This document shows positions 1 through 64,000 of a stretch of DNA of 64,000 bases, one piece after another. The position numbers were made by a program, and so were the translations under genes. Positions within the stretch are counted from its first letter, which is position 1. Every line of letters starts with the position of its first letter. The DNA is from Duganella sp. OV510 (GTDB lineage: Bacteria; Pseudomonadota; Gammaproteobacteria; Burkholderiales; Burkholderiaceae_D). The stretch spans positions 248,001 to 312,000 of the forward strand of contig NZ_FNEQ01000006.1 in NCBI RefSeq assembly GCF_900100205.1. The letters run 5' to 3'. The notes below the pieces were generated by a model. That model was not told where the DNA came from and did not search any database. It saw nothing but the letters and a program-made list of their open reading frames with translations.

Positions 1-1310
1 AAGGCCGCCGCCACCTGCGGCACCTGGCTGATGCTCCACGCGCCTTTGTCGTTCTGCATGATGCGGATCACCGCGCCGGGACGCAGGCGTATGTTGTCCT
101 TGGCCTTGTCGCTCAGCGCGCCGGCAACCAGGCGCAGGCCGTCGCCGCTGATGCTGATTTCCTCGCCGGACGGGTTCTGCACCTTGACCGCTTTCGGGCT
201 GGCGGCCAGCACCACGGCGGGGATCAGGCCATCGCTGCCGGGACGCTTCTGGATCGCGTCTTCGATGGCGTCGTCGCGTTCTTCTTCGCCCTCAGGCAGC
301 GTGATGACGGCTTCCGGGCCGCGATAGCCGTGGCGCTGGTCGTAGTTCAGCACATTGCGGCGCGTCGATTCGTAGGCGGCTTTCTGGTCGGCCTTGAGGA
401 TGGTGGTGTAGACGCTGATGCCGCGCGTGTACGACTCTTCCTTGAACTGTGCGTACACCGCCTGGCGCGCCAGTTCGGCCACGTATTCGGCGTGGACGTC
501 GAAGTCCTGGCCTTTGCGCGCGTAGTGCAGCGTTTCGCGCGACGCCTTGTCGTATTGTTCTTCGGTGATGACTTCCTGGTCGCGCATCAGGCGCAGCACT
601 ACTTGCTGGCGTTGCTTGGCGCGCTTGGGATTGCTGATCGGGTTATGGCGCGCCGGATTCTGCGGCAGACCGGCCAGCATCGCCATCTCGGCCACGTCCA
701 GTTCCTTCAGCGATTTGCCGAAGTAGGTCTGCGCGGCGCTGCCGAAGCCGAACGAGCGCTGGCCCAGGTAGATCTGGTTCATATACAGTTCGAGGATCTG
801 GTCCTTGTTCAGTGCCGCCTCGATTTTCAGGGCCAGCATCACTTCTTGCAGCTTGCGGCCGATGACTTTCTCGCGCGTCAGGTAGAAATTGCGCGCCACC
901 TGCATGGTGATGGTCGAGCCGCCCTGGCGGAACGAGCCGCCCAGGTTGGAGCGCACCGCGCCCAGCACGCGCACGTAATCGATGCCATTATGTTCATAGA
1001 AGCGCTTGTCTTCGATCGCCAGCAAGGCTTTTTTCATCATCTCCGGCATGTCCTTGACCGGGATGAAGTCGCGGTGCTCCTCGCCGAACTCGCCGATCAG
1101 CGCGTTGTCGGCGGTGTAGACGCGCAACGGGATCTTCGGCTTGTAATCGGTGACGGCCTCCAGCGACGGCAGGTTGGGGGCGATATACAGCAGCAGGTAG
1201 GCCAGCAGCAGCCCGCCCGCCGCCAGGCCGGCCAGGCCGGTGACGATGGCGGCACGTATCATATTGCGTCGGTTCAGCCACGCGGGCAGTTGGGTGTTGG
1301 AAGTTGCCAA
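1..1310 (-). CDS. mrcA: Penicillin-binding protein 1A (bifunctional glycosyltransferase/transpeptidase), 3'-truncated by window edge
   Basis: Class A PBP that polymerises and cross-links peptidoglycan at the inner membrane. Only the N-terminal part is present. Counting from the ATG at 1262, a single membrane anchor covers about residues 3-26. The GT51 domain follows, with catalytic Glu84 in EDKRFYEHNGID, then RQGGSTITMQ and the downstream ELYMNQIYLG segment. After that comes the start of the OB-like insert typical of PBP1A. The transpeptidase domain lies outside the window. Two starts are possible: ATG 1262 has no clear Shine-Dalgarno, while TTG 1310, in frame, is preceded by AGAG. I give the longer form. 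The gene is divergent from glpD. The family call is firm; the 1A subtype rests on the insert and is slightly less sure. Confidence 0.88.
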   Translation of the reverse strand, partial: MATSNTQLPAWLNRRNMIRAAIVTGLAGLAAGGLLLAYLLLYIAPNLPSLEAVTDYKPKIPLRVYTADNALIGEFGEEHRDFIPVKDMPEMMKKALLAIEDKRFYEHNGIDYVRVLGAVRSNLGGSFRQGGSTITMQVARNFYLTREKVIGRKLQEVMLALKIEAALNKDQILELYMNQIYLGQRSFGFGSAAQTYFGKSLKELDVAEMAMLAGLPQNPARHNPISNPKRAKQRQQVVLRLMRDQEVITEEQYDKASRETLHYARKGQDFDVHAEYVAELARQAVYAQFKEESYTRGISVYTTILKADQKAAYESTRRNVLNYDQRHGYRGPEAVITLPEGEEERDDAIEDAIQKRPGSDGLIPAVVLAASPKAVKVQNPSGEEISISGDGLRLVAGALSDKAKDNIRLRPGAVIRIMQNDKGAWSISQVPQVAAA

Positions 1311-1415
1311 AGCATCATCTCTAGTTTGCAGAAGGTTGGGCGATTATAGAGCATGGCTATTGTTACTTGCCGTCACTTGTCGTAACGTACAGGTATACAG
1401 CTCCAAAGGGACCAC

Positions 1416-2948
1416 ATGGCGGAACCGCAGCACATACTCGATTGCGATGTCCTGATCATCGGCGGCGGCATCAATGGCGCCGGCATCGCCCGTGATGCGG
1501 CCGGTCGCGGGCTGTCGGTCGTGCTGTGCGAAAAGGACGATCTGGCGTCGCACACCTCGTCCGCCTCGACCAAGCTGATCCACGGTGGCTTGCGCTATCT
1601 GGAGTATTACGAATTCAATCTGGTGCGCAAGGCGCTGATCGAGCGCGAGGTGCTGCTGCGCGCGGCGCCGCACATCATGCGGCCACTGCGCTTTGTCATG
1701 CCGCACGCGCCGGGCCAGCGGCCGGCGCTGCTGATCCGCGCCGGGCTGTTCCTCTACGATATGCTGGCGCGGCGCGAGTTGCTGCCGGCGTCGGCCGGCG
1801 TTAAGCTGCGCTGCCATCCGGCCGGCAAGCCGTTGCAGCCACAATTTACGCGCGGCTTCGAATATTCCGACGGCTGGGTCGACGATGCGCGGCTGGTGGT
1901 GCTGAACGCCATCGACGCCTGCGAGAAGGGCGCCACCATCCTGACCCAGGCGGTGTGCCAGAAGCTGGAACGCAAGGCCGCCGACTGGGAGGCGACGCTG
2001 TTCAAGCCCAGTTGCGGGCAGATCCGCGTCAATGCGCGCTACGTGGTCAACGCGGCCGGGCCGTGGACGGCCGATCTGCTGCATGCGACGCTGCCGAAGG
2101 AGGGCGGCGGCCATCTGCGGCTGATCAAGGGCAGCCACATCGTGGTCAAGCGGCTGTTCGAGCATGACCAGGCCTACATCTTCCAGCATCCGGATGGGCG
2201 CATCGTGTTTGCCATTCCGTATGAACAGGAGTTCACGCTGATCGGCACCACCGACCTGGATTATCACGGCGATGCCAACCAGGTGGCCATCAGCAAGGAA
2301 GAGATTGCCTATCTGTGCCAGCTGGCCAGCCAGTATTTCACCCGGCCCATCGTGCCGGCGGATGTGGTGTGGACGTATTCGGGCGTGCGCCCGCTGGTCG
2401 AGGATGGCGCCGACGCCAAGGCGGTCACCCGTGATTACCGGCTGGAGATCGACAGCGACGGGCCGCCGATCTTGAGCGTGTTCGGCGGCAAGATCACCAC
2501 CTTCCGCAAGCTGGCGGAGGAGGCGGTCGACCACATCGCCAAGGCGCTGGACAACCGCCACGGCGGCTGGACGCACAAGGCCTGCCTGCCGGGCGGCGAT
2601 CTGTTTGGCGCCGAGCCGCATAACCGCTCGGTGCAGGAATTCGATCTCTGGGTGCGGGCGCAGCAGAACCGCTATCCATGGCTGCCAGCCACGCTGCTGA
2701 CGCGCTACTGCCGCGCCTACGGCACCCGCATCCACACGCTGCTGAGCGAACGCAGCGGGCTGGACGACCTCGGCGACGAAATCCTCCCCGGCCTGCACGT
2801 CGCTGAAGTGGACTACCTGCGCCGCTATGAATGGGCGCGCAGCGCGCCGGACATCCTCTGGCGCCGCACCAAGCTCGGCCTGCACCTGCCCGCCACCGCC
2901 AACGACCAGCTTCAGGCCTGGCTCAACGACCATCCACTGACCAAATAG
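1416..2948 (+). CDS. glpD: Aerobic glycerol-3-phosphate dehydrogenase
   Basis: FAD-dependent, membrane-associated enzyme that oxidises sn-glycerol-3-phosphate to dihydroxyacetone phosphate and passes electrons to quinone. The 510-residue length matches the family (E. coli GlpD is about 500). The N-terminal Rossmann dinucleotide fold GGGINGAGIARD is at residues 16-27. It is followed by STKLIHGGLRYLE, the usual GlpD substrate/FAD region, and by GGKITTFRKLAEEA near the start of the C-terminal domain. AAAGGGA lies just upstream of ATG 1416. No glpF, glpK or glpR is adjacent. It is transcribed away from the PBP gene, and the 105 bp between their starts must hold both promoters. Confidence 0.95.
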   Translation: MAEPQHILDCDVLIIGGGINGAGIARDAAGRGLSVVLCEKDDLASHTSSASTKLIHGGLRYLEYYEFNLVRKALIEREVLLRAAPHIMRPLRFVMPHAPGQRPALLIRAGLFLYDMLARRELLPASAGVKLRCHPAGKPLQPQFTRGFEYSDGWVDDARLVVLNAIDACEKGATILTQAVCQKLERKAADWEATLFKPSCGQIRVNARYVVNAAGPWTADLLHATLPKEGGGHLRLIKGSHIVVKRLFEHDQAYIFQHPDGRIVFAIPYEQEFTLIGTTDLDYHGDANQVAISKEEIAYLCQLASQYFTRPIVPADVVWTYSGVRPLVEDGADAKAVTRDYRLEIDSDGPPILSVFGGKITTFRKLAEEAVDHIAKALDNRHGGWTHKACLPGGDLFGAEPHNRSVQEFDLWVRAQQNRYPWLPATLLTRYCRAYGTRIHTLLSERSGLDDLGDEILPGLHVAEVDYLRRYEWARSAPDILWRRTKLGLHLPATANDQLQAWLNDHPLTK

Positions 2949-2954
2949 CTTGAT

Positions 2955-2991
2955 TTGACGCAGATCATGCGCCGTGTGGCCGGGCTAAAGT
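2955..2991 (+). promoter_or_regulatory. FNR/Anr-type box and promoter ahead of the 56-residue gene
   Basis: TTGACGCAGATCAT at 2955-2968 matches the FNR consensus TTGAT-N4-ATCAA at 8 of 10 defined positions. A possible -10, TAAAGT, is at 2986-2991. The box centre is then roughly 37-41 bp upstream of the expected start site, which is class II activator spacing. The arrangement fits oxygen-responsive control of the small gene at 3021. Confidence 0.55.
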
Positions 2992-3020
2992 GAAACGTGC
3001 CTGCCTGCCGGAGCTCTGCG

Positions 3021-3191
3021 ATGAAATCAGCGATTTCCCCTGCCGTCCCTGTGGATGCCTCGCTGGTCGGGATCAAGGGACGGATCTTGTTGATCCTGAA
3101 TGAAGACGAGAAAGCCGAGGTGGCCGCAAATTGCGACCACCTCGGGCGACGTCGCAAGCGGGCCATTGGGTCTGTCTCGCCGGACAAGTAA
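3021..3191 (+). CDS. Small hypothetical protein (56 aa), probably FNR-regulated
   Basis: I do not recognise the family. It is a 56-residue, soluble, charged protein with no signal peptide. The middle (GIKGRILLILNEDEKAEV) looks folded, and the C-terminus is basic (GRRRKR). ATG 3021 has GGAG at 3010-3013, 7 bp away; the longer in-frame start at 2997 has none. An FNR-type box lies upstream and a strong hairpin terminator starts immediately after the TAA. Promoter, ribosome site and terminator all fit this short frame, which supports a real gene. It could still be a leader or untranslated transcript. Confidence 0.5.
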   Translation: MKSAISPAVPVDASLVGIKGRILLILNEDEKAEVAANCDHLGRRRKRAIGSVSPDK

Positions 3192-3219
3192 AAACGGCGC
3201 CCTCGGGCGCCGTTTGCGT
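3192..3219. terminator. Bidirectional intrinsic terminator
   Basis: A perfect 11-bp stem (AAACGGCGCCC at 3192-3202 with its complement at 3205-3215) has a minimal loop. An A-run lies on one side and a short T-run on the other. It separates the small plus-strand gene from the convergent transporter gene and can serve both. Confidence 0.8.
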
Positions 3220-3221
3220 GA

Positions 3222-4724
3222 TTACTTCACACCGTGCATCAGTTTCTGGATCAGCGGCGCGACCAGGAACAGCAGCACGCCGGCGCCGATCAGCGACCAG
3301 AAACCGAAGGTGTAGCCGTGCAGCGCCGACGACAGCGACATGCCGCTTTCGCCCGACACCCACGAGGCAAAGATGCCCGACAGGTTGTTGCCGATGCCGG
3401 TCGACAGGAACCAGCCGCCCATGCCCAGGCCGACCAGACGCGTTGGCGCCAGCTTGGTCACCATCGACAGGCCGATCGGCGACAGGCACAGCTCACCGAT
3501 CGATTGCAGCACGTAAACCATGAACAAGGTCCAGAACGGGATCTTGTTGTTGGCGTCCACCAGGCTCGACAGCGCGAACATCAGCAGCAGGAAGGCGGTG
3601 CCGTTGAAGATCAGGCCCAGGCCGAACTTGCGCGGAATCGATGGATTGTAACGCCCCATGGCCACCCAGATGAAGGCGATGATCGGCGCGAAGGTGATGA
3701 TGGCCAGCGAGTTAACCGTCTGGAACCAGGCCACCGGGAAGATCCAGTTGAACATTTCGCGGTCAACAATCTTCTCGGCCAGGAAGGTGAACGAACTGCC
3801 GGCCTGCTCGAAGAAGCACCAGAAGGTGATGTTGAAGAAGAAGATCAGCAGCATGGCGATCACCTTGTCGCGTGCCACCTTGCCGTTCTTGATGCCTTCG
3901 ACCAGCAGCATCAGCGCCAGCGCGATGAACAGGATGGTCAGCAGCACTTGCAGGTTCTTGGCGCCGGTGGCCAGCAGCATGTACATGACCGGGATCACGC
4001 ACAGCGAGCCCAGCACCACGTACAGCAGGCGTTTCGGATCGGCCGTTTGCACATCCGGCGCACCGATGCCCTTCAGCTGGGCGCGGCCGATGAAGAACCA
4101 CACCAGGCTGATCAACATGCCGACGCCGGCCGAGATGAACACCACTTTATAGGCCGGCATGCCGCCGGTGCCGAACACCGCTGTCGCCAGCCACTCGGTC
4201 AGCACCGGCGCCAGCATCGCGCCAGCGTTGATGCCCATGTAGAAAATGGTGAAGCCGGAATCGCGGCGCGGATCAAGCGTGCTATACAGCTTGCCGACCA
4301 TGGTCGAGATATTCGGCTTGAACATGCCGTTACCGACAATGATCGTCGCCAGGCCGAATTTGAATATAGTTTCATTCGGCAGCGCGATCATGAACAGGCC
4401 GGCCGCCATGAAGCCGGCGCCGACCAGGATAGAACGCTGGTAGCCCAGCACGCGGTCGGCCACGTAGCCGCCGAACAGCGCCGCCGCATACACCAGCGCC
4501 AGGTAGGAGCCGTACACCAGATTGGCCGACGATTCGCCAGCCGCATCGCCGTTGTAGAACTGTGCCACCACGTAGAGCACCAGTGCCCAACGGATGCCGT
4601 AGAACGCGAAGCGTTCCCAGAACTCGGTCATGAACAACATCCACAGCGGGGCAGGGTGCCCCATGATCTGCTTGAACTCCGGAATCGCGGCTTCCGTGTG
4701 GGTGGTGGTGGTCGCACCGCTCAT
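3222..4724 (-). CDS. Proton-dependent oligopeptide transporter (POT/PTR family, MFS)
   Basis: Inner-membrane symporter expected to import di- and tripeptides with protons. It has 500 residues and many hydrophobic segments, as POT proteins do. The POT signature ERFAFYG is at residues 37-43 of the first helix (ExxERFxYYG consensus). The MGINAGAMLAPVL and PIGLSMVTKLAPTRLVGLGMG segments are typical of the family. A short hydrophilic N-terminus contains TTTTHTEA. The start is ATG 4724 with AGGAG just upstream. It is monocistronic and shares a 219-bp divergent region with ppnN. Substrate range cannot be read from sequence alone. Confidence 0.93.
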   Translation of the reverse strand: MSGATTTTHTEAAIPEFKQIMGHPAPLWMLFMTEFWERFAFYGIRWALVLYVVAQFYNGDAAGESSANLVYGSYLALVYAAALFGGYVADRVLGYQRSILVGAGFMAAGLFMIALPNETIFKFGLATIIVGNGMFKPNISTMVGKLYSTLDPRRDSGFTIFYMGINAGAMLAPVLTEWLATAVFGTGGMPAYKVVFISAGVGMLISLVWFFIGRAQLKGIGAPDVQTADPKRLLYVVLGSLCVIPVMYMLLATGAKNLQVLLTILFIALALMLLVEGIKNGKVARDKVIAMLLIFFFNITFWCFFEQAGSSFTFLAEKIVDREMFNWIFPVAWFQTVNSLAIITFAPIIAFIWVAMGRYNPSIPRKFGLGLIFNGTAFLLLMFALSSLVDANNKIPFWTLFMVYVLQSIGELCLSPIGLSMVTKLAPTRLVGLGMGGWFLSTGIGNNLSGIFASWVSGESGMSLSSALHGYTFGFWSLIGAGVLLFLVAPLIQKLMHGVK

Positions 4725-4943
4725 GCGGCTCCTCCTAATAATTATGGTCTAAAGGACTGGCTTCCCTTGTGGGGCAGCCAAATTGGGCGCCATTTTAATC
4801 TACAAATCGTTGATGCCGAATATTTTGATAGCTGCACTGCACAAATGTGTTCAGTGTGATAACGATTCTGTAGCCCACGGACGGCTGAGTTGTCGTATAT
4901 TGATGGCGCAGCACCCATAGAAACTGAATAGGATTTACGCATC

Positions 4944-6314
4944 ATGGAACATGACGTTATCGATACCCAGATTTCCCCCGAAGGCCACCTGGAGATACTT
5001 TCCAAGGCCGAAGTCAACAAACTGCTCGATACCAGCCAGGGCGGCCTGTATAACGTCTTCCGCAAGTGCGCGCTGGCGGTGCTCAACTGCGGCAGCACCA
5101 TCGACGATGGCAAGGAACTGCTGGAACGCTATGAATCGTTCGATATCAGCATCGTTCAGCGCGAGCGCGGTATCAAGCTGGATATCAAGGGCGCGCCGGC
5201 GATCGCTTTCGTCGACGGCAAAATGATCAAGGGCATCCACGAGCACCTGTTCTCGGTGTTGCGGGATATTGTTTTTGTCAGCAACGAGGTCACCGACAAC
5301 CCCAAGTTCGACCTGGGCAAGACCGAAGACATCACCGACGCCGTCTTCCACATCCTGCGCAACGCCAATGTGTTGAAGCCGATGCTGAACCCGAACCTGG
5401 TGGTGTGCTGGGGCGGCCATTCGATCAACCGCGCCGAATACAACTACTCGAAGGAAGTCGGCTACGCGATGGGCTTGCGCGACCTGGACATCTGCACCGG
5501 CTGCGGCCCGGGCGCGATGAAAGGCCCGATGAAGGGCGCCACCATCGGCCACGCCAAGCAGCGGCTGCACCGCGGCCGCTACCTGGGCATCACCGAGCCC
5601 GGCATCATCGCGGCCGAGTCGCCGAACCCGATCGTCAATGAACTGGTCATCATGCCGGATATCGAGAAGCGCCTGGAGGCCTTTGTGCGTACCGGCCACG
5701 GCATCGTGGTGTTCCCCGGCGGCGCCGGCACGGCCGAGGAAATCCTCTACATCCTCGGCATCCTGCTGCACCCGGATAACGCCGAGATTCCATTCCCGCT
5801 GATCTTCACCGGCCCGGAAACCTCGCGCGACTACTTCGTGCAGATCAACCAGTTCATCCACGACACGCTGGGGCCGGAGGCGCAGCAGCGCTACAAGATC
5901 ATCGTTGACGATCCGGAACTGGTGGCGCGCGAAATGCAGGCCGGGATCAAGGCGGTGCGCGAGTTCCGCAAGGCCCGCAGCGACGCCTACTACTACAATT
6001 GGAGCCTGAAGATCGACGCCGAGTTCCAGCGTCCGTTCCCGCCGACCCACGAGAATATGCGCAACCTGAGCCTGCACAAGAACCAGCCGGTGCACCTGCT
6101 GGCCGCCAACCTGCGCCGTGCGTTTTCCGGCGTGGTGGCCGGCAACGTCAAGGAAGAGGGCATGCGCGCGATCGAGCAATACGGCCACTTCGAGATCCAC
6201 GGCGACAAGGAAATCATGGGGCCGATGGACGCGCTGCTGGCGTCCTTCGTCGCGCAAAGCCGCATGAAACTCGCAGGGAAGCCTTATACGCCGTGCTATC
6301 GCGTGATTCAATAA
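4944..6314 (+). CDS. ppnN: Pyrimidine/purine nucleotide 5'-monophosphate nucleosidase (LOG family)
   Basis: PpnN (formerly YgdH) cleaves the N-glycosidic bond of nucleoside monophosphates to give the base and ribose-5-phosphate. In E. coli it binds (p)ppGpp. The 456-residue length matches the enterobacterial protein (454). The LOG-family motif PGGAGTAEE is at residues 258-266. Upstream is a CTGCGPGAMKGPMKGA segment, also part of the nucleotide site. N- and C-terminal extensions specific to PpnN flank the Rossmann core. ATG 4944 is preceded by AGGA about 10 bp away. The 3' end overlaps the GTG start of the following diguanylate cyclase by 22 nt, so the two are probably co-transcribed. Confidence 0.93.
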   Translation: MEHDVIDTQISPEGHLEILSKAEVNKLLDTSQGGLYNVFRKCALAVLNCGSTIDDGKELLERYESFDISIVQRERGIKLDIKGAPAIAFVDGKMIKGIHEHLFSVLRDIVFVSNEVTDNPKFDLGKTEDITDAVFHILRNANVLKPMLNPNLVVCWGGHSINRAEYNYSKEVGYAMGLRDLDICTGCGPGAMKGPMKGATIGHAKQRLHRGRYLGITEPGIIAAESPNPIVNELVIMPDIEKRLEAFVRTGHGIVVFPGGAGTAEEILYILGILLHPDNAEIPFPLIFTGPETSRDYFVQINQFIHDTLGPEAQQRYKIIVDDPELVAREMQAGIKAVREFRKARSDAYYYNWSLKIDAEFQRPFPPTHENMRNLSLHKNQPVHLLAANLRRAFSGVVAGNVKEEGMRAIEQYGHFEIHGDKEIMGPMDALLASFVAQSRMKLAGKPYTPCYRVIQ

Positions 6315-8098
6315 GGGCGTTTGTCGCGCTGCTGCTGTGGTGGTGGTGTGGCCCGGCGCTGGCATTGGATGCCGCCGCCTTGCCGCACGGCGCGCTGTCA
6401 CTGACGCCATACCTGACGGTGCTGGAAGACCCTCAGGCGACGCTGGACCTCGACAGCGCACGCCACCGCGCGGCGGAATTCCGCAGCACCGGCAAGGCCG
6501 ATGAGGCGCTCAGCTTCGGCTATACCCGCTCGGCCTACTGGTTGCGCGTGTCCTTGCACAATCCGACGGATCGTCCGCTGGACCGTATGCTGGAGATCAG
6601 CAATGCGCGCCTCAGCGACATCCAGTTTTACCGTCCCGACGCGCACGGACGCTACAGCGTCCAGCGCACCGGCAGCGCGCAGCCATATGCCACGCGGCCG
6701 TATCCCAACCGTTACTACGTCTTTTCGCTGGAGCTGGCGCCGCACGCGGAAGAGGTGATTTATATCCGCGTGTGGTCCGAGGGCGCCAAGCTGATCCCGG
6801 TGACGTTGTGGGAGCCGATCGCTTACGCCGCCTATGAACGCCAGGACTATCTGGCGCAAGGCGCGTATTTCGGCACCGCCGTGGCCATGATGTTATTTAA
6901 CCTGGTGCTGTTCCTGACGCTGCGCGACCGGCTGTATCTGCTGTACATTGGCTTTGTCTTCTGTGCTGTGATCGCGCTGGCCAGCCAGAACGGCCTGGCG
7001 CACGAATGGCTGTGGCCTGGCATGGGCGGCAGCTGGCCGAACAAGCTGGCGTCGATAGGCTTCTCGCTGTCCGCCGCCATGCTCACCATCTTCATGCGGC
7101 GCATGATTCAGACGCGTCAGGTCGTCCCGCGCCTGGACGTGATACTGCGTGTGCTGATCGCGTTCTTCCTCGCCGGTCCGCTGTTCACCATCTTCTTCTA
7201 TGTGGAGACGGCCGCGCCGATCGGCCTCGCCTGGGCCATCTGCTCGCCGCTGATCATGCTGATTGGCGTGGTGTGCGCCTTCAAACGCCAGCGCAGCGCC
7301 TATTATTTTACGGCCGCCTTCCTGCTGCTGCTGATCGGCAACGCATCCAGTTCGCTGGCTGCGCTGGGCATGCTGCCGCATAATCCGCTCACCAATTACG
7401 GACCACAGGTCGGCTCCTGCTTCGAAATGCTGATGCTGGCCTTTGCGCTGGCCGATCGCGTGCATGTGATGAGGCGCCAGGCGATTGCCGCGCAAGCCAA
7501 CCTGATCGCCGGCTTGCAGACCTCCGAACGCATGCTGGAACTGCGCGTCGAACAGCGCACGCATGAACTGCAAACGGCCAACGATCACCTGGCCGCACTC
7601 AGCATGACCGACGGCCTGACCGGCATCTCCAACCGCCGCCGTTTTGACGAGGTGCTGGCGGCAGAGTGGGCGAGGGCGGCACGCCAGCAGCATTCGCTGG
7701 CGATCGGCTTGCTGGACATCGACTTCTTCAAACAGTACAACGACCACTATGGCCATCAGGCAGGCGACGATTGCCTGCGCCGGGTGGCGCAAGCCTTCAA
7801 GTCGCAACTGCAGCGCGGCGGCGACCTGGTGGCGCGCTACGGCGGCGAAGAGTTCGCCTTTATCGCGCCGGCGGTGGATGCCGACCAGGCACTGGCGATT
7901 GCCGACGCAGTCTGCAAAGCCATCGCGTCGCTCGAGCTGCCGCATGCGCACGGGCCGGGCGGCAGACTCACCGTCAGCATCGGCGTCGCCGCCTGGACGC
8001 CACTGGCTGGCGCCGCGCCCGCCGACATCTTGCGCGCCGCCGACCAGGCCCTGTACCGCGCCAAACAACTGGGCCGCAACCGCGCGGAAGTACACTGA
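6293..8098 (+). CDS. 7TMR-DISM membrane sensor diguanylate cyclase (GGDEF)
   Basis: Predicted to make cyclic di-GMP from two GTP in response to a periplasmic ligand. From GTG 6293 it has 601 residues: a signal peptide ending near residue 24 (GPALA), a periplasmic 7TMR-DISM extracellular domain to about 180, seven hydrophobic helices (about 185-395), a short coiled coil (ERMLELRVEQRTHELQ), then a GGDEF domain with active-site GGEEF at 517-521. The frame stays open far upstream inside ppnN, but only GTG 6293 leaves a clean signal peptide; AGGGA lies about 14 bp upstream, which is long. The catalytic motif is intact. No RxxD inhibitory site is evident just before GGEEF. No EAL domain is present. 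Confidence 0.88.
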   Translation: MLSRDSIRAFVALLLWWWCGPALALDAAALPHGALSLTPYLTVLEDPQATLDLDSARHRAAEFRSTGKADEALSFGYTRSAYWLRVSLHNPTDRPLDRMLEISNARLSDIQFYRPDAHGRYSVQRTGSAQPYATRPYPNRYYVFSLELAPHAEEVIYIRVWSEGAKLIPVTLWEPIAYAAYERQDYLAQGAYFGTAVAMMLFNLVLFLTLRDRLYLLYIGFVFCAVIALASQNGLAHEWLWPGMGGSWPNKLASIGFSLSAAMLTIFMRRMIQTRQVVPRLDVILRVLIAFFLAGPLFTIFFYVETAAPIGLAWAICSPLIMLIGVVCAFKRQRSAYYFTAAFLLLLIGNASSSLAALGMLPHNPLTNYGPQVGSCFEMLMLAFALADRVHVMRRQAIAAQANLIAGLQTSERMLELRVEQRTHELQTANDHLAALSMTDGLTGISNRRRFDEVLAAEWARAARQQHSLAIGLLDIDFFKQYNDHYGHQAGDDCLRRVAQAFKSQLQRGGDLVARYGGEEFAFIAPAVDADQALAIADAVCKAIASLELPHAHGPGGRLTVSIGVAAWTPLAGAAPADILRAADQALYRAKQLGRNRAEVH

Positions 8099-8151
8099 GG
8101 ATACATAGAGGGGCTAGTTGCGCCAACTGCATGTGGTAAACCTCACTGAGT

Positions 8152-8541
8152 GTGCAGCTACCCACACCCATCTTGCTTAACCTTGTTGAGCAGCTGAAAC
8201 GTCGTACGGGCTCACAAGATCTATCAGATGCAATTACCCAAGCGATCGAATTCTGGCTCGCCGACCTGAAGCAGTTCCCCAAAACTGCCGATCCTGATGG
8301 ACTGCATGGCTATCAATGGAAATGCCTGTTCCTGCCCGAAGGCACGGTGCTGCGTTCATGGAGTTACGGCGAACACAATTACGCTGCCGTTGAGGGCAAT
8401 GAGATCAACCATAAAGGCAAGCCTGTCACGCCCAATCAATTCTCGCGCTCCTTCGCCCGCACGAGTTCCGCTTCCGCATTGAAGACGTCGCGTTTGAATA
8501 AAAAAAGCCGCTCAAAAGAGCGGCTTCCGTGGCAGCGATGA
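8152..8541 (+). pseudogene. Hypothetical protein, apparently decayed at its 3' end
   Basis: The first 100 or so codons (GTG start) look like a real protein: TPILLNLVEQLKRRTGSQDL, then WKCLFLPEGTVLRSW and GKPVTPNQFSRSFA. This pattern recalls a family of small uncharacterised betaproteobacterial proteins that usually continue with an RNAW-type segment. Here the frame instead turns into Ser/Lys/Arg-rich residues and runs through the lysS terminator. A neighbouring frame reads PHEFRFRIEDVAFE and stops at 8500, just before the terminator. I infer a frameshift or truncation around 8450-8465. Function unknown. Whether a shortened product is made is unclear. Confidence 0.45.
8500..8526 (-). terminator. 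Intrinsic terminator of lysS
   Basis: A 9-bp stem (AAGCCGCTC at 8505-8513 with its complement at 8518-8526) and AAAA loop are followed on the minus strand by a T-run. It lies 20 bp after the lysS stop and inside the 3' part of the convergent small gene. Confidence 0.85.
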
Positions 8542-8545
8542 CGGG

Positions 8546-10075
8546 TTACTCTTCGCGGCGCAAGTGCGGGAACAGCAGCACGTCGCGGATGTTCGGCGAG
8601 TCGGTGATGATCATCATCAGGCGGTCGATGCCGATGCCGCAACCGCCGGCTGGCGGCATGCCGTATTCCAGTGCGCGGATGTAGTCCGCGTCGTAGAACA
8701 TCGCCTCCTCGTCGCCGGCGTCCTTGGCGGCCACCTGGGCCAGGAAGCGGGCCGACTGGTCTTCCGCATCGTTCAGCTCCGAGAAGCCGTTGGCGATCTC
8801 GCGGCCCACCATGAACAGCTCGAAGCGCTCGGTGATGCCTTCGCGCGAATCCGACGCACGCGCCAGCGGCGACACTTCAACCGGATAATCGATGATGTAA
8901 GTCGGTTCCCACAGCTGTGCCTCGGCGGTTTCTTCAAACAGCGCCAGTTGCAGCGCGCCCAGGCCGGCGGTGGCAAACGGCTTGACGCCGAACTTCAGCA
9001 GTTCCTTCTTGATGAACTCCGCGTCATTCAACTGCTCGGCGGTGTACGAAGGCGCATACTTGTTGATCGCCTCAACGATGGTCAGGCGGTGGAATGGCTT
9101 CGACAGGTCCAGCTCGCGGCCGCCGTAGGTCAGCTTGGCGGTGCCGTGCGCATCGATTGCGGCCTGGCGGATGACGGCTTCGGTGAAGTCCATCAGCCAT
9201 TTGTAGTCGGTGTAGGCCGCGTAGAATTCCATCATCGTGAATTCCGGATTGTGACGGATCGACACGCCTTCGTTACGGAAGTTGCGGTTGATCTCGAACA
9301 CGCGGTCAAAACCGCCAACCACCAGGCGCTTCAGGTACAGCTCAGGCGCGATACGCAGGAACATCTGCATGTCCAGCGCATTGTGGTGGGTGATGAACGG
9401 CTTCGCGGCGGCGCCACCTGGAATGGTGTGCAGCATCGGCGTTTCCACTTCCATGAACTCGTTCTTTTCCATGAAACGGCGGATCGACGAAATCGCGGCG
9501 GTACGCGCCTTGAAGGTGCGGCGCGTCTCTTCGTTCATGATCAGGTCCACGTAGCGCTGGCGGTACTTGGTTTCCTGGTCGGCCAGGCCGTGGAATTTGT
9601 CCGGCAGCGGGCGCAGCGACTTGGTGATCAGGCGCAGCTCGCTAACCTTGATGGTCAGTTCATCGGTCTTGGTCTTGAACAGCGTGCCGACCACGCCCAG
9701 GATGTCGCCCAGGTCGTAGTGGTGCAGTGCCGCCATGGCGGCTTCGCCGGTCAGGTCCAGCGTGGCATAGATCTGGATGCGGCCATCGGCTTTCGGGCCG
9801 GAGGCATCCTGCAGCGTGGCGAAAGCGGCTTTCTTGCCAGCTTCGCGCTTCAGCATCATGCGGCCTGCCAGCGTGACGGTGACCGGAGCAGCTTCCAGCT
9901 CTTCGCGGGTCTTCTCGCCGTATTGCGCGTGCAGGTCGGCTGCCTTGTGCTCAGGCTTGAAGTCGTTCGGGAAGGCGATGCCTTGTTCGCGGATGGCGGC
10001 CAGCTTGGCGCGGCGCTCCGCAATGATTTTATTTTCGTCAGGAGCGGCTGCTTGGTCTTGAAGATCCGTAGTCAT
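8546..10075 (-). CDS. lysS: Lysyl-tRNA synthetase, class II
   Basis: Charges tRNA-Lys with lysine in the cytoplasm. The 509-residue length is normal for bacterial LysS. It has an N-terminal OB-fold anticodon-binding domain (about 60-180, with [24 protein letters not shown]) and a class II catalytic core. Motif 1 is [15 protein letters not shown], motif 2 is [20 protein letters not shown], and motif 3 is [15 protein letters not shown] near the C-terminus. ATG 10075 follows an A/T-rich stretch. The gene lies 26 bp downstream of the HAD phosphatase gene on the same strand, so prfB, the phosphatase and lysS may form one transcript. That order is common in betaproteobacteria. Confidence 0.97.
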
Positions 10076-10101
10076 GGTCTTTACTTATGTTGAGGTGATG
10101 A

Positions 10102-10773
10102 TTAGTTGGTGGCGGTGGCGGCGAACAGTTCGTCCACATCCAGTTCGCTGAAGTCGCGCACGACAGCGATGACGTTGTCGAATTCCTTGAACGCTTCAGC
10201 CGGCAAAGTGGTTGTCAGCACCACCGCGCGCATGCCGGCGCGGCGTGCCGCTTCGACGCCCAGCGGCGCGTCTTCAAACACGATGCTGTCGGCCGGCAGC
10301 GTGCCGGCGCGCTCGGCGGCCAGCAGGAATACGTCCGGATTCGGCTTGCCACGCGCCACATCGGCAGCGCCGGCGATTGCGTTGAATTCCTTGCGCAGGT
10401 CCAGGCCATCCAGCGTGAAGTCGATGTTCTCGGTCGGCGCGGCGGTGGCCACGGCCAGCTTGATGCCGGCCGCCTTGGCGCGCGTGATGAAGTCGACGAA
10501 GCCGGTGGTCGGCGCCAGGTGTGGCGCGTACATCTCGCGGTACAGCGCTTCCTTCTCGAAATCCAGCGCCGCGCTTTCTTCCTTGCTCAGCGACTTGCCG
10601 AAGTAGGTGCTCATGATTTCATGGCCCTGGCGGCCGGCGGTGTTGCGGAAGAAGTCATCCGCATCAATCACATGGCCACGGCGCTGGAAGAATTCCAGCC
10701 ACGATTTCACGTGGAAGGACATATTGTCGACTATGGTGCCGTCCATGTCGAAGATGAATGCACGCTGAGTCAT
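10102..10773 (-). CDS. HAD family phosphatase (beta-phosphoglucomutase/sugar-phosphatase-like)
   Basis: 223-residue haloacid dehalogenase hydrolase. Motif I is FDMDGTIVDNM, with nucleophile Asp9 and acid/base Asp11. Motif III lies in the ARGKPNPDVF region and motif IV is VFEDAPLGVEAA. The cap domain sits between motifs I and II, as in subfamily IA phosphatases and phosphomutases. The frame is open upstream into prfB, but the family start is clearly ATG 10773. This ATG shares one base with the prfB TAA (TAATG), indicating translational coupling. The substrate is probably a small phosphorylated sugar or metabolite and cannot be specified. Confidence 0.88.
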   Translation of the reverse strand: MTQRAFIFDMDGTIVDNMSFHVKSWLEFFQRRGHVIDADDFFRNTAGRQGHEIMSTYFGKSLSKEESAALDFEKEALYREMYAPHLAPTTGFVDFITRAKAAGIKLAVATAAPTENIDFTLDGLDLRKEFNAIAGAADVARGKPNPDVFLLAAERAGTLPADSIVFEDAPLGVEAARRAGMRAVVLTTTLPAEAFKEFDNVIAVVRDFSELDVDELFAATATN

Positions 10774-11877
10774 TAAACGCCTTGTTTGAGCGAAGCCGAG
10801 ATGAAGTCGTCCAGGTCGCCGTCCAGCACGCCCTTGGTATTGCCGGTCTCGAAGTTGGTACGCAAGTCCTTGATGCGCGACTGGTCCAGCACATAGGAAC
10901 GGATCTGGTGGCCCCAGCCGACGTCGGTCTTGGAGTCTTCCAGTTTCTGCTGCTCGCTCATGCGCTTGCGCAGTTCCAGTTCGTACAACTTCGCCTTCAG
11001 CATTTCCATCGCCTCGGCCTTGTTGCGGTGCTGCGAACGGTCGTTCTGGCACTGCACCACGATGCCGGACGGGCCGTGGGTCAGGCGCACTGCGGAATCG
11101 GTCTTGTTGATGTGCTGACCACCGGCGCCCGATGCGCGGTAGGTGTCGATACGCAGGTCGGCCGGGTTGATCTCGATATCGATCGAATCGTCCACTTCCG
11201 GATAGACGAACAGCGACACGAACGAGGTGTGACGGCCGCCGGCCGAGTCGAACGGCGACTTGCGCACCAGGCGGTGCACGCCGGTCTCGGTGCGCAGGAA
11301 ACCGTAGGCGTATTCGCCTTCCACTTTCAGCGTCGCGGTCTTGATGCCGGCCACCTCGCCGTCGGACTGCTCCATGATCTCGACCTTGAAGCCCTTGCGT
11401 TCGGAATAGCGCAGGTACTGGCGCAGCAGCATCGACGCCCAGTCCTGGGCCTCGGTGCCGCCGGCGCCGGCCTGGATGTCGACGAAGCAGTTGTTCGGGT
11501 CCATCGGATTGCTGAACATGCGGCGGAATTCCATGCCTTCGATGACCTTGCGGACTTCCTCGGCGTCGACGATCAGCGCTTCCAGCGTGTCGTCGTCGCC
11601 TTCTTCCTTGGCCATGTCGATCAGGTCGGCCATGTCTTTCAGGTCGGCGTCGGCCTTGGTCAGTGCGTCAACCACGGCTTCCAGCGATTTTTTCTCTTTG
11701 CCCAGGTCCTGGGCTTTCTTCGGATCGTTCCAGACGGCTGGATCTTCCAGCTCGCCGTTTACCTGTTCGAGCTTGTCGACTTTGCGATCGAAGTCAAAGA
11801 TACCTCCGAAGTTCGGCTTCGCGCGTGGTCAGGTCGGCGAGCAGGGAGGTGAGGGCGTTGATGCGTTCGGCTTCCAT
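10773..11877 (-). CDS. prfB: Peptide chain release factor 2 with programmed +1 frameshift
   Basis: RF2 terminates translation at UGA and UAA. It is encoded in two frames. ATG 11877 begins [20 protein letters not shown] and reads 27 codons to an in-frame TGA at 11794-11796, within the classic site CTT-TGA-C. Skipping one base gives a 367-residue protein. With this reading the SPF anticodon-like tripeptide is at 207-209 and GGQ at 252-254, each two residues beyond E. coli RF2, which confirms the join. The remaining 300-codon frame alone would lack the N-terminal domain. The gene is coupled to the HAD phosphatase downstream. Confidence 0.96.
11794..11807 (-). promoter_or_regulatory. Autoregulatory +1 frameshift signal in prfB
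   Basis: The minus strand shows a Shine-Dalgarno-like GGAGG (11803-11807), three bases, then CTT and TGA followed by C. This is the conserved RF2 recoding signal. When RF2 is scarce, the UGA is decoded slowly and the ribosome slips forward one base from CUU, producing full-length RF2. Confidence 0.95.
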
Positions 11878-12039
11878 GGTTTTCTTCTTTTCTAAGGCTG
11901 AAATCAAACCTTGGATTATACCCTAGCCAGCCGCGCTCTCCCAGAGCCGTGCCACCAGCCGTGCCGCAGCGGCGAAATGCTGCCATTTATGCCACAAAAC
12001 GTATAGAATATCGCAGCCTGTAACTTTACTCTGCCTTCC

Positions 12040-14049
12040 ATGCGTCTTGTCTATCTCGCCTTGCCCTCGCTGTTGATCGGCTGTTCCAGCCTGCCTTCTG
12101 GCAGTAGCCCGGGCAGCGCGACACCGGCTGGCGCCGAAGCCACGCTGGCGCTGCTGGAAACCACCGACCTGCATGCGAATGTGCTCAGTTATGATTACTA
12201 CAAGCTGCAGCCCGATCCCGCCATCGGCCTGGAACGCACGGCGACCCTGATCAAGCAGGCGCGCGCCGAATACCCGAACAACCTGCTGCTGGATAACGGC
12301 GACGCGCTGCAAGGCACGGCGCTGGCCGACTACCAGGCGCTGGTCAAGCCGGTGGCCTGCGATGAAACGCTGGCCATCTACAAGGCCATGAACCAGCTGG
12401 GCGTCGATGGCGCCGGCATCGGCAACCACGAATTCAACTACGGCCTGGCCTATCTGAACCAGGTCACCGGCAACCACTTCGACGTTGACGGCGTGCCGGC
12501 CAACGCGCCGCGCTGCGCCGGCCCGGCGTTCCCGATCGTGCTGGCGAATATCTACAGCGCTAAATCAAAGCAGCCGCTGTTCGCGCCATACCGCATCCTG
12601 ACGCGCCAGATCCAGGCCACCGGCCCGGATGGCCAGCCGCTGACGGTCAGCATCAAGGTCGGCATCATCGGCTTCACGCCGCCGGGCGTGCTGTCCTGGG
12701 ACAAGGCCTGGCTGGAAGGGAAGGTCTACGCCGAGGGCGTGCGCGAGTCGGCGCAAAAATACATCCCGCAGATGCGCGCCGAAGGCGCCGACCTGGTGGT
12801 CGCGATCTCGCACGGCGGCGTCGATGGCGCGCCGTACACGCCGGACATGGAGAACGCCAACTACTATCTGGCGCAAGTGCCGGGCGTGGACGCGCTGCTG
12901 ATCGGCCATGCCCACCTGCCGTTCCCGGACGCCGCCAGCAAGGCCGCCGGCTTCAACCTGCCGGGCGTCGACAAGACACGGGGCACCATCTACGGCGTGC
13001 CGGCGGTGATGGCCAACCTGTGGGGCAAACACCTCGGCGTGATCGGCCTGCACCTGAGATACGACGGCAAGCAATGGGTGGTCGACAAATCGCGCACCAC
13101 GGTGGAAGCGCGCGCCACGCGCCAGGCCGATGGCAGCTACGTCGCCGCCGATCCAGCCATCGCGCAACTGGTGGCCGACGAGCATGCGGCCACTATCCGC
13201 TACGTCAAAACACCGGTCGGCAACAGCGATTTCCGCATGAGCAGCTACTTTGCCGACGTCGGCGATGTCAGTGCGATCGAACTGGTGAACCAGGCGCAAA
13301 CCGCCTATGTGCAGGATTACGTCAAGGCCAACCTGCCGCAGTACGCCGCGCTGCCGGTGCTGTCGATGGCGTCGCCGTTCAAGACCGGTTCCGCCGGCGT
13401 CGCCGACTACACCGACGTCAAACCGGGTGCGGTCGCCCTGAACAACGCCGCCGACCTATACCTGTACCCGAATGCGCTGCACGCGGTAAAAGTGAATGGC
13501 GCGCAGCTGAAAGCCTGGCTGGAGAAATCCGCCGAGCGCTTCAACCGCATCGATCCCGCCAGCGGCGCGCAGCAGGAACTGATCAATACCGGTTTCGCCG
13601 GCTTCAACTTCGACATGCTGACCAATGCTGATGTCAGCTACCAGATCGACGTCAGCCAGCCGGCCGACCAGCGCATCGTCAAGCTGCACTATAAAGGTGC
13701 GCCGCTGTCGCCGACGCAGGAATTCCTGGTCGCCACCAACAACTACCGCGCCAGCGGTGGTGGCGGCTTCCCCGGCCTGGACGGCAGCAAGACCGTCATC
13801 GCCGCACCGGATTCCAGCCGCGATGTGCTGATCGCCTACATCCAGAAGACCAAAGAGTTGACCCGCGCGCGTAACGGCGCCACCCGCAGCTGGCGTTTCG
13901 CGCCGGTCGCGGTCAAAGGCCCGGTGGTATTCCGCTCCGCGCCCGGCGTGCTGGGCCTCGCCCGCGAAGCCGGCCTCACGGCGGTCAGCCAGCTGAAAGC
14001 CGACGACGGCAAAGGCTATGCCCTCTACACCGTCGACTTGAGCAAATGA
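12040..14049 (+). CDS. cpdB: 2',3'-cyclic-nucleotide 2'-phosphodiesterase/3'-nucleotidase, lipoprotein form
   Basis: Periplasmic metallophosphoesterase (5'-nucleotidase family) that salvages extracellular nucleotides. It has 669 residues. The lipoprotein signal MRLVYLALPSLLIGCSS has its lipobox Cys at residue 15, so it is probably membrane-anchored, whereas E. coli CpdB is soluble. The calcineurin-like domain has TTDLHANVLSYDYYK, then LLDNGDALQGT, GNHEFNYGL and ISHGG/IGHAH metal motifs. The C-terminal nucleotidase domain includes NNYRASGGGGFPGL. Residues between the GNHE block and the next block carry a short insert (DVDGVPANAPRC). It overlaps the following Sel1 gene by ATGA. The CpdB assignment rests on the TTDLHxN...YDYY pattern. 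Confidence 0.9.
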   Translation: MRLVYLALPSLLIGCSSLPSGSSPGSATPAGAEATLALLETTDLHANVLSYDYYKLQPDPAIGLERTATLIKQARAEYPNNLLLDNGDALQGTALADYQALVKPVACDETLAIYKAMNQLGVDGAGIGNHEFNYGLAYLNQVTGNHFDVDGVPANAPRCAGPAFPIVLANIYSAKSKQPLFAPYRILTRQIQATGPDGQPLTVSIKVGIIGFTPPGVLSWDKAWLEGKVYAEGVRESAQKYIPQMRAEGADLVVAISHGGVDGAPYTPDMENANYYLAQVPGVDALLIGHAHLPFPDAASKAAGFNLPGVDKTRGTIYGVPAVMANLWGKHLGVIGLHLRYDGKQWVVDKSRTTVEARATRQADGSYVAADPAIAQLVADEHAATIRYVKTPVGNSDFRMSSYFADVGDVSAIELVNQAQTAYVQDYVKANLPQYAALPVLSMASPFKTGSAGVADYTDVKPGAVALNNAADLYLYPNALHAVKVNGAQLKAWLEKSAERFNRIDPASGAQQELINTGFAGFNFDMLTNADVSYQIDVSQPADQRIVKLHYKGAPLSPTQEFLVATNNYRASGGGGFPGLDGSKTVIAAPDSSRDVLIAYIQKTKELTRARNGATRSWRFAPVAVKGPVVFRSAPGVLGLAREAGLTAVSQLKADDGKGYALYTVDLSK

Positions 14050-14720
14050 TGATCCCGCGCCGCCCGACCGCCGCAGCCACCGCTGCTGCCGCTGCCGCTG
14101 CCGCTGCTGCTGCCACCGCCGCCGCCGCCGCTGCCACCGCCCGCGTTGCTGCTCGTGCGGCCGGTGCAGCGCCTTTGGCAAGCACGCAGCGGCGCTGCAC
14201 CGCAGTCGCGGTAATCGGCACCGCCTTGCTGGCGCTCGGCCTGTCGCTGGCTGGCGGCGCCTCGGCCGGCCCGGTGGAAGAAGGGCGTTTGTGCCTGCGC
14301 GGTTCCGAGCGCACGCCGGCCAACCTGCCGCGCGCCTTCCAGCTGTTCAGCGCCGCCGCGCAGAAAGGCGATCCGCAGGCCGCCTACTATCTGGGCATGA
14401 TGTACCAGAACGGCATGGCCGTCGCTCGCGACACCAAGGCCGCCGCCCGCTGGCTGCAGTTCGCCGCCAACCGCCAGACGCCGGCCGCCATGTTCGCGCT
14501 GGCCAAACTCTACCTCGCCGGCGACGGCGTCAAGCGCGACGACATCGCCGCCCGGCGCTGGATCGAAAAAGCCGCCGACCTCGAATATCCCGAAGCCGTG
14601 ATGGCCATGGCCATCGGCCTGCGCGACGGCTCGATGGGCTTCGAACGCAATGAAGCGCTGGCCGAAACCCAGATGCGCTTCGCCAACCGGGCCCTCAAAC
14701 AGGCCAGCCCCGGCATGTAA
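14046..14720 (+). CDS. Sel1-repeat protein with polyalanine N-terminus
   Basis: 224-residue protein. Residues 9-32 are almost pure Ala/Thr, then comes a hydrophobic signal/anchor (VIGTALLALGLSLAGGASA), then two to three Sel1-type alpha/alpha repeats (about 95-215; for example GDPQAAYYLGMMYQNGMAVARD, then AMFALAKLYLAGDGVKRDD). Sel1 proteins usually act as protein-interaction scaffolds, here probably in the periplasm. ATG 14046 overlaps the cpdB stop, implying coupling. An in-frame TTG at 14175 would skip the alanine run and start a normal signal peptide, so the true start is uncertain. No partner can be named. Confidence 0.75.
   Translation: MMIPRRPTAAATAAAAAAAAAAATAAAAAATARVAARAAGAAPLASTQRRCTAVAVIGTALLALGLSLAGGASAGPVEEGRLCLRGSERTPANLPRAFQLFSAAAQKGDPQAAYYLGMMYQNGMAVARDTKAAARWLQFAANRQTPAAMFALAKLYLAGDGVKRDDIAARRWIEKAADLEYPEAVMAMAIGLRDGSMGFERNEALAETQMRFANRALKQASPGM
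14070..14141 (+). repeat. GCN trinucleotide tract encoding polyalanine
   Basis: About 24 consecutive codons, nearly all GCT/GCC/GCA with four ACC, at the 5' end of the Sel1 gene. Slippage in such a tract would change length in steps of three and keep the frame. It might equally be a fusion artefact upstream of a later start. Confidence 0.8.
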
Positions 14721-14881
14721 TCCTTACGGCTGGCTTACACGCTTGCACAGTGCCAGCTTGCTGCGATGCGGCACATCTATCTGTTGCTGATGACGTTCTA
14801 CTAACCTACAATGGTTTTCCGATGGGGCGACTTTCCAGCGTACGACTACTAAAAAAAACGTTGTATAACAGGAGATGACAC

Positions 14882-16039
14882 ATGAATTTCAAGTTGAAAT
14901 TGCTCGTTGCAGGTCTGGCACTCGGTTTCGCAGCCACCACGCAGGCGGCTGACCCCATCAAGATCGGCGTCGCCGGTCCGTTCACTGGCGGTTCCGCGCC
15001 GATGGGCGTGTCGATGCGCGACGGCGTCAAGCTGGCGGTGGCGGAGATCAACGCCAAAGGCGGCGTGCTCGGTCGCCAGATCCAGCTGATCGAACGCGAC
15101 GACGAAGCCAAGAACGAACGCGGCGTGCAGATCGCGCAGGAGCTGATCAACAAGGAACGCGTGGCCGCCACGGTCGGCTACATCAACACCGGCGTGGCGC
15201 TGGCCTCGCAGCGCTTCTACCAGGACGCCAAGATCCCGGTCATGAACAACGTCGCCACCGGCTCGGTCATCACCAAGCAGTTCGCCGACCAGCCGGAAAA
15301 CTACATCTTCCGCAATTCCGCAAACGATGAGATCCAGTCGCAGATGATCATCAAGGAAGCGATCGACAACCGTAAATTCAAGAAGGTCGCGATTCTGGCC
15401 GACTCCACCAACTACGGCCAGCTGGGCCGCGAAGACCTGGAGAAAGTGCTGGCCAGCCGCAGCCTGAAGGCGGTGGCGGTTGAAAAGTACAACATCAAGG
15501 ACGTCGACATGACGGCCCAGCTGCTAAAGGCCAAGCAGGCCGGCGCTGACGTGGTGCTGACCTACGGCATCGGCCCCGAGCTGGCGCAGATCGCCAACGG
15601 TATGGAAAAACTCGGCTGGAAAGTGCCGCTGATCGGCAGCTGGACGCTGTCGATGGCCAACTTCATCGACAACGCCGGCAAGAACGGCAACGGCACCCGC
15701 ATGCCGCAGACCTTCATCCAGGACCCCAACACGGCGAAGCGCAAAGCCTTCATCGACGCCTACGTCAAGGCCTACAACCCGCCGCAGGGCCGCATGCCGT
15801 CGCCGGTGTCGGCCGCCCAGGGCTACGACTCGATCTACCTGCTGGCCGCCGCCATCAAGCAGGCCGGCAGCACCGAAGGCCCGAAGGTCAAGGCCGCGCT
15901 GGAAAACCTCAACGAAAAAGTTGAAGGCGTGGTCACCACCTATGACAAGCCATACAGCAAAACCGACCACGAAGCCATCACCGCCGACATCACCGTCTTT
16001 GGTGAAGTCAAGGACGGCAAAGTCGTACATGCCAAGTAA
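14882..16039 (+). CDS. livK: Branched-chain amino acid ABC transporter, periplasmic binding protein
   Basis: Captures leucine/isoleucine/valine or related amino acids in the periplasm for the LivHMGF complex. It has 385 residues with a Sec signal MNFKLKLLVAGLALGFAATTQA, then ADPIKIGVAGPFTGGSAPMG, the usual mature start of type I Leu/Ile/Val-binding proteins. GLALASQRFYQ-type and YDSIYLLAAAIKQAG segments follow. AGGAG stands 7 bp before ATG. The 161 bp upstream has no gene and probably contains the promoter (TATAAC near 14864). A hairpin separates it from livH, so the binding protein can be made in excess over the membrane parts. Confidence 0.93.
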   Translation: MNFKLKLLVAGLALGFAATTQAADPIKIGVAGPFTGGSAPMGVSMRDGVKLAVAEINAKGGVLGRQIQLIERDDEAKNERGVQIAQELINKERVAATVGYINTGVALASQRFYQDAKIPVMNNVATGSVITKQFADQPENYIFRNSANDEIQSQMIIKEAIDNRKFKKVAILADSTNYGQLGREDLEKVLASRSLKAVAVEKYNIKDVDMTAQLLKAKQAGADVVLTYGIGPELAQIANGMEKLGWKVPLIGSWTLSMANFIDNAGKNGNGTRMPQTFIQDPNTAKRKAFIDAYVKAYNPPQGRMPSPVSAAQGYDSIYLLAAAIKQAGSTEGPKVKAALENLNEKVEGVVTTYDKPYSKTDHEAITADITVFGEVKDGKVVHAK

Positions 16040-16059
16040 GGCCGCCTAGCGCCGTACAG

Positions 16060-16096
16060 TGGCCAGACTTGTGAACGCAAGCCTGGCCATTTTCTT
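16060..16096 (+). terminator. Intercistronic hairpin between livK and livH (partial terminator)
   Basis: TGGCCAGACTTG (16060-16071) pairs with CAAGCCTGGCCA (16078-16089) with one mismatch, followed by TTTTCTT. It lies between genes that must be expressed together. It therefore probably attenuates readthrough or protects the livK mRNA 3' end, raising binding protein over permease. Confidence 0.65.
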
Positions 16097-16116
16097 GTCG
16101 TCTGCAGGGGAATACT

Positions 16117-17007
16117 ATGGAAATCCTGTTGCAACTGGTGTTCAGCGGCATCGCGCTGGGCATGATCTACGCGGTGATCGCCTTCGGCTACCAGCTGACC
16201 TTCGCTACCTCCGGCACGCTGAATTTCGGCCAGGGCGAATCGTTGATGCTCGGCGCGCTGGTGGGCCTCAGCCTGGTGGGCACCATCCACGGCGGCCCTT
16301 ACATGAGCTACCTGCTGATGATCCCGCTGGTGATCGTGTTCGGCGCGCTGCAAGGCATGCTGGTGGAGTGGATAGGCGTGCGGCCGGCGATCAAGATCAA
16401 ATCCGAATTCGGCTGGATCATGTCGACCATCGCGCTGGCCATCATCTTCAAGAACGTCGCCGAGAACATCTGGGGCAAGGACGACCTGACCTTCCCGTCG
16501 CCGCTGTCGTCGGCGCCGATCGAGATCCTCGGCGCCAATGTGCAGCCGATGCAGATTGCCGTGGTGGTGGGCGCGCTGGCCATCATGGCGGCGGTGGAGA
16601 TCTTCAACCGCAAATCGATCTACGGCAAGGCGGTGGTTGCCACCGCCAATGACCGCGACGCGGCGGGCCTGATGGGCATTAACACCGGCGCGGTAATCAC
16701 TTTTTCGTACGCCTTGTCGTCGGCCGTTGCCGCCTTCGCCGGCGTGCTGGTGGCGCCGCTGACGCTGACCGGCGCCACCATGGGCGCCTCGCTCGGCCTG
16801 AAAGCGTTCGCGGTGGCGATCATCGGCGGCCTGACCTCGGGCGTCGGCGCTATCGTCGGCGGGCTGATACTCGGCATCACCGAAACCACCGCCGGCTACT
16901 ACATCTCCACCGGGTACAAGGACGTGCCGGGACTGCTGTTGCTGCTGCTGGTGCTGGCGGTGAAGCCGTCCGGCCTGTTCGGCAAAGCCGCCATCAAAAA
17001 GGTCTGA
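16117..17007 (+). CDS. livH: Branched-chain amino acid ABC transporter permease LivH
   Basis: Inner-membrane permease subunit, 296 residues. The N-terminal helix is ILLQLVFSGIALGMIYAVIAFGYQLTFATSGTLNFGQGE, cut here only as a description: the GxIYAxIAxGxxL and LNFxQGE patterns are LivH signatures. A GLKAFAVAIIGGLTSGVGAIVGG-type motif near 225-250 is the EAA-like loop that contacts the ATPase. It starts at ATG 16117 with AGGGG upstream. The stop is 3 bp from the next gene, so translation is likely coupled. Confidence 0.92.
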   Translation: MEILLQLVFSGIALGMIYAVIAFGYQLTFATSGTLNFGQGESLMLGALVGLSLVGTIHGGPYMSYLLMIPLVIVFGALQGMLVEWIGVRPAIKIKSEFGWIMSTIALAIIFKNVAENIWGKDDLTFPSPLSSAPIEILGANVQPMQIAVVVGALAIMAAVEIFNRKSIYGKAVVATANDRDAAGLMGINTGAVITFSYALSSAVAAFAGVLVAPLTLTGATMGASLGLKAFAVAIIGGLTSGVGAIVGGLILGITETTAGYYISTGYKDVPGLLLLLLVLAVKPSGLFGKAAIKKV

Positions 17008-17010
17008 CCC

Positions 17011-18939
17011 ATGAAGAAGACGATTATCGCGGCAAGCGTGGTGGGACTGGCGGTACTGGCGCTGTATCCGGTGCTGATCCCTAATCCCTACTATATCCAT
17101 CTATTCGAAACGATTCTGATCTACGCCATACTATTGTTCGGGCTCGACATCGTGGTCGGCTATACCGGGCAGGTATCGCTCGGCCACGCCGGCCTGTTCG
17201 GCATCGGCTCGTATGTCACCGGTGCGATCGTCTTCAAGCTGGGGGCGCCGTTCTGGCTGGCCATACCGGCCAGCGTGATCGGCGCCGCGGTGTTCGGCGC
17301 CATCCTCGCGCTGCCTGCCTTGCGCGTCACCGGCCCTTATCTGGCGATGGTCACGCTGGCCTTCGGCACCATCATCCAGATCCTGATCAACGAAATGACC
17401 TTCCTCACCGAAGGGCCGATGGGCATCAAGATCTCCAAGCCGGTGCTGTTCGGCGAAAAGCTCAGCGAAGTACAGTACTACTACATGGTGGCGGTGCTGA
17501 TGGTGATCTCGCTGGTGCTGGTGCACCGCATACTCAAGTCCAACCTGGGCCGCGCGTTCGAAGCGCTGCGCGACAGCCCGATCGCCTCCGACTGCATGGG
17601 TGTATCGGTCTACCGCTACAAGGTGTACGCCTTTATCATCAGCGCCGGCTTTGCCGGTCTGGCCGGCAGCCTGTACGCGTATTCGGAAGAGTACATCTCG
17701 CCGAATACCTACAACTTCGAGCTGACCATCCTGTTCCTGCTGGCGGTGATCATGGGTGGGCGCAAGACCCGTTCCGGCGCGCTGATCGGCGCACTGATCG
17801 TGGTCATGCTGCCTAGCCTGTTGGCCGACATCGAACTGTTCCGCAAGATCGCCACCGCTGCCGCCGTGCTGGGCGTAATCGGCTCCGCGCTGGCCATCGC
17901 CCGCAAGCAGGCCACGCCGCGCGGCGTCGCCGTGCCGCTGATCGCCACCATCGGCATGGCCGCGTTCTCCTACAAGCTGGAAAACATCGTCGACTGGCGC
18001 CTGACCATCTTCGGCCTGATGACGCTATTCGTCGTCTACTACCTGCAGGACGGCATCGTCGGCTTCCTGCAAAACCTGCTGGGCCGCGCACGCGCACACG
18101 CCAAGCCGGCGGCTTCCGGCGGCGGTGTCGAGCCGTTCCCCTACGCGCAGGGCGGCAAGGCCGGCGACACGCTGCTCGATGTCGAACAGATCCTGATGCA
18201 GTTCGGTGGCCTGAAGGCGCTGAATCAGGTCAACCTGAATGTGCTGCAAGGATCGGTGCATGGCCTGATCGGCCCCAACGGCTCCGGCAAGAGCACCATG
18301 ATGAATGTGCTGACCGGGATCTACAAACCGACAGCCGGCAAGGTCGCCTTTGCCGGCGCGGTGATCTCCGGCCGCACGCCGTCCGAGATCGCGCTGGGCG
18401 GCGTCGCGCGCACCTTCCAGAACGTGCAGTTGTTCGGCGAGATGACTGCCACTGAAAATGTGCTGGTCGGCCTGCACAACACCTTCGCCTCGAACGTGCT
18501 GGATGTGATGCTGCAAACGCCGCGCTACAAGCGCGAAGAGCAGGGCGCGCGTGAGCGGGCCGCCAGCATCCTCGAATTCGTCGGCCTGGCGGACATGGCG
18601 GACGAGGAGGCGCGCAATCTACCTTACGGCAAACAGCGCCTGCTGGAGATCGGGCGCGCGCTGGGCCTCAGTCCACGTCTGTTGCTGCTCGACGAACCGG
18701 CGGCCGGCCTGACCGCGCCGGACATCAAGGAACTGATGGCCATCATCCGCAAGATCCGCGACCATGGCATCACCATCATCCTGATCGAGCACCACATGGA
18801 CGTGGTGATGGCCTTGTCCGACACGGTGACGGTGCTGGATTTCGGCCAGAAGATCGCCGAAGGCAAGCCGGCCGCCGTGCAAAGCGATCCGAAAGTGATC
18901 GAAGCCTACCTTGGCGGCAGCAGCGAAGCCGCCCACTGA
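17011..18939 (+). CDS. livM: Fused branched-chain amino acid ABC transporter permease/ATPase (LivM-LivG)
   Basis: One 642-residue protein joins the second permease and the first ATPase of the Liv importer. Residues 1-350 are LivM-like: GLDIVVGYTGQVSLGHAG and GPYLAMVTLAFG, then an EAA-type loop with IMGGRKTRSGALIGA. A linker (about 355-385) leads to an ABC domain with Walker A GPNGSGKS at 421-428, signature region LPYGKQRLLEIGRAL, and Walker B with Asp561-Glu562. The C-terminus VIEAYLGG is typical of LivG. No stop or frameshift lies between the halves. Such fusions occur in other beta- and alphaproteobacteria. Confidence 0.92.
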   Translation: MKKTIIAASVVGLAVLALYPVLIPNPYYIHLFETILIYAILLFGLDIVVGYTGQVSLGHAGLFGIGSYVTGAIVFKLGAPFWLAIPASVIGAAVFGAILALPALRVTGPYLAMVTLAFGTIIQILINEMTFLTEGPMGIKISKPVLFGEKLSEVQYYYMVAVLMVISLVLVHRILKSNLGRAFEALRDSPIASDCMGVSVYRYKVYAFIISAGFAGLAGSLYAYSEEYISPNTYNFELTILFLLAVIMGGRKTRSGALIGALIVVMLPSLLADIELFRKIATAAAVLGVIGSALAIARKQATPRGVAVPLIATIGMAAFSYKLENIVDWRLTIFGLMTLFVVYYLQDGIVGFLQNLLGRARAHAKPAASGGGVEPFPYAQGGKAGDTLLDVEQILMQFGGLKALNQVNLNVLQGSVHGLIGPNGSGKSTMMNVLTGIYKPTAGKVAFAGAVISGRTPSEIALGGVARTFQNVQLFGEMTATENVLVGLHNTFASNVLDVMLQTPRYKREEQGARERAASILEFVGLADMADEEARNLPYGKQRLLEIGRALGLSPRLLLLDEPAAGLTAPDIKELMAIIRKIRDHGITIILIEHHMDVVMALSDTVTVLDFGQKIAEGKPAAVQSDPKVIEAYLGGSSEAAH

Positions 18940-18952
18940 CAAGGATACCCAC

Positions 18953-19675
18953 ATGCTCTCGATCTCCAACCTGCACGCCGCCTACGGCAAAGTCGAAGTC
19001 CTGCACGGCATTTCGCTGGACGTCCCGAAAGGCAAGCTGGTCACGCTGATCGGCTCCAACGGCGCCGGCAAGACCACCACGATGCGCGCCATCTCCGGCA
19101 TGATCAAGCCGAAGGGCGGCAAGGTCACCCTGGACGGCAAGGACATCACCGGCAGCGATTCGCACAAGATCGCCCGCGCCGGGCTGGCGCATTCTCCGGA
19201 AGGCCGGCGCGTGTTCGCCTCGATGAGCGTCACCGACAACCTGCTGCTGGGTGCCTTCCCGCGCTTCACCCGCGCGCGGCCGAAGGGCGACATCAAGCGC
19301 GACCTGGAAAAAGCGCTGGAACTGTTCCCACGCCTGAAAGAGCGCCAGCACCAGTTGGCCGGCACGCTATCTGGCGGCGAGCAGCAGATGCTGGCAATGG
19401 CGCGCGCGGTGATGCTGAATCCCGACGTGGTGCTGCTGGACGAACCGTCAATGGGGCTGGCCCCGATCCTGGTGGAAGAAGTCTTCCGCATCATCCAGCG
19501 CCTGAAATCCGAAGGCGTGACGATGCTGCTGGTAGAACAATTCGCCGCCGCCGCGCTGAATGTGGCCGACTACGGCTACGTCCTCGAAAACGGCAATATC
19601 TCCGTCCACGGCCCCGCCGAAAGCCTGAAAACCGACCCCAAAGTCATCTCCGCCTACCTCGGCGGCGGCCACTGA
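18953..19675 (+). CDS. livF: Branched-chain amino acid ABC transporter ATP-binding protein LivF
   Basis: Second ATPase subunit, 240 residues. Walker A GSNGAGKTT is at 34-42, the signature is LSGGEQQMLAMARA, and Walker B is VLLLDEPSMGLAP. The N-terminus LSISNLHAAYGKVEVLHGISLDV and C-terminal VISAYLGG are the usual LivF ends. ATG 18953 has AAGGA upstream (18941-18945); a longer frame starting inside livM is not needed. It ends the liv operon. No strong hairpin follows, so transcription may run into the downstream lipoprotein gene. Confidence 0.94.
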   Translation: MLSISNLHAAYGKVEVLHGISLDVPKGKLVTLIGSNGAGKTTTMRAISGMIKPKGGKVTLDGKDITGSDSHKIARAGLAHSPEGRRVFASMSVTDNLLLGAFPRFTRARPKGDIKRDLEKALELFPRLKERQHQLAGTLSGGEQQMLAMARAVMLNPDVVLLDEPSMGLAPILVEEVFRIIQRLKSEGVTMLLVEQFAAAALNVADYGYVLENGNISVHGPAESLKTDPKVISAYLGGGH

Positions 19676-19711
19676 AGATGTTTCTTGGTGGGAATGTGTA
19701 ATAATCGCTTT

Positions 19712-20602
19712 ATGACGATTATTAATTCTTTATTGGCGGTTCTCGTTCTTGTATGGTGTACTGGTTGCTCCTTAGGCTTTGTGGCGACAGATCTGACGCC
19801 GGACAAACCCCCGTTGGAAGATTGGCGAAAGCCGGGCGCGTCGCCTGAACAAAGACTGCGAGATAGCGCCGATTGCGGCGGCGGCCCCTCGGCGCGCGTC
19901 GGCTTCACGCCGCAGGCGGTCAGGGACGAAAAGCGCCCGGGCGAGTCGGACTTGGAGCCCTCACGTCGCCTGCTTAAGAAATGGGCTGATTGCATGGTCG
20001 AAAAGGGCTATCTGACCGACTCGCTTAAGACACCCGCAGCGCCTTCGCCACCCAAGCCTGCCGCACCGCCACAACCACTCATCCAGCATGAGCCAGTGAC
20101 ATCGCGCTCCACCGAGCCGCTCGCCTCCGACAAGGCGCGGATTCTGATGCGCTCGACAGGCATGCCAATGAACGTCGACTATTCAATCAGCGCGAGCGAA
20201 CAGTCTTGCAAGGACTTCACCCAGATCGGCGCGGTACGGGACAAAGGTCAAAAAGTACTGTCGTCGTGGATCGTCAAGCTGGGCGAGAAGTTAAATAGCG
20301 TCCCGGATCAGATAGAGACGGTTGTGCCAGCCGGGCAGCCTGTGCAGGTGGCAGGGTGGGGGAACTGGCAAGATAGCAAGTCCAAGGGCAATTGCGGTCC
20401 CTCAATCGTTTCCTTTCAGCCGGCGCAGATGCACACCTATCTGGTGGAATTTGTATGGCAAGGCACTGCGCGCTGCATGAGTCGCGTGTATGACGTGACC
20501 GATCCCGCAACGCGCACGGCAGTGCCAACAGAGCGTAAATATTGCTCGCGCTCGTTTATGGACGTCTGGCTTGGCCGTTCAGGTCTGTCTGGAGTGCCAT
20601 GA
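19712..20602 (+). CDS. Hypothetical lipoprotein
   Basis: Unrecognised 296-residue envelope protein. From ATG 19712 it begins with a lipoprotein-type signal ending VWCTGC, so it is probably lipid-anchored. ATG 19694 and TTG 19685 are alternative starts, of which 19694 has GGTGGGA close by. After the signal, a low-complexity proline segment (about 105-130, [12 protein letters not shown]) links two parts. Four later cysteines could form disulphides. Its base composition is less GC-rich than the liv genes. The stop overlaps the ATG of the aldo/keto reductase (ATGA). Function unknown. Confidence 0.7.
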
Positions 20603-21438
20603 AGACGATATGTTTCGCAAACGGCGCCGAAGTGCCGGTACTGGGCCAGGGCACCTGGAATATGGGCGAAAAGGCGAGCGGCAGGCAGGAGGACGTGCGG
20701 GCGCTGCAGCTTGGGCTTGATCTCGGCATGCGCTTGATCGATACCGCCGAGATGTACGGCGAGGGCGGGGCGGAGGAGGTGGTTGGCGAGGCGATTGCCG
20801 GCCGGCGTGATGAGGCCTTCGTCGTCAGCAAGGTCTATCCGCATAACGCCAGCTTTGACGGCGTGCAGCAGGCTTGCGAGCGCAGTTTGCGCCGCCTGAA
20901 AGTGGAGGCCATCGATTTATATCTGCTGCACTGGCAAGGCCACCATCCGCTGGCCGAAACCTTCGACGCCTTCGAAACGCTGAAGAAAGCCGGCAAGATC
21001 AAGGCTTACGGCGTCAGCAACTTCGATCTGGACAACATGGAAGAGGCGCTCACCTACGGCGCGCCCGCCACTAACCAGGTGCTGTACAACCTGATGAAAC
21101 GCGGAATCGAGTTCGACCTGTTGCCATGGGCGCGTCAGCGGCAGATGCCGGTCATGGCCTACTCGCCGCTGGAAACCTCGGGCCGCGAACAGGCCGCGCT
21201 GCTGGATAATCCCGGCCTGAAGGCTGTCGCCACCGCGCATCAGGTGACGCCGGCGCAGATCGCATTGGCCTGGGTGCTGCACCAGGATGGCGTAGTTGCT
21301 ATCCCCAAGGCCGTCGATCCTGTACACTTGCGCGCCAACCGCGCTGCAGCCGACATTCGCCTTTCCGCCGATGACCTGGCCGCATTGGACCGTGCATTCC
21401 CGCCGCCGCGCCGTCGCCGCCCGCTGGATATGCGTTAA
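20599..21438 (+). CDS. Aldo/keto reductase
   Basis: NADPH-dependent oxidoreductase of the AKR superfamily, 279 residues forming a TIM barrel. Start [20 protein letters not shown] is the family N-terminus. The catalytic tetrad can be seen as Asp and Tyr in [13 protein letters not shown], Lys in VVSKVYPHN, and His in LYLLHWQGH. The NADP-binding end has [18 protein letters not shown] 20599 has GGAG 4 bp upstream and overlaps the previous stop; the frame is open further upstream but with no support. The natural substrate cannot be inferred. Similar to the E. coli YeaE group. Confidence 0.92.
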
Positions 21439-21451
21439 AAGATAAGAGACC

Positions 21452-22525
21452 ATGTTAAACCGACTCAAGCAGCTGTTCTCCCCGAAAGACATCAGCAACC
21501 ATATTCTGCTCAACGCCTACAGCACCGTCGCTGACGCGCCCAAGCCAACTTTCCCGCATGTGCTGAACGGCCGCCGCGACCTGTCCGACGCAGAAATGGG
21601 CCCGCACCTGAACGGCTTCATGCACTATCTGGCCGAGCAGAACGAAGGCAAGATGACGCGTACCCGCTACCACGTCATCCGCCACCTGCAACGCACGCAG
21701 CAGCATATGAGCTTTGCCGTGGATGCCGCCGACCTGGACGCGTTCCGCGAATGGGCCGCCGCCGCCAATGCGCTGATCTTCATGCAGGACGGCAGCGTGC
21801 GCGATCCGCAAGGCCGTGTGCTGCTGGCGGTCTCCGGCGAAGATGGCGATCCGGATGCCGTGATCCCTTATCCGCCGCAGGCATGGCAGCGCAAGGCGCG
21901 CACCGAGGCGCTGCTGGCCGGGCGCAAGATCGATGTGCCGGACAGCCTGCCGCCGCTGGTGTCCGAGCCGGAACTGCGCCTGCGCGCGCCGGAAGACATC
22001 CTGCGCCGCATGCTGGCGCTGTTCGTCGTCGCTATCCGCGCCGAGTCCCTGACCAGCAAGACGCCGATCACCGTCGCCGATTTGCAGCAGCGCTTCCCGC
22101 CGGCCTTCGCCAACCTGAGCGACGCCGAACGCGCCTTCCTCGCGCAGGAAGCGCCGACCGAGCAGGAAATCACGCAGTTCCTGTGGCGCTATGAGGCGAT
22201 CCTGGTACTGCAATGGGCGCTCGGCATGCAAGCAGAACTGCCGTTCGCGGATGCGATCTGCGATGTGTCGTCGATCTCCGGCAAGGTGATCGAGCGCGGC
22301 ACCGATGGCTTGCGCAAGCAGCTGGCCGTCCGCACGCCATCCGAGATCCTGGACGCGCTGGACCTGCATTACCGCCTGCACTGGGCCAGCCGCCAGGCGC
22401 TGCTGAAGAAGGCGCCGGTGCCGGCGGGGCTTAACGACGGCGTGCTGCAGGAGCGCCACTATGCGCTGAACTGGCTGGTGCGCTTCGAGGATCGCGAGTG
22501 GGATGATGTCGACACGCCGACCTGA
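21452..22525 (+). CDS. DUF4272 domain-containing protein
   Basis: 357-residue cytoplasmic protein of unknown function. The C-terminal two thirds resemble DUF4272: RMLALFVVAIRAE, then FLWRYEAILVLQWALGM, and the end ALNWLVRFEDREWDDVDTPT. The N-terminal 140 residues contain KMTRTRYHVIRHLQRTQQHM and FMQDGSVRDPQGRVLL, patterns seen in the longer members of this group. No signal peptide, metal site or catalytic motif is evident. It lies 13 bp after the aldo/keto reductase on the same strand, so it may share a transcript. DUF4272 genes are sometimes linked to contact-dependent or immunity loci, but no toxin is near here. Confidence 0.75.
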   Translation: MLNRLKQLFSPKDISNHILLNAYSTVADAPKPTFPHVLNGRRDLSDAEMGPHLNGFMHYLAEQNEGKMTRTRYHVIRHLQRTQQHMSFAVDAADLDAFREWAAAANALIFMQDGSVRDPQGRVLLAVSGEDGDPDAVIPYPPQAWQRKARTEALLAGRKIDVPDSLPPLVSEPELRLRAPEDILRRMLALFVVAIRAESLTSKTPITVADLQQRFPPAFANLSDAERAFLAQEAPTEQEITQFLWRYEAILVLQWALGMQAELPFADAICDVSSISGKVIERGTDGLRKQLAVRTPSEILDALDLHYRLHWASRQALLKKAPVPAGLNDGVLQERHYALNWLVRFEDREWDDVDTPT

Positions 22526-22605
22526 GTAACGTTCGTTGGCGTACAGAACAATATCCACCGTAGATGTAATCTGTAGCCATCGAAGCACTTACAAAGGAGT
22601 TCGAT

Positions 22606-22992
22606 ATGAACCGCAAACTGATTACCGCTGCCGTTCTGGTGGCCATGATGGGTGTGACCGGCGCGGCTTCGGCGCAACGTCACGATAACAGTAACGACCG
22701 CCGTGGCGGCCCTGATTTCAGCCATCACGACGAGCGCCGCAACGATCGCAACGACTATCGTCAAGATGATCGCCGTGACCACGACCGCCGTGGCGCCGGC
22801 CCGCGTCATGACTTGCACAAAGGCGGTCGCCTGCCGCCCGAATACCGCAGCCGCCAATACGTCGTCAGCGACTGGCGCTCGCACCGCCTGAGCGCACCGC
22901 CGCGTGGCTATCACTGGGTGCAGACCGGTAGCGATTATGTGCTGGTCGGGATCACCACCGGCCTGATTGCCGGCCTGCTGCTTGCCAACTAA
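22606..22992 (+). CDS. RcnB family periplasmic protein
   Basis: 128-residue secreted protein. It has a signal peptide (MNRKLITAAVLVAMMGVTGAASA), a His/Asp/Arg-rich middle (NDRRGGPDFSHHDERRNDRN), and the RcnB C-terminal module PPEYRSRQYVVSDWRSHRLSAPPRGYHWV followed by YVLVGITTGLIAG; motifs are quoted in parts. RcnB helps maintain nickel/cobalt homeostasis in E. coli, but this broad family (DUF1236-like/RcnB) is multiplied in betaproteobacteria and most copies are uncharacterised. The start has AAAGGAG. It is followed by a strong terminator, so it is a single-gene unit. Confidence 0.8.
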   Translation: MNRKLITAAVLVAMMGVTGAASAQRHDNSNDRRGGPDFSHHDERRNDRNDYRQDDRRDHDRRGAGPRHDLHKGGRLPPEYRSRQYVVSDWRSHRLSAPPRGYHWVQTGSDYVLVGITTGLIAGLLLAN

Positions 22993-23003
22993 GCCGCTTT
23001 GCT

Positions 23004-23040
23004 AATATGCTGGATAGTCCTCACTGTCCAGCATATTTTC
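23004..23040 (+). terminator. Strong intrinsic terminator after the RcnB gene
   Basis: A long stem (AATATGCTGGATAGT with ACTGTCCAGCATATT, one wobble) and CCTC loop (23004-23037) are followed by a T-run. The T-run ends 2 bp before the ATG of the YbaK remnant, so nothing is left of a native promoter or ribosome site for that frame. Confidence 0.85.
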
Positions 23041-23041
23041 T

Positions 23042-23170
23042 ATGAGCCTGCAATCGGTACGAGAATTCCTCCATTCGCGCGACTTCCGCGTTTCCATCTT
23101 CGAAACGGCAGCCGGTACCGCAACAGTGGCGCCGGCCGCTGAAGCGCATGCCGTAGCGCCGGGCCGCATC
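23042..23170 (+). pseudogene. YbaK/EbsC-type aminoacyl-tRNA deacylase remnant (first 43 codons)
   Basis: The 43 codons read SLQSVREFLHSRDFRV, FETAAGTATVAPAAEAH and VAPGRI. This is the N-terminus of YbaK/ProX-like proteins, which typically continue GRIAKTL. Here the frame runs directly into the signal peptide of the next protein with no stop. The rest of the YbaK domain, including its catalytic region, is missing. There is no Shine-Dalgarno. I infer a deletion that removed most of a ybaK-like gene and joined its 5' end to the hydrolase gene. Confidence 0.65.
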
Positions 23171-25219
23171 ATGAAGCGCACCTTGATGGCGTTGGCCATC
23201 GCCGCAACGGCCGCCAGTGCGCAAGCTGCCGTCGAGCGCATCGAAGTGACCGAGCGCGTGCCGTTTGCGCCTGGCGTCAGCTTTGGCGAATACGGCGCAT
23301 ATGAAAAGATACGCGGCGTTGCCTATTACGCGCTGGACCCGAAAGCCACCGCCAACGCATCCATCGCCGACTTGAAGCGCGCGCCGCGCGACAAGCAAGG
23401 CCGCGTGTTGTTCTCCAGCGAGTTCGTGCTGCTACGCCCGACCGGCGCCCAGCCCACCACCTTGCTGTACGACGTGAACAATCGTGGCAACATCGCCATT
23501 CTCGGCCAGGTCAACGGCCGCAGCCCGGCGCAGAACGATCCCACCACCGTTGCGGATGCCGGCGATGGCTTCCTGATGCGCCACGGCTTCTCGCTGCTGT
23601 TCTCCGCCTGGACCTGGGACGTGGCTCCGACCGCACCTGCAGCTGGCACACCGCCATCGCGCCCGCTGGTGTTCGCGCCGCCGGTGGCGAAGGGCGTCAA
23701 GGGCAAGGTGCAGAACGAATTCACCGTCAACGCGCCGACCGATATCGTCAGCTATGCCGGCATGCGCGGCCTGACCTACGAGCCAGCCACGCCCAACGAT
23801 CCACATGCACAATTGACGCAGCGTGCGCGCCAGGGTGACAAGCCCAAGCCGATCCCGCGCAGCGCCTGGAAATTCGTGGCGCCGGAACTGAAGGGCGGCC
23901 CTGGCCGCGTGCAGCTGGAAGGCGGCTTCCAGCCGGATACGCTCTACGAGATCAGCTACGTCGCCAAAGATCCGTATGTCACCGGCGCTGGCCTGGCGGG
24001 CATCCGCGACCTGCTGTCCTACTTCCGCGATCATCCGTTTGAAGGCGCGCCGGCGCCGCGCAATATACTGATCTTCGGCATCAGCCAGTCCGGCCGCCTG
24101 ATCGGCCGCATGATGCATGATGGCCTCAACGTCGACGAAAGCGGCAAGCTGGCCTTCAACGGCGCGTACATGCAGGTGCCTGGTGCTGGCGGTTCGGCAG
24201 GCTTCAACAGCAGCTTCGCGCAGCCGACCCGTCATCCATCGATGATGGAGGAGCATGGCTATCCGGCTGACGCCTTCCCGTTCACCAGCACGCCGACGCG
24301 CGATCCGGTCAGCGGCAAAACCGCTTCCACGCTGGACAAGGCGCGCGACAAGCAGGGCAATCTGCCGAAGCTGATCGTCGCCAACACCTCGACTGAATTC
24401 TGGAATCGCGGCGCCTCGCTGATCGCTACCACGCCTGACGGCGCGCGCGATGTGGCGCCGGCGGAGAATGTGCGCCTGTATGGCTTCATGGGCGCGCAGC
24501 ACTATGTCGGCCGCTCGAACAAGCGCGCGCCGTTCACCGCCTGCGTGTCGACCAGCGACCATTACCTGCCGATGCGCGCGCTGATCGTGGCGCTGGACGA
24601 CTGGACCGTCAAAGGCAAGCAGCCGCCGGCCAGCGCCTATCCGGGCCTCGCCGACGGCACGCTGACCACGGTGGCCGACTACCGCGCCATCTTTCCGAAA
24701 GGCCTGGGCATCACGCCGCCGGAACAGAACCTGCGCCAGCCGCAACTGAACCTGAGAACCTCGCCGCCGAAGCGTGGCGACGACTACGAAACCCGCGTGC
24801 CGACGCCGGATGCGGATGGCAACGACAGGGGAGGCGTGCGCCTGGTGGAATTGCAGGCGCCATTGGGCACGCACACCGGCTGGAACCTGCGCGCGCCGGA
24901 AACCGGTTTTGCCTGGGCAACGTCGCGCTTCGACGGCAGCTTTGTGCCGTTTGCGCGCACGGAAGCCGAGCGCATGGCGGCCGGCGATCCTCGTCCAAGC
25001 CTGGAAATGCGTTATCCGACGCGCGATGCCTATGTGGCCGCCGTGAAGGCCGCCGCTGAACGCCAGGTCGCAGCAGGTCTGCTGCTGCCGGAGGATGTGG
25101 AACGCACAATGAGCAAAAACCTGGGACTGTACGACCGCATCCTGGCGCGCGATCCTGCGGACCAGGGTTGCGGCTATCTATTCCCTAGTTCAGGGCCTTC
25201 TGTTCCTGTACCAGGATAA
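23171..25219 (+). CDS. Secreted alpha/beta hydrolase domain-containing protein (Abhydrolase_10-like)
   Basis: From ATG 23171, 682 residues. It has a signal peptide MKRTLMALAIAATAASAQA, then AVERIEVTERVPFAPGVSFGEYGAYEKIRG, the usual start of this exported hydrolase family (motif described in parts). GISQSGRLIGRMMHDG around residues 310-325 contains the nucleophile Ser (GxSxxG). HYVGRSNK and CVSTSDHYLPMRAL lie in the C-terminal half, where the catalytic His is expected. The substrate is unknown; relatives are annotated as esterases of unknown specificity. The reading frame extends upstream through a YbaK remnant to 23042, and no ribosome site is evident for ATG 23171. The 3' end overlaps the convergent DUF2288 gene by 35 bp. 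Confidence 0.82.
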   Translation: MKRTLMALAIAATAASAQAAVERIEVTERVPFAPGVSFGEYGAYEKIRGVAYYALDPKATANASIADLKRAPRDKQGRVLFSSEFVLLRPTGAQPTTLLYDVNNRGNIAILGQVNGRSPAQNDPTTVADAGDGFLMRHGFSLLFSAWTWDVAPTAPAAGTPPSRPLVFAPPVAKGVKGKVQNEFTVNAPTDIVSYAGMRGLTYEPATPNDPHAQLTQRARQGDKPKPIPRSAWKFVAPELKGGPGRVQLEGGFQPDTLYEISYVAKDPYVTGAGLAGIRDLLSYFRDHPFEGAPAPRNILIFGISQSGRLIGRMMHDGLNVDESGKLAFNGAYMQVPGAGGSAGFNSSFAQPTRHPSMMEEHGYPADAFPFTSTPTRDPVSGKTASTLDKARDKQGNLPKLIVANTSTEFWNRGASLIATTPDGARDVAPAENVRLYGFMGAQHYVGRSNKRAPFTACVSTSDHYLPMRALIVALDDWTVKGKQPPASAYPGLADGTLTTVADYRAIFPKGLGITPPEQNLRQPQLNLRTSPPKRGDDYETRVPTPDADGNDRGGVRLVELQAPLGTHTGWNLRAPETGFAWATSRFDGSFVPFARTEAERMAAGDPRPSLEMRYPTRDAYVAAVKAAAERQVAAGLLLPEDVERTMSKNLGLYDRILARDPADQGCGYLFPSSGPSVPVPG

Positions 25220-25502
25220 ACGGGCTGACCACCGAGGCCCACAGCTGGGTGTTGGCGTCGAGCCAGGCCTGCGCCTGCGCGTCGCTGACCCTGGCGATCA
25301 GGCCTGAATTCATCCACTGGCTGATGTTGGCCTTGTCGTCGTGCGCGATGCGCACGGCCACGTCAACCAGGTCGAGCGAATTGGCGACCCACACCACGTT
25401 CCCCTGCGCGAAATGCTTGACGAGTTCCGACCATGGCAGGCGTGCCGTTTCGCGGTTCACCTTGTTGCGGAGTTCGAGGTCTTTTTCTGGTTTGGTTTGC
25501 AT
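25185..25502 (-). CDS. DUF2288 family protein
   Basis: 105-residue cytoplasmic protein. LRNKVNRETARLPWSELVKHFAQGNVVWV and LDLVDVAVRIAHDD, then WMNSGLIARVSDAQA, are characteristic of DUF2288 (described in segments). Function is unknown. It has no signal peptide and is acidic to neutral. ATG 25502 sits one base before the stop of the RES toxin gene at 25504, so it is probably the third gene of the antitoxin-toxin transcript, although the family is not normally part of toxin-antitoxin systems. Confidence 0.82.
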   Translation of the reverse strand: MQTKPEKDLELRNKVNRETARLPWSELVKHFAQGNVVWVANSLDLVDVAVRIAHDDKANISQWMNSGLIARVSDAQAQAWLDANTQLWASVVSPFILVQEQKALN

Positions 25503-25503
25503 G

Positions 25504-26193
25504 TTAAATAATTTCTATCTTCGGTTCCGGACTGCCTTGCCATGTTAACCGATAGGCCGCGCCTTTGCGAACATTGCCCACCAGGGCCGGGCGGAAGCAG
25601 GCCAGGTTGGTGCCGCCTGCACGCCGTACGCTCGGATAGATGATGCCGAGCGAGCCGCCTTCCAGCAGGCGTTCCGCCAGCGTTTGCGATGCGATATAGC
25701 TGTCCGGCGCCATGCAGGCGGCGTAGCGCGCCTGTCCACGGAGGTCATGGAAGGTGGCGGTGAAGTCGGCCAGCATGCACTGATACTGCACGCTGTCGTC
25801 GAAGCGGTTGATCTCCGCGTATTCCACCGCCTTGTGGAAGCTGACTTCCGCCAGCGCGGTTTCCACGTCGAAGGCGCAGTACCAGGCGCCACGGCGGCCA
25901 TCGTTAAAACGGCTGCCTTGTGGATGCGCATAGGTAAAGGCGGCGTTGACGATACGGAAGTTGGGCACGCCGAACACCAGTTCATCGACGTTGATGCCGG
26001 CCGCGCCGCCGTTCTGCGTGCGCAGGCGGGCGTTGGTGGCGTTATCCAGGTCGAACAGATCGCGCAGGTGATCGTCGCTGTCGGCCAGCGGCGCCAGCAC
26101 GGAGTCCTCCACATCCGCAAAGCGGGAGGGTAACAACCGGCAGGTGTCGAACTGGCGCAGCGTGGTTAAGGGCGGAACGAGGCTGACCGGCAC
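25504..26193 (-). CDS. RES-domain toxin (NAD+ phosphorylase family)
   Basis: 229-residue RES protein. In the characterised MbcT and Res toxins this fold degrades cellular NAD+. Visible family features are RLLPSRF near the N-terminus, the GSRFNDG segment that gives the R in the RES name, WYCAFDVETALAEVSFH carrying the conserved Glu, and a late Ser region around GGSLGIIYPSVR. The GTG start follows the antitoxin stop with no gap (TAA-GTG), and GGAGG lies 7 bp upstream inside the antitoxin gene. It is therefore translationally coupled. All three R-E-S positions appear present, so the toxin may be active. Confidence 0.88.
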   Translation of the reverse strand: MPVSLVPPLTTLRQFDTCRLLPSRFADVEDSVLAPLADSDDHLRDLFDLDNATNARLRTQNGGAAGINVDELVFGVPNFRIVNAAFTYAHPQGSRFNDGRRGAWYCAFDVETALAEVSFHKAVEYAEINRFDDSVQYQCMLADFTATFHDLRGQARYAACMAPDSYIASQTLAERLLEGGSLGIIYPSVRRAGGTNLACFRPALVGNVRKGAAYRLTWQGSPEPKIEII

Positions 26194-26628
26194 TTACAGG
26201 CCTCCACGGCGCGCGTCGAGCAGCTGACGCACGGTTTGCATGGCGATCAGGCCGCCGCCCAGCACATAGGCCAGCGGCGTGCGGCCCTCGAAGATCTGGT
26301 TGCTGTTGGGCAGACCGATCCATTCATCGGCAAGCTTGTCGCCGTAGATGATGTGCAGCGCCTTGTAGATGCCGAGCAGGTAGGAAATGCGCGTGATGCA
26401 GTCGACTTCCAGCGTGCGTTCCGGATTTTTCTTCCAGTCGTAGTAGGCGCTGTTGGACAGGCCGCCGAGCAGCTGGCGCGCGTCCTCGTCGCGTACCTTC
26501 CAGGTGGCGACCAGTTTGAAAAAGCCCTTCAGGGCGGACTTGGACAGCCGCTCGCGCTCGGCCTTGGCGTTCAGGTCCACCAAGATGGTTGGCTCAAAGC
26601 GGCTGCGTGGATAGGCGTAGGTCAGCAT
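26194..26628 (-). CDS. Xre/MbcA/ParS family antitoxin (DUF2384)
   Basis: 144-residue antitoxin, cognate to the RES toxin immediately downstream. The N-terminal half has a helix-turn-helix region (DARQLLGGLSNSAYYDWKKNP, about 49-69). The C-terminal DUF2384 part has LPNSNQIFEGRTPLAYVLGG and ends in the helix that usually blocks the toxin active site (IAMQTVRQLLDARRGGL, described in parts). ATG 26628 has GGAGG upstream. A well-spaced promoter with an inverted repeat lies just ahead, consistent with autoregulation by the antitoxin or complex. Confidence 0.88.
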   Translation of the reverse strand: MLTYAYPRSRFEPTILVDLNAKAERERLSKSALKGFFKLVATWKVRDEDARQLLGGLSNSAYYDWKKNPERTLEVDCITRISYLLGIYKALHIIYGDKLADEWIGLPNSNQIFEGRTPLAYVLGGGLIAMQTVRQLLDARRGGL

Positions 26629-26649
26629 AAATCCTCCGTTAATGGATTC

Positions 26650-26692
26650 TTTATACTCCGTTTTCAGATGAATTGCAATCCGTTTCCGGATT
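26650..26692 (-). promoter_or_regulatory. Promoter and operator of the RES/Xre toxin-antitoxin operon
   Basis: On the minus strand, TTGCAA (26673-26678) and TATAAA (26650-26655) are 17 bp apart, a good sigma-70 promoter. The palindrome AATCCG-N4-CGGATT (26677-26692) overlaps the -35 element. That is where an autoregulating antitoxin would be expected to bind. Confidence 0.7.
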
Positions 26693-26699
26693 GTGTCGC

Positions 26700-28394
26700 C
26701 TATGCCGCTTCCGCGTGCTCCACCAGAAGTTGCACTTTTGTTACGCCGTTGTACTCATTGGCGTCCAGCCGGAAGGCCACGCGGGCGCGGTCGCCGAGGG
26801 CCTCCGTGTGGCCGAACCAGATGGCATCGTAGCGGGCGCCGTTCTTCTCCAGCAGCAGCTTCAGGTGGCGTTCTTTCAGGATGCGCTGGCTGACCACGCG
26901 GAAATCGTCGCAGAACACCGGCGGCGCAAAGCCCTGGCCCCACACCTGGCCGGCCATCAGTTCGATGAAGGTGGTGGTGTAGTAGGCATCTTCCAGCGGA
27001 CCGTCGGTTTCCACCACGCGCTCCAGTTGCTGCTTGCTGAGCCAGGAACGGCCGACTTCCTCGAACGCCTCGGCAAAGGCGTCGAAGGCTTCGGCGCGCA
27101 GCGTCAGGCCGGCGGCCATGGCGTGGCCGCCGAACTTGTCGATCAGCGACGGCGCTTTCTTGTAGACCAGGTCCAGCGCGTCGCGCAGGTGGAAGCCGGG
27201 AATCGAGCGGCCGGAACCTTTGATCCAGCCGTCCGCGCCGGGCGCGAAGGTGATGGTCGGGCGGTAGAACTTTTCTTTCAGCCGCGAGGCGACGATGCCG
27301 ATCACGCCCTGGTGCCAGGTATCGTCAAACACGCAGATGGTGCTGCGCTCGGCCGGCTCGAAGGCGTCCAGGTGCAGCATCGCCGTGTCCTGCATGTCGG
27401 CTTCGATTTCGCGCCGCTTCAGGTTGATGTCGTTGAGTTCCTGCGCCAGTTGCCAGGCGCGGCCTTCGTCGTCGGTAATCAGGCATTCAATGCCCAGCGA
27501 CATGTCTTCCAGCCGGCCGGCGGCGTTCAGCCGTGGGCCGAGGGCGAAGCCGAGGTCGAAGGGATTGGCGTTGCGCGCCTCGCGTCCGGCCACGCGGAAC
27601 AGCGCCGCCACGCCGGCGTGCATGCGGCCGGCGCGCATGCGTTTCAGGCCTTGCGCCACCAGGATGCGGTTATTGGCGTCCAGCTTGACCACGTCGGCGA
27701 CGGTGCCGAGGGCCACCAGGTCCAGCAGGTTGTCCAGTTTCGGTTGCGTCTGGGCGTCGAACACGCCGCGCTTGCGCAGTTCGGCGCGCAGGGCCAGCAG
27801 CACGTAGAACATCACGCCGACGCCGGCGATATGCTTGCTCGGGAAGCCGCATTCCGGCTGGTTTGGATTGACGATGACGCGCGCGGCGGGCAGGGTGTCG
27901 GCCGGCAGGTGGTGGTCGGTGACGACCACTTCGATGCCGCGGCGGTTGGCTTCGGCCACGCCGTCGATGCTGGCGATGCCGTTGTCAACGGTGATGATGA
28001 TGTCCGGCTGTTTCTCGCGTGCGGTCAGGGCGACGATTTCCGGCGTCAGGCCGTAGCCGTACTCGAAGCGGTTGGGCACGATGAAGTCGATGTCGGCGCC
28101 CATCGCGCGCAGGCCGCGCAAGGCGACCGCGCAGGCGGTGGCGCCGTCGCAATCGTAGTCGGCCACGATCACCATGCGCTTGCGCGCGGCAATGGAATCG
28201 GCCAGGAAGACGGCGGCGGCGCCGATATGCAGCAGGCCGGACGGCGGTATCATCGCCGCCAGTTCGCTGGACAGCTCTTTGATATCCGACAGGCCGCGTG
28301 CCGCGTACAGGCGCGCCAGCACTGGATGGACGCCATTCTGGCGCAGCATTTCGGATTCGCGGAACGAGAAGGTGCGGGTACTGATGCGTGTCAT
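26700..28394 (-). CDS. recJ: Single-stranded-DNA-specific exonuclease RecJ
   Basis: 5'-3' ssDNA exonuclease of the DHH family, acting in RecF-pathway recombination and mismatch repair. It has 564 residues from ATG 28394. Motif I ADYDCDGA is at 78-85 and the DHH motif at Asp160-His161-His162. NPNQPECGFPSKHIAG and the DHHA1 motif GGHAMAAGL follow. The frame stays open upstream, but MTRISTRTFSFRESEMLRQNG is the normal family N-terminus. The start overlaps the preceding rpfE-like stop (ATGA), implying translational coupling. The antitoxin promoter lies just beyond its 3' end. Confidence 0.95.
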   Translation of the reverse strand: MTRISTRTFSFRESEMLRQNGVHPVLARLYAARGLSDIKELSSELAAMIPPSGLLHIGAAAVFLADSIAARKRMVIVADYDCDGATACAVALRGLRAMGADIDFIVPNRFEYGYGLTPEIVALTAREKQPDIIITVDNGIASIDGVAEANRRGIEVVVTDHHLPADTLPAARVIVNPNQPECGFPSKHIAGVGVMFYVLLALRAELRKRGVFDAQTQPKLDNLLDLVALGTVADVVKLDANNRILVAQGLKRMRAGRMHAGVAALFRVAGREARNANPFDLGFALGPRLNAAGRLEDMSLGIECLITDDEGRAWQLAQELNDINLKRREIEADMQDTAMLHLDAFEPAERSTICVFDDTWHQGVIGIVASRLKEKFYRPTITFAPGADGWIKGSGRSIPGFHLRDALDLVYKKAPSLIDKFGGHAMAAGLTLRAEAFDAFAEAFEEVGRSWLSKQQLERVVETDGPLEDAYYTTTFIELMAGQVWGQGFAPPVFCDDFRVVSQRILKERHLKLLLEKNGARYDAIWFGHTEALGDRARVAFRLDANEYNGVTKVQLLVEHAEAA

Positions 28395-29437
28395 GATTGC
28401 TTCAACAGGGAATTCAGGGTGGGCTTGCGCCAGAATTTGCGCTGCGCCAGCGCGGTGCTGTCGGCCGTGATCCAGCCGTTGCGGTGACTGAGCACCAGCT
28501 TCACGCGCGCGACGCGGCCGGCTTTCAGGGCTGCCAGCAGCGGCGCAAGCCATTCTTGCTCGATGCGCTGCATGCGCGCCAGCCAGTCGGCCCAGTCTCC
28601 AACTTGCGCCGGAGCGACCAGGTCGGCCAGCATCACCGCGCCGGGCGCGGGGCGGCCCAGCAGCCGTTCCAGCGTTGGCTGAACGTCGGCAGCCAGTGCG
28701 TCCATCCATTCCGTGCCGCCGGAGATCGCCACATGGCCGGCCGTGGTTGGCGCGGCCGGCCCTGCGCCGCCCCACAGCCAGCAGGAATTAATCGGCTGCA
28801 GGCCACGCGCCTGGCGTGCCGCGTTAATTGGATGCTCGTGCCACAGCATCTGGATTTCATTTTGCAGCTTGCGGAAATCGCGCGCGCCCTGACCCTCGGG
28901 CAGCAAGTCGCTCATGCTCTGGGTGCTGGTGGCGTCCGGCGAGGCGGTACGCAAACCGGCCCAATCGTCCGCGCGCAGGAACCACAGGCCCGCCGCGCCG
29001 TGCAGCAGCGGCTTGCCGACCTCCTCGCAAAACGGGCGGGCGATCTCGTACAGGCCGCGCGAATCGGCCTCGGTCAGTTGCAGGCCGCGCAGGTCGGACA
29101 GCAGCATGTGGGTACGCGAGATCTGCACATGCGCCGGTTGCAGCATGAACCAGTGTCCCTCGGCTGCCTCGGCCTGCAAGCCGCAGCCGCGCATCACAGC
29201 GGTGGCCAGCGGCGCGCCGGTGTCCGGCTGGTCGGGCGCGCTGGCCAGGCCGAGCGCGTGGGCCAGCCATGCCTCGTGCGGCAACACGCGGCTATCGTTA
29301 TCGTAAGGACTGTATTGCAAGTGACTGTAGCGCGTCAGCAACGCGGCCAGCGCCGGGGTCTGCAAGGCGTGGATCAGGTCGCTGGCCAGCTCGGGCGGAG
29401 GCATTCCAAAGGGAAATACGAGGGTAATTTCGGTCAT
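28391..29437 (-). CDS. RpfE-like conserved protein upstream of recJ
   Basis: 348-residue cytoplasmic protein. It resembles the RpfE-type proteins encoded next to recJ in Xanthomonas and many betaproteobacteria; these are distantly like phosphoglycerate-mutase-fold proteins but have no proven activity. Conserved-looking segments are HWFMLQPAHVQISRTHMLL, ADSRGLYEIARPF, and INSCWLWGGG-type (here INSCWLWGGAGPA). The metal ligands of phosphoglycerate mutases are not apparent. ATG 29437 is chosen; ATG 29455 is six codons upstream in frame. The stop overlaps the recJ ATG. The call rests on synteny and memory of the family, so the name is tentative. Confidence 0.7.
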   Translation of the reverse strand: MTEITLVFPFGMPPPELASDLIHALQTPALAALLTRYSHLQYSPYDNDSRVLPHEAWLAHALGLASAPDQPDTGAPLATAVMRGCGLQAEAAEGHWFMLQPAHVQISRTHMLLSDLRGLQLTEADSRGLYEIARPFCEEVGKPLLHGAAGLWFLRADDWAGLRTASPDATSTQSMSDLLPEGQGARDFRKLQNEIQMLWHEHPINAARQARGLQPINSCWLWGGAGPAAPTTAGHVAISGGTEWMDALAADVQPTLERLLGRPAPGAVMLADLVAPAQVGDWADWLARMQRIEQEWLAPLLAALKAGRVARVKLVLSHRNGWITADSTALAQRKFWRKPTLNSLLKQS

Positions 29438-29550
29438 GGCGAGATTGTAGGCCATCCCGCTGCCGCGAGAGTAAATTCTTTGAGGAAACAATAGTTGAAG
29501 AAATACCACATAAATAGGAAAAATCTTAATTATTGTAAGTAAATCTTCGC

Positions 29551-29556
29551 TATAAT
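29551..29556 (+). promoter_or_regulatory. Candidate -10 element for the SdrD-repeat gene
   Basis: A perfect TATAAT lies in a notably AT-rich patch (about 29500-29580) of the 260-bp gap between the divergent rpfE-like and SdrD-repeat genes. No good -35 sits at 17 bp; TTGTAA at 29533-29538 is too close. This leaves a 5' UTR of about 135 bp. Confidence 0.4.
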
Positions 29557-29697
29557 TGCGACAACAAAAATGTATTAACGGCATTACCCCCAGTCCCCGT
29601 GATGCCCAGGTTTTTACCTGCCACTGCCTACCCAAACCGCGTAGCAGCCGCGCCGGCCAGATTGATAACTCCAAAAACGACTTTTGAAGGCCCATGT

Positions 29698-32600
29698 ATG
29701 AGCGCTATTAACATCGATACCGAAATTCACATTTGCGAAGATACCTATGGTACTTTCGACATCCGCGGCATTCTCGCCTCGGCGGGGTACAGCAGTAACG
29801 GTACGACTTTGCGTATTGCTGGCATGACGGTGACGCTGCCAGACGGTACTGTCACTGCCAGCACGCCCTTGTTCGGCAAGATCGACGCGGACACGATTTT
29901 CGTCAAGCCGGGCGCCTGGGCGACCAACTACAACGGTGAGTTTGGCGCTTTTGAGCTGGTAGTGGAGTCCGGTGGCGGCACGGCCAATACCATTTCGATG
30001 CACCTGAAAGTCGTCGTTACCCCGGTCAATGACGCGCCTACCGGCGCTGACAAGGTTTTCAATCTCGGCAACGGCGCCCCGGTGGCGCTGACGCAAGCCG
30101 ACTTCGGCTTCGTCGACGCGGTAGAGCACGACGCCTTCAAATCGGTGATTATTACCTCGCTGCCAGTGGCCGGTACGCTGACCGTTGACGGTGTCGCCGT
30201 AGCGGTTGGGGCGGAGATCAAGGCCGTCGATATCGCCGCCGGCAAGTTGGCGTTCGTGCCAAGTTCCAGCGCCTCCGGCAGCTTTGATGTCGGCTTCAAG
30301 GTGCGCGATGCCGGCGGCCTGGACGGCTGCAATGCCGCCGACACCAGCCTCACCCCAAATACGCTGACCTTCAAGGTGCCGCAGGCGCACCTCGGCGACT
30401 TCGTCTGGGAAGACAGCAACGGCAACGGCGTGCAGGACAGCGGCGAAGCCGGCCTGGCGGGCGTAACTGTGCAACTGAAGGACGCCACCGGCAATGTGGT
30501 CAGCAGCAGCACCACAGACGCCAGCGGTCATTACCATTTCGACGTCGACGCTGGCAGCTACACGGTCAGCGTGGCGCCGCCAGCCGGCTATGTGGCCACG
30601 CAACAGGGCCAGGGCGGCAATGGCGCTGCCGACAGCGACAGCAACGCCGCCGGCAACAGCGGCACCATCGCGCTGACGCCGGGCGCCAGCAACGACAATA
30701 TCGATGCCGGCTTCTACCGTCCGGTGTCGCTGGGCGATACCGTGTGGATCGACAGCAACCGTAACGGCGTGCTGGACAACGGCGAAGCAGGCGTGGCCGG
30801 CGTCAAGGTGACGCTGCTGGACGCCAGCGGCGATCCGGTCGCCGGCGCGGTGGCGACCACCGACGCCAACGGCCACTACCAGTTCAGCAACCTGAAACCG
30901 GGCACGTACAGCGTGCAGTTTGACCAGACCACGCTGCCGGCCAACTACGATTTCACCATCACCGGCCAGGGCGACAGCACCACCGATTCGGACGCCAATA
31001 GCGCCGGCAAGACCGGCCAGGTGACGCTCAATTCCGGCGACAGCCACCAGGATCTGGATGCCGGCATCGTCGTCAGGCAAGCCACCGTCGGCAACCGCGT
31101 GTGGGATGACGCCAACGGCAACGGCGTGCAGGACGCGGCCGAGCAGGGCATAGACGGCGCCAGCGTGACGCTGAAAGACGCCAACGGCAACACCGTTGGC
31201 ACCGTGGTCACCCATGATGGCGGCCAGTACAGCTTTACCGTCGATCCAGGCACCTACACCGTCTCGGTGGCGGCGCCAACCGGCTACGTCTTCACCGGCG
31301 CCGGCAAGGGCGGCAACGGCGCGCTGGACAGCGATGTCGACGCCAACGGCAGCACCAGCGTCACGCTGGCCGCCGGCCAGAACAACCAGGACATCGACGC
31401 CGGCCTGTACCGTCCTGCCTCGTTAAGCCAGGTGGTGTGGTTCGACACCGACCGTGATGGCCGCCTGAACAACGGCGAAACCGGCGCGGCCGGCGTCAAG
31501 GTGCTGCTGCTGGACCCCAGCGGCAATCCGGTGCCGGGCGCTGTGGCCACCACCGACGCTGATGGCCATTACCAGTTCACCAACCTGGCGCCGGGCGTCT
31601 ACAGCGTGCAGTTCGACAAGAGCACGCTGCCGTCCGGCTACGATTTCACCAGCGCCGCGCAAGGCGGCCCGGGAACGGGCGGTTCGGACGCCGACACCGG
31701 CACCGGCAAGACCGCGCAGATCACCTTGAGCGCCGGCGAAGACATGACGTTACGCGCCGGCCTGGTGGTACAGCAAGCGACCATTGGCGACCGTGTGTGG
31801 GAAGACAAGAACGGCAACGGCGTGCAGGATGCGGGCGAAGCCGGCATCGTCGGCGTCAAGGTCGAGCTGAAGGACGAGAGCGGCAACCTGGTCAAGACCA
31901 CGACCACCGGCGCAGACGGCAAGTACAGCTTCACCGTCGATCCGGGCAAGTACGCCATCTCGGTCACCGCACCGGCCGGCATGACCGCCACCGGCCAGCA
32001 CGACGGCGTGGACAGCCTGGACAGCGACATCAATGCCGCCGGCCAGAGCGATCTGGTGACGCTGACTGCAGGCCAGGTCAACAACAACGTCGACGCCGGC
32101 TTCTACAAGGGCGCCACGCTGGGCGACCGTGTCTGGCTGGACAGCAACCGCAACGGTGTGCAGGACAGCGGCGACACCGGCGTGGCCGGCGTCAAGGTGC
32201 TGCTGCTGGATGCGGCCGGCAATCCGACCGGCGTCAGTGCCACCACCGACGCCACCGGCAGCTACAGCTTCAGCAACCTGAAGCCGGGCACTTACAGCGT
32301 GCAGTTCGACAAGAGCACGCTGCCGGCCAACTTCGCCTTCACCAATGCCGACGTGGGCGACGACGGCAAGGATTCGGACGCCAACATCAGCACCGGCAAG
32401 ACCGCCAGCGTGACGCTGAACTCGGGCGACGTCAACAACACGCTGGACGCGGGCATCGTCGCCGTGCAGGGCAAGCTGGGCGACACCGTGTGGGAAGACA
32501 AGAACGGCAACGGCGTGCAGGACGCCGGCGAAGCCGGTCTGGCCGGCGTCACCGTGCAGCTGAAGGACAGCAGCGGCAAGGTGGTGCAGACCACCACCAC

Positions 32601-35130
32601 GGCCACCGACGGCAAGTACAGCTTCACCGCCGATCCGGGCAGCTACACGGTGTCGGTGAACGCACCGTCCGGCTACCAGTTCACCGGCAAGGATGCCGGC
32701 AGCGACGACAACAAGGACAGCGACTTTGGCGCCAACGGCCAGAGCGGCGCCATCACGCTGAACGCCAACGACAACATCACCAACATCGACGCCGGCCTGT
32801 ACAAATACGCCACGGTCGGCGACCGTGTCTGGCTGGACAGCAACAAGAACGGCGCCCAGGATAGCGGTGAGGGCGGCGTGGCTGGCGTCAAGGTGAAGCT
32901 GCTGGATGCCAATGGCAACCAGGTCGGCGTCACCGCCACCACCGACGCCAGCGGCAACTACCTGTTCAGCAATCTGAAGCCGGGCAGCTATAGCGTGGTG
33001 TTCGACAAGTCGACGCTGCCGGAAGGCATGACCTTCGGCAACGCCGCCGGCACGACGCAATCGGTCACGCTGACCTCCGGCCAGGTCGACAAGACGCTGG
33101 ACATCGGCGTGCTGGCCGCCGCCACCATCGGCGACCGCGTGTGGATCGACAAGAACGGCAACGGCCTCCAGGACGACGGCGAGAGCGGCAAGGCCGGCGT
33201 CACCGTCGAGCTGAAGGACAACACCGGCAAGGTGGTCAAGACCACCACCACCGACAGCAACGGCAACTACAAGTTTTCGGTGGAAGCGGGCACCTACGCG
33301 GTCAACGTCAAGGCGCCAAGCGGCTATTACTTCACCGGCAAGGACGCCGGCAGCAACGATAGCGCCGACAGCGACGCCGACAGCAGCGGCAACCTCGGCT
33401 CGGTCAGCGTCAGCGCCGGCCAGAACGTCACCAATATGGACGCCGGCCTGTACCAGAAAGGCGAAATCGGCGACAAGGTCTGGTGCGACCTGAACGGCGA
33501 CGGCATCCAGCAGAGCAACGAGGGCGGCGTCAAGGGCGTCAAGGTCACGCTGCTGAACGAGAAGGGCGTGGCGATCGCCACCGACACCACCGATTCGTCG
33601 GGCCTCTATTCGTTCACCGACCTGGCGCCGGGCAAGTACTCGGTCAAGTTCAGCGCGCCGGACGGCTACGGCTTCACCAGGCAGGATCAGGGCAGCAACG
33701 AGAGCCTGGATTCGGACGCTGACGCCGACGGCCTGACTGCACAGTTCACCTTGAGCTCCGGCCAGGTCGACAAGACCCATGACGCCGGCATCGCCAAGCT
33801 GGGCAGCATCGGCAACCGCGTGTGGGAAGATGCCAACTACAACGGCATCCAGGACAGCGGCGAGAAGGGCGTGGACGGCGTGGTCGTCAAGCTGTACGAC
33901 GCCAGCACCGGCGCCCTGAAGGGCAGCACCATCACCCGTGACGGCGGCCAGTACCTGTTTGACGACCTGCAAGCAGGGAACTACAAGGTGGAAGTAACCA
34001 ACAGCAGCGGCTGGTACTTCACCAAGACCGGCCAGGGCACCGACGCCACCGACTCCGACATCACCTCGGTCAGCGGCAGCAGCGGCAAGACCGGCAGCAT
34101 CACGCTGGGCCTGGGCCAGAACATCGCCACCGAAGACGCCGGCATCTACCGCAAAGCGTCGCTGGGCGACAAGGTGTGGCGCGACGCCAACCACAACGGC
34201 ATCCAGGATACGGGCGAGGAAGGCATTGGCGGCATCAAGGTGTCGCTGTTTGATACGGCGACCGGCAAGCAGGTTGGCGCCACCGTCAAGACTGACGCCA
34301 ACGGCAACTACAAGTTCAGTGAACTGAATCCAGGCAATTACTACTTGCAGTTCGATAAAACCGATGTGAAGGTGTATTTCTCGTCGGACAAGACGACCTA
34401 CAATATGAGCAACTGGAAGTGGGGCGTGAAGAACACTGGCAGCAACGACCAGATCGACTCCGACGTGGCCGGTGACGGCAAGTCGCTGGTGAATATTACC
34501 AAGACCGACACCATCACACTGACCTCGGGCAAGAACGACATGAGCTGGGACGCCAGCATCACGCCGATCGCGATCGACCTCAACGGTGACGGCATCCACA
34601 CCATCGCCCGCGACGCCATGACCGGCAGTTTCGACCTGCTGGGCACCGGCAAGGCGATCCAGTCCGGCTGGCTGTCGAAGGACGACGGTTTCCTGGCGAT
34701 CGACAGCAACGGCAATGGCCAGATCGACGACATTGGCGAACTGTTCGGCGGCGCCAGCAAGGGCTCGGGCTTTGCCAAGCTGGCTAGCTACGACAGCAAT
34801 AGCGATGGCGTGGTCAATGCGTCCGACGCCGAGTTCGCCAAGCTGCTGATCTGGCAGGACGCCAACAGCAACGGCAAGACCGATGCGGGCGAGCTGATCA
34901 GCCTGGCGCAAGCCGGCGTGGTCAGCCTGACCGTGGCTTACACCGAACTGCCGTTCCTCGACGCCAACAACAACCTGCACCTGGAGCGCAGTAGCGTCAC
35001 GCTGGCCAATGGCGGCCACGCCGACATGACCGACGTCTACTTCAACGTCGCGGCAGCCGATGCGGCAGCGGCCGGCATCACCACGCCGACCATGGCGGAA
35101 TTGGTGGGGCAATCCACCGTATACGCTTGA
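29698..35130 (+). CDS. Giant surface/secreted protein with 12 SdrD B-like repeats and C-terminal EF-hand-type loops
   Basis: 1810-residue protein, probably secreted and adhesive. Residues 1-100 lack a classical signal peptide. A cadherin/VCBS-like domain follows (about 100-230, starting near VVVTPVNDAPTG). Residues 232 to about 1618 hold 12 SdrD B-like (Cna-B-type) repeats of 104-120 residues, each opening with a [IVL]GD.VW.D.N.NG.QD.GE calcium-loop motif. The C-terminus has three EF-hand/dockerin-like loops, DSNGNGQIDD at 1669, DSNSDGVVNASD at 1699 and DANSNGKTDAGE at 1721, as in type I-secreted calcium-binding proteins. ATG 29698 has GAAGG at the right distance; an in-frame start at 29599 has none. 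No T1SS genes are adjacent. A PEP-CTERM gene follows. Confidence 0.88.
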   Translation: MSAINIDTEIHICEDTYGTFDIRGILASAGYSSNGTTLRIAGMTVTLPDGTVTASTPLFGKIDADTIFVKPGAWATNYNGEFGAFELVVESGGGTANTISMHLKVVVTPVNDAPTGADKVFNLGNGAPVALTQADFGFVDAVEHDAFKSVIITSLPVAGTLTVDGVAVAVGAEIKAVDIAAGKLAFVPSSSASGSFDVGFKVRDAGGLDGCNAADTSLTPNTLTFKVPQAHLGDFVWEDSNGNGVQDSGEAGLAGVTVQLKDATGNVVSSSTTDASGHYHFDVDAGSYTVSVAPPAGYVATQQGQGGNGAADSDSNAAGNSGTIALTPGASNDNIDAGFYRPVSLGDTVWIDSNRNGVLDNGEAGVAGVKVTLLDASGDPVAGAVATTDANGHYQFSNLKPGTYSVQFDQTTLPANYDFTITGQGDSTTDSDANSAGKTGQVTLNSGDSHQDLDAGIVVRQATVGNRVWDDANGNGVQDAAEQGIDGASVTLKDANGNTVGTVVTHDGGQYSFTVDPGTYTVSVAAPTGYVFTGAGKGGNGALDSDVDANGSTSVTLAAGQNNQDIDAGLYRPASLSQVVWFDTDRDGRLNNGETGAAGVKVLLLDPSGNPVPGAVATTDADGHYQFTNLAPGVYSVQFDKSTLPSGYDFTSAAQGGPGTGGSDADTGTGKTAQITLSAGEDMTLRAGLVVQQATIGDRVWEDKNGNGVQDAGEAGIVGVKVELKDESGNLVKTTTTGADGKYSFTVDPGKYAISVTAPAGMTATGQHDGVDSLDSDINAAGQSDLVTLTAGQVNNNVDAGFYKGATLGDRVWLDSNRNGVQDSGDTGVAGVKVLLLDAAGNPTGVSATTDATGSYSFSNLKPGTYSVQFDKSTLPANFAFTNADVGDDGKDSDANISTGKTASVTLNSGDVNNTLDAGIVAVQGKLGDTVWEDKNGNGVQDAGEAGLAGVTVQLKDSSGKVVQTTTTATDGKYSFTADPGSYTVSVNAPSGYQFTGKDAGSDDNKDSDFGANGQSGAITLNANDNITNIDAGLYKYATVGDRVWLDSNKNGAQDSGEGGVAGVKVKLLDANGNQVGVTATTDASGNYLFSNLKPGSYSVVFDKSTLPEGMTFGNAAGTTQSVTLTSGQVDKTLDIGVLAAATIGDRVWIDKNGNGLQDDGESGKAGVTVELKDNTGKVVKTTTTDSNGNYKFSVEAGTYAVNVKAPSGYYFTGKDAGSNDSADSDADSSGNLGSVSVSAGQNVTNMDAGLYQKGEIGDKVWCDLNGDGIQQSNEGGVKGVKVTLLNEKGVAIATDTTDSSGLYSFTDLAPGKYSVKFSAPDGYGFTRQDQGSNESLDSDADADGLTAQFTLSSGQVDKTHDAGIAKLGSIGNRVWEDANYNGIQDSGEKGVDGVVVKLYDASTGALKGSTITRDGGQYLFDDLQAGNYKVEVTNSSGWYFTKTGQGTDATDSDITSVSGSSGKTGSITLGLGQNIATEDAGIYRKASLGDKVWRDANHNGIQDTGEEGIGGIKVSLFDTATGKQVGATVKTDANGNYKFSELNPGNYYLQFDKTDVKVYFSSDKTTYNMSNWKWGVKNTGSNDQIDSDVAGDGKSLVNITKTDTITLTSGKNDMSWDASITPIAIDLNGDGIHTIARDAMTGSFDLLGTGKAIQSGWLSKDDGFLAIDSNGNGQIDDIGELFGGASKGSGFAKLASYDSNSDGVVNASDAEFAKLLIWQDANSNGKTDAGELISLAQAGVVSLTVAYTELPFLDANNNLHLERSSVTLANGGHADMTDVYFNVAAADAAAAGITTPTMAELVGQSTVYA
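30391..34550 (+). repeat. Twelve SdrD B-like repeats arranged as alternating pairs
   Basis: Repeats start at 30391, 30730, 31087, 31423, 31783, 32119, 32476, 32815, 33127, 33466, 33808 and 34162. Odd units carry TYTVSV.AP.GY-type cores; even units carry KV.LLDA and KPG.YSVQFDKSTLP-type cores. Pair-to-pair spacing is 696, 696, 693, 651 and 681 bp, so the unit of duplication is two domains. Confidence 0.85.
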
Positions 35131-35163
35131 TTCAATAAATTTATATAACAGAGAAAATACATC

Positions 35164-35919
35164 ATGAAAATCAAATTCGCACTGAAAGCCGCCGCCCTTG
35201 CAGCGACCCTGGTCTTCTCCGGCGCCAGCCAGGCTGCCGCCGGCATCAACTACAACCCGGTTGCGCTGGGCACTGTCTACGGCGGCGCCTGGCTGGACAC
35301 AGCCTCGCATGGCGAGCAGGGCTTGTCTGTGTATGAGCTGACCGGCACCACGCTGGGCGACGCGATACTGGCGTTCTGCATCGAGCCGGCCACTGCGCAA
35401 GGTCCGTTCACCACCTACACCCAGGGCAGCAGCAGTTCGCTGTCGAACCTGTTCCCAGGCGCCCTGGGCAGCATGGACCGCGCGGCCCGCATCCACTCGC
35501 TGTTCGAGCAAAGCTACGCCGGCCTGTCGACTGGCTCGGCAACGGAAAATATCCAGAACCGGCTGGCCTTCCAGGTAGCGTTGTGGGACCTGGTGGCCGA
35601 CGACGGCAACCTGGCCACGGGTAGCCAACACCTGAACAATAGTATTGCCTTCTACAGCACCGGCGATGATTTTGTCGAACTCGACTTGGGCGCGGCCAAT
35701 ACCATGCTGGAGAATAGCAAGACCGTGGTTACGACCAATAGCTACAAGTACACCACGTTCAGCGGCGTGTACGGTGGCGCCAATACCCCGTCGCAAATGC
35801 TGCTGAGCGTGTCAGCCGTGCCGGAAGCCGATACCTGGGCCATGATGATGGTGGGCCTGGGCCTGCTTGGCTTCATGGGCCGCCGCAAGGCTGGCAAGGG
35901 CGAAAAATTCGCTGCTTAA
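35164..35919 (+). CDS. PEP-CTERM sorting domain-containing protein
   Basis: 251-residue exported protein. It has a signal peptide MKIKFALKAAALAATLVFSGASQAAA, a body of unknown function containing AFQVALWDLVADDG (a pattern common in this class), and a C-terminal sorting signal: VPEADTWAMM, a hydrophobic helix, then RRK. Such proteins are processed by the exosortase EpsH and are usually linked to exopolysaccharide/biofilm. The tail after RRK is longer than usual (GKGEKFAA). No exosortase lies in the window. It starts 33 bp after the giant repeat protein, so the two may be co-transcribed and both surface-exposed. Confidence 0.9.
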   Translation: MKIKFALKAAALAATLVFSGASQAAAGINYNPVALGTVYGGAWLDTASHGEQGLSVYELTGTTLGDAILAFCIEPATAQGPFTTYTQGSSSSLSNLFPGALGSMDRAARIHSLFEQSYAGLSTGSATENIQNRLAFQVALWDLVADDGNLATGSQHLNNSIAFYSTGDDFVELDLGAANTMLENSKTVVTTNSYKYTTFSGVYGGANTPSQMLLSVSAVPEADTWAMMMVGLGLLGFMGRRKAGKGEKFAA

Positions 35920-35961
35920 TCGGCGCTTAAGTTCTGTTCCTAACTTAATCGCTCAACATGA

Positions 35962-36004
35962 ACGCCGCGCCCGGTAGCTAAGCTGCCCGGCGCGGCTTTT
36001 TTGT
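35962..36004 (+). terminator. Intrinsic terminator after the PEP-CTERM gene
   Basis: GCCGCGCC pairs with GGCGCGGC around an imperfectly paired inner stem, followed by TTTTTT at 35998-36002 and beyond. It closes the giant-repeat/PEP-CTERM unit. Confidence 0.8.
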
Positions 36005-36046
36005 GGCACACTGCGGGCTTGTTGAGTTTGATCCCTCCCGGAGCCC

Positions 36047-37304
36047 ATGAGTATTATCAAGAATCTGCCGTTCGAGTGGCTGGTCGGCCTGCGCTATACG
36101 CGGGCTGGCAAGCGTAGCGGGCGTAATAGTTTTATCTCGTTTATCTCGCTGATTTCGATGGCCGGCATCGGCCTGGGCGTGGCGGCGCTGATCGTTGTGC
36201 TGTCGGTGATGAACGGCTTCCAGAAGGAAGTGACCGACCGCATGCTGTCGGTGCTGGCCCACGTCGAAATTTTCGACGGCCGTGGTTCGATGCCCAACTG
36301 GCAACAGGAGGCGCTGGAAGCGCGCAAGAATCCGGAAGTGATCGGTACCGCGCCGTTCGCTGAAACCCAGGGCATGCTGGTGCGTGACGACGTGCTGCGT
36401 CCGGCCATCATCCGTGGCGTATTGCCGGAGGAAGAACCGAAAGTCTCCGACGTTGCCAAGCAGACCAAGCGCGGCAGTTTCAACGCCTTGCAGCCGGGCG
36501 CCTACAACATCGTGCTGGGCATTGAGCTGGCGCGTGCGCTGCGCGTCAATCTCGGCGAGAAAGTCACGCTGGCGCTGGCACAAGGCCAGCCGACACCGGC
36601 CGGCGTGCTGCCGCGGCTGCGCTCCTTCACCGTGGTCGGCATCTTCGAAGCGGGCCACAATGAGTTCGATTCGGCATTGGCCTTCGTGCACCTCACCGAT
36701 GCTGAAAAGCTGCTGCGCATCGAAGCGCCGGCCGGCCTGCGCCTGCGCCTGAAAGACATGCACCAGGCGCCGCGCGTCGCGCAGGAGTTGAAGAATTCGA
36801 TGTCCGGCGACCTGTTCGTGCGCGACTGGTCCAAGCTGAACGCCAACTGGTTTGCCGCCGTGCAGACTGAAAAGCGCATGATGTTCATCATCCTGACCTT
36901 GATTATCGCGGTGGCCGCCTTCAATCTGGTGTCGACGCTGGTGATGACCGTGACCGACAAGCAGGCCGACATTGCCATCCTGCGCACGCTGGGCGCCTCG
37001 CCGCGTTCGATCATGAAGATTTTCATGATCCAGGGCGCGCTGGTCGGCATCCTTGGCACTGCGCTGGGTGTCGGCGGCGGCGTGCTGGTGGCCTTGAACA
37101 TCGACGTCATCGTGCCGTTTATCGAACATTTATTGGGAGTGCAGTTCTTGTCGAAGGATATTTACTACATCAGCAGCGTGCCATCCGACCTGCGCTGGCC
37201 GGACGTGTTCAAGATCGGCGGCGTGGCGGTGGTGCTGGCGTTTGTCGCCACGCTGTATCCGAGCTGGTGGGCAGCCCGCGTGAAACCTGCGGAGGCGCTG
37301 CGCT

Positions 37305-37312
<8 letters not shown>
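36047..37312 (+). CDS. lolC: Lipoprotein-releasing system transmembrane protein LolC/LolE
   Basis: Inner-membrane permease of the LolCDE complex, which extracts outer-membrane lipoproteins and hands them to LolA. It has 421 residues: one N-terminal helix ([27 protein letters not shown], described in parts), a long periplasmic domain (about 55-270), and three C-terminal helices in the FtsX-like module with [21 protein letters not shown] precedes ATG 36047. As in many betaproteobacteria, a single LolC/E-type subunit is paired with LolD. It overlaps lolD by 8 bp. Confidence 0.94.
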
Positions 37313-38009
<697 letters not shown>

Positions 38010-38012
38010 GCC

Positions 38013-38807
38013 ATGTGGATCGACACCCACTGCCACCTGGACGCCCACGAATTCGGCAACGAGTCGGTGGCGCAGGCCGCGCAGGCGCAAGGGCAGGGCG
38101 TCGGCATGATCGTCATTCCGGCGGTGGAGGTGGCCAACTTCTCCATCGTTGCGCAACTGGCGGCCAGCATCGGCAACGGTTGCTACGCCCTCGGTATTCA
38201 CCCGATCTACGTGCCGCACGCCAGCGAGGATGATCTGCGCGTGCTGCGCGCGCAGGTGGAAGCCGCGATGGAAGACCCGCGCTTCGTGGCGCTGGGCGAG
38301 ATCGGCCTGGACTTCTTCATTCCCATGCTGACCGAACCGGCGATGCGCGAAAAGCAGGTCTTCTTTTTCCGCGAGCAACTGAAGATCGCCCGCGAATTCG
38401 AACTGCCGGTGCTGATGCACGTGCGTCGCTCGCAGGACGTGATCCTCAAGCACGTGCGGCAGATCCCGCCGGCGGGCGGCATTGCCCATGCTTTCAATGG
38501 TAGCGCGCAGCAGGCGCAAACCTATATCGATCTCGGTTTCAAACTCGGTTTTGGCGGAGCGATGACTTTTACGCGCGCCTTGCAAATCCGCCGGCTGGCC
38601 GCCGAATTGCCGCTGGCGTCCATCGTGCTGGAAACGGACGCCCCGGACATCTCGCCGGCGTGGGTGCATCCCGGCCGCAACAGCCCGGACCAGATTCCGC
38701 GCATCGGCGCCGTGCTGGCGGAACTGCGCGGTTTGCCACTAGAGGAGGTGGCGGCTGCCACCAGCGCCAACGCCCGGCATGCCCTGCCAAGGATGGTAGT
38801 CGCGTAA
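38013..38807 (+). CDS. tatD: TatD family metal-dependent hydrolase
   Basis: 264-residue member of the amidohydrolase superfamily with probable 3'-5' DNase activity, as shown for E. coli TatD. Metal-binding DTHCHLD is at residues 4-10, GEIGLDFF follows, then LMHVRRSQD, HAFNGSAQQA and the final LETDAPDI. It is translated 3 bp after lolD. The subfamily (TatD, YcfH or YjjV) is not certain; YjjV-like length and the ALGIHP motif fit equally well. Confidence 0.9.
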   Translation: MWIDTHCHLDAHEFGNESVAQAAQAQGQGVGMIVIPAVEVANFSIVAQLAASIGNGCYALGIHPIYVPHASEDDLRVLRAQVEAAMEDPRFVALGEIGLDFFIPMLTEPAMREKQVFFFREQLKIAREFELPVLMHVRRSQDVILKHVRQIPPAGGIAHAFNGSAQQAQTYIDLGFKLGFGGAMTFTRALQIRRLAAELPLASIVLETDAPDISPAWVHPGRNSPDQIPRIGAVLAELRGLPLEEVAAATSANARHALPRMVVA

Positions 38808-38910
38808 ATTGCTTTATGGAAATTTATTCGTTTTGTGAGAATTGGTGAGATTTAACAATTGCGCCGCAGTGCATAATTACGAATCTTTCCACACTGATAA
38901 CGAAGAGCCG

Positions 38911-39708
38911 ATGAAATCCTACCTTAGCCTCGCCGCCCTCCTGATTGTTCCCGTCGTTGGTTTTGCCGAACCAAGTGAAGTGTCCGAGCGTTCGATCGAC
39001 GTGCCGAAGTGCACCACGCCGGCCGCCAAGGTGGTGTTCACCGAATTCAAGTGCAAGTCCGCCGATTGCTCGTCCGGCTCGGGCCAGCAGGACCCGCGCC
39101 AATACCGCTGGTGGGAGCGCCAGGGTAACGTCGCGCAGCCGACCTACACCGGCGTTGGCACCGGCATGACCGAAATGCTGGGCACCGCGCTGACCCAGAC
39201 CGGCTGCTTCGACGTGCAGGAGCGCGCCGCGCTGGATGAGATCAACAAGGAACTGGCACTGGTCGGCAAGAAGGTCGAAGCCGAGGCGGCCGATTACATG
39301 ATCACCGGCTCGATCACCTCGCTGGGCTTCGAGCAAAGCTCGACCGGCCTGGGCGGCATGAGCTTCCTCAAAGGCCCGCTGGGCCTGCTGGCCGGCTCGG
39401 TCGACTTCAAGAAGTCCAAGGTCCATATGAATATGGATATCCGCGTGGTCGACGTCAAGCGTGCCAAGATCATCGCCTCCAAGACCTTCCAGGCCAACAA
39501 TGAGAAGAATGGCTTCGGCATCTCAGCGCTGGGCTGGGGCGGCGGTACCGGTCTGGGCGGCAGCCACGCCAGCATCAGCGGTTCGCCGCTGGAAGAGGTG
39601 GCGCGCGACCTGCTGGTGAAATCCACCTCGTTCCTGACCGAGACCATCGCCGCCAAAAACATCACCGAGCGCATCGCGGTGAAGGCTACCGACGTCAGCC
39701 CGAAATAA
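38911..39708 (+). CDS. CsgG/HfaB-like secreted protein
   Basis: 265-residue exported protein of the CsgG/HfaB group. The signal peptide MKSYLSLAALLIVPVVGFA is followed by mature AEPSEVSE. Then come VVFTEFKCKS, GTGMTEMLGTALTQTGCFDVQERAALDEINKE and ADYMITGSITSLGFEQS, the usual CsgG-type alternation (described in parts). Unlike E. coli CsgG there is no lipobox Cys, so it is probably not a lipoprotein. No csgA, csgB or holdfast genes are nearby, so a curli role is unlikely. ATG 38911 has GAAGAG upstream; the longer frame to 38842 lacks support. Confidence 0.8.
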   Translation: MKSYLSLAALLIVPVVGFAEPSEVSERSIDVPKCTTPAAKVVFTEFKCKSADCSSGSGQQDPRQYRWWERQGNVAQPTYTGVGTGMTEMLGTALTQTGCFDVQERAALDEINKELALVGKKVEAEAADYMITGSITSLGFEQSSTGLGGMSFLKGPLGLLAGSVDFKKSKVHMNMDIRVVDVKRAKIIASKTFQANNEKNGFGISALGWGGGTGLGGSHASISGSPLEEVARDLLVKSTSFLTETIAAKNITERIAVKATDVSPK

Positions 39709-39731
39709 AGTAATCGGTTAACGTTGCAAAT

Positions 39732-39778
39732 ACGCCGCAGGGCTGTTACCGCAAGGTACAGCCCTGCGGCGTTTGTTT
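39732..39778 (+). terminator. Intrinsic terminator after the CsgG-like gene
   Basis: A perfect 15-bp stem (ACGCCGCAGGGCTGT at 39732-39746 with its complement at 39758-39772) precedes TTTGTTT. The following 140 bp up to the TonB receptor are AT-richer and probably hold its promoter; no specific operator is visible. Confidence 0.85.
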
Positions 39779-39919
39779 ATGGGCGCTACAGCCAGGGCGA
39801 TACTTAAAACAATATCGAACAGCGAATAAAATTGATTGGATTGCGTGTTGCGATCTCCATAAGATGATTTTCGAGCGGTACTAAAACTGCATCAAAAAAA
39901 TTACACAAAGGGAGACAAC

Positions 39920-42802
39920 ATGCACCACCAATCCATCCGCATCGCGGCGGCTGCCGCACACCCATGCCATCTGAAACTGTCCGTCGTCGCGCTGCTGGGC
40001 GCCGGCCTGCTCAGCAGCGCTTCGGTGTGGGCGCAGGCCGCCACTGAAAACCCGGAGCCGCCAGAGACGACCGTGGTTGTCACCGGCGTCAAGGCGTCGC
40101 TGATCAAGAGCCTGGCGATCAAGCGCACCAGCGACCAGGTCGTGGAGTCCGTCGTCGCCGAAGACATCGGCAAGCTGCCCGATAACAATGTCGTCGAAGC
40201 GCTGCAGCGCGTGACGGGCATCCAGGTCACCAACCGCGCCGGTGGCGAAGTCGGCACCTTGTCCATTCGCGGTCTGCCCGACGTCCAGACCACCTGGAAC
40301 GGCCGCAATATTTTCACAGCGTCCGGCACGCAGGTCGCGCTGCAGGATATTCCGTCGACGCTGGTGCGCCAGATTGACGTCTACAAAACGCGTGACGCCA
40401 GCCAGCTGGAAACCGGCATTGCAGGCCAGGTTGACGTGAAATCGCTGCGGCCATTCGATTTCAAGGGCCCGAAAGTGTCGCTGTCGGCGCGTGAAACCTA
40501 TCTCGATCCAGCGAAAAAAGCCAACCCGCAGGTCAGCGGCATGTTCAGCAACCGCTGGGAAACTGGCATCGGTGAAGTTGGCGCCTTGGTCAATCTGTCG
40601 GCTACCCAGACCAAGTACCGCAATGAAAGCGTGACACCGGGCGCCATGGTGCCGTTCACCAGCCCGAATGCGGCCGAAGTCCCGCCAGGTTACACGCCTT
40701 TGCAGCGCATTACCGACACCAGTATCTGGACGCCGGGTACGCATACCGGCTTGCCGACGGCAGCGGGTTCAACGCTGGATTTCAACGGCAAAGCTTATCC
40801 GTATTACCTGTCGCGTGATGCTGTTTTCCAGAGCGACGTACAAGGCAAGCGCGAGCGTCCTGCCGCCAATCTCGCCTTGCAATGGAAACCGAATAGTGAT
40901 TCGGTCTACACCTTCGAATCGATGTACAACGGTTATCGTGACAAGTCCTTCAACCAGTTGCTGTTCAGCTTTGTTGACTGGTGGGGCGATCTCGGCAGCA
41001 ACCCGGCAAGCACGATTACGACGTTCCCTGGAACGAACATCATCAAGAGCCGTACCGTCAATAACGTCTACGGCTTCAACAGCGGTGACTACACCACCTC
41101 GGCAACCGATTCCCGCATTTATGCGCTGAACGGCAAGTGGAATATTGGCGACCGCCTGAAGCTGGACGGTGATCTGTCGTACCAGAGCAGCACCTATCAC
41201 ACGGAATTCACCGCCACCCGGATTGATCGCGTTGCACCTTCCATCAACGTCGACTTCAATGCCGGCGGCGGCAATACGGCGTTCGGTTTTAATAACAATA
41301 ATGCCGACCTGACCGATCCGACCAAGTGGAATGTTGCGCAGTTCTACGATAACGCCAACCGCAACAAGGGCAGCGCGGCGACCGCCAATCTGACGGGCGT
41401 CTACGACGCCGACTGGGGACCGCTGGAGACGCTGCACTTCGGCGTGCGCTTCGACGACCGCAAGGCGTCCGAGGCCAACCGGACGCAATCGGGCACCTTG
41501 AACCGCAACCTGGCCTCGCTGGGAACGGACTATTACTCCACCAACTCGAACTTCGGCACGGATATCTCGAACGTTCCGCGCGCCTGGCTGGAGCCGAATG
41601 CCTACTACATCCGCGACCATATCGACGACTGGCGCAAGCTGTACAACTCGGTCGATCCGAACTTCCTGACCACGGACAAGCTGAGCTTGCAGAAGACCTT
41701 CGAAGTTGAAGAGAAGACCAGCAACCTGTTCCTGATGGGGAATTCCCGACACGACGTGTTCGGCCATCGCCTGCGCGCCAATTTCGGCGTGCGTTACGTC
41801 AAGGTCGATACCGACATGACCTTCTACAAGGTGGACGCCACCACCAAGGCGGTCACGCCGTCCAGTGCCAGCAAGTCGACCAGCAAGTTCCTGCCTAGCA
41901 TGACGCTGATTTACGATCCAGCCCCGGACGTGGTGGTGCGCGTGAACTATGGTGAAACCCTGCGCCGTCCGAACTTCGCTGACCTGAATCCGGTCTTGCA
42001 GCTCGGTGACGACGTGTCAAAGGTGGGTTATGGCTCGGGCAGCGGTGGTAATCCGGACCTGAAGCCGACGCGCTCCAAGAATCTTGATCTGACAGCTGAG
42101 TGGTACTTCCAGAAGGACAGCGCACTCTACGGCACGGCGTTCAAGCGCAAGATCGACGGTCTGGTGGTAGGCTTGCGCCGCAAGGTGCACGTCGATCCGG
42201 CAAACGACCCGTTCCGCAACTCGACCTCGGGTGGCGACCATACGAACGGCTATGACTATGTCATCAACTCGCCGGTCAACGCCTCCGATGGCGAGATCAG
42301 TGGCGCCGAGCTGGGCTTGATCTACTTCCCGAAAGGGTTGCCGACTCTGCTGGACGGTCTGGGCTTCCAGGGCAGCTACACGCAACTGACCTCGTCGCAG
42401 AACGTGCCTGACGCCAACGATGCCGGCGAGATCGTTGCGCAGCTCAAGACACCGTTCTTCGGCGTGTCCAAGCGCTCGTACAACGCCACGCTGGCTTACG
42501 AAAAGGGACCGGTCAGCGCGCGCTTGTCGTATGTATGGCGCTCCGGCTTCCTGGCCAGCAACGAAGCTGCGCTGTTCGCCAATCCGATCGGTATCTGGCG
42601 TCATCCGGAAAAGAGTGTGGACATGCAAGTGTCGTACAAGATCAACGACAACATGTCGGTCGATATCAGCGGTGTCAACCTGACCAACGAAATGCAGCAG
42701 CAGTACTACCATTTCGGCAACGCGGGTAACGCCCAGCTGACCAATTTCGGTACGCTCCAGATCGGACGCTCGGTGTCGGTTGGCTTGCGCTGGAAGATGT
42801 AA
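39920..42802 (+). CDS. TonB-dependent receptor (Xanthomonas/Caulobacter type)
   Basis: 960-residue outer-membrane receptor. It has a signal peptide ending SASVWAQA, a TonB-box-like ETTVVVTGVK, then a plug domain with DIGKLPDNNVVEALQRVTGIQV, SIRGLPDVQTTWNGR and PSTLVRQIDVYKT (described in parts). This is the hallmark of the TIGR01782-type receptors, often used for oligosaccharides. A beta-barrel follows, ending FGTLQIGRSVSVGLRWKM with a terminal Met, not Phe. GGGAG precedes ATG. The gene stands alone between two terminators, with no sugar-degrading or regulatory neighbour, so the ligand cannot be inferred. Confidence 0.92.
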   Translation: MHHQSIRIAAAAAHPCHLKLSVVALLGAGLLSSASVWAQAATENPEPPETTVVVTGVKASLIKSLAIKRTSDQVVESVVAEDIGKLPDNNVVEALQRVTGIQVTNRAGGEVGTLSIRGLPDVQTTWNGRNIFTASGTQVALQDIPSTLVRQIDVYKTRDASQLETGIAGQVDVKSLRPFDFKGPKVSLSARETYLDPAKKANPQVSGMFSNRWETGIGEVGALVNLSATQTKYRNESVTPGAMVPFTSPNAAEVPPGYTPLQRITDTSIWTPGTHTGLPTAAGSTLDFNGKAYPYYLSRDAVFQSDVQGKRERPAANLALQWKPNSDSVYTFESMYNGYRDKSFNQLLFSFVDWWGDLGSNPASTITTFPGTNIIKSRTVNNVYGFNSGDYTTSATDSRIYALNGKWNIGDRLKLDGDLSYQSSTYHTEFTATRIDRVAPSINVDFNAGGGNTAFGFNNNNADLTDPTKWNVAQFYDNANRNKGSAATANLTGVYDADWGPLETLHFGVRFDDRKASEANRTQSGTLNRNLASLGTDYYSTNSNFGTDISNVPRAWLEPNAYYIRDHIDDWRKLYNSVDPNFLTTDKLSLQKTFEVEEKTSNLFLMGNSRHDVFGHRLRANFGVRYVKVDTDMTFYKVDATTKAVTPSSASKSTSKFLPSMTLIYDPAPDVVVRVNYGETLRRPNFADLNPVLQLGDDVSKVGYGSGSGGNPDLKPTRSKNLDLTAEWYFQKDSALYGTAFKRKIDGLVVGLRRKVHVDPANDPFRNSTSGGDHTNGYDYVINSPVNASDGEISGAELGLIYFPKGLPTLLDGLGFQGSYTQLTSSQNVPDANDAGEIVAQLKTPFFGVSKRSYNATLAYEKGPVSARLSYVWRSGFLASNEAALFANPIGIWRHPEKSVDMQVSYKINDNMSVDISGVNLTNEMQQQYYHFGNAGNAQLTNFGTLQIGRSVSVGLRWKM

Positions 42803-42820
42803 GCTGAACTGAGGCAGATC

Positions 42821-42856
42821 AAACGGCGGCAAGCTTTACGGCTTGCCGCCGTTTTT
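42821..42856 (+). terminator. Intrinsic terminator after the TonB receptor
   Basis: A perfect 14-bp stem (AAACGGCGGCAAGC at 42821-42834 with its complement at 42841-42854) and 6-nt loop are followed by T residues. Confidence 0.88.
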
Positions 42857-42890
42857 ATGTGCGTAGTATCGCAGCAGGGAGGGCGGTGCG

Positions 42891-45398
42891 ATGCGGATGG
42901 CGTTGATAGGCTTTGCTGTTGGCGCGGCTGGCTTACAGATGTTGGCCAGCTTGCCCTCGCTATCCGCGCCAGGCATCGGCATGGCCGCCATTGCCGTCCT
43001 GCTGGCGCGGCTAGCCCCGCGCCGCTGGCCGCTGCGTGGCGGGGCCGGCCGATTTGGTCCCGCCGTACGCACGTTCGCCAGCCTGCTCACCGGCGCCGCC
43101 TTGGGCTTTCTGTGGGCCGCCTGGCTGGCGCATCGGGCGCTGGCGCCGCAACTGGCAGCGGTTGACGAAGGCCGTGATATCCAGATAGTCGGCACCATCG
43201 ATAATCTGCCTTACCGTTTTGCGCAAGGTGTGCGCTTCAACTTCGCGGTGGAAAGCGCGGAGGCGACGGTGCCGCCGCGCATTGCACTCTCCTGGTATTC
43301 AGGCTATCGCGAACAGCTCAACGAAGTGCCGGACGTGCAGCCGGGCGAGCGCTGGCAGCTTACCGTGCGTTTGCAGCGGCCGCACGGCAATGCCAATCCA
43401 TATTGCTTTGACTACGAGGCGTGGCTGCTGGAACAAAGCCTGCGTGCCACCGGCTATGTGCGCATGGCGCGGGACAACCGGCGGCTGGACGGCATGGTCT
43501 TCAGTGCTGGCAATCTGGTGGAGCGCAGCAGGGCAGTGCTGCGCGAGCGTATCCTGACCGCGCTGTCCGGCAAACCTTATGCCGGCGTGATTGTTGCCCT
43601 GGTTGTGGGTGATCAGCGCGGCATCGACCAGGCGGACTGGCAAGTCTTCAACCGCACCGGCATTGGCCATCTGATATCCATTTCAGGATTGCACATCACC
43701 ATGGTGGCCGGTTTGTTTGCATTGCTGGCATTCAACCTATGGCGCTGGTCGTTCTTTACGCGCGCGCAGCTGCCTTTGCTTCTACCGGCGCAGAAGGTGG
43801 CCGCGTTGGTCGGCGCGGCGGTGGCCTTGCTGTATGTGCTGCTGGCCGGCTTCGGCGTGCCGGCGCAGCGTACCTTGTACATGTTGATGGTGGTGGCGGC
43901 CGCGCTGTGGCTGAACCGGCTGACCAGCATTTCGCATGTGCTATGCACGGCGCTGGGAGTGGTGGTGCTGATTGATCCGTGGGCGGTGTTGTGGCCCGGC
44001 TTCTGGCTGTCGTTCGGCGCTGTCGCGATCATCCTGTACGCGACAGCTGGACGCACTACAAAGCCGAGAAGACGTGCGCTGCCAAACGCTCCTGCCGCCG
44101 TGCTATCTGCGTCCACAGCCGGGACGCCAGCCGCCACAAGATTGGCGCCGCACGTGCCGCAGCCACTCACTTACCGCGAACGGCTGACGCAGACGTTACG
44201 CATCGGCGCACACACGCAATACGCCGTCACGCTTGGGCTGGTGCCGCTGACGATGCTGCTGTTCGGACAGGTATCGATCATCAGTCCGCTGGCGAATGCC
44301 GTCGCGATTCCACTGATTAGCCTGGTCGTCACGCCACTCGCGCTGGTCGGCAGCATGCTGCCGCAAATCCTGGCTGTGCCGGTGCTGAGCCTCGCACACT
44401 GGCTGGTAACGCTGCTGGCCGACTGCCTGCAATGGTTCAGCGCGTTGCGTTATGCCGTCTGGAGCGCTCCGGTGCCGCCGTTCTGGCTATTCTGCTGGGC
44501 GATGCTGGGCACAGTCTGGCTGCTGGCGCCGCGCGGCTGGCCGGCCCGCTGGCTCGGCCTGGCAACGTGGATACCGCTGCTGGCCGCCGAACCCACCTAT
44601 CCGGCGCCAGGTCACATGACCGTCACCGCATTTGATGTGGGGCAGGGCATGGCGCTGCTGATCGAAACCAGCCATCACCGCCTGCTATACGACACCGGCC
44701 CGGCCTACAGCCCGGAATCCAACGCCGGCAACCGCATCATCCTGCCGTACCTGCGGGCGCGCGGCATCGGCACGCTGGATGGCCTCATCGTCTCGCACAG
44801 CGACGCCGACCATTCAGGCGGTGCGCTGACGGTGCTGGATGGCATGCGCACCGGCTGGGTACTATCTTCGCTGTCGCCGCAGCATGCGATTGCGCGAGCA
44901 GCGCGCCAGCACGTGCAATGCGCAGCCGGTCAAAGCTGGAACTGGGACGGCGTCCACTTCGAAATCCTGCACCCGCTGCCAGCAAGCTACGCCAACACCA
45001 CGCTGAAGCCCAACGCGCGCGGCTGCACGCTGAAAATCACCGCAGCCGGCAAATCGATGCTACTGGCGGGCGACATCGAAGCGGAGCAGGAGGCGCAATT
45101 GCTGGCGCGCGCTGCAAGCCAGCTACGCGCCGAGGTACTGCTGGCGCCACACCACGGTAGTGGCACCAGTTCAACGCCCGGCTTCCTGCTGGCGGTTCAG
45201 CCGCAGGCTGCCATCTTTCAGGTCGGTCACCGCAACCGCTACCGCCATCCCAAGCAGGAAGTCTACGCGCGCTACGGCGCCATGCACATCCAGCGCTACC
45301 GCACCGACCAGCAAGGCGCGCTGACCATCGACTTTGGCGACACATTGACCATTAACAGCTACCGCGCCAGCAATCCGCGCTACTGGCACGGCCGCTAA
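42891..45398 (+). CDS. comEC: DNA internalisation competence protein ComEC/Rec2
   Basis: Inner-membrane channel and nuclease that carries single-stranded DNA into the cytoplasm during natural transformation. The 835-residue protein has the expected order: N-terminal helices and DUF4131-type OB region (about 1-210), competence membrane domain with GIGHLISISGLHITMVAGL (about 255-275), many helices to about 565, and a C-terminal metallo-beta-lactamase domain starting TVTAFDVGQGMALLIE. Its metal motif SHSDADHSGG is at 635-644 and LLAPHHGSGTSS is further on. All parts are intact. Other competence genes are not in the window. Confidence 0.93.
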   Translation: MRMALIGFAVGAAGLQMLASLPSLSAPGIGMAAIAVLLARLAPRRWPLRGGAGRFGPAVRTFASLLTGAALGFLWAAWLAHRALAPQLAAVDEGRDIQIVGTIDNLPYRFAQGVRFNFAVESAEATVPPRIALSWYSGYREQLNEVPDVQPGERWQLTVRLQRPHGNANPYCFDYEAWLLEQSLRATGYVRMARDNRRLDGMVFSAGNLVERSRAVLRERILTALSGKPYAGVIVALVVGDQRGIDQADWQVFNRTGIGHLISISGLHITMVAGLFALLAFNLWRWSFFTRAQLPLLLPAQKVAALVGAAVALLYVLLAGFGVPAQRTLYMLMVVAAALWLNRLTSISHVLCTALGVVVLIDPWAVLWPGFWLSFGAVAIILYATAGRTTKPRRRALPNAPAAVLSASTAGTPAATRLAPHVPQPLTYRERLTQTLRIGAHTQYAVTLGLVPLTMLLFGQVSIISPLANAVAIPLISLVVTPLALVGSMLPQILAVPVLSLAHWLVTLLADCLQWFSALRYAVWSAPVPPFWLFCWAMLGTVWLLAPRGWPARWLGLATWIPLLAAEPTYPAPGHMTVTAFDVGQGMALLIETSHHRLLYDTGPAYSPESNAGNRIILPYLRARGIGTLDGLIVSHSDADHSGGALTVLDGMRTGWVLSSLSPQHAIARAARQHVQCAAGQSWNWDGVHFEILHPLPASYANTTLKPNARGCTLKITAAGKSMLLAGDIEAEQEAQLLARAASQLRAEVLLAPHHGSGTSSTPGFLLAVQPQAAIFQVGHRNRYRHPKQEVYARYGAMHIQRYRTDQQGALTIDFGDTLTINSYRASNPRYWHGR

Positions 45399-45473
45399 AT
45401 TAGAGCGTTTCCACCAGTCTCCAGCGTGCGCTCCTATTACAATGGGGAAAAAACAACCATACGGAGACCGCTT

Positions 45474-46295
45474 GTGAGCAAGCCCAAGCTGCATTTCGCC
45501 CACGCCAACAGCTACCCGGCGGGCGTCTACCGCCAGCTTTTCACCTTACTGGCCGATGATTTCGATATCCAAACCCTCGACATGCACGCGCACGATCTGC
45601 GCTACCCGGTCACCGACGGCTGGCCGCACCTGGTCGACGAATACATCAACGAACTGACTACCCGCTACAACGAACCGGTAATCCTGGTTGGCCACTCGCT
45701 GGGCGGCATGCTGAGCCTGATGGTGGCGCACCAGCGGCCCGACCTCGTGCGCTGCGTGGTGATGCTGGACGCCCCGGTGGTCGGCGGCTGGCGCGCCTTC
45801 GCCTGGCGCATTATCAAGCTGCTCGGCCGCGCCTACACCGTGCCGCCGGCCAAGTTCTCCATCCGTCGCCGCAATGTCTGGCCGAGCGTCGAAGCGGCCT
45901 ACCAGCACTTCGCCGCCAAGGATATCTTTGCGGCCTGGGCGCCCGGCGTATTGGGCGATTACATGGACAGCGGCCTCAAACCGCATCCGGATGGCGTACA
46001 GCTGCGCTTCACGCGCGAAAACGAAACCGCCGTCTACGCCACCTTGCCGCACCATCTGCCGAAGTTGCTGCGCAACGGCTATCCGGTGCCGATCGGCTTC
46101 ATTGGCGGCGATAATTCGTGGGAGACCAGCCAGTCCGGCCATCATTACACCAAAGCGCTGGTCGGCCAGCATTTCCGCATTATCCCGGGTGGGCATTTGT
46201 TCCCGATGGAGACGCCGGCGGCAGCGGCCGAGGCCACCAGGGAAATGATTGTGGCGCTGCTCTCGGGCTTTAGCGTAAAATCCCGGGCATTGTAA
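45474..46295 (+). CDS. Alpha/beta hydrolase
   Basis: 273-residue serine hydrolase of the alpha/beta fold. The oxyanion-hole HAN motif is in LHFAHANSYPAG, the nucleophile Ser75 in GHSLGG (73-78), Asp in GDNSWE-type loop GFIGGDNS, and the catalytic His in IPGGHLFPMETP. GTG 45474 is chosen because GGAG is 8 bp upstream (45462-45465). No signal peptide. Natural substrate unknown; lipase or esterase activity is possible. It lies 21 bp upstream of dcd and may be co-transcribed. Confidence 0.87.
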   Translation: MSKPKLHFAHANSYPAGVYRQLFTLLADDFDIQTLDMHAHDLRYPVTDGWPHLVDEYINELTTRYNEPVILVGHSLGGMLSLMVAHQRPDLVRCVVMLDAPVVGGWRAFAWRIIKLLGRAYTVPPAKFSIRRRNVWPSVEAAYQHFAAKDIFAAWAPGVLGDYMDSGLKPHPDGVQLRFTRENETAVYATLPHHLPKLLRNGYPVPIGFIGGDNSWETSQSGHHYTKALVGQHFRIIPGGHLFPMETPAAAAEATREMIVALLSGFSVKSRAL

Positions 46296-46316
46296 AAACT
46301 TTAGGATTGCCTTGCG

Positions 46317-46883
46317 ATGACGATTAAAAGCGATAAATGGATACGCCGGATGGCGGAAGAACATGGGATGATCGAGCCATTCTTCCCGGACCAGGTACGC
46401 CAGGAAGACGGCCGCAAGGTGATTTCCTACGGTACCTCGTCATATGGCTACGATATCCGTTGCGCCGATGAATTCAAGGTCTTCACCAACATCAACAGCA
46501 CCATCGTCGATCCAAAGAACTTCGACTCGAATTCCTTCGTCGACGTCAAAAGCGACGTCTGCATCATCCCGCCAAACTCGTTCGCGCTGGCGCGCACCAT
46601 GGAGTACTTCCGCATTCCACGCAGCGTGCTGACGGTCTGCCTGGGCAAATCGACCTACGCCCGTTGCGGCATCATCGTCAACGTGACGCCGTTCGAGCCG
46701 GAGTGGGAAGGCTATGTGACGCTGGAGTTCTCCAACACCACGCCGCTGCCGGCAAAAATCTACGCCGGCGAAGGCTGCGCGCAGGTGCTGTTCTTCGAAA
46801 GCGACGAAGTCTGCGACGTCTCGTACAAGGACCGCAACGGCAAGTATCAGGGCCAGCATGGCGTGACACTGCCGAAGGCATAA
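46317..46883 (+). CDS. dcd: dCTP deaminase
   Basis: Deaminates dCTP to dUTP, feeding dTMP synthesis through dUTPase and ThyA. The 188-residue length matches bacterial Dcd. Features are [18 protein letters not shown] near residue 40, [14 protein letters not shown], the catalytic-Glu region [27 protein letters not shown], and the C-terminal [13 protein letters not shown] lid (described in segments). GATTG precedes ATG; the SD is weak. A strong terminator follows. Confidence 0.96.
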
Positions 46884-46888
46884 AGACA

Positions 46889-46914
46889 AAAGCGGGCCGA
46901 GGCCCGCTTTTTTT
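46889..46914. terminator. Terminator between dcd and the convergent small gene
   Basis: AAAGCGGGCC (46889-46898) pairs with GGCCCGCTTT (46901-46910) and is followed by more T residues, with A-rich sequence on the other side. It serves dcd and may also stop the minus-strand gene. Confidence 0.85.
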
Positions 46915-47170
46915 ACAGCTTGAGGTCTTCCGGACGGAGGGCCACGTAAGGCTGAATCGACAGCAGACCCGGATCGATATCCGCCAGGTCGGTGGCGTAG
47001 CCGCGTGCCTTGGCCTCGTTCGAGGCTTCCTCGGCGGCGTACAGCCCTTGCAGCATCAGCAGGAAGCGCTCGCCGGCGCCGGCGGTCTGCAGTTCCGCAT
47101 CCACGTGCGCCAGCGCTTCATCCGGTTTTCCCTGCACGCGCAGTTGTGCGACCTTGAGCAAAGTTTCCAT
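46913..47170 (-). CDS. Hypothetical small helical protein (85 aa)
   Basis: 85 residues, soluble, rich in Ala/Leu/Glu, with METLLKVAQLRVQGKPDEALAHVD suggesting a single TPR-like helical hairpin (described in parts). I do not recognise a named family. ATG 47170 with TATAGT as a possible -10 about 35 bp upstream. It stands between two convergent or tandem genes and ends at the dcd terminator. The codon pattern looks genuine. Confidence 0.65.
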   Translation of the reverse strand: METLLKVAQLRVQGKPDEALAHVDAELQTAGAGERFLLMLQGLYAAEEASNEAKARGYATDLADIDPGLLSIQPYVALRPEDLKL

Positions 47171-47244
47171 GACGATATTCCGAGTCTGTAAAACTGTACT
47201 ATAGCAAATAATTTCCGTATGGAAATAGTTAATTTTCGCTCAAT

Positions 47245-48921
47245 TTAGCGTTTAACTGGAAGTATCATTTCCACGCACAGGCCGCCGCCGGCGCGGTTGG
47301 TGGCCTTGATGCTGCCGCCATGCGCTTCGATGACGTGCTGGGCGATCGCCAGGCCCAGGCCGTGCCCTTCAGTGCTGGCGTTGCTGGAGCGGAAGAAGGG
47401 CTGGAAGATGGTTTCCAGGTCGGCCGGCGACACGCCCGGACCGTGATCCAGCACGCGGATGACCAGCTGGCTCGCTTCCGGCAGCGCACGTACCTGCAAC
47501 TGCACCTCGCCACCTTCCGGACTGTGCTTGATGGCGTTGCGCACCACATTTTCGATGGCGCGGCCGAGCAGGTCCGGCTGGCCAATCACCTGCACGTCCG
47601 CTTCGCCTTCCTGCACCACGCTGCGCTGCTGGCTGGCCGCTTCGTAGCTGGCGTCGTCGGCGATCTGGTCGAGCAGGTCGGCCATGCTGATTTCTTCCTG
47701 CGACGCCTTGATGGCGCCGGCCTCCAGGCGGGCCAGCGTCAGCAGTTCGCCGACCAGCTTGTCCATCCGTACGCTCTCGCGTTCGATGCGCTCCATCGAG
47801 GCGCTCCATTTCTCCGGCTGCTGGTGCGCCAGGCCGATGGCGGCCTGCAAGCGCGCCAGTGGAGAACGCAATTCGTGCGAGACGTCGTGCAGCAGGCGGG
47901 TCTGGCCGTCGATCAGGCTGCGCAGGCGCGCCGTCATGATGTCGAAATCGCGGCCCAGGTCGTTAAGCTCGGTGCCGCTCTTGCCGCTGGCGCCTTCAAA
48001 GCGCGGCGCCAGGTCGCCATTGGCAGCGGCGTCAAAGGCCTCACGCAGGGCGCGGATCGGACGCGAGAAGTACCAGGCCAGCAGCACCGCGAACAGCAGG
48101 CTGGCGGCGGTGGCCGCAGCGATCGGCACCCATGGGCCGAGTGGCTGGAAGCGCGGCCCCCATGGACGGTCGCCGCCCATGTCGGGGCCGCCTTGCATGC
48201 CGGGGGCTGGCCCTAGGCCAGGGAAGTTACTGTCAGGACGGTCGCCGTTGTCGCGCGCCGCACCCTGGCCGCGACTGTCAGGATTGAAGGGGGCACCACC
48301 ACGCGGGCCGGATTCCTGCGCGCCGTCGAGCGCGGGTAGGGCGCCGGGTGGCGCCGCGCCCGGACGACCGCCGCCGGGCGGACCGAAGTCCGGGCGGTTG
48401 CTGCGGTCTTCGCGTCCATCGCGTCCTTCCAGGACCGAGGCCGCCTTCATCGCCATCTGCGCACCACCGCCGAGGTTGGCCAGCAACTGGCGGTTATCTC
48501 CGTCCATGCCGCGCTGGCGTTCGCCGGAAGGCAGGAACAGCAGGTATTGCTTGCCGTCGTCGCCCAGCACCTGGCGCACGCCACGGCGCTTGCCATCTTC
48601 CTTGAGGCGGATGCGCGATTCCTGCAGCGTCTTGACGTTGACGATGCGGCCCAGCAGTTCATGCTCCTGCTCGTCCACCGCGTAGACGCGGTGCCGGTCC
48701 ATATTCTCCAGCATCCGTTTCAGCGCCTTGACGCCGCCGTATTCCAGCGTGGCGGCAGCGGCGTTGATGGCCATTTCGGCCGGCGGGCTGGTGTCCAGAT
48801 TGACCAGCACATTCGGCTGCTGGTTGCGGTTCTTCAGCCAGATGGCGCCGCCGATGCCGACAGTCGCGGCGAACTGCGCCAGGAAAATGGACAGGAAAAA
48901 CTTCCAGAACAAACGGCCCAA
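47245..48921 (-). CDS. CpxA-like sensor histidine kinase with Gly/Pro-rich periplasmic segment
   Basis: 558-residue inner-membrane sensor. Helix 1 is at about 5-27. The periplasmic part (about 28-265) ends in a long Gly/Pro/Arg-rich stretch (about 175-265). Helix 2 is about 268-288, followed by HAMP (FSRPIRALREAFDAAANGD), HisKA with H-box SHELRSP and phospho-acceptor His349, then HATPase with N box NVVRNAIKHSPEGG, DHGPGV and GHGLGLAIAQ. Overall it resembles CpxA. The start is 3 bp after its response-regulator stop. The periplasmic low-complexity segment is not found in E. coli CpxA and mirrors the neighbouring Spy-like protein. Confidence 0.9.
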   Translation of the reverse strand: MGRLFWKFFLSIFLAQFAATVGIGGAIWLKNRNQQPNVLVNLDTSPPAEMAINAAAATLEYGGVKALKRMLENMDRHRVYAVDEQEHELLGRIVNVKTLQESRIRLKEDGKRRGVRQVLGDDGKQYLLFLPSGERQRGMDGDNRQLLANLGGGAQMAMKAASVLEGRDGREDRSNRPDFGPPGGGRPGAAPPGALPALDGAQESGPRGGAPFNPDSRGQGAARDNGDRPDSNFPGLGPAPGMQGGPDMGGDRPWGPRFQPLGPWVPIAAATAASLLFAVLLAWYFSRPIRALREAFDAAANGDLAPRFEGASGKSGTELNDLGRDFDIMTARLRSLIDGQTRLLHDVSHELRSPLARLQAAIGLAHQQPEKWSASMERIERESVRMDKLVGELLTLARLEAGAIKASQEEISMADLLDQIADDASYEAASQQRSVVQEGEADVQVIGQPDLLGRAIENVVRNAIKHSPEGGEVQLQVRALPEASQLVIRVLDHGPGVSPADLETIFQPFFRSSNASTEGHGLGLAIAQHVIEAHGGSIKATNRAGGGLCVEMILPVKR

Positions 48922-48924
48922 GGC

Positions 48925-49617
<693 letters not shown>

Positions 49618-49733
49618 TGCAGTTTCTCTAGATACAGATCGCTCATCTTAACAGTTCAAACCTGCATGGCGCCGAGGTTTTACCCGCTTTTACAACGTCT
49701 TTCCGTAAGGGAATTGAATGTCAGATCATCATC

Positions 49734-49748
49734 TTTACGCTGATTTAC
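49734..49748. promoter_or_regulatory. CpxR-type box, GTAAA-N5-GTAAA
   Basis: On the minus strand the sequence reads GTAAA, TCAGC, GTAAA, an exact match to the enterobacterial CpxR consensus. It lies in the 201-bp gap between the divergent regulator and Spy-like genes, 70 bp before the Spy-like ATG. It is probably the binding site of the regulator encoded at 48925-49617. Confidence 0.75.
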
Positions 49749-49818
49749 GTTGCCCTTACGTCACTTAACACAGGCGGCCAACAGAATGATGGTTCACTAC
49801 CAATCAAGGAATATGGGC

Positions 49819-50403
49819 ATGAAAACAAGCAAACTGAATCTGCTGCTGGCAGCCGTCCTGGCGATGTCGCTGTTGACGGTGGGAGGCGCCGCCCGCGCCG
49901 ATGAGATGAACGCAGAACAGCCGCCAATGGCGCAGGGCGAGCACGGTCCACGCGGCCCGCAGCAGGGCGGCCCTGGCCCTGGTCCGGGCAGCCCGGAAGG
50001 CGCGCAACGCGGCGGTCCGGATCATGGTCCTGGTTTTGGCCCAGGTTTCGCTCCCGGTTTTGGTCCTGGCCCTGGTTTTGGCGGCCGCCCGCCATTCTTC
50101 CGCGGCGTAGAACTGAGCGAAGCGCAGCAAGACAAGGTATTCACCATCCTGCACGCGGAAGCGCCTTATCTGCGCGAACAGTCGAAGGCTGCCGCCAAGG
50201 CGCGCGAAGCGTTGCGTGCGCTGGCCACTGCCGACAAGTACGACGACGCCAAAGCCGCCGCGCTGGCCAAGGAAGCTGCGACCGCCGAAGCCAACATCGC
50301 GCTGCAGCACGTGCGCACTCAACAGAAATTGCTGGCCGTGCTGACGCCGGAACAGCGCAAGCAGCAAGCGGAAGAAAAGCCGCGCCATCCGCAGCGCCCG
50401 TAA
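49819..50403 (+). CDS. Spy/CpxP-like periplasmic protein with LTXXQ motif
   Basis: 194-residue periplasmic protein. The signal peptide ends GGAARA. A Gly/Pro-rich linker (about 35-95) precedes a helical domain (about 96-190) with ELSEAQQDKVFTILHAEAP and the LTXXQ motif LTPEQRKQ near the end. Spy is a chaperone and CpxP an inhibitor of CpxA; either role is possible here. ATG 49819 is chosen because AAGGA is 8 bp upstream; longer starts lack one. It is divergent from the CpxAR-like genes with a CpxR box between. The Gly/Pro linker is unusual for the family. Confidence 0.87.
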   Translation: MKTSKLNLLLAAVLAMSLLTVGGAARADEMNAEQPPMAQGEHGPRGPQQGGPGPGPGSPEGAQRGGPDHGPGFGPGFAPGFGPGPGFGGRPPFFRGVELSEAQQDKVFTILHAEAPYLREQSKAAAKAREALRALATADKYDDAKAAALAKEAATAEANIALQHVRTQQKLLAVLTPEQRKQQAEEKPRHPQRP

Positions 50404-50434
50404 TACCACCTTTAACCAAGAAGCGGAGAACCTT

Positions 50435-51118
50435 ATGTCCATCAGTGCCCTGAGTTCCAGCAGCGCCGCCAGCGCGCTCAGTTTTCTAAGCCGTTTGAGC
50501 AGCGCCAACAGTGTGAGCAGCAATAACAGCGACACCAGCACGGAAGGCGTGCGTCCGCCACCGCCTCCGGATGGCGGCGGTTTCGCCGACGCGATTGCTG
50601 AAGCGCTGAAGTCGATCGGCATCACCGACACCAGCAGCGACACCTCGACTGCCTCGGCCAGCACCGACAGCAGCACCGATGCGACCACCGACGCAAACGA
50701 TGTGGCGGCGGCGCTGGGCAGCTTCCTGCAAAGCCTGATGGGCGCGTTGCACGCGCAAAACAGCGGCGAAACCGAAGCGCCGCCACTGTACGGCGACCAG
50801 CAGGGCGGTCCTGGCGGTCCGGGCAAGCTGGAGTCTGATCTGCAAAGCCTGATCGCCGAGCTGAGCTCCGGGTCCACCGGCAGCACGGAAAGCGCCGACA
50901 GCAGCGATGCGGTCGACCAGCTGGAATCCGCCTTCGCGAATCTGCTGGACAAACTCGGCGCCACCACCACCAGCACCAGCAGCGCCGACGACGCCAGCAG
51001 CACGGAAAGCACTAGCAGCACAGACGCCGCTACCAAGCTGGCCGCGTTCCTGCAGGCCCTGTCGACCAAGGTTGGCGGCAACGGCACTAGCGGCAACCTG
51101 GTGAACACCACGGTCTGA
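50435..51118 (+). CDS. Ser/Thr-rich hypothetical protein with amphipathic helix repeats
   Basis: 227 residues, family not recognised. Four short amphipathic helices (AALGSFLQSLMGALHAQ about 90-108; KLESDLQSLIAEL about 130-142; QLESAFANLLDKLG about 163-176; KLAAFLQALSTKVG about 205-218) are separated by Ser/Thr/Asp-rich linkers. It has PPPPPDGGG and QQGGPGGPG patches like those of the Spy-like protein and the sensor. There is no classical signal peptide. ATG follows AGCGGAG. It lies 31 bp after the Spy-like gene and is probably co-transcribed. Its likely location is the envelope, by inference only. Confidence 0.72.
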   Translation: MSISALSSSSAASALSFLSRLSSANSVSSNNSDTSTEGVRPPPPPDGGGFADAIAEALKSIGITDTSSDTSTASASTDSSTDATTDANDVAAALGSFLQSLMGALHAQNSGETEAPPLYGDQQGGPGGPGKLESDLQSLIAELSSGSTGSTESADSSDAVDQLESAFANLLDKLGATTTSTSSADDASSTESTSSTDAATKLAAFLQALSTKVGGNGTSGNLVNTTV

Positions 51119-51134
51119 CGCTTACCAGCAGCAA

Positions 51135-51163
51135 CCGCCACCACCCAAAGCGGGCGGTGGCGG
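51135..51163. other. GC-rich hairpin between hypothetical and dioxygenase genes
   Basis: CCGCCACC (51135-51142) pairs with GGTGGCGG (51156-51163). No T-run follows, so it is not a complete intrinsic terminator. It may trim or stabilise the mRNA between the two genes. Confidence 0.45.
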
Positions 51164-51188
51164 CATTCTCACCCAAGCAGGAGTAGGT

Positions 51189-52103
51189 ATGGATACCCAT
51201 CACGACGAACATGAACACAGCCTGGCCGCTGATCTGGCCGCAATGCTCAATCTGAACAGCGACCGTCGCCAGACGCTGCGCTGGCTGTTGGCCGGCGCCT
51301 CGGCGTTGCCGGTACTCGGTTGCGGAGGCGGCTCCGGCAGCGACAGCACCACCACGTCGACCGGCACCACAACTACCACTACCGGCACCGGCACGACCAC
51401 CACCGGCACCACGGGCACCACGACCACCGGAACCACCACCACGCCAACTGCCGGCTCGTGCTCGGTGATTCCGGAAGAAACCGGCGGCCCGTATCCAGCC
51501 GACGGCACCAACAGCAACACCAGCGGCGTGGTCAACGTGCTGACGCAATCGGGCGTGGTGCGCAGCGACATCCGCAGCAGCTTCGGCAGCGCCAGCGGCA
51601 CGGCCGCCGGCATGCCGCTGACCATCAAGCTGCAGATCGTCAACGCCAACAACAACTGCGCAGCGCTGGCCAATGCTGCCGTCTATCTGTGGCATTGCGA
51701 CCGCGACGGCAATTACTCGCTGTACTCGTCCGGTGTGACTAATCAGAATTACCTGCGCGGTGTGCAGGAAACCGATAGCAACGGCAACATCACCTTCACC
51801 ACGATCTATCCGGGCTGCTACTCGGGCCGTGTGCCGCACGTGCACTTCGAGGTGTACCCATCGCTGGCCAAGGCGACCAGCGCCTCTAACCGCATCAAGA
51901 CCTCGCAATTCGCCTTCCCGGATGCGACCAGCAATGCGGTGTACGCCACCACCGGCTACAGCGCCAGTGTGCGCAATATGGCATCGATCAGCCTTGCCAG
52001 CGACAACGTCTTCAGCGACGGCTACTCGCTGCAGATGGCCACCATCACCGGCAACACCACCGACGGCTTTGTCGCTACACTGACAGTGGCGGTATCGGTT
52101 TAA
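51189..52103 (+). CDS. Exported intradiol ring-cleavage dioxygenase-fold lipoprotein
   Basis: 304 residues. Arg26-Arg27 precede a hydrophobic stretch ending VLGCGGG (Cys45), so it is probably a Tat-exported lipoprotein. A Thr/Gly linker (about 50-85) follows. The catalytic domain resembles the beta subunit of protocatechuate 3,4-dioxygenase: ETGGPYPADG, then VYLWHCDRDGNYSLYS and TTIYPGCYSGRVPHVHFEV, containing the expected two Tyr and two His ligands for Fe(III). Cytoplasmic relatives cleave catechols; periplasmic/lipoprotein members have unknown substrates. It ends against the convergent DUF1501 gene (4-bp overlap). Confidence 0.85.
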   Translation: MDTHHDEHEHSLAADLAAMLNLNSDRRQTLRWLLAGASALPVLGCGGGSGSDSTTTSTGTTTTTTGTGTTTTGTTGTTTTGTTTTPTAGSCSVIPEETGGPYPADGTNSNTSGVVNVLTQSGVVRSDIRSSFGSASGTAAGMPLTIKLQIVNANNNCAALANAAVYLWHCDRDGNYSLYSSGVTNQNYLRGVQETDSNGNITFTTIYPGCYSGRVPHVHFEVYPSLAKATSASNRIKTSQFAFPDATSNAVYATTGYSASVRNMASISLASDNVFSDGYSLQMATITGNTTDGFVATLTVAVSV

Positions 52104-53536
52104 GCGTTCATGAAGCCCAGGTTCCGGGTGCTGAAATTGACGATATTGGGAAACACATCGGCAATCTGGGACGCAGACAGGCCAAACCAACTGGCGATCG
52201 TGGCGCCATACTGGTCCACCGAGATCGAGGGCAGGAGGGCACCAGAGCCGACATCCAGCTGGTGCCCCACACCGGACACGGGCATGGTGCCGTAAATGTC
52301 GTTTCCTTTGACCGCACCGCCCATGACGAAATGGTGCGAACCCCAGCCGTGATCTGTGCCATCGCCGTTGCTGGCGAAGGTGCGGCCAAAATCCGAAGCC
52401 GTGAACAAGGTCACTTGCTTGCGCATGTCAGTGCCTTGCAGCGAGGTCATCATGTCGTTGAAATAGGCCATGCCGTGCGCCAGTCTGGCCATCAAGTCAG
52501 CCTGCTTCGCGACTTGGCCGCTGTGAGTATCGAACCCACCCAGGGTGACGAAGAACACCTGGCGGCGCAGGCCGAGTGCATTTCGTCCGGCAATCAAACG
52601 CGCCACCATCTGCAATTGCTGCGCCAGGGGGTTGACGCCGGACTGCCCGGTGACTGGATTAACGTACGCGGACGGATTGGGCACGCCTCCGGCGCCGGCT
52701 GCTGGCAGCGCCGCAGCCAGTTGGGCTTGGGCGGCAATCGCACTCTTCACGACATTGGCATGTTCTTTCATCATCGGATCGGTGTAATCGCCAGCCGTGA
52801 TCGCGGTCATCGGGTTGTTCAGTGACGAACTGTTATACAGCGGTACGGTCAGGCTGTTAATGACTGGCGGGGTGGCGCTACCGACCTGCATCTGGTTGAA
52901 ACTGCGGCCACTCAGGAACAGTGCGCGGCCGGCGCTGGAGACCGACGCAAAAGTGGAGTTGCTGTTAGCCGCCGCCAGCATATCGATCATGCGCCCCCCC
53001 CAACCCACGCTGGCCGAGCTTTCGGTTTGCATCGATTGCCATACCGCCTGTTGGTCATTGTGCGAGAACAGTTTGGGCGGCAGCGCCACGGCGCGGGTTT
53101 TGTACTGACTCAGCGTGGTTGGCTGCACCAGGGTGCCTACGTTGGCTACGATGGCGGCACTGCCGCTGTCGAACAGTGACTTCAATGGTGCAAGATTAGG
53201 GTGCAGGGCGAAGCTGCGGCCTTGCGCATTGACCGGACTAATCGGCAATACGCCGCCACTAGCGCCAAGACCAGGCAAGGCGATCGAACCAGTGTTGCCG
53301 GTGTTGCGCAAACGCTGGTACTCGTTCCAGGAGGCGCTGTCGGTTGGAAGCACGGTGTTGAAGTGATCATTGCCGCCAGCCATGAACAGGCATACGACAG
53401 CCTTGTAGTCCGAGGCGTTTTCCGCCGCAGCGCTGCTCATGGCCGCGAGGTTGATGGCGAAAGGGCTGACACTGGTGCCGGCCAGCGCCGCCACAGTGCC
53501 CAGGAATTTACGACGGGAAGGAACTTGTTTGCTCAT
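52100..53536 (-). CDS. DUF1501 domain-containing protein, Tat substrate
   Basis: 478 residues. The Tat signal is RRKFLGTVAALAGTSV with the twin Arg at 8-9. The DUF1501 body has VCLFMAGGNDHFNTVLPT near 47-64, LGGFDTHSGQVAKQADL, FTASDFGRTFASNGDGTDHGWGSHHFV and a C-terminal QYGATIASWFGLS (described in parts). The conserved Asp/His residues are as in alkaline-phosphatase-like (sulfatase-like) folds. Function unknown. It lies 9 bp downstream of the DUF1800 gene; the pair recurs in many Proteobacteria and Planctomycetes. Confidence 0.9.
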   Translation of the reverse strand: MSKQVPSRRKFLGTVAALAGTSVSPFAINLAAMSSAAAENASDYKAVVCLFMAGGNDHFNTVLPTDSASWNEYQRLRNTGNTGSIALPGLGASGGVLPISPVNAQGRSFALHPNLAPLKSLFDSGSAAIVANVGTLVQPTTLSQYKTRAVALPPKLFSHNDQQAVWQSMQTESSASVGWGGRMIDMLAAANSNSTFASVSSAGRALFLSGRSFNQMQVGSATPPVINSLTVPLYNSSSLNNPMTAITAGDYTDPMMKEHANVVKSAIAAQAQLAAALPAAGAGGVPNPSAYVNPVTGQSGVNPLAQQLQMVARLIAGRNALGLRRQVFFVTLGGFDTHSGQVAKQADLMARLAHGMAYFNDMMTSLQGTDMRKQVTLFTASDFGRTFASNGDGTDHGWGSHHFVMGGAVKGNDIYGTMPVSGVGHQLDVGSGALLPSISVDQYGATIASWFGLSASQIADVFPNIVNFSTRNLGFMNA

Positions 53537-53545
53537 GATGTTTCC

Positions 53546-55351
53546 TTATTTCTGCACGATGTATTCGGTCGAGGCCATGATCAGGTAAGTGGCCAGCCAT
53601 GTCCGACGCTGCTTGGCCAACAACACGTCGGCTGCGTTGGTGCTGGTGGCCGCAGGGATAGCGATGGTATTCAGACGCGAGATGATCAAATTATTCAGCG
53701 TAGAGCTCATGGAACCATGCATCAATAACAAGTTGAGGCGATCCAACAGTGCCTGCGGTTGAGCCGCCAAGGCGATTTCCTTGGTGTAGTCCGGCTGTAC
53801 ATCGAAGTTTTTCCCAGCGCCCAACCTGACCGTCAACTGCATGTAATTCAGGTAGCCGGTGACGGACGGCTCGGTGGTGATCTGCATTTCTGGCGCTACC
53901 ATGCCGGCGCTTGACAGAGTCGAGTTCGGCGGCGTGTAGCTTGGCCGGTAGAAATTAAATACCGACGGCGAGCGGAGCGCGCTTTGCCCCAACTGCGAGG
54001 CAGGGTCGTCCTGAGGCCAGAAAGCATACCAACCGCTCACCGAAGTGGCGTTGAAGGCACGCAGGAAGTTCGCCAGGCGAAGCACCGGCTCACGAATACG
54101 CTTGGACTGGGTCATGTCCAATGCTTCGCTATCGCACAGGATGGCACGAATCACTGCTTTCATGTCGCCGCGTACGCCAGCGCCGTTGCTGTTGAAGGCT
54201 GCAGCCACGCGGCCCACATAGGCTGGTGATGGATTGCTGGTGACCAGGCGTTGAATCAGCAGGCGGCTGATGAAAGGCCCGACATTCGGGTGGTTGAACA
54301 AGGTGTCGAGAGCAACTTTGACATCGCTTGCGCCACTACCGCCGGCAGGTATGGTCTTGCCCAGGAAGCTTTTGGACGCGCTCGAGTGATAGGCAGCATA
54401 GTTTTGCATCGGCAACCATTCTTGTGCCGGATAGTCCTGACGCCAACCTCGCATCCGGTTAAGGTCCTGGTCGGGACCTGCCCAACCCCAGCCGGTGAAT
54501 ACCTTGGCCAAGCCCAGGATGTCATCGTGCGTGTAGGTTTCCACCGGTTTGCCATCCACCAGCTTTACCGTACCGTCCTGATTGAGCATGTACGGGCCGA
54601 TGGTCATCAGCTGCATAATTTCTCGGGCGAAGTTTTCGTCCGGCATGCGCACACCATCTTCCTTCATATTGCCCAGGTGAGTCAGGTAGATGCCCATCAT
54701 CGGATGAAGCGCGATCCCTTGCAGCAGATCGCGGAAGTTGCCAAACGCATGCTTGCCTAACGTGTCATAGTAGGAAGCGACACCGTATGGATGAAAATAA
54801 AAGCTGTCGTCGGCCGTGGAAATCACGAAAATTTCCGACAGTGCGAAAGCTACCCGCTGGCGCAACTGATCTTTGGTGGTCACTGCAATCTTCCAGAATG
54901 CGCTCTGAAAATCTTCACTATTTGGCGTTTTGCCGGCTGGCAGCGAAGCAGCATATTGTTGCATGTACTCAAGATGCGAGGTTTGTGGCTGGCCGAAGCC
55001 CGCATTGAGGTAGGTTGCTGCACCGAAGTAAGCTACGTACTCCACATCTTTTTCATTTGGGCCGAACGATGCCATATGCAAAAAGTGCGAGGCGGCCTTG
55101 CGCGCATACGCTTCCTCTGCAACGGTGGCGCCGCGCCCGGTAACCGGGGTGACGGTCGCCAGGGTAGCAGCGGTGCCGCCTTGGATTACGCGGCTGCTCA
55201 CACTGGAAATTGCAGAGCCAGCCGATTCTATGGTGCTCAGAAAAGTACCGCTGGCTGCGTTAGTTGGCGAGGCGCCTTCGTTGTTGCCGCCGCAAGCCGT
55301 CAGGCCAACAAAACTCATGGCCACAAGGCCGCGGATAAATTTGGAATGCAT
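53546..55351 (-). CDS. DUF1800 domain-containing lipoprotein
   Basis: 601 residues from ATG 55351, which has AGGAG 8 bp upstream; an extra in-frame ATG at 55375 does not. The signal ends SFVGLTACGG (lipobox), then a Ser/Thr linker. The DUF1800 domain shows AYARKAASHFLHMASFGPNEKD, MPDENFAREIMQLMTIGP, YTHDDILGLAKVFTGWGW and IRAILCDSEAL segments (in parts). Function unknown; always exported. It precedes the DUF1501 gene in one operon. Base composition of the 5' flank is distinctly AT-richer than the surroundings. Confidence 0.9.
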   Translation of the reverse strand: MHSKFIRGLVAMSFVGLTACGGNNEGASPTNAASGTFLSTIESAGSAISSVSSRVIQGGTAATLATVTPVTGRGATVAEEAYARKAASHFLHMASFGPNEKDVEYVAYFGAATYLNAGFGQPQTSHLEYMQQYAASLPAGKTPNSEDFQSAFWKIAVTTKDQLRQRVAFALSEIFVISTADDSFYFHPYGVASYYDTLGKHAFGNFRDLLQGIALHPMMGIYLTHLGNMKEDGVRMPDENFAREIMQLMTIGPYMLNQDGTVKLVDGKPVETYTHDDILGLAKVFTGWGWAGPDQDLNRMRGWRQDYPAQEWLPMQNYAAYHSSASKSFLGKTIPAGGSGASDVKVALDTLFNHPNVGPFISRLLIQRLVTSNPSPAYVGRVAAAFNSNGAGVRGDMKAVIRAILCDSEALDMTQSKRIREPVLRLANFLRAFNATSVSGWYAFWPQDDPASQLGQSALRSPSVFNFYRPSYTPPNSTLSSAGMVAPEMQITTEPSVTGYLNYMQLTVRLGAGKNFDVQPDYTKEIALAAQPQALLDRLNLLLMHGSMSSTLNNLIISRLNTIAIPAATSTNAADVLLAKQRRTWLATYLIMASTEYIVQK

Positions 55352-55717
55352 TGGTATTGCTCCTGAGAAATTCAATCGACAGGACCGATTCTAAAGATTT
55401 TTTTCCGTACGGATACAAAAGTTTCTTTACCGTGCAGATAATCTTAAGTTTCGGCAATAAAAATCGACGAAGTTGGCAGGAGAAGGGCGGAGAAGCGCGC
55501 AGGGTTTCAAGAAAGTAAATGAATATTAATTTCTGCCAACGTCGTCATTGAACAACGAATCGTTGGAGCATTTACGATTTTGCAGAATTTTATATTGAGA
55601 TAATAGCTGATAACGTTTTGAAATCAGGCTTGCCGTAAATGATATTGTTGATAAAAAGCAGGGCGTAGCTGCCACGGAAAGAAAAAAGGGCAGCTTGGCT
55701 GCCCTTGATTTTGCTTA
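55352..55717. other. 366-bp gap holding promoters, AT-rich, no gene seen
   Basis: AT-rich by the standard of this window. The right part contains a weak minus-strand promoter for the DUF1800 gene: TAGAAT (55388-55393) with TTGTAT (55413-55418), but a 19-bp spacer. A 10-bp palindrome TCCGTACGGA is near 55404-55413. The far end holds the decarboxylase terminator. I see no convincing reading frame or RNA gene. Confidence 0.5.
55682..55706 (-). terminator. Intrinsic terminator of the decarboxylase gene
   Basis: AAGGGCAGC (55686-55694) pairs with GCTGCCCTT (55698-55706) around TTG, with a T-run downstream on the minus strand. Confidence 0.88.
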
Positions 55718-57970
55718 TTATTGCTTGACGCAGTCCACGAAGTAACCGCGCTTGCCGTCCACTTCGCGCTTGACCAGGCCGTGCACGTCAGTCTCGAAGC
55801 CTGGGAAGCGTTCGTTGAAGTCGCGCGCGAAGCGCAGGTAGTCAACGATGGTCTTGTTGAAGCGCTCACCAGGAATCAGTAGCGGAATGCCTGGTGGGTA
55901 AGGCGTCAGCAGGATCGAGGTGATGCGGCCTTCCAGTTCATCGATCGCCACGCGCTCGATTTCACGGTGCGCCATCTTGGCGAAAGCGTCCGATGGCTTC
56001 ATCGCCGGAATCATATTCGACAGGTACATCTCGGTGGTCAGGCGCGCCACGTCATAGGCTTTGTAGAAGTCGTGGATCTGCTGGCACAGGTCGCGCAGGC
56101 CGACTTTTTCGTAGGCCGGGTTGGCGGCCGCGAATTCCGGCAGGATGCGCCACATCGGCTGGTTCTTGTCGTAGTCGTCCTTGAACTGCTGCAGTGCGGT
56201 CAGCAGCGTGTTCCAGCGGCCTTTGGTAATGCCGATGGTGAACATGATGAAGAACGAGTACAGGCCACACTTCTCGATGATGACGCCGTGTTCGGCCAGG
56301 TACTTGGTGACGATCGACGCCGGGATGCCGGTTTCGTCGAACTTGCCGTCCAGCGACAGGCCAGGATTGACGATGGTGGCCTTGATCGGGTCCAGCATGT
56401 TGAAGCCCGGTGCCAGCTTGCCGAAGCCGTGCCAGTCGTCTTCCGCCTTGATGATCCAGTCTTCGCGCGAACCGATGCCTTCTTCGGCGAACTCGTTCGG
56501 GCCCCAGACCTTGAACCACCAGTCGGTGCCCCATTCCTGATCGATCTTCTTCATCGCGCGGCGGAAATCCAGCGCTTCGAGGATCGACTCTTCCACCAGC
56601 GCGGTGCCGCCTGGCGCTTCCATCATCGCCGCCGCGACGTCGCACGAGGCGATGATCGAGTACTGTGGCGAGGTCGAAGTGTGCATCAGGTAGGCTTCGT
56701 TGAAGGCGTCCTGATCCAGCTTGACCGATTCCGATTCGCGCACCAGCACCTGCGAGGCCTGCGACAGGCCGGCCAGCAGCTTGTGGGTCGACTGGGTCGA
56801 GAAGATCATCGACTCCTTGGCGCGCAGACGGTCCTTGCCGATCGCGTGCATATTCTTGTAGAAGTCGTGGAAGGTGGCGTGCGGCAGCCAGGCTTCGTCG
56901 AAGTGCAGCGTGTCGATCTGGCCATCCAGCAGCTCGCGCAGGGTTTCCACGTTGTAGACCACGCCGTCGTAGGTCGACTGGGTGATGGTCAGGATGCGCG
57001 GCTTCTTGTTGACGGCTTCGCGCGCGAACGGGTTGGCTTCGATCTTGCGCTTGATGCTCTCCATCGAGAACTCTTCCAGCGGGATCGGGCCGATGATGCC
57101 GAGGTGGTTACGGGTCGGCATCAGGAACACCGGGATCGCGCCGCACATGATGATCGAGTGCAGGATCGACTTGTGGCAGTTGCGGTCGACCACCACGATG
57201 TCGCCAGGCGCGACGGTCGAGTGCCACACCATTTTGTTCGAGGTCGAGGTGCCGTTGGTGACGAAGTAGCAGTGGTCGGCGTTGAAGATGCGCGCGGCGT
57301 TGCGCTCGGACTTGGCGACCGGGCCGGTGTGGTCCAGCAGCTGGCCGAGTTCTTCGACGGCGTTGCAGACGTCGGCGCGCAGCATGTTCTCACCGAAGAA
57401 CTGGTGGAACATCTGGCCGATCGGCGACTTCAGGAAGGCCACGCCGCCCGAGTGGCCAGGGCAGTGCCACGAGTACGAACCGTCGTTGGCGTATTCGACC
57501 AGTGCGCGGAAGAACGGCGGCGCCAGGCCATCCAGATAGGACTTGGCTTCGCGGATGATATGGCGGGCGACGAATTCCGGCGTATCTTCAAACATGTGAA
57601 TGAAGCCGTGCAGCTCGCGCAGGATGTCATTCGGAATGTGGCGCGAGGTGCGGGTTTCGCCGTACAGATAGATCGGGATATCGGCGTTCTTGTAGCGGAT
57701 TTCCTCGACAAAGGCGCGCAGTGATTTCAGCGCGGTGTCGGTGTCTTCCACCGAGCCGGTGCCGAATTCCTCATCGTCGATCGACAGCACGAAGGCCGAC
57801 GCGCGCGATTGCTGCTGGGCGAACTGGGCCAGGTCGCCGTAGCTGGTCACGCCCACCACTTCCATGCCTTCTTTTTCCATTGCATCGGCGAGGGCGCGAA
57901 TGCCCAGGCCGGACGTGTTCTCGGAACGGAAATCCTCGTCAATGATGACGATGGGGAAACGAAATTTCAT
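55718..57970 (-). CDS. Arginine/lysine/ornithine decarboxylase (PLP-dependent, class III)
   Basis: 750-residue inducible-type basic amino acid decarboxylase, giving agmatine, cadaverine or putrescine with proton consumption (acid resistance/polyamine supply). It has an N-terminal receiver-like wing domain (about 1-130, starting FRFPIVIIDEDFRSE), a PLP domain with HCPGHSGGVAF, NGTSTSNKMV, FDEAWLPHATFH and PLP-binding Lys397 in STHKLLAG, then a C-terminal domain with GITKGRWNTL and LTPYPPGIPLLIPGE. Length and N-terminal wing match AdiA/LdcI/SpeF. Substrate cannot be assigned by eye. ATG 57970 has GGAGA upstream. The leader contains an attenuator-like structure. No antiporter gene lies next to it. 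Confidence 0.93.
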   Translation of the reverse strand: MKFRFPIVIIDEDFRSENTSGLGIRALADAMEKEGMEVVGVTSYGDLAQFAQQQSRASAFVLSIDDEEFGTGSVEDTDTALKSLRAFVEEIRYKNADIPIYLYGETRTSRHIPNDILRELHGFIHMFEDTPEFVARHIIREAKSYLDGLAPPFFRALVEYANDGSYSWHCPGHSGGVAFLKSPIGQMFHQFFGENMLRADVCNAVEELGQLLDHTGPVAKSERNAARIFNADHCYFVTNGTSTSNKMVWHSTVAPGDIVVVDRNCHKSILHSIIMCGAIPVFLMPTRNHLGIIGPIPLEEFSMESIKRKIEANPFAREAVNKKPRILTITQSTYDGVVYNVETLRELLDGQIDTLHFDEAWLPHATFHDFYKNMHAIGKDRLRAKESMIFSTQSTHKLLAGLSQASQVLVRESESVKLDQDAFNEAYLMHTSTSPQYSIIASCDVAAAMMEAPGGTALVEESILEALDFRRAMKKIDQEWGTDWWFKVWGPNEFAEEGIGSREDWIIKAEDDWHGFGKLAPGFNMLDPIKATIVNPGLSLDGKFDETGIPASIVTKYLAEHGVIIEKCGLYSFFIMFTIGITKGRWNTLLTALQQFKDDYDKNQPMWRILPEFAAANPAYEKVGLRDLCQQIHDFYKAYDVARLTTEMYLSNMIPAMKPSDAFAKMAHREIERVAIDELEGRITSILLTPYPPGIPLLIPGERFNKTIVDYLRFARDFNERFPGFETDVHGLVKREVDGKRGYFVDCVKQ

Positions 57971-57980
57971 GCATGTCTCC

Positions 57981-58036
57981 AAAAAAGCAAGCCGCCCCTG
58001 ACTTGTGTGGAGGGGCGGACTAGGGCGCGACCCCTC
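57981..58036 (-). promoter_or_regulatory. Attenuator-like leader of the decarboxylase gene
   Basis: On the minus strand, CCGCCCCT (58011-58018) can pair with AGGGGCGG (57992-57999), followed by CTTGCTTTTTT, then the Shine-Dalgarno and ATG. Upstream, GAGGGG (58031-58036) can instead pair with CCCCTC (58010-58015), which would break the terminator. The two structures are mutually exclusive. Confidence 0.5.
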
Positions 58037-58174
58037 GGGTGAACGGGCCGCAAAAAAATAAGAACGGGATTCTCGCAGAAATAGCGCCCCTGCGGGAAAA
58101 AATTATCGTAACAGAATGCACGACCTGCATGACGCGCGTATTACAAGTCATGCCATTCAGCCAACGTTGCTTGA

Positions 58175-58678
58175 TTACTGGGCTTTAAAACTTGAGGCGT
58201 TGCGCGCCAGGGTGACAAAAGCGTAGTGCAAACCGGAAGCTTCGGACACGTGCTGCTCGCGGGCGGTTTCCTGCCAAGCGCTGGCGTCGATCTCCGGGAA
58301 GAAAGCATCGCAATCGAAGGTATGGGCGATTTGCGTAATAATCAACTGATCGGCCAGTTGCAGCGATTGCTTGTAGATCTCGGCGCCACCGATGACGAAG
58401 CCCTCGGCGCCGTCCAGCAGTGCGATAGCAGCCTCGATAGAACCGACCGTCTCGACGCCGTCATGCGACCATTTATCGTTACGCGTAACGACAATATTGC
58501 GGCGATTCGGCAGTGGGCGGCCGATGGAATCAAAGGTTTTGCGGCCCATGATGATCGGATGTCCGCTGGTGGTACGTTTGAAATGCGCCAGATCCTCCGG
58601 CAGTTTCCATGGCAGCGTGTTATTGATGCCGATACCGCGCTGTGCGTCAGTAGCGACGATGATAGTAAGTTTGCTCAT
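58175..58678 (-). CDS. folA: Dihydrofolate reductase
   Basis: Reduces dihydrofolate to tetrahydrofolate with NADPH. 167 residues, normal for bacterial DHFR. Family features are IVATDAQRGIGINNTLPWKLPEDL (catalytic Asp in PEDL), HPIIMGRKTFDSIGRPLPNRRNIVVTRN and FVIGGAEIYKQSL (described in parts). ATG 58678 follows GGAAG. It is the last gene of a thyA-hydrolase-folA series on the minus strand; ThyA makes the dihydrofolate it reduces. A REP-like hairpin lies only 13 bp upstream. Confidence 0.96.
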   Translation of the reverse strand: MSKLTIIVATDAQRGIGINNTLPWKLPEDLAHFKRTTSGHPIIMGRKTFDSIGRPLPNRRNIVVTRNDKWSHDGVETVGSIEAAIALLDGAEGFVIGGAEIYKQSLQLADQLIITQIAHTFDCDAFFPEIDASAWQETAREQHVSEASGLHYAFVTLARNASSFKAQ

Positions 58679-58690
58679 ATCTTCCAATCC

Positions 58691-58746
58691 GGGGTCAGTT
58701 CTGCCAAACGTACACGGGCTCATGTACATTTGGCAGAACTGACCCC
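58691..58746. repeat. REP/REPIN-like 56-bp inverted repeat
   Basis: GGGGTCAGTTCTGCCAAA (58691-58708) is perfectly complementary to 58729-58746. Five more base pairs form inside after one mismatch, around a short loop. The GGGGTCAG...CTGACCCC ends resemble palindromes mobilised by REP-associated tyrosine transposases. It has no T-run and sits between the hydrolase stop and folA. Confidence 0.65.
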
Positions 58747-58751
58747 AGGTT

Positions 58752-59447
58752 TTAGTTGTAAAAGGTGCGCATGTGGTGGGCCAGGGCTTGCGGGGCTTCG
58801 AGTGGGATCATGTGGCCTGTGCCTTCGGTGAGCATGTGCAGCTGGGCCTCCGGGTTGTAGGTGGTGAATTCGCGGATGTCGTCTGCCGATACCAGCTTGT
58901 CTTGCTCGGACGCGACGATCAGCACCGGGCAACGCAGTTCGCCGGTGCGCAGCATCAGGTCCGGGCGCTCGATGGTGGTGCGGAACTGCGTCAGCAGCAC
59001 GTCCTTGCCGAGATCGATGGCCATTTGCTGGATGACGCCGACGATGGCCGGATCGTCCATGTGCTCGGGCGCGAGAATTTCGCGCAGCCGCATTTGCGTC
59101 ATGCCAGTGTAGTGGTTCTTTTCCAGCAGCGGGATGATGCGCAGGCGCGTGGCCTTTTCCTTCTCCTGCAATCCTTTGGCGGAACTGGCGATGATGACCA
59201 GCGAATTGACGCGCTCCGGATTGGTCAGCGCGTATTCCACCGCCAGGTAGGCGCCCAGCGAGAAGGCGACCAGGTTGGCTTTCGGCGCGCTGTGGGCGCC
59301 GATCAGTTCCTGCATCTGCGCGCGCGAGCGGGCCTTGTGCAGCGGCACGTGGTGGAACTCGAAGCCGTCGCCCAACAGCGGCAGCAACCGGCTCCACATG
59401 CGTTCATCGCACAGCGTGCCGGGAACAAAGTCCAGCCGCATCGTCAT
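58752..59447 (-). CDS. Alpha/beta hydrolase
   Basis: 231-residue serine hydrolase. [16 protein letters not shown] (oxyanion region), nucleophile Ser63 in AFSLGAY, acid in VASEQDKL and His in [14 protein letters not shown] 59447 overlaps the thyA stop (ATGA), so it is coupled to thyA. A longer frame reaching 59528 would lie within thyA and is not credible. Substrate unknown; not obviously linked to folate chemistry. Confidence 0.88.
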
Positions 59448-60415
59448 ACCGCCATTGGTGCGGTGATCGGCGCGTGATGCTGATAGCCTTCCAGTGAGAA
59501 GTCGGATGGTTCGATTTTTTCCAGCCACTCCGGTTCATATTTGCCGGTTTGCGCGAATGAAGGCACGCGGTCGGCGATTAGCAGTTGCGGCAGCGGGAAG
59601 GGCTCGCGCTTCAGCTGTTCCTGCACCATGTCCATGTGGTTCTCGTAGATGTGCGCGTCGCCGATGAAGTAGGTGAACCAGCGCGGCGTGTAGCCGGTCA
59701 GGCGGCCCACCAGGTGCATCAGCGCGGCGCCTTCGGCCAGGTTGAACGGCGTGCCCAGGCCCAGGTCGTTCGAGCGCACGTAGAGGCACATCGACAGTTC
59801 CTTGGTGCCTGGATTCGGGATGAACTGGTACAGCAGGTGGCAGGCCGGCAGGGCGACAGCGTCGAGTACCGCTGGGTTCCAGCCGTGGAACAGGATGCGG
59901 CGGCTGCCTGGGTTGTTGACGATGGTGTCCAGGCACTCGCGCAATTGGTCGATGGCCTTATACAGCAGCACTTTCTGCACGCCGTCTTCTTCCAGTTGCG
60001 AGACGACGGTGTAGCCGTTCTTCCGGGCGTTGGCGATTTGCTCCGGCTGGTCGGCGTCCAGCAGCTTGTAGCCTGGCCATTGGCGCCATTGCACGCCGTA
60101 CACCGGTCCCAGGTCGTCGGTGCCCAGGCGGTAGGGATTATCCAGCCATTGCTGGTTTTCGTTGGCGTTCTGGTCCCAGACCTTGCAGCCCAGGGCGCGG
60201 AAATCGGCGGCACTGCGCGAGGCACGCAGGAAGGCGCACAGTTCGCCTACGACGGATTTGAATGCCAGCTTCTTGGTCGTCACGGCGGGGAAACCCTTGG
60301 TCAGGTCGAAACGCATCATGGCGCCCGGCACGCTCAGCGTGCGGATGCCTGTGCGGTTGTCCTGCCAGCTGCCGGTGTCGATGACGGTCTGGATCAATTC
60401 CTGGTATTGCTGCAT
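59444..60415 (-). CDS. thyA: Thymidylate synthase
   Basis: Methylates dUMP to dTMP using methylene-tetrahydrofolate. 323 residues, longer than the 264 of E. coli because of an insertion around residues 95-155 ([15 protein letters not shown] and the following region), as seen in some other bacteria. The catalytic Cys192 is in [37 protein letters not shown] and [13 protein letters not shown] are the other family blocks. The start is ATG 60415 with GGAG 6 bp upstream. It overlaps the downstream hydrolase gene. Together with folA it forms the dTMP/folate recycling pair. Confidence 0.95.
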
Positions 60416-60485
60416 GCAGTTCTCCAACGTGGGTGTCGCTCAAAGACGGCTATTTTATCAGGCCGCCCGGGCGATCGTGCGGCGC

Positions 60486-62186
60486 CTAGCGCGAGCCAGG
60501 CTTGGACTTGCGCCCGCCCGGTTGTGCGGCCGCGCGGCCAGCGGAACGCGCCTGCGACTTGGCGCCGCGCCCACCCGCAACCACCACCGCGCCTTTCGGC
60601 GCGCCGGATACATCGTCACCTGCGCGACGCCCGCTGCCGCCCGGGCCGCCCACTCTGCGGCCGCCGCCACCTGCGCCGTCGCTGCGAGCATTACCTGTTG
60701 GGGCATCGCCGCCGCTGCGGCGCCCACCGCCGCCGGAGCCGCCACCTGCGCCGCCGCTGCGAGCATTGCCTGTTGGGGCGTCGCCGCCGCGCTGCGCACC
60801 TGCGTTGCGGCTGGCGCGGTCGTCTGCTGGGCCGCCTTTGCCCGACGTGCGCTCACGGCCTGGCGATTTGACTTTTTCTTCCGGCACCCAGGTGCCGAGC
60901 GAGGCGCTGCCGCCGGCAGGGCGGACTTCAGTCTTGGGTGCTGCCGGCGGTTTGACGACCGGCGGCGCAGCGGCTGAACGCTTGGCTGCGTTGGGAGCCG
61001 GGCCTTTGCGCGCCGGCGCAGTCGCGCCCTTGGCCGAAGTCTCGGGCACGCGATGATCCGCCTCAAAGCCCGGTTCCTCGTAGCGTGGAATCGCCTGGCG
61101 CGTCAGCGCTTCGATCTCCTTCAGGATGTCCACTTCGTCGGCGCACACCAGCGATACGGCTTCGCCTTCCATGCCGGCGCGGCCGGTACGGCCGATGCGG
61201 TGGATATAGTCCTCGGCCACCGTCGGCAGATCGAAGTTGACCACCTGCGGCAAGGCCTCGATATCCAGCCCGCGCGCCGCCACGTCGGTCGCCACCAGCA
61301 GCCGCACTTCCTTGCGCTTGAAGCGATCCAATGCACGCAAGCGCGCCGGCTGCGTCTTGTCGCCGTGGATGGAGTCGGCCGTCACGCCATGCTCATGCAA
61401 GGTCTTGACCAGTGCCTCGACGCCTTTGCGCGTCTTGACGAACACCAGCGCCTGCGCCCATCCAAGCTTGTTCAACAGGTGCAGGAGTAGCTCCGACTTG
61501 CGTCGCTTGTCGGTTGTCACCAGCCACTGCTTGACCGTCTTGACCGCCGTATTGGCCGCCTCCACCTGTATTGACACAGCATCCTTCAACATCCCCTTGG
61601 CCAGCTTGCGGATCTCGTCCGAGAACGTCGCCGAGAACAGCAAGGTCTGACGCTGCCGGGGCAGCGCCTCCAGCAGGATATCCAGATCGCGCTCGAAGCC
61701 CAGATCCAGCATGCGGTCCGCCTCGTCCAGCACCAGCGTTTGCAGCAGCGCGAAGCTGATCATGCCCTGGTCGTGCAGGTCGATCAGGCGGCCGGGCGTG
61801 GCCACCAGCACGTCAAGGCCCTTGCGCAGCTTGGCGATCTGTGGCGCGATATCCACGCCGCCGTAGGCCACAGCACTGCGCAGTGGCAGGTTGCCGCCAT
61901 AACTGCGGAAGCTCTCGTACACCTGCTCGGCCAACTCGCGCGTCGGCACCAGCACCAGCGCGCGCACGCACTGTGGTGCCGTCACGCCGTCCATGGTCAG
62001 GCGATGCAGAATGGGCAGCGCAAAGCCGGCGGTCTTGCCGGTGCCGGTTTGCGCGGCGGCCATCACATCGCGGCCCGCCAGCACGGCGGGAATGGCTTGC
62101 TTCTGTACGGGCGTGGGCTGTTTGTAGCCGAGCGCATTCAGCGTGCGCAATAAAGGGTCGATCAGACCGAGTGCTTGAAAAGTCAT
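60486..62186 (-). CDS. rhlE: DEAD-box RNA helicase, RhlE-like, with repeated RGG-type tail
   Basis: ATP-dependent RNA helicase likely involved in ribosome assembly or RNA decay. 566 residues. The core has the Q motif YKQPTPVQKQAI, motif I AQTGTGKT (45-52), PTRELAEQ, DEAD at 154-157, SAT, and motif VI HRIGRTGRAG. From about 375 the tail is low-complexity Gly/Arg/Ser, including two copies of GGDAPTGNARS followed by G- or D-GAGGG. Such tails bind RNA. ATG 62186 begins TFQALGLIDPLL. Subfamily (RhlE vs DeaD) is judged from short length and lack of a DbpA-type domain. The tail is probably length-variable between strains. Confidence 0.9.
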   Translation of the reverse strand: MTFQALGLIDPLLRTLNALGYKQPTPVQKQAIPAVLAGRDVMAAAQTGTGKTAGFALPILHRLTMDGVTAPQCVRALVLVPTRELAEQVYESFRSYGGNLPLRSAVAYGGVDIAPQIAKLRKGLDVLVATPGRLIDLHDQGMISFALLQTLVLDEADRMLDLGFERDLDILLEALPRQRQTLLFSATFSDEIRKLAKGMLKDAVSIQVEAANTAVKTVKQWLVTTDKRRKSELLLHLLNKLGWAQALVFVKTRKGVEALVKTLHEHGVTADSIHGDKTQPARLRALDRFKRKEVRLLVATDVAARGLDIEALPQVVNFDLPTVAEDYIHRIGRTGRAGMEGEAVSLVCADEVDILKEIEALTRQAIPRYEEPGFEADHRVPETSAKGATAPARKGPAPNAAKRSAAAPPVVKPPAAPKTEVRPAGGSASLGTWVPEEKVKSPGRERTSGKGGPADDRASRNAGAQRGGDAPTGNARSGGAGGGSGGGGRRSGGDAPTGNARSDGAGGGGRRVGGPGGSGRRAGDDVSGAPKGAVVVAGGRGAKSQARSAGRAAAQPGGRKSKPGSR

Positions 62187-62199
62187 GTAAATTCTTTGG

Positions 62200-63285
62200 T
62201 TAGTTGGCCAGCGCGTCGGACCATAAGGCAAGGATCTCGCGCACGCGCTGGTCCGGCAGGTGAAGCAGGTTGTCGCCTACATACAGCTCTACTGAGCTAT
62301 GGCCGGGCAGCGCCGCATGATTGGCGCCGTTGAACAGCCAGACGCCATGTTGTTCGGCGATGCGGCTACGGATCTCCAGCGCGCGGTCGCGGCTCACCGG
62401 CAGGTGCATATGCAGCATATTCGCGTGCGGCTGCGCCGGATTGGGAGTCAGCAGCGGAAACGCACGCAGTGCCTCATAGAGCCATTGCGTGCGCCTGAAA
62501 TAATCTGGCATGGCAGCCAGCCTGGCATCGAACTGCATGGCTGCGGCCACCACATAGGGCGTGCGCTGATAAACATTGCCACCCTGGCGGCGATACCATT
62601 CCGCCGCCTTGGCGACAAAAGCCGCGCTACCGGCCAGCACGGCGCCGCCCATGCCGCCTATGCCCTTGTACAGCGATACATAGACGCTGTCGAAGCCCGC
62701 CGCGATGTCGGCGACCGGCCGGCCGTATGCCGCCGCAGTCTCCCACAGTCGTGCGCCATCCATGTGCAAATGGATGCCTTGTGTGCGGCAGTAATCCTTG
62801 ATGGCGGTCAGTTCGTCCCAGCCTGGACACTGGCCGCCGATTTCGCGCGCCGGCAATTCCAGCGTTGCCGCGCCCAGTTGATCGGGAATCGCCTTCAGTT
62901 CATCCAGTGTCCACGGACGCTGCGGATCGCCGATCTGCAATGCGTGGAAGTGGTCAAATAACTGGTGGTTGCCGCGCTCGTGCCTGAGAATATGCGAGGT
63001 CGGATGCAGCGCCACCAGCTTGCTGCCGCGCTCCGTGCAGGCAATGCGCAGCGCGGTGGCTTGCGTCATGGTGCCGGTAATGCAGAACACCGCCGCCTCG
63101 AAGCCCAGCAGGCGTGCGACTTTCTGTTCAAACTCCTGTATCAGTTGGCCATTGCCGTAGACATCATGCGTGACGCCATGCGCCTCGCACCAGTTGCCCA
63201 TGGCCGTGAATAATTCGGCCGGCGAGAGGGAGCGATGGCCTGGTAAGTGCACACGGCACCGCTGTTTGAGTTCTGCGTCGGTCAT
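62200..63285 (-). CDS. ltaE: Threonine aldolase family protein (PLP-dependent beta-eliminating lyase fold)
   Basis: 361 residues. Low-specificity threonine aldolases split L-threonine/allo-threonine into glycine and acetaldehyde. Features are HDVYGNGQLIQEFE, TGTMTQATAL, LHMDGARLWETAAAYG and PLP Lys207 in SLYKGIGG. The N-terminus differs from E. coli LtaE, so substrate specificity may differ; the aldolase call is likely but not certain. It ends 14 bp before the helicase start on the same strand, so they may be co-transcribed. Confidence 0.85.
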   Translation of the reverse strand: MTDAELKQRCRVHLPGHRSLSPAELFTAMGNWCEAHGVTHDVYGNGQLIQEFEQKVARLLGFEAAVFCITGTMTQATALRIACTERGSKLVALHPTSHILRHERGNHQLFDHFHALQIGDPQRPWTLDELKAIPDQLGAATLELPAREIGGQCPGWDELTAIKDYCRTQGIHLHMDGARLWETAAAYGRPVADIAAGFDSVYVSLYKGIGGMGGAVLAGSAAFVAKAAEWYRRQGGNVYQRTPYVVAAAMQFDARLAAMPDYFRRTQWLYEALRAFPLLTPNPAQPHANMLHMHLPVSRDRALEIRSRIAEQHGVWLFNGANHAALPGHSSVELYVGDNLLHLPDQRVREILALWSDALAN

Positions 63286-63317
63286 GGCGTCATCCTGAAA
63301 GGCAGAATGGTACCACT

Positions 63318-64000
63318 TTAGCCTGGGCCAGCGCGGAATCCAGCCGCGCGATAATGCTGGTCATAGTCCGGCGACAGGGTTCCCATCATGCGGTCCCAGA
63401 ACAGGAAATACCAGCTGAAGTTGTGGCGCGCCCGCGCATGGTGGAGGTTGTGCGCGGTCGACGTATTCATCCAGCGGCCCAGCCAGTGCCGCGACATCCC
63501 GCGCGGGAACAGTTCATAGCCGAGGTGCGTGTAGACCGCATAGGCAGTGTTAATGATGCTGAAGATGAAGAGCGCCCAACCAGTCATCGGCACGATCATC
63601 AAGGTCAGCACGGCGGCGCCGCTGTCGACCAGCGCTTCCAGCGGGTTGACCGAGTAGGTGGACCACGGATTGGTATTGGTGGAGCGATGGTGCGTGCGAT
63701 GAAACCAGCGGAATAGCCGGCGGTGGTGCATCAGCCGGTGCGTCCAGTAGAAGTAGGTGTCCTGGATGACCATCGCCAGCAGTATGCTGACGAAGAAGTA
63801 CGGCCAGCCGTGGTGCTCGATGCGTGGATAAAACTGCGTGTACTGGCCAAAGCCGAGAAAGAACAGGATCGGCAGGAAGCTGGAAAAGACGATGATGCTG
63901 CCGACCGAAGTAATCAGCTCGCGGCGTATTTGGGCTGGTCGCACAGACGCTGCTTGCAACGGAGTGCGTTGGCCGGGACGCGCGCGCCACCATAGCCACG
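63318..64000 (-). CDS. Sterol desaturase/fatty acid hydroxylase family protein, 5'-truncated by window edge
   Basis: Partial membrane di-iron enzyme. The visible 227 residues carry the eight-His signature in three boxes: HRLMHH, HRTHHRS and HNLHHA. Two long hydrophobic segments (SIIVFSSFLPILFFLGF and YFFVSILLAMVIQ; ALVDSGAAVLTLMIVP-type) flank the first boxes. The frame is open to the edge (reading WLWWRARPGQRTPLQ just before the TTG at 63959), so the true start lies outside. Substrate may be a sterol-like, hopanoid or fatty acid compound. It is the upstream neighbour of the threonine aldolase gene with about 30 bp between. Confidence 0.9.
   Translation of the reverse strand, partial: WLWWRARPGQRTPLQAASVRPAQIRRELITSVGSIIVFSSFLPILFFLGFGQYTQFYPRIEHHGWPYFFVSILLAMVIQDTYFYWTHRLMHHRRLFRWFHRTHHRSTNTNPWSTYSVNPLEALVDSGAAVLTLMIVPMTGWALFIFSIINTAYAVYTHLGYELFPRGMSRHWLGRWMNTSTAHNLHHARARHNFSWYFLFWDRMMGTLSPDYDQHYRAAGFRAGPG

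Follow-up and report, generated by a model that had tools for sequence, protein, structure and literature searches.

A possible attenuating terminator in the leader of an Orn/Lys/Arg decarboxylase gene of Duganella and its relatives

Introduction

Leader RNAs of decarboxylase and polyamine genes have been described from several bacteria. The Salmonella speF leader is long and uses orf34 and Rho (PMC6386406). The odc1 motif, reported from alphaproteobacteria, shows UUG starts, a pseudoknot and a conserved upstream open reading frame (ORF) of 11 aa (PMC8632094). The spermidine riboswitch is a variant of the SAM-I aptamer and is located in leaders of polyamine genes including ldcC (PMC10853860). 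Here and below, statements on these systems refer to excerpts of the respective sources.

Here, we study the leader of an Orn/Lys/Arg decarboxylase gene within a 64,000 nt stretch of DNA from Duganella sp. OV510 (in the following called the window, i.e., the whole stretch analysed). The locus resembles speF in that a decarboxylase gene has a structured leader with potential control before and at translation, but its leader comprises only about 92 nt, holds no conserved ORF and shows an intrinsic-type terminator (compared with the excerpt of PMC6386406). Like odc1, whose gene presumably encodes an ornithine decarboxylase, it has a hairpin close to the start codon together with a short overlapping frame; in contrast to odc1, however, there is just this overlapping frame, which is probably a by-product (compared with the excerpt of PMC8632094). 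The spermidine riboswitch is likewise found in leaders of polyamine genes, but the window is without an Rfam match at the gathering score (compared with the excerpt of PMC10853860). That is, none of the three systems, as far as described in the excerpts, matches the leader studied here.

Intrinsic-terminator attenuators of bacterial biosynthetic genes are alike in placing a hairpin and a U-tract between the promoter and the ribosome site of a metabolic gene. The leader studied here differs from them in that we found neither a 7-bp antiterminator nor a leader peptide that is conserved, and no known sensor. Within the open-access literature, we found no report of a riboswitch, attenuator or terminator leader for a betaproteobacterial ornithine, lysine or arginine decarboxylase, and excerpts of two papers on decarboxylase lineages (PMC8503589, PMC7806604) yielded no betaproteobacterial terms.

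Results

The decarboxylase gene and the set of related leaders

The locus consists of a minus-strand gene pair, folA followed by the decarboxylase gene:

55718 to 57970, minus strand: gene behind the leader, encoding an Orn/Lys/Arg decarboxylase of 750 aa (Pfam OKR_DC_1, OKR_DC_1_N and OKR_DC_1_C over cut-off)
57970, minus strand: ATG start codon of the decarboxylase, read from the sequence
58175 to 58678, minus strand: folA (dihydrofolate reductase, Pfam DHFR_1), the gene upstream of the decarboxylase

The presence of all three OKR_DC domains assigns the protein to the Orn/Lys/Arg decarboxylases of the AAT fold. Its best solved relative is 6q6i_A (E 5.5e-239), which carries the PDB label biodegradative arginine decarboxylase and which we take to be LdcA of P. 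aeruginosa. Six NCBIfam models matched, all below cut-off, such that lysine, arginine and ornithine are all possible substrates. The enzyme probably makes a polyamine. When the genome was searched with the protein, the sole match was the decarboxylase itself. Elsewhere in the genome, Orn_Arg_deC_N, which represents the other fold, matched once, within a 434-aa frame that is probably a diaminopimelate decarboxylase. The closest named relatives of the decarboxylase are from Duganella, Rugamonas, Massilia and Janthinobacterium.

An additional ATG is located one base before the true start (ATGCATG) and opens an overlapping frame of 11 codons (57974-57939). This frame, which is seen in 32 class A loci (with 11 codons in 29 of them) and in none of class A', is probably a by-product.

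The classes refer to the leaders of the same gene from the family Oxalobacteraceae. A set of 210 loci provided 190 leaders distinct over 150 nt (189 over 140 nt, used later). Class boundaries are regular expressions. The rule for class A combines the 3' arm (GGGCGG or GGGGCG) of the hairpin h2 described below with a T-run and GGAG; classes A and A' comprise 44 distinct h2-type leaders. For folding, we excluded 34 leaders that lack the promoter-like block and mainly belong to more distant relatives.

A terminator-like hairpin directly before the ribosome site

The leader shows the following features:

58077 to 58069, minus strand: TGCGAGAAT, element resembling an extended -10 promoter, part of a block common to family loci
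58068 to 58052, minus strand: CCCGTTCTTATTTTTTT, region of the predicted start including a T-tract, with strong conservation in class A
58051 to 58027, minus strand: hairpin h1 (GCGGCCC/GGGGTCGC), a 5' hairpin compatible with h2 in the predicted fold
58026 to 57987, minus strand: terminator-like hairpin h2 with its outer pairs, fold -17.6 kcal/mol
58018 to 58011 paired with 57999 to 57992, minus strand: core stem of h2, CCGCCCCT with AGGGGCGG, 8 bp
57986 to 57981, minus strand: TTTTTT tract abutting the extended h2, read from the sequence
57980 to 57975, minus strand: GGAGAC, ribosome-binding site, present in all 43 aligned class A leaders, with an invariance that is partly built in since GGAG belongs to the rule selecting the class

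An earlier note on this DNA had pointed to a GC-rich stem followed by a T-run directly before the ribosome site, and h2, the TTTTTT tract and GGAGAC indeed follow each other in this order. All folding energies reported here are single-sequence predictions. Among 300 dinucleotide shuffles of the leader, 5 contain a hairpin with T-run that is equally stable. Of 76 ORF starts of the window that are preceded by a Shine-Dalgarno (SD) sequence, a set that includes spurious ORFs, two show a T-run behind a stem of at most -8 kcal/mol, and the one of the decarboxylase is the stabler (-16.7 vs. -13.4). The 131-nt stretch as a whole is not unusually stable (z -1.33, 21/200 shuffles equally stable). The 6.4 Mb genome contains the pattern TTTTTTGGAG-N4-10-ATG at two places, one of which is this locus; since the reversed control pattern occurs four times, this count says little alone.

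The extended h2 is a GC-rich hairpin directly followed by a U-tract, as expected for an intrinsic terminator, and obtains a terminator score of d = 16.7. If the outer GC and AG/CU pairs, which are weak, are disregarded, the U-tract follows the 8-bp stem at a distance of five bases, and the score of this core alone drops to d = -7.8.

The promoter-like block (TCTGCGAGAAT in the window, 58079-58069) is present in 126/130 family loci compared to 1/130 shuffled leaders, where the pattern was drawn from the very leaders it was counted in. Its distance to the start codon ranges from 46 to 229 nt (median 89) among the family loci. Behind TGC, we find the variants GAAAAT, GAGAAT, GACAAT and GATACT, which look like an extended -10 box. 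Given this resemblance, we place the transcription start near 58062 based on the spacing to the -10 block, such that the leader would be about 92 nt long. Judged from the same block, a start downstream of 58018 is unlikely.

Directly after the predicted start follows the T-rich TTATTTTTTT (58061-58052), which is conserved in class A, has similar counterparts in other classes and could allow RNA polymerase slippage or bind S1 protein. A second -10-like sequence, TACGATAATTTTTT, is located about 30 nt upstream (58110-58097) and is seen in leaders of the Duganella and Janthinobacterium types.

Conservation of h2 among relatives

An h2-type stem with tail was found in 43/52 loci of two genera (19/26 of the window's genus, 24/26 of the second one) and in 0/78 other family loci; these figures count every fetched locus of a genus, and genus names are partly inferred, with the second genus taken to be Janthinobacterium by matching contigs. 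The named loci with an h2-type leader (L002-L005, L007, L008, L061) belong to Duganella, Rugamonas, Janthinobacterium and one Massilia.

Within the h2 core, every one of the 44 leaders has standard pairs at positions 2-6; the same holds for pairs 1 and 7 in 43 leaders and for pair 8 in 42. The counts were taken from anchored arms since the alignment places L003, L083 and L087 one base out of register. Pair 8 is the sole compensated pair, with G-C instead of U-A in five leaders, which look like one branch. RNAalifold identifies the same single pair, with a covariation term of -0.31 of -7.8 kcal/mol. Along the alignment (43 of 44 class A leaders after removal of one duplicate), conservation is much higher in h2 and its tail than in h1 and in the loop of h2, although the invariance of 3' arm, T-run and GGAG is partly built in by the class A rule. 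This also applies to the contrast in terminator scores, which are above 0 for 37/44 h2-type leaders (class A 30/37, class A' 7/7; i.e., 7/37 class A leaders score at most 0) and for 4/84 of the remaining leaders (class B 1/30, class C 0/21, class D 0/6, unclassed 3/27). For terminator scoring as well as for the accessibilities given below, leaders were dropped by length or if they lacked a ribosome site or hairpin.

As folA lies directly upstream on the same strand of the window, h2 might alternatively terminate folA transcripts, or read-through from folA, and play no part for the decarboxylase. Among the named loci, folA is found at most 1.5 kb upstream of the decarboxylase in 7/7 of class A, 2/2 of class D and 13/14 of class B versus 2/9 of class C. 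However, the upstream distance of the folA end varies, with 788-837 nt in L002-L005 and L008 and 212-242 nt in L061 and L007, and h2 is located at the decarboxylase in all of these loci. The leaders thus belong with the decarboxylase and not with folA. Furthermore, the promoter-like block lies between folA and h2. We therefore rejected h2 as folA terminator, a reading that we consider very improbable.

The proposed competing helix

The earlier note had further claimed that an upstream segment can pair with one arm of the hairpin and prevent it. The leader would then be a true switch, where a ligand or condition decides which arrangement is formed; as signals, the note considered polyamine, pH, arginine or lysine plausible. 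The segment in question is

58036 to 58030, minus strand: segment taken as the competitor of the h2 5' arm, 7-bp complement in the window

Such pairing is possible in the window, i.e., GAGGGGT (58036-58030) can form 7 bp with GCCCCTC (58016-58010) of the h2 5' arm. The claim of mutually exclusive hairpins, however, does not agree with the predicted folds. When folding the growing transcript, h1 forms first (alone -15.2 kcal/mol), and the minimum-energy fold of the full leader contains both h1 and h2 (-34.1 kcal/mol), while forcing six pairs of the alternative helix results in -25.5 kcal/mol, i.e., a deficit of 8.6 kcal/mol. In the model, h1 and h2 adjoin without excluding one another. The alternative fares better before the 3' arm of h2 is made, where it is 1.0 kcal/mol worse than h1 and reaches a probability of about 0.17.

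Helices of 7 bp onto the h2 5' arm are found in 3/44 leaders (L001, L085, L087), that is, in the window and two relatives. For the other 41/44 leaders, the best respective helix has 3 to 6 bp, with 4 bp in L002-L004, the proteins of which are 97-99% identical. In the folding intermediate, the 5' arm shows a mean probability of upstream pairing of at least 0.4 in 10/44 leaders; the median is 0.127 and the maximum 0.87 (L085). The competitor segment of the window resides within the h1 loop region, which is the most variable part of the leader. Covariation among relatives is observed for the one compensated pair of h2, while the alternative helix is missing in most leaders.

The region of h1 folds with at most -4 kcal/mol in all 41 leaders that have at least 15 nt there, but is among the best 5% of its shuffles in just 12/41. 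That is, h1 is a stable predicted fold, at most putatively under selection, and it varies in sequence and length among class A leaders. An Rfam search of the window gave no match at the gathering score; the best hit below it was BSnc121 (E 0.91) on the other strand. With h1 variable, we thus find no conserved aptamer with covariation as known from riboswitches. Two further candidates were rejected, namely AGGGGCGC (58091-58084) as a second competitor, which is missing in L002-L004 and located farther upstream than the promoter-like block, and a pseudoknot between the loop CAAG and CUUG, where, judged by eye, CAAG is unconserved and there is no room for the loop.

Of the attenuator or riboswitch layout proposed earlier, the terminator-type leader is retained, whereas the competing helix is unconserved and outcompeted by h1 and h2. 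Given this lack of conservation, the leader probably serves as a brake, either a simple one or one with another trigger, and not as the riboswitch suggested earlier, and we rate a true switch as quite improbable.

Reading frames within the leader

Ribosome stalling on a leader peptide, as in speF, could attenuate transcription as well. A 28-codon frame starting with TTG runs through the leader of the window and has counterparts of 25-28 codons in L004, L083 and L084; in addition, class A leaders show short frames that extend across the start codon. On the other hand, the long frame has 13 codons in L002 and 9 in L007, stays open past the start in L003 and shows, by eye, no ribosome site, while none of the 7 class A' leaders has the overlapping ATG frame. 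A translated conserved leader ORF of the speF type was thus not found, as frames differ in length among the 14 of 44 leaders compared. Based on these 14 leaders, we discarded this mechanism, for which we see hardly any chance.

Decarboxylase leaders elsewhere in Oxalobacteraceae

Elsewhere in the family, the promoter-like block is retained before this gene, but the leaders show different hairpins. In class B (Massilia), we find a long one, GGUGCCGUG..CACGGCGC, with 94.7% of cells paired and 0/500 shuffles as high, a result that relatedness can equally produce. For its ribosome-site pairing (GCUUC/GGAGC), 97.9% of cells are paired and no covariation was found. In L006, L012, L013 and other Massilia-type leaders, the 3' strand of the long hairpin runs into this GCUUC, the complement of the ribosome-site GGAGC. 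The 6 leaders of class D carry a short hairpin of the AGGCGC..GCGCCU type directly at GGAG.

Class C covers 84 loci with 54 distinct leaders, and its named members include Undibacterium, Herbaspirillum and Noviherbaspirillum. Its element consists of GGCGCGCAAGC, a variable stretch of 5-46 nt and CCCAGGC (GGCGCGCAAGC..CCCAGGCG core), where the invariance of the core is partly built in since the loci were partly fetched by the core pattern. When long, the variable stretch can form an inner hairpin. The element is followed by GUCUCC in 33/54 leaders, which can pair with the ribosome-site GGAGAC at -9.9 kcal/mol or below, and in 36/54 no other tested 12-mer of the leader pairs with the site equally well. 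Examples of class C leaders are L019, L024, L030, L032, L033, L138, L153, L177 and L260. Class C and the leader of the window agree in the promoter-like block, the T-tract, the position of the hairpin and the gene. They differ in the core and the GUCUCC that often faces the ribosome site in class C; the core pattern has no exact match in the window's genome. The best match of the class C model within the window (E 0.007, 59280-59304) lies inside another reading frame.

For the two class C helices together, no significant covariation was observed (81.6% of cells paired, 251/500 shuffles as high; 451 of 500 shuffles for the covariation score). Co-variation of site and anti-site was rejected as well by a swap test, in which GGAGAA sites paired more strongly with GUCUCC-type segments of foreign leaders than with their own (-7.0 vs. 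-3.1). Rfam provided no match at the gathering score in the class C loci tested (13 among 20 sources); with a relaxed threshold, seven class C loci again gave nothing at that score, with rnk_pseudo in L207 (E 0.14) below it. The core pattern matches in 104/294 family genomes, and pattern loci are located away from the decarboxylase in 16/30 cases of one search and in 8/11 of another. Matches of the class C model were obtained for 27/200 genomes of the order, where the decarboxylase is present only at L294 among the 20 loci returned.

A more far-reaching idea is that the Oxalobacteraceae decarboxylase leaders belong to a single family of cis-acting RNAs that is as yet undescribed. A compact hairpin (GGCGC-GCAAG/YCCCAG-GCGUC) would then act as sensor for a polyamine or basic amino acid in Undibacterium, Herbaspirillum and Noviherbaspirillum by competing with ribosome-site pairing, while the same slot would have been rebuilt into a transcription terminator in the Duganella/Janthinobacterium branch. 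We consider this improbable.

Ribosome-site accessibility

Finally, the leader may act on translation or mRNA stability, where hairpins and pyrimidine tracts, including the U-tract, would set ribosome access. In leader-only folds, at least 3 of the GGAG bases are paired in 29/44 leaders of classes A and A', which strengthens this alternative and lowers our confidence in termination, although GGAG is free in the window's own leader fold. When 30 nt of coding sequence are included, the ribosome-site accessibility in the window is 0.21, compared with 0.39 (lower quartile 0.25) for a background of 52 window ORFs. Most class medians are similarly low (A 0.20, A' 0.03, C 0.07, D 0.22, unclassed 0.21). 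Ribosome-site pairing is also possible in class B and, via GUCUCC, in the 33/54 class C leaders reported above; class B, however, has a median of 0.35, i.e., near the background, and its pairing lacks covariation. Moreover, the U6 tract abutting a strong hairpin is a specific feature of class A. Taken as the main function of the leader, such masking appears unlikely to us, but as the main alternative to termination it receives a substantial share of the probability.

Among individual leaders, L007 pairs UUUCU of the 5' T-tract with GGAGA, closing a helix around h1 and h2. At least 3 GGAG bases are paired in the leader folds of L007, L097-L100 and other Janthinobacterium-type leaders.

Discussion

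Our best explanation, which we hold with somewhat less than even confidence, is that h2 acts as a lineage-specific attenuating intrinsic terminator, adopted in this branch, that lowers the expression of the decarboxylase, and that its trigger, if there is any, is not a conserved helix switch. Under this model, the decarboxylase would be transcribed from its own extended -10 promoter (58077-58069), providing a leader of about 92 nt from the predicted start, in which h1 and then h2 would form one after the other. Together with the U-tract, h2 may terminate part of the transcripts just before the ribosome site, such that expression is held down. If regulated, a factor or ligand would alter either the formation of h2 or the read-through of the polymerase rather than act via a conserved antiterminator helix. 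The transcription start, real termination at h2, its efficiency and any signal are what we infer from the sequence.

As it stands, the leader represents a plausible but ordinary attenuator. If the explanation is true, the genome's only decarboxylase of this family that was found is held down by premature termination. Furthermore, the leader RNAs of a single gene lineage would change, within a bacterial family, between terminating transcription and masking the ribosome site. They would thereby provide natural variants for testing the evolution of RNA control and for finding a bacterial sensor of polyamines or amino acids.
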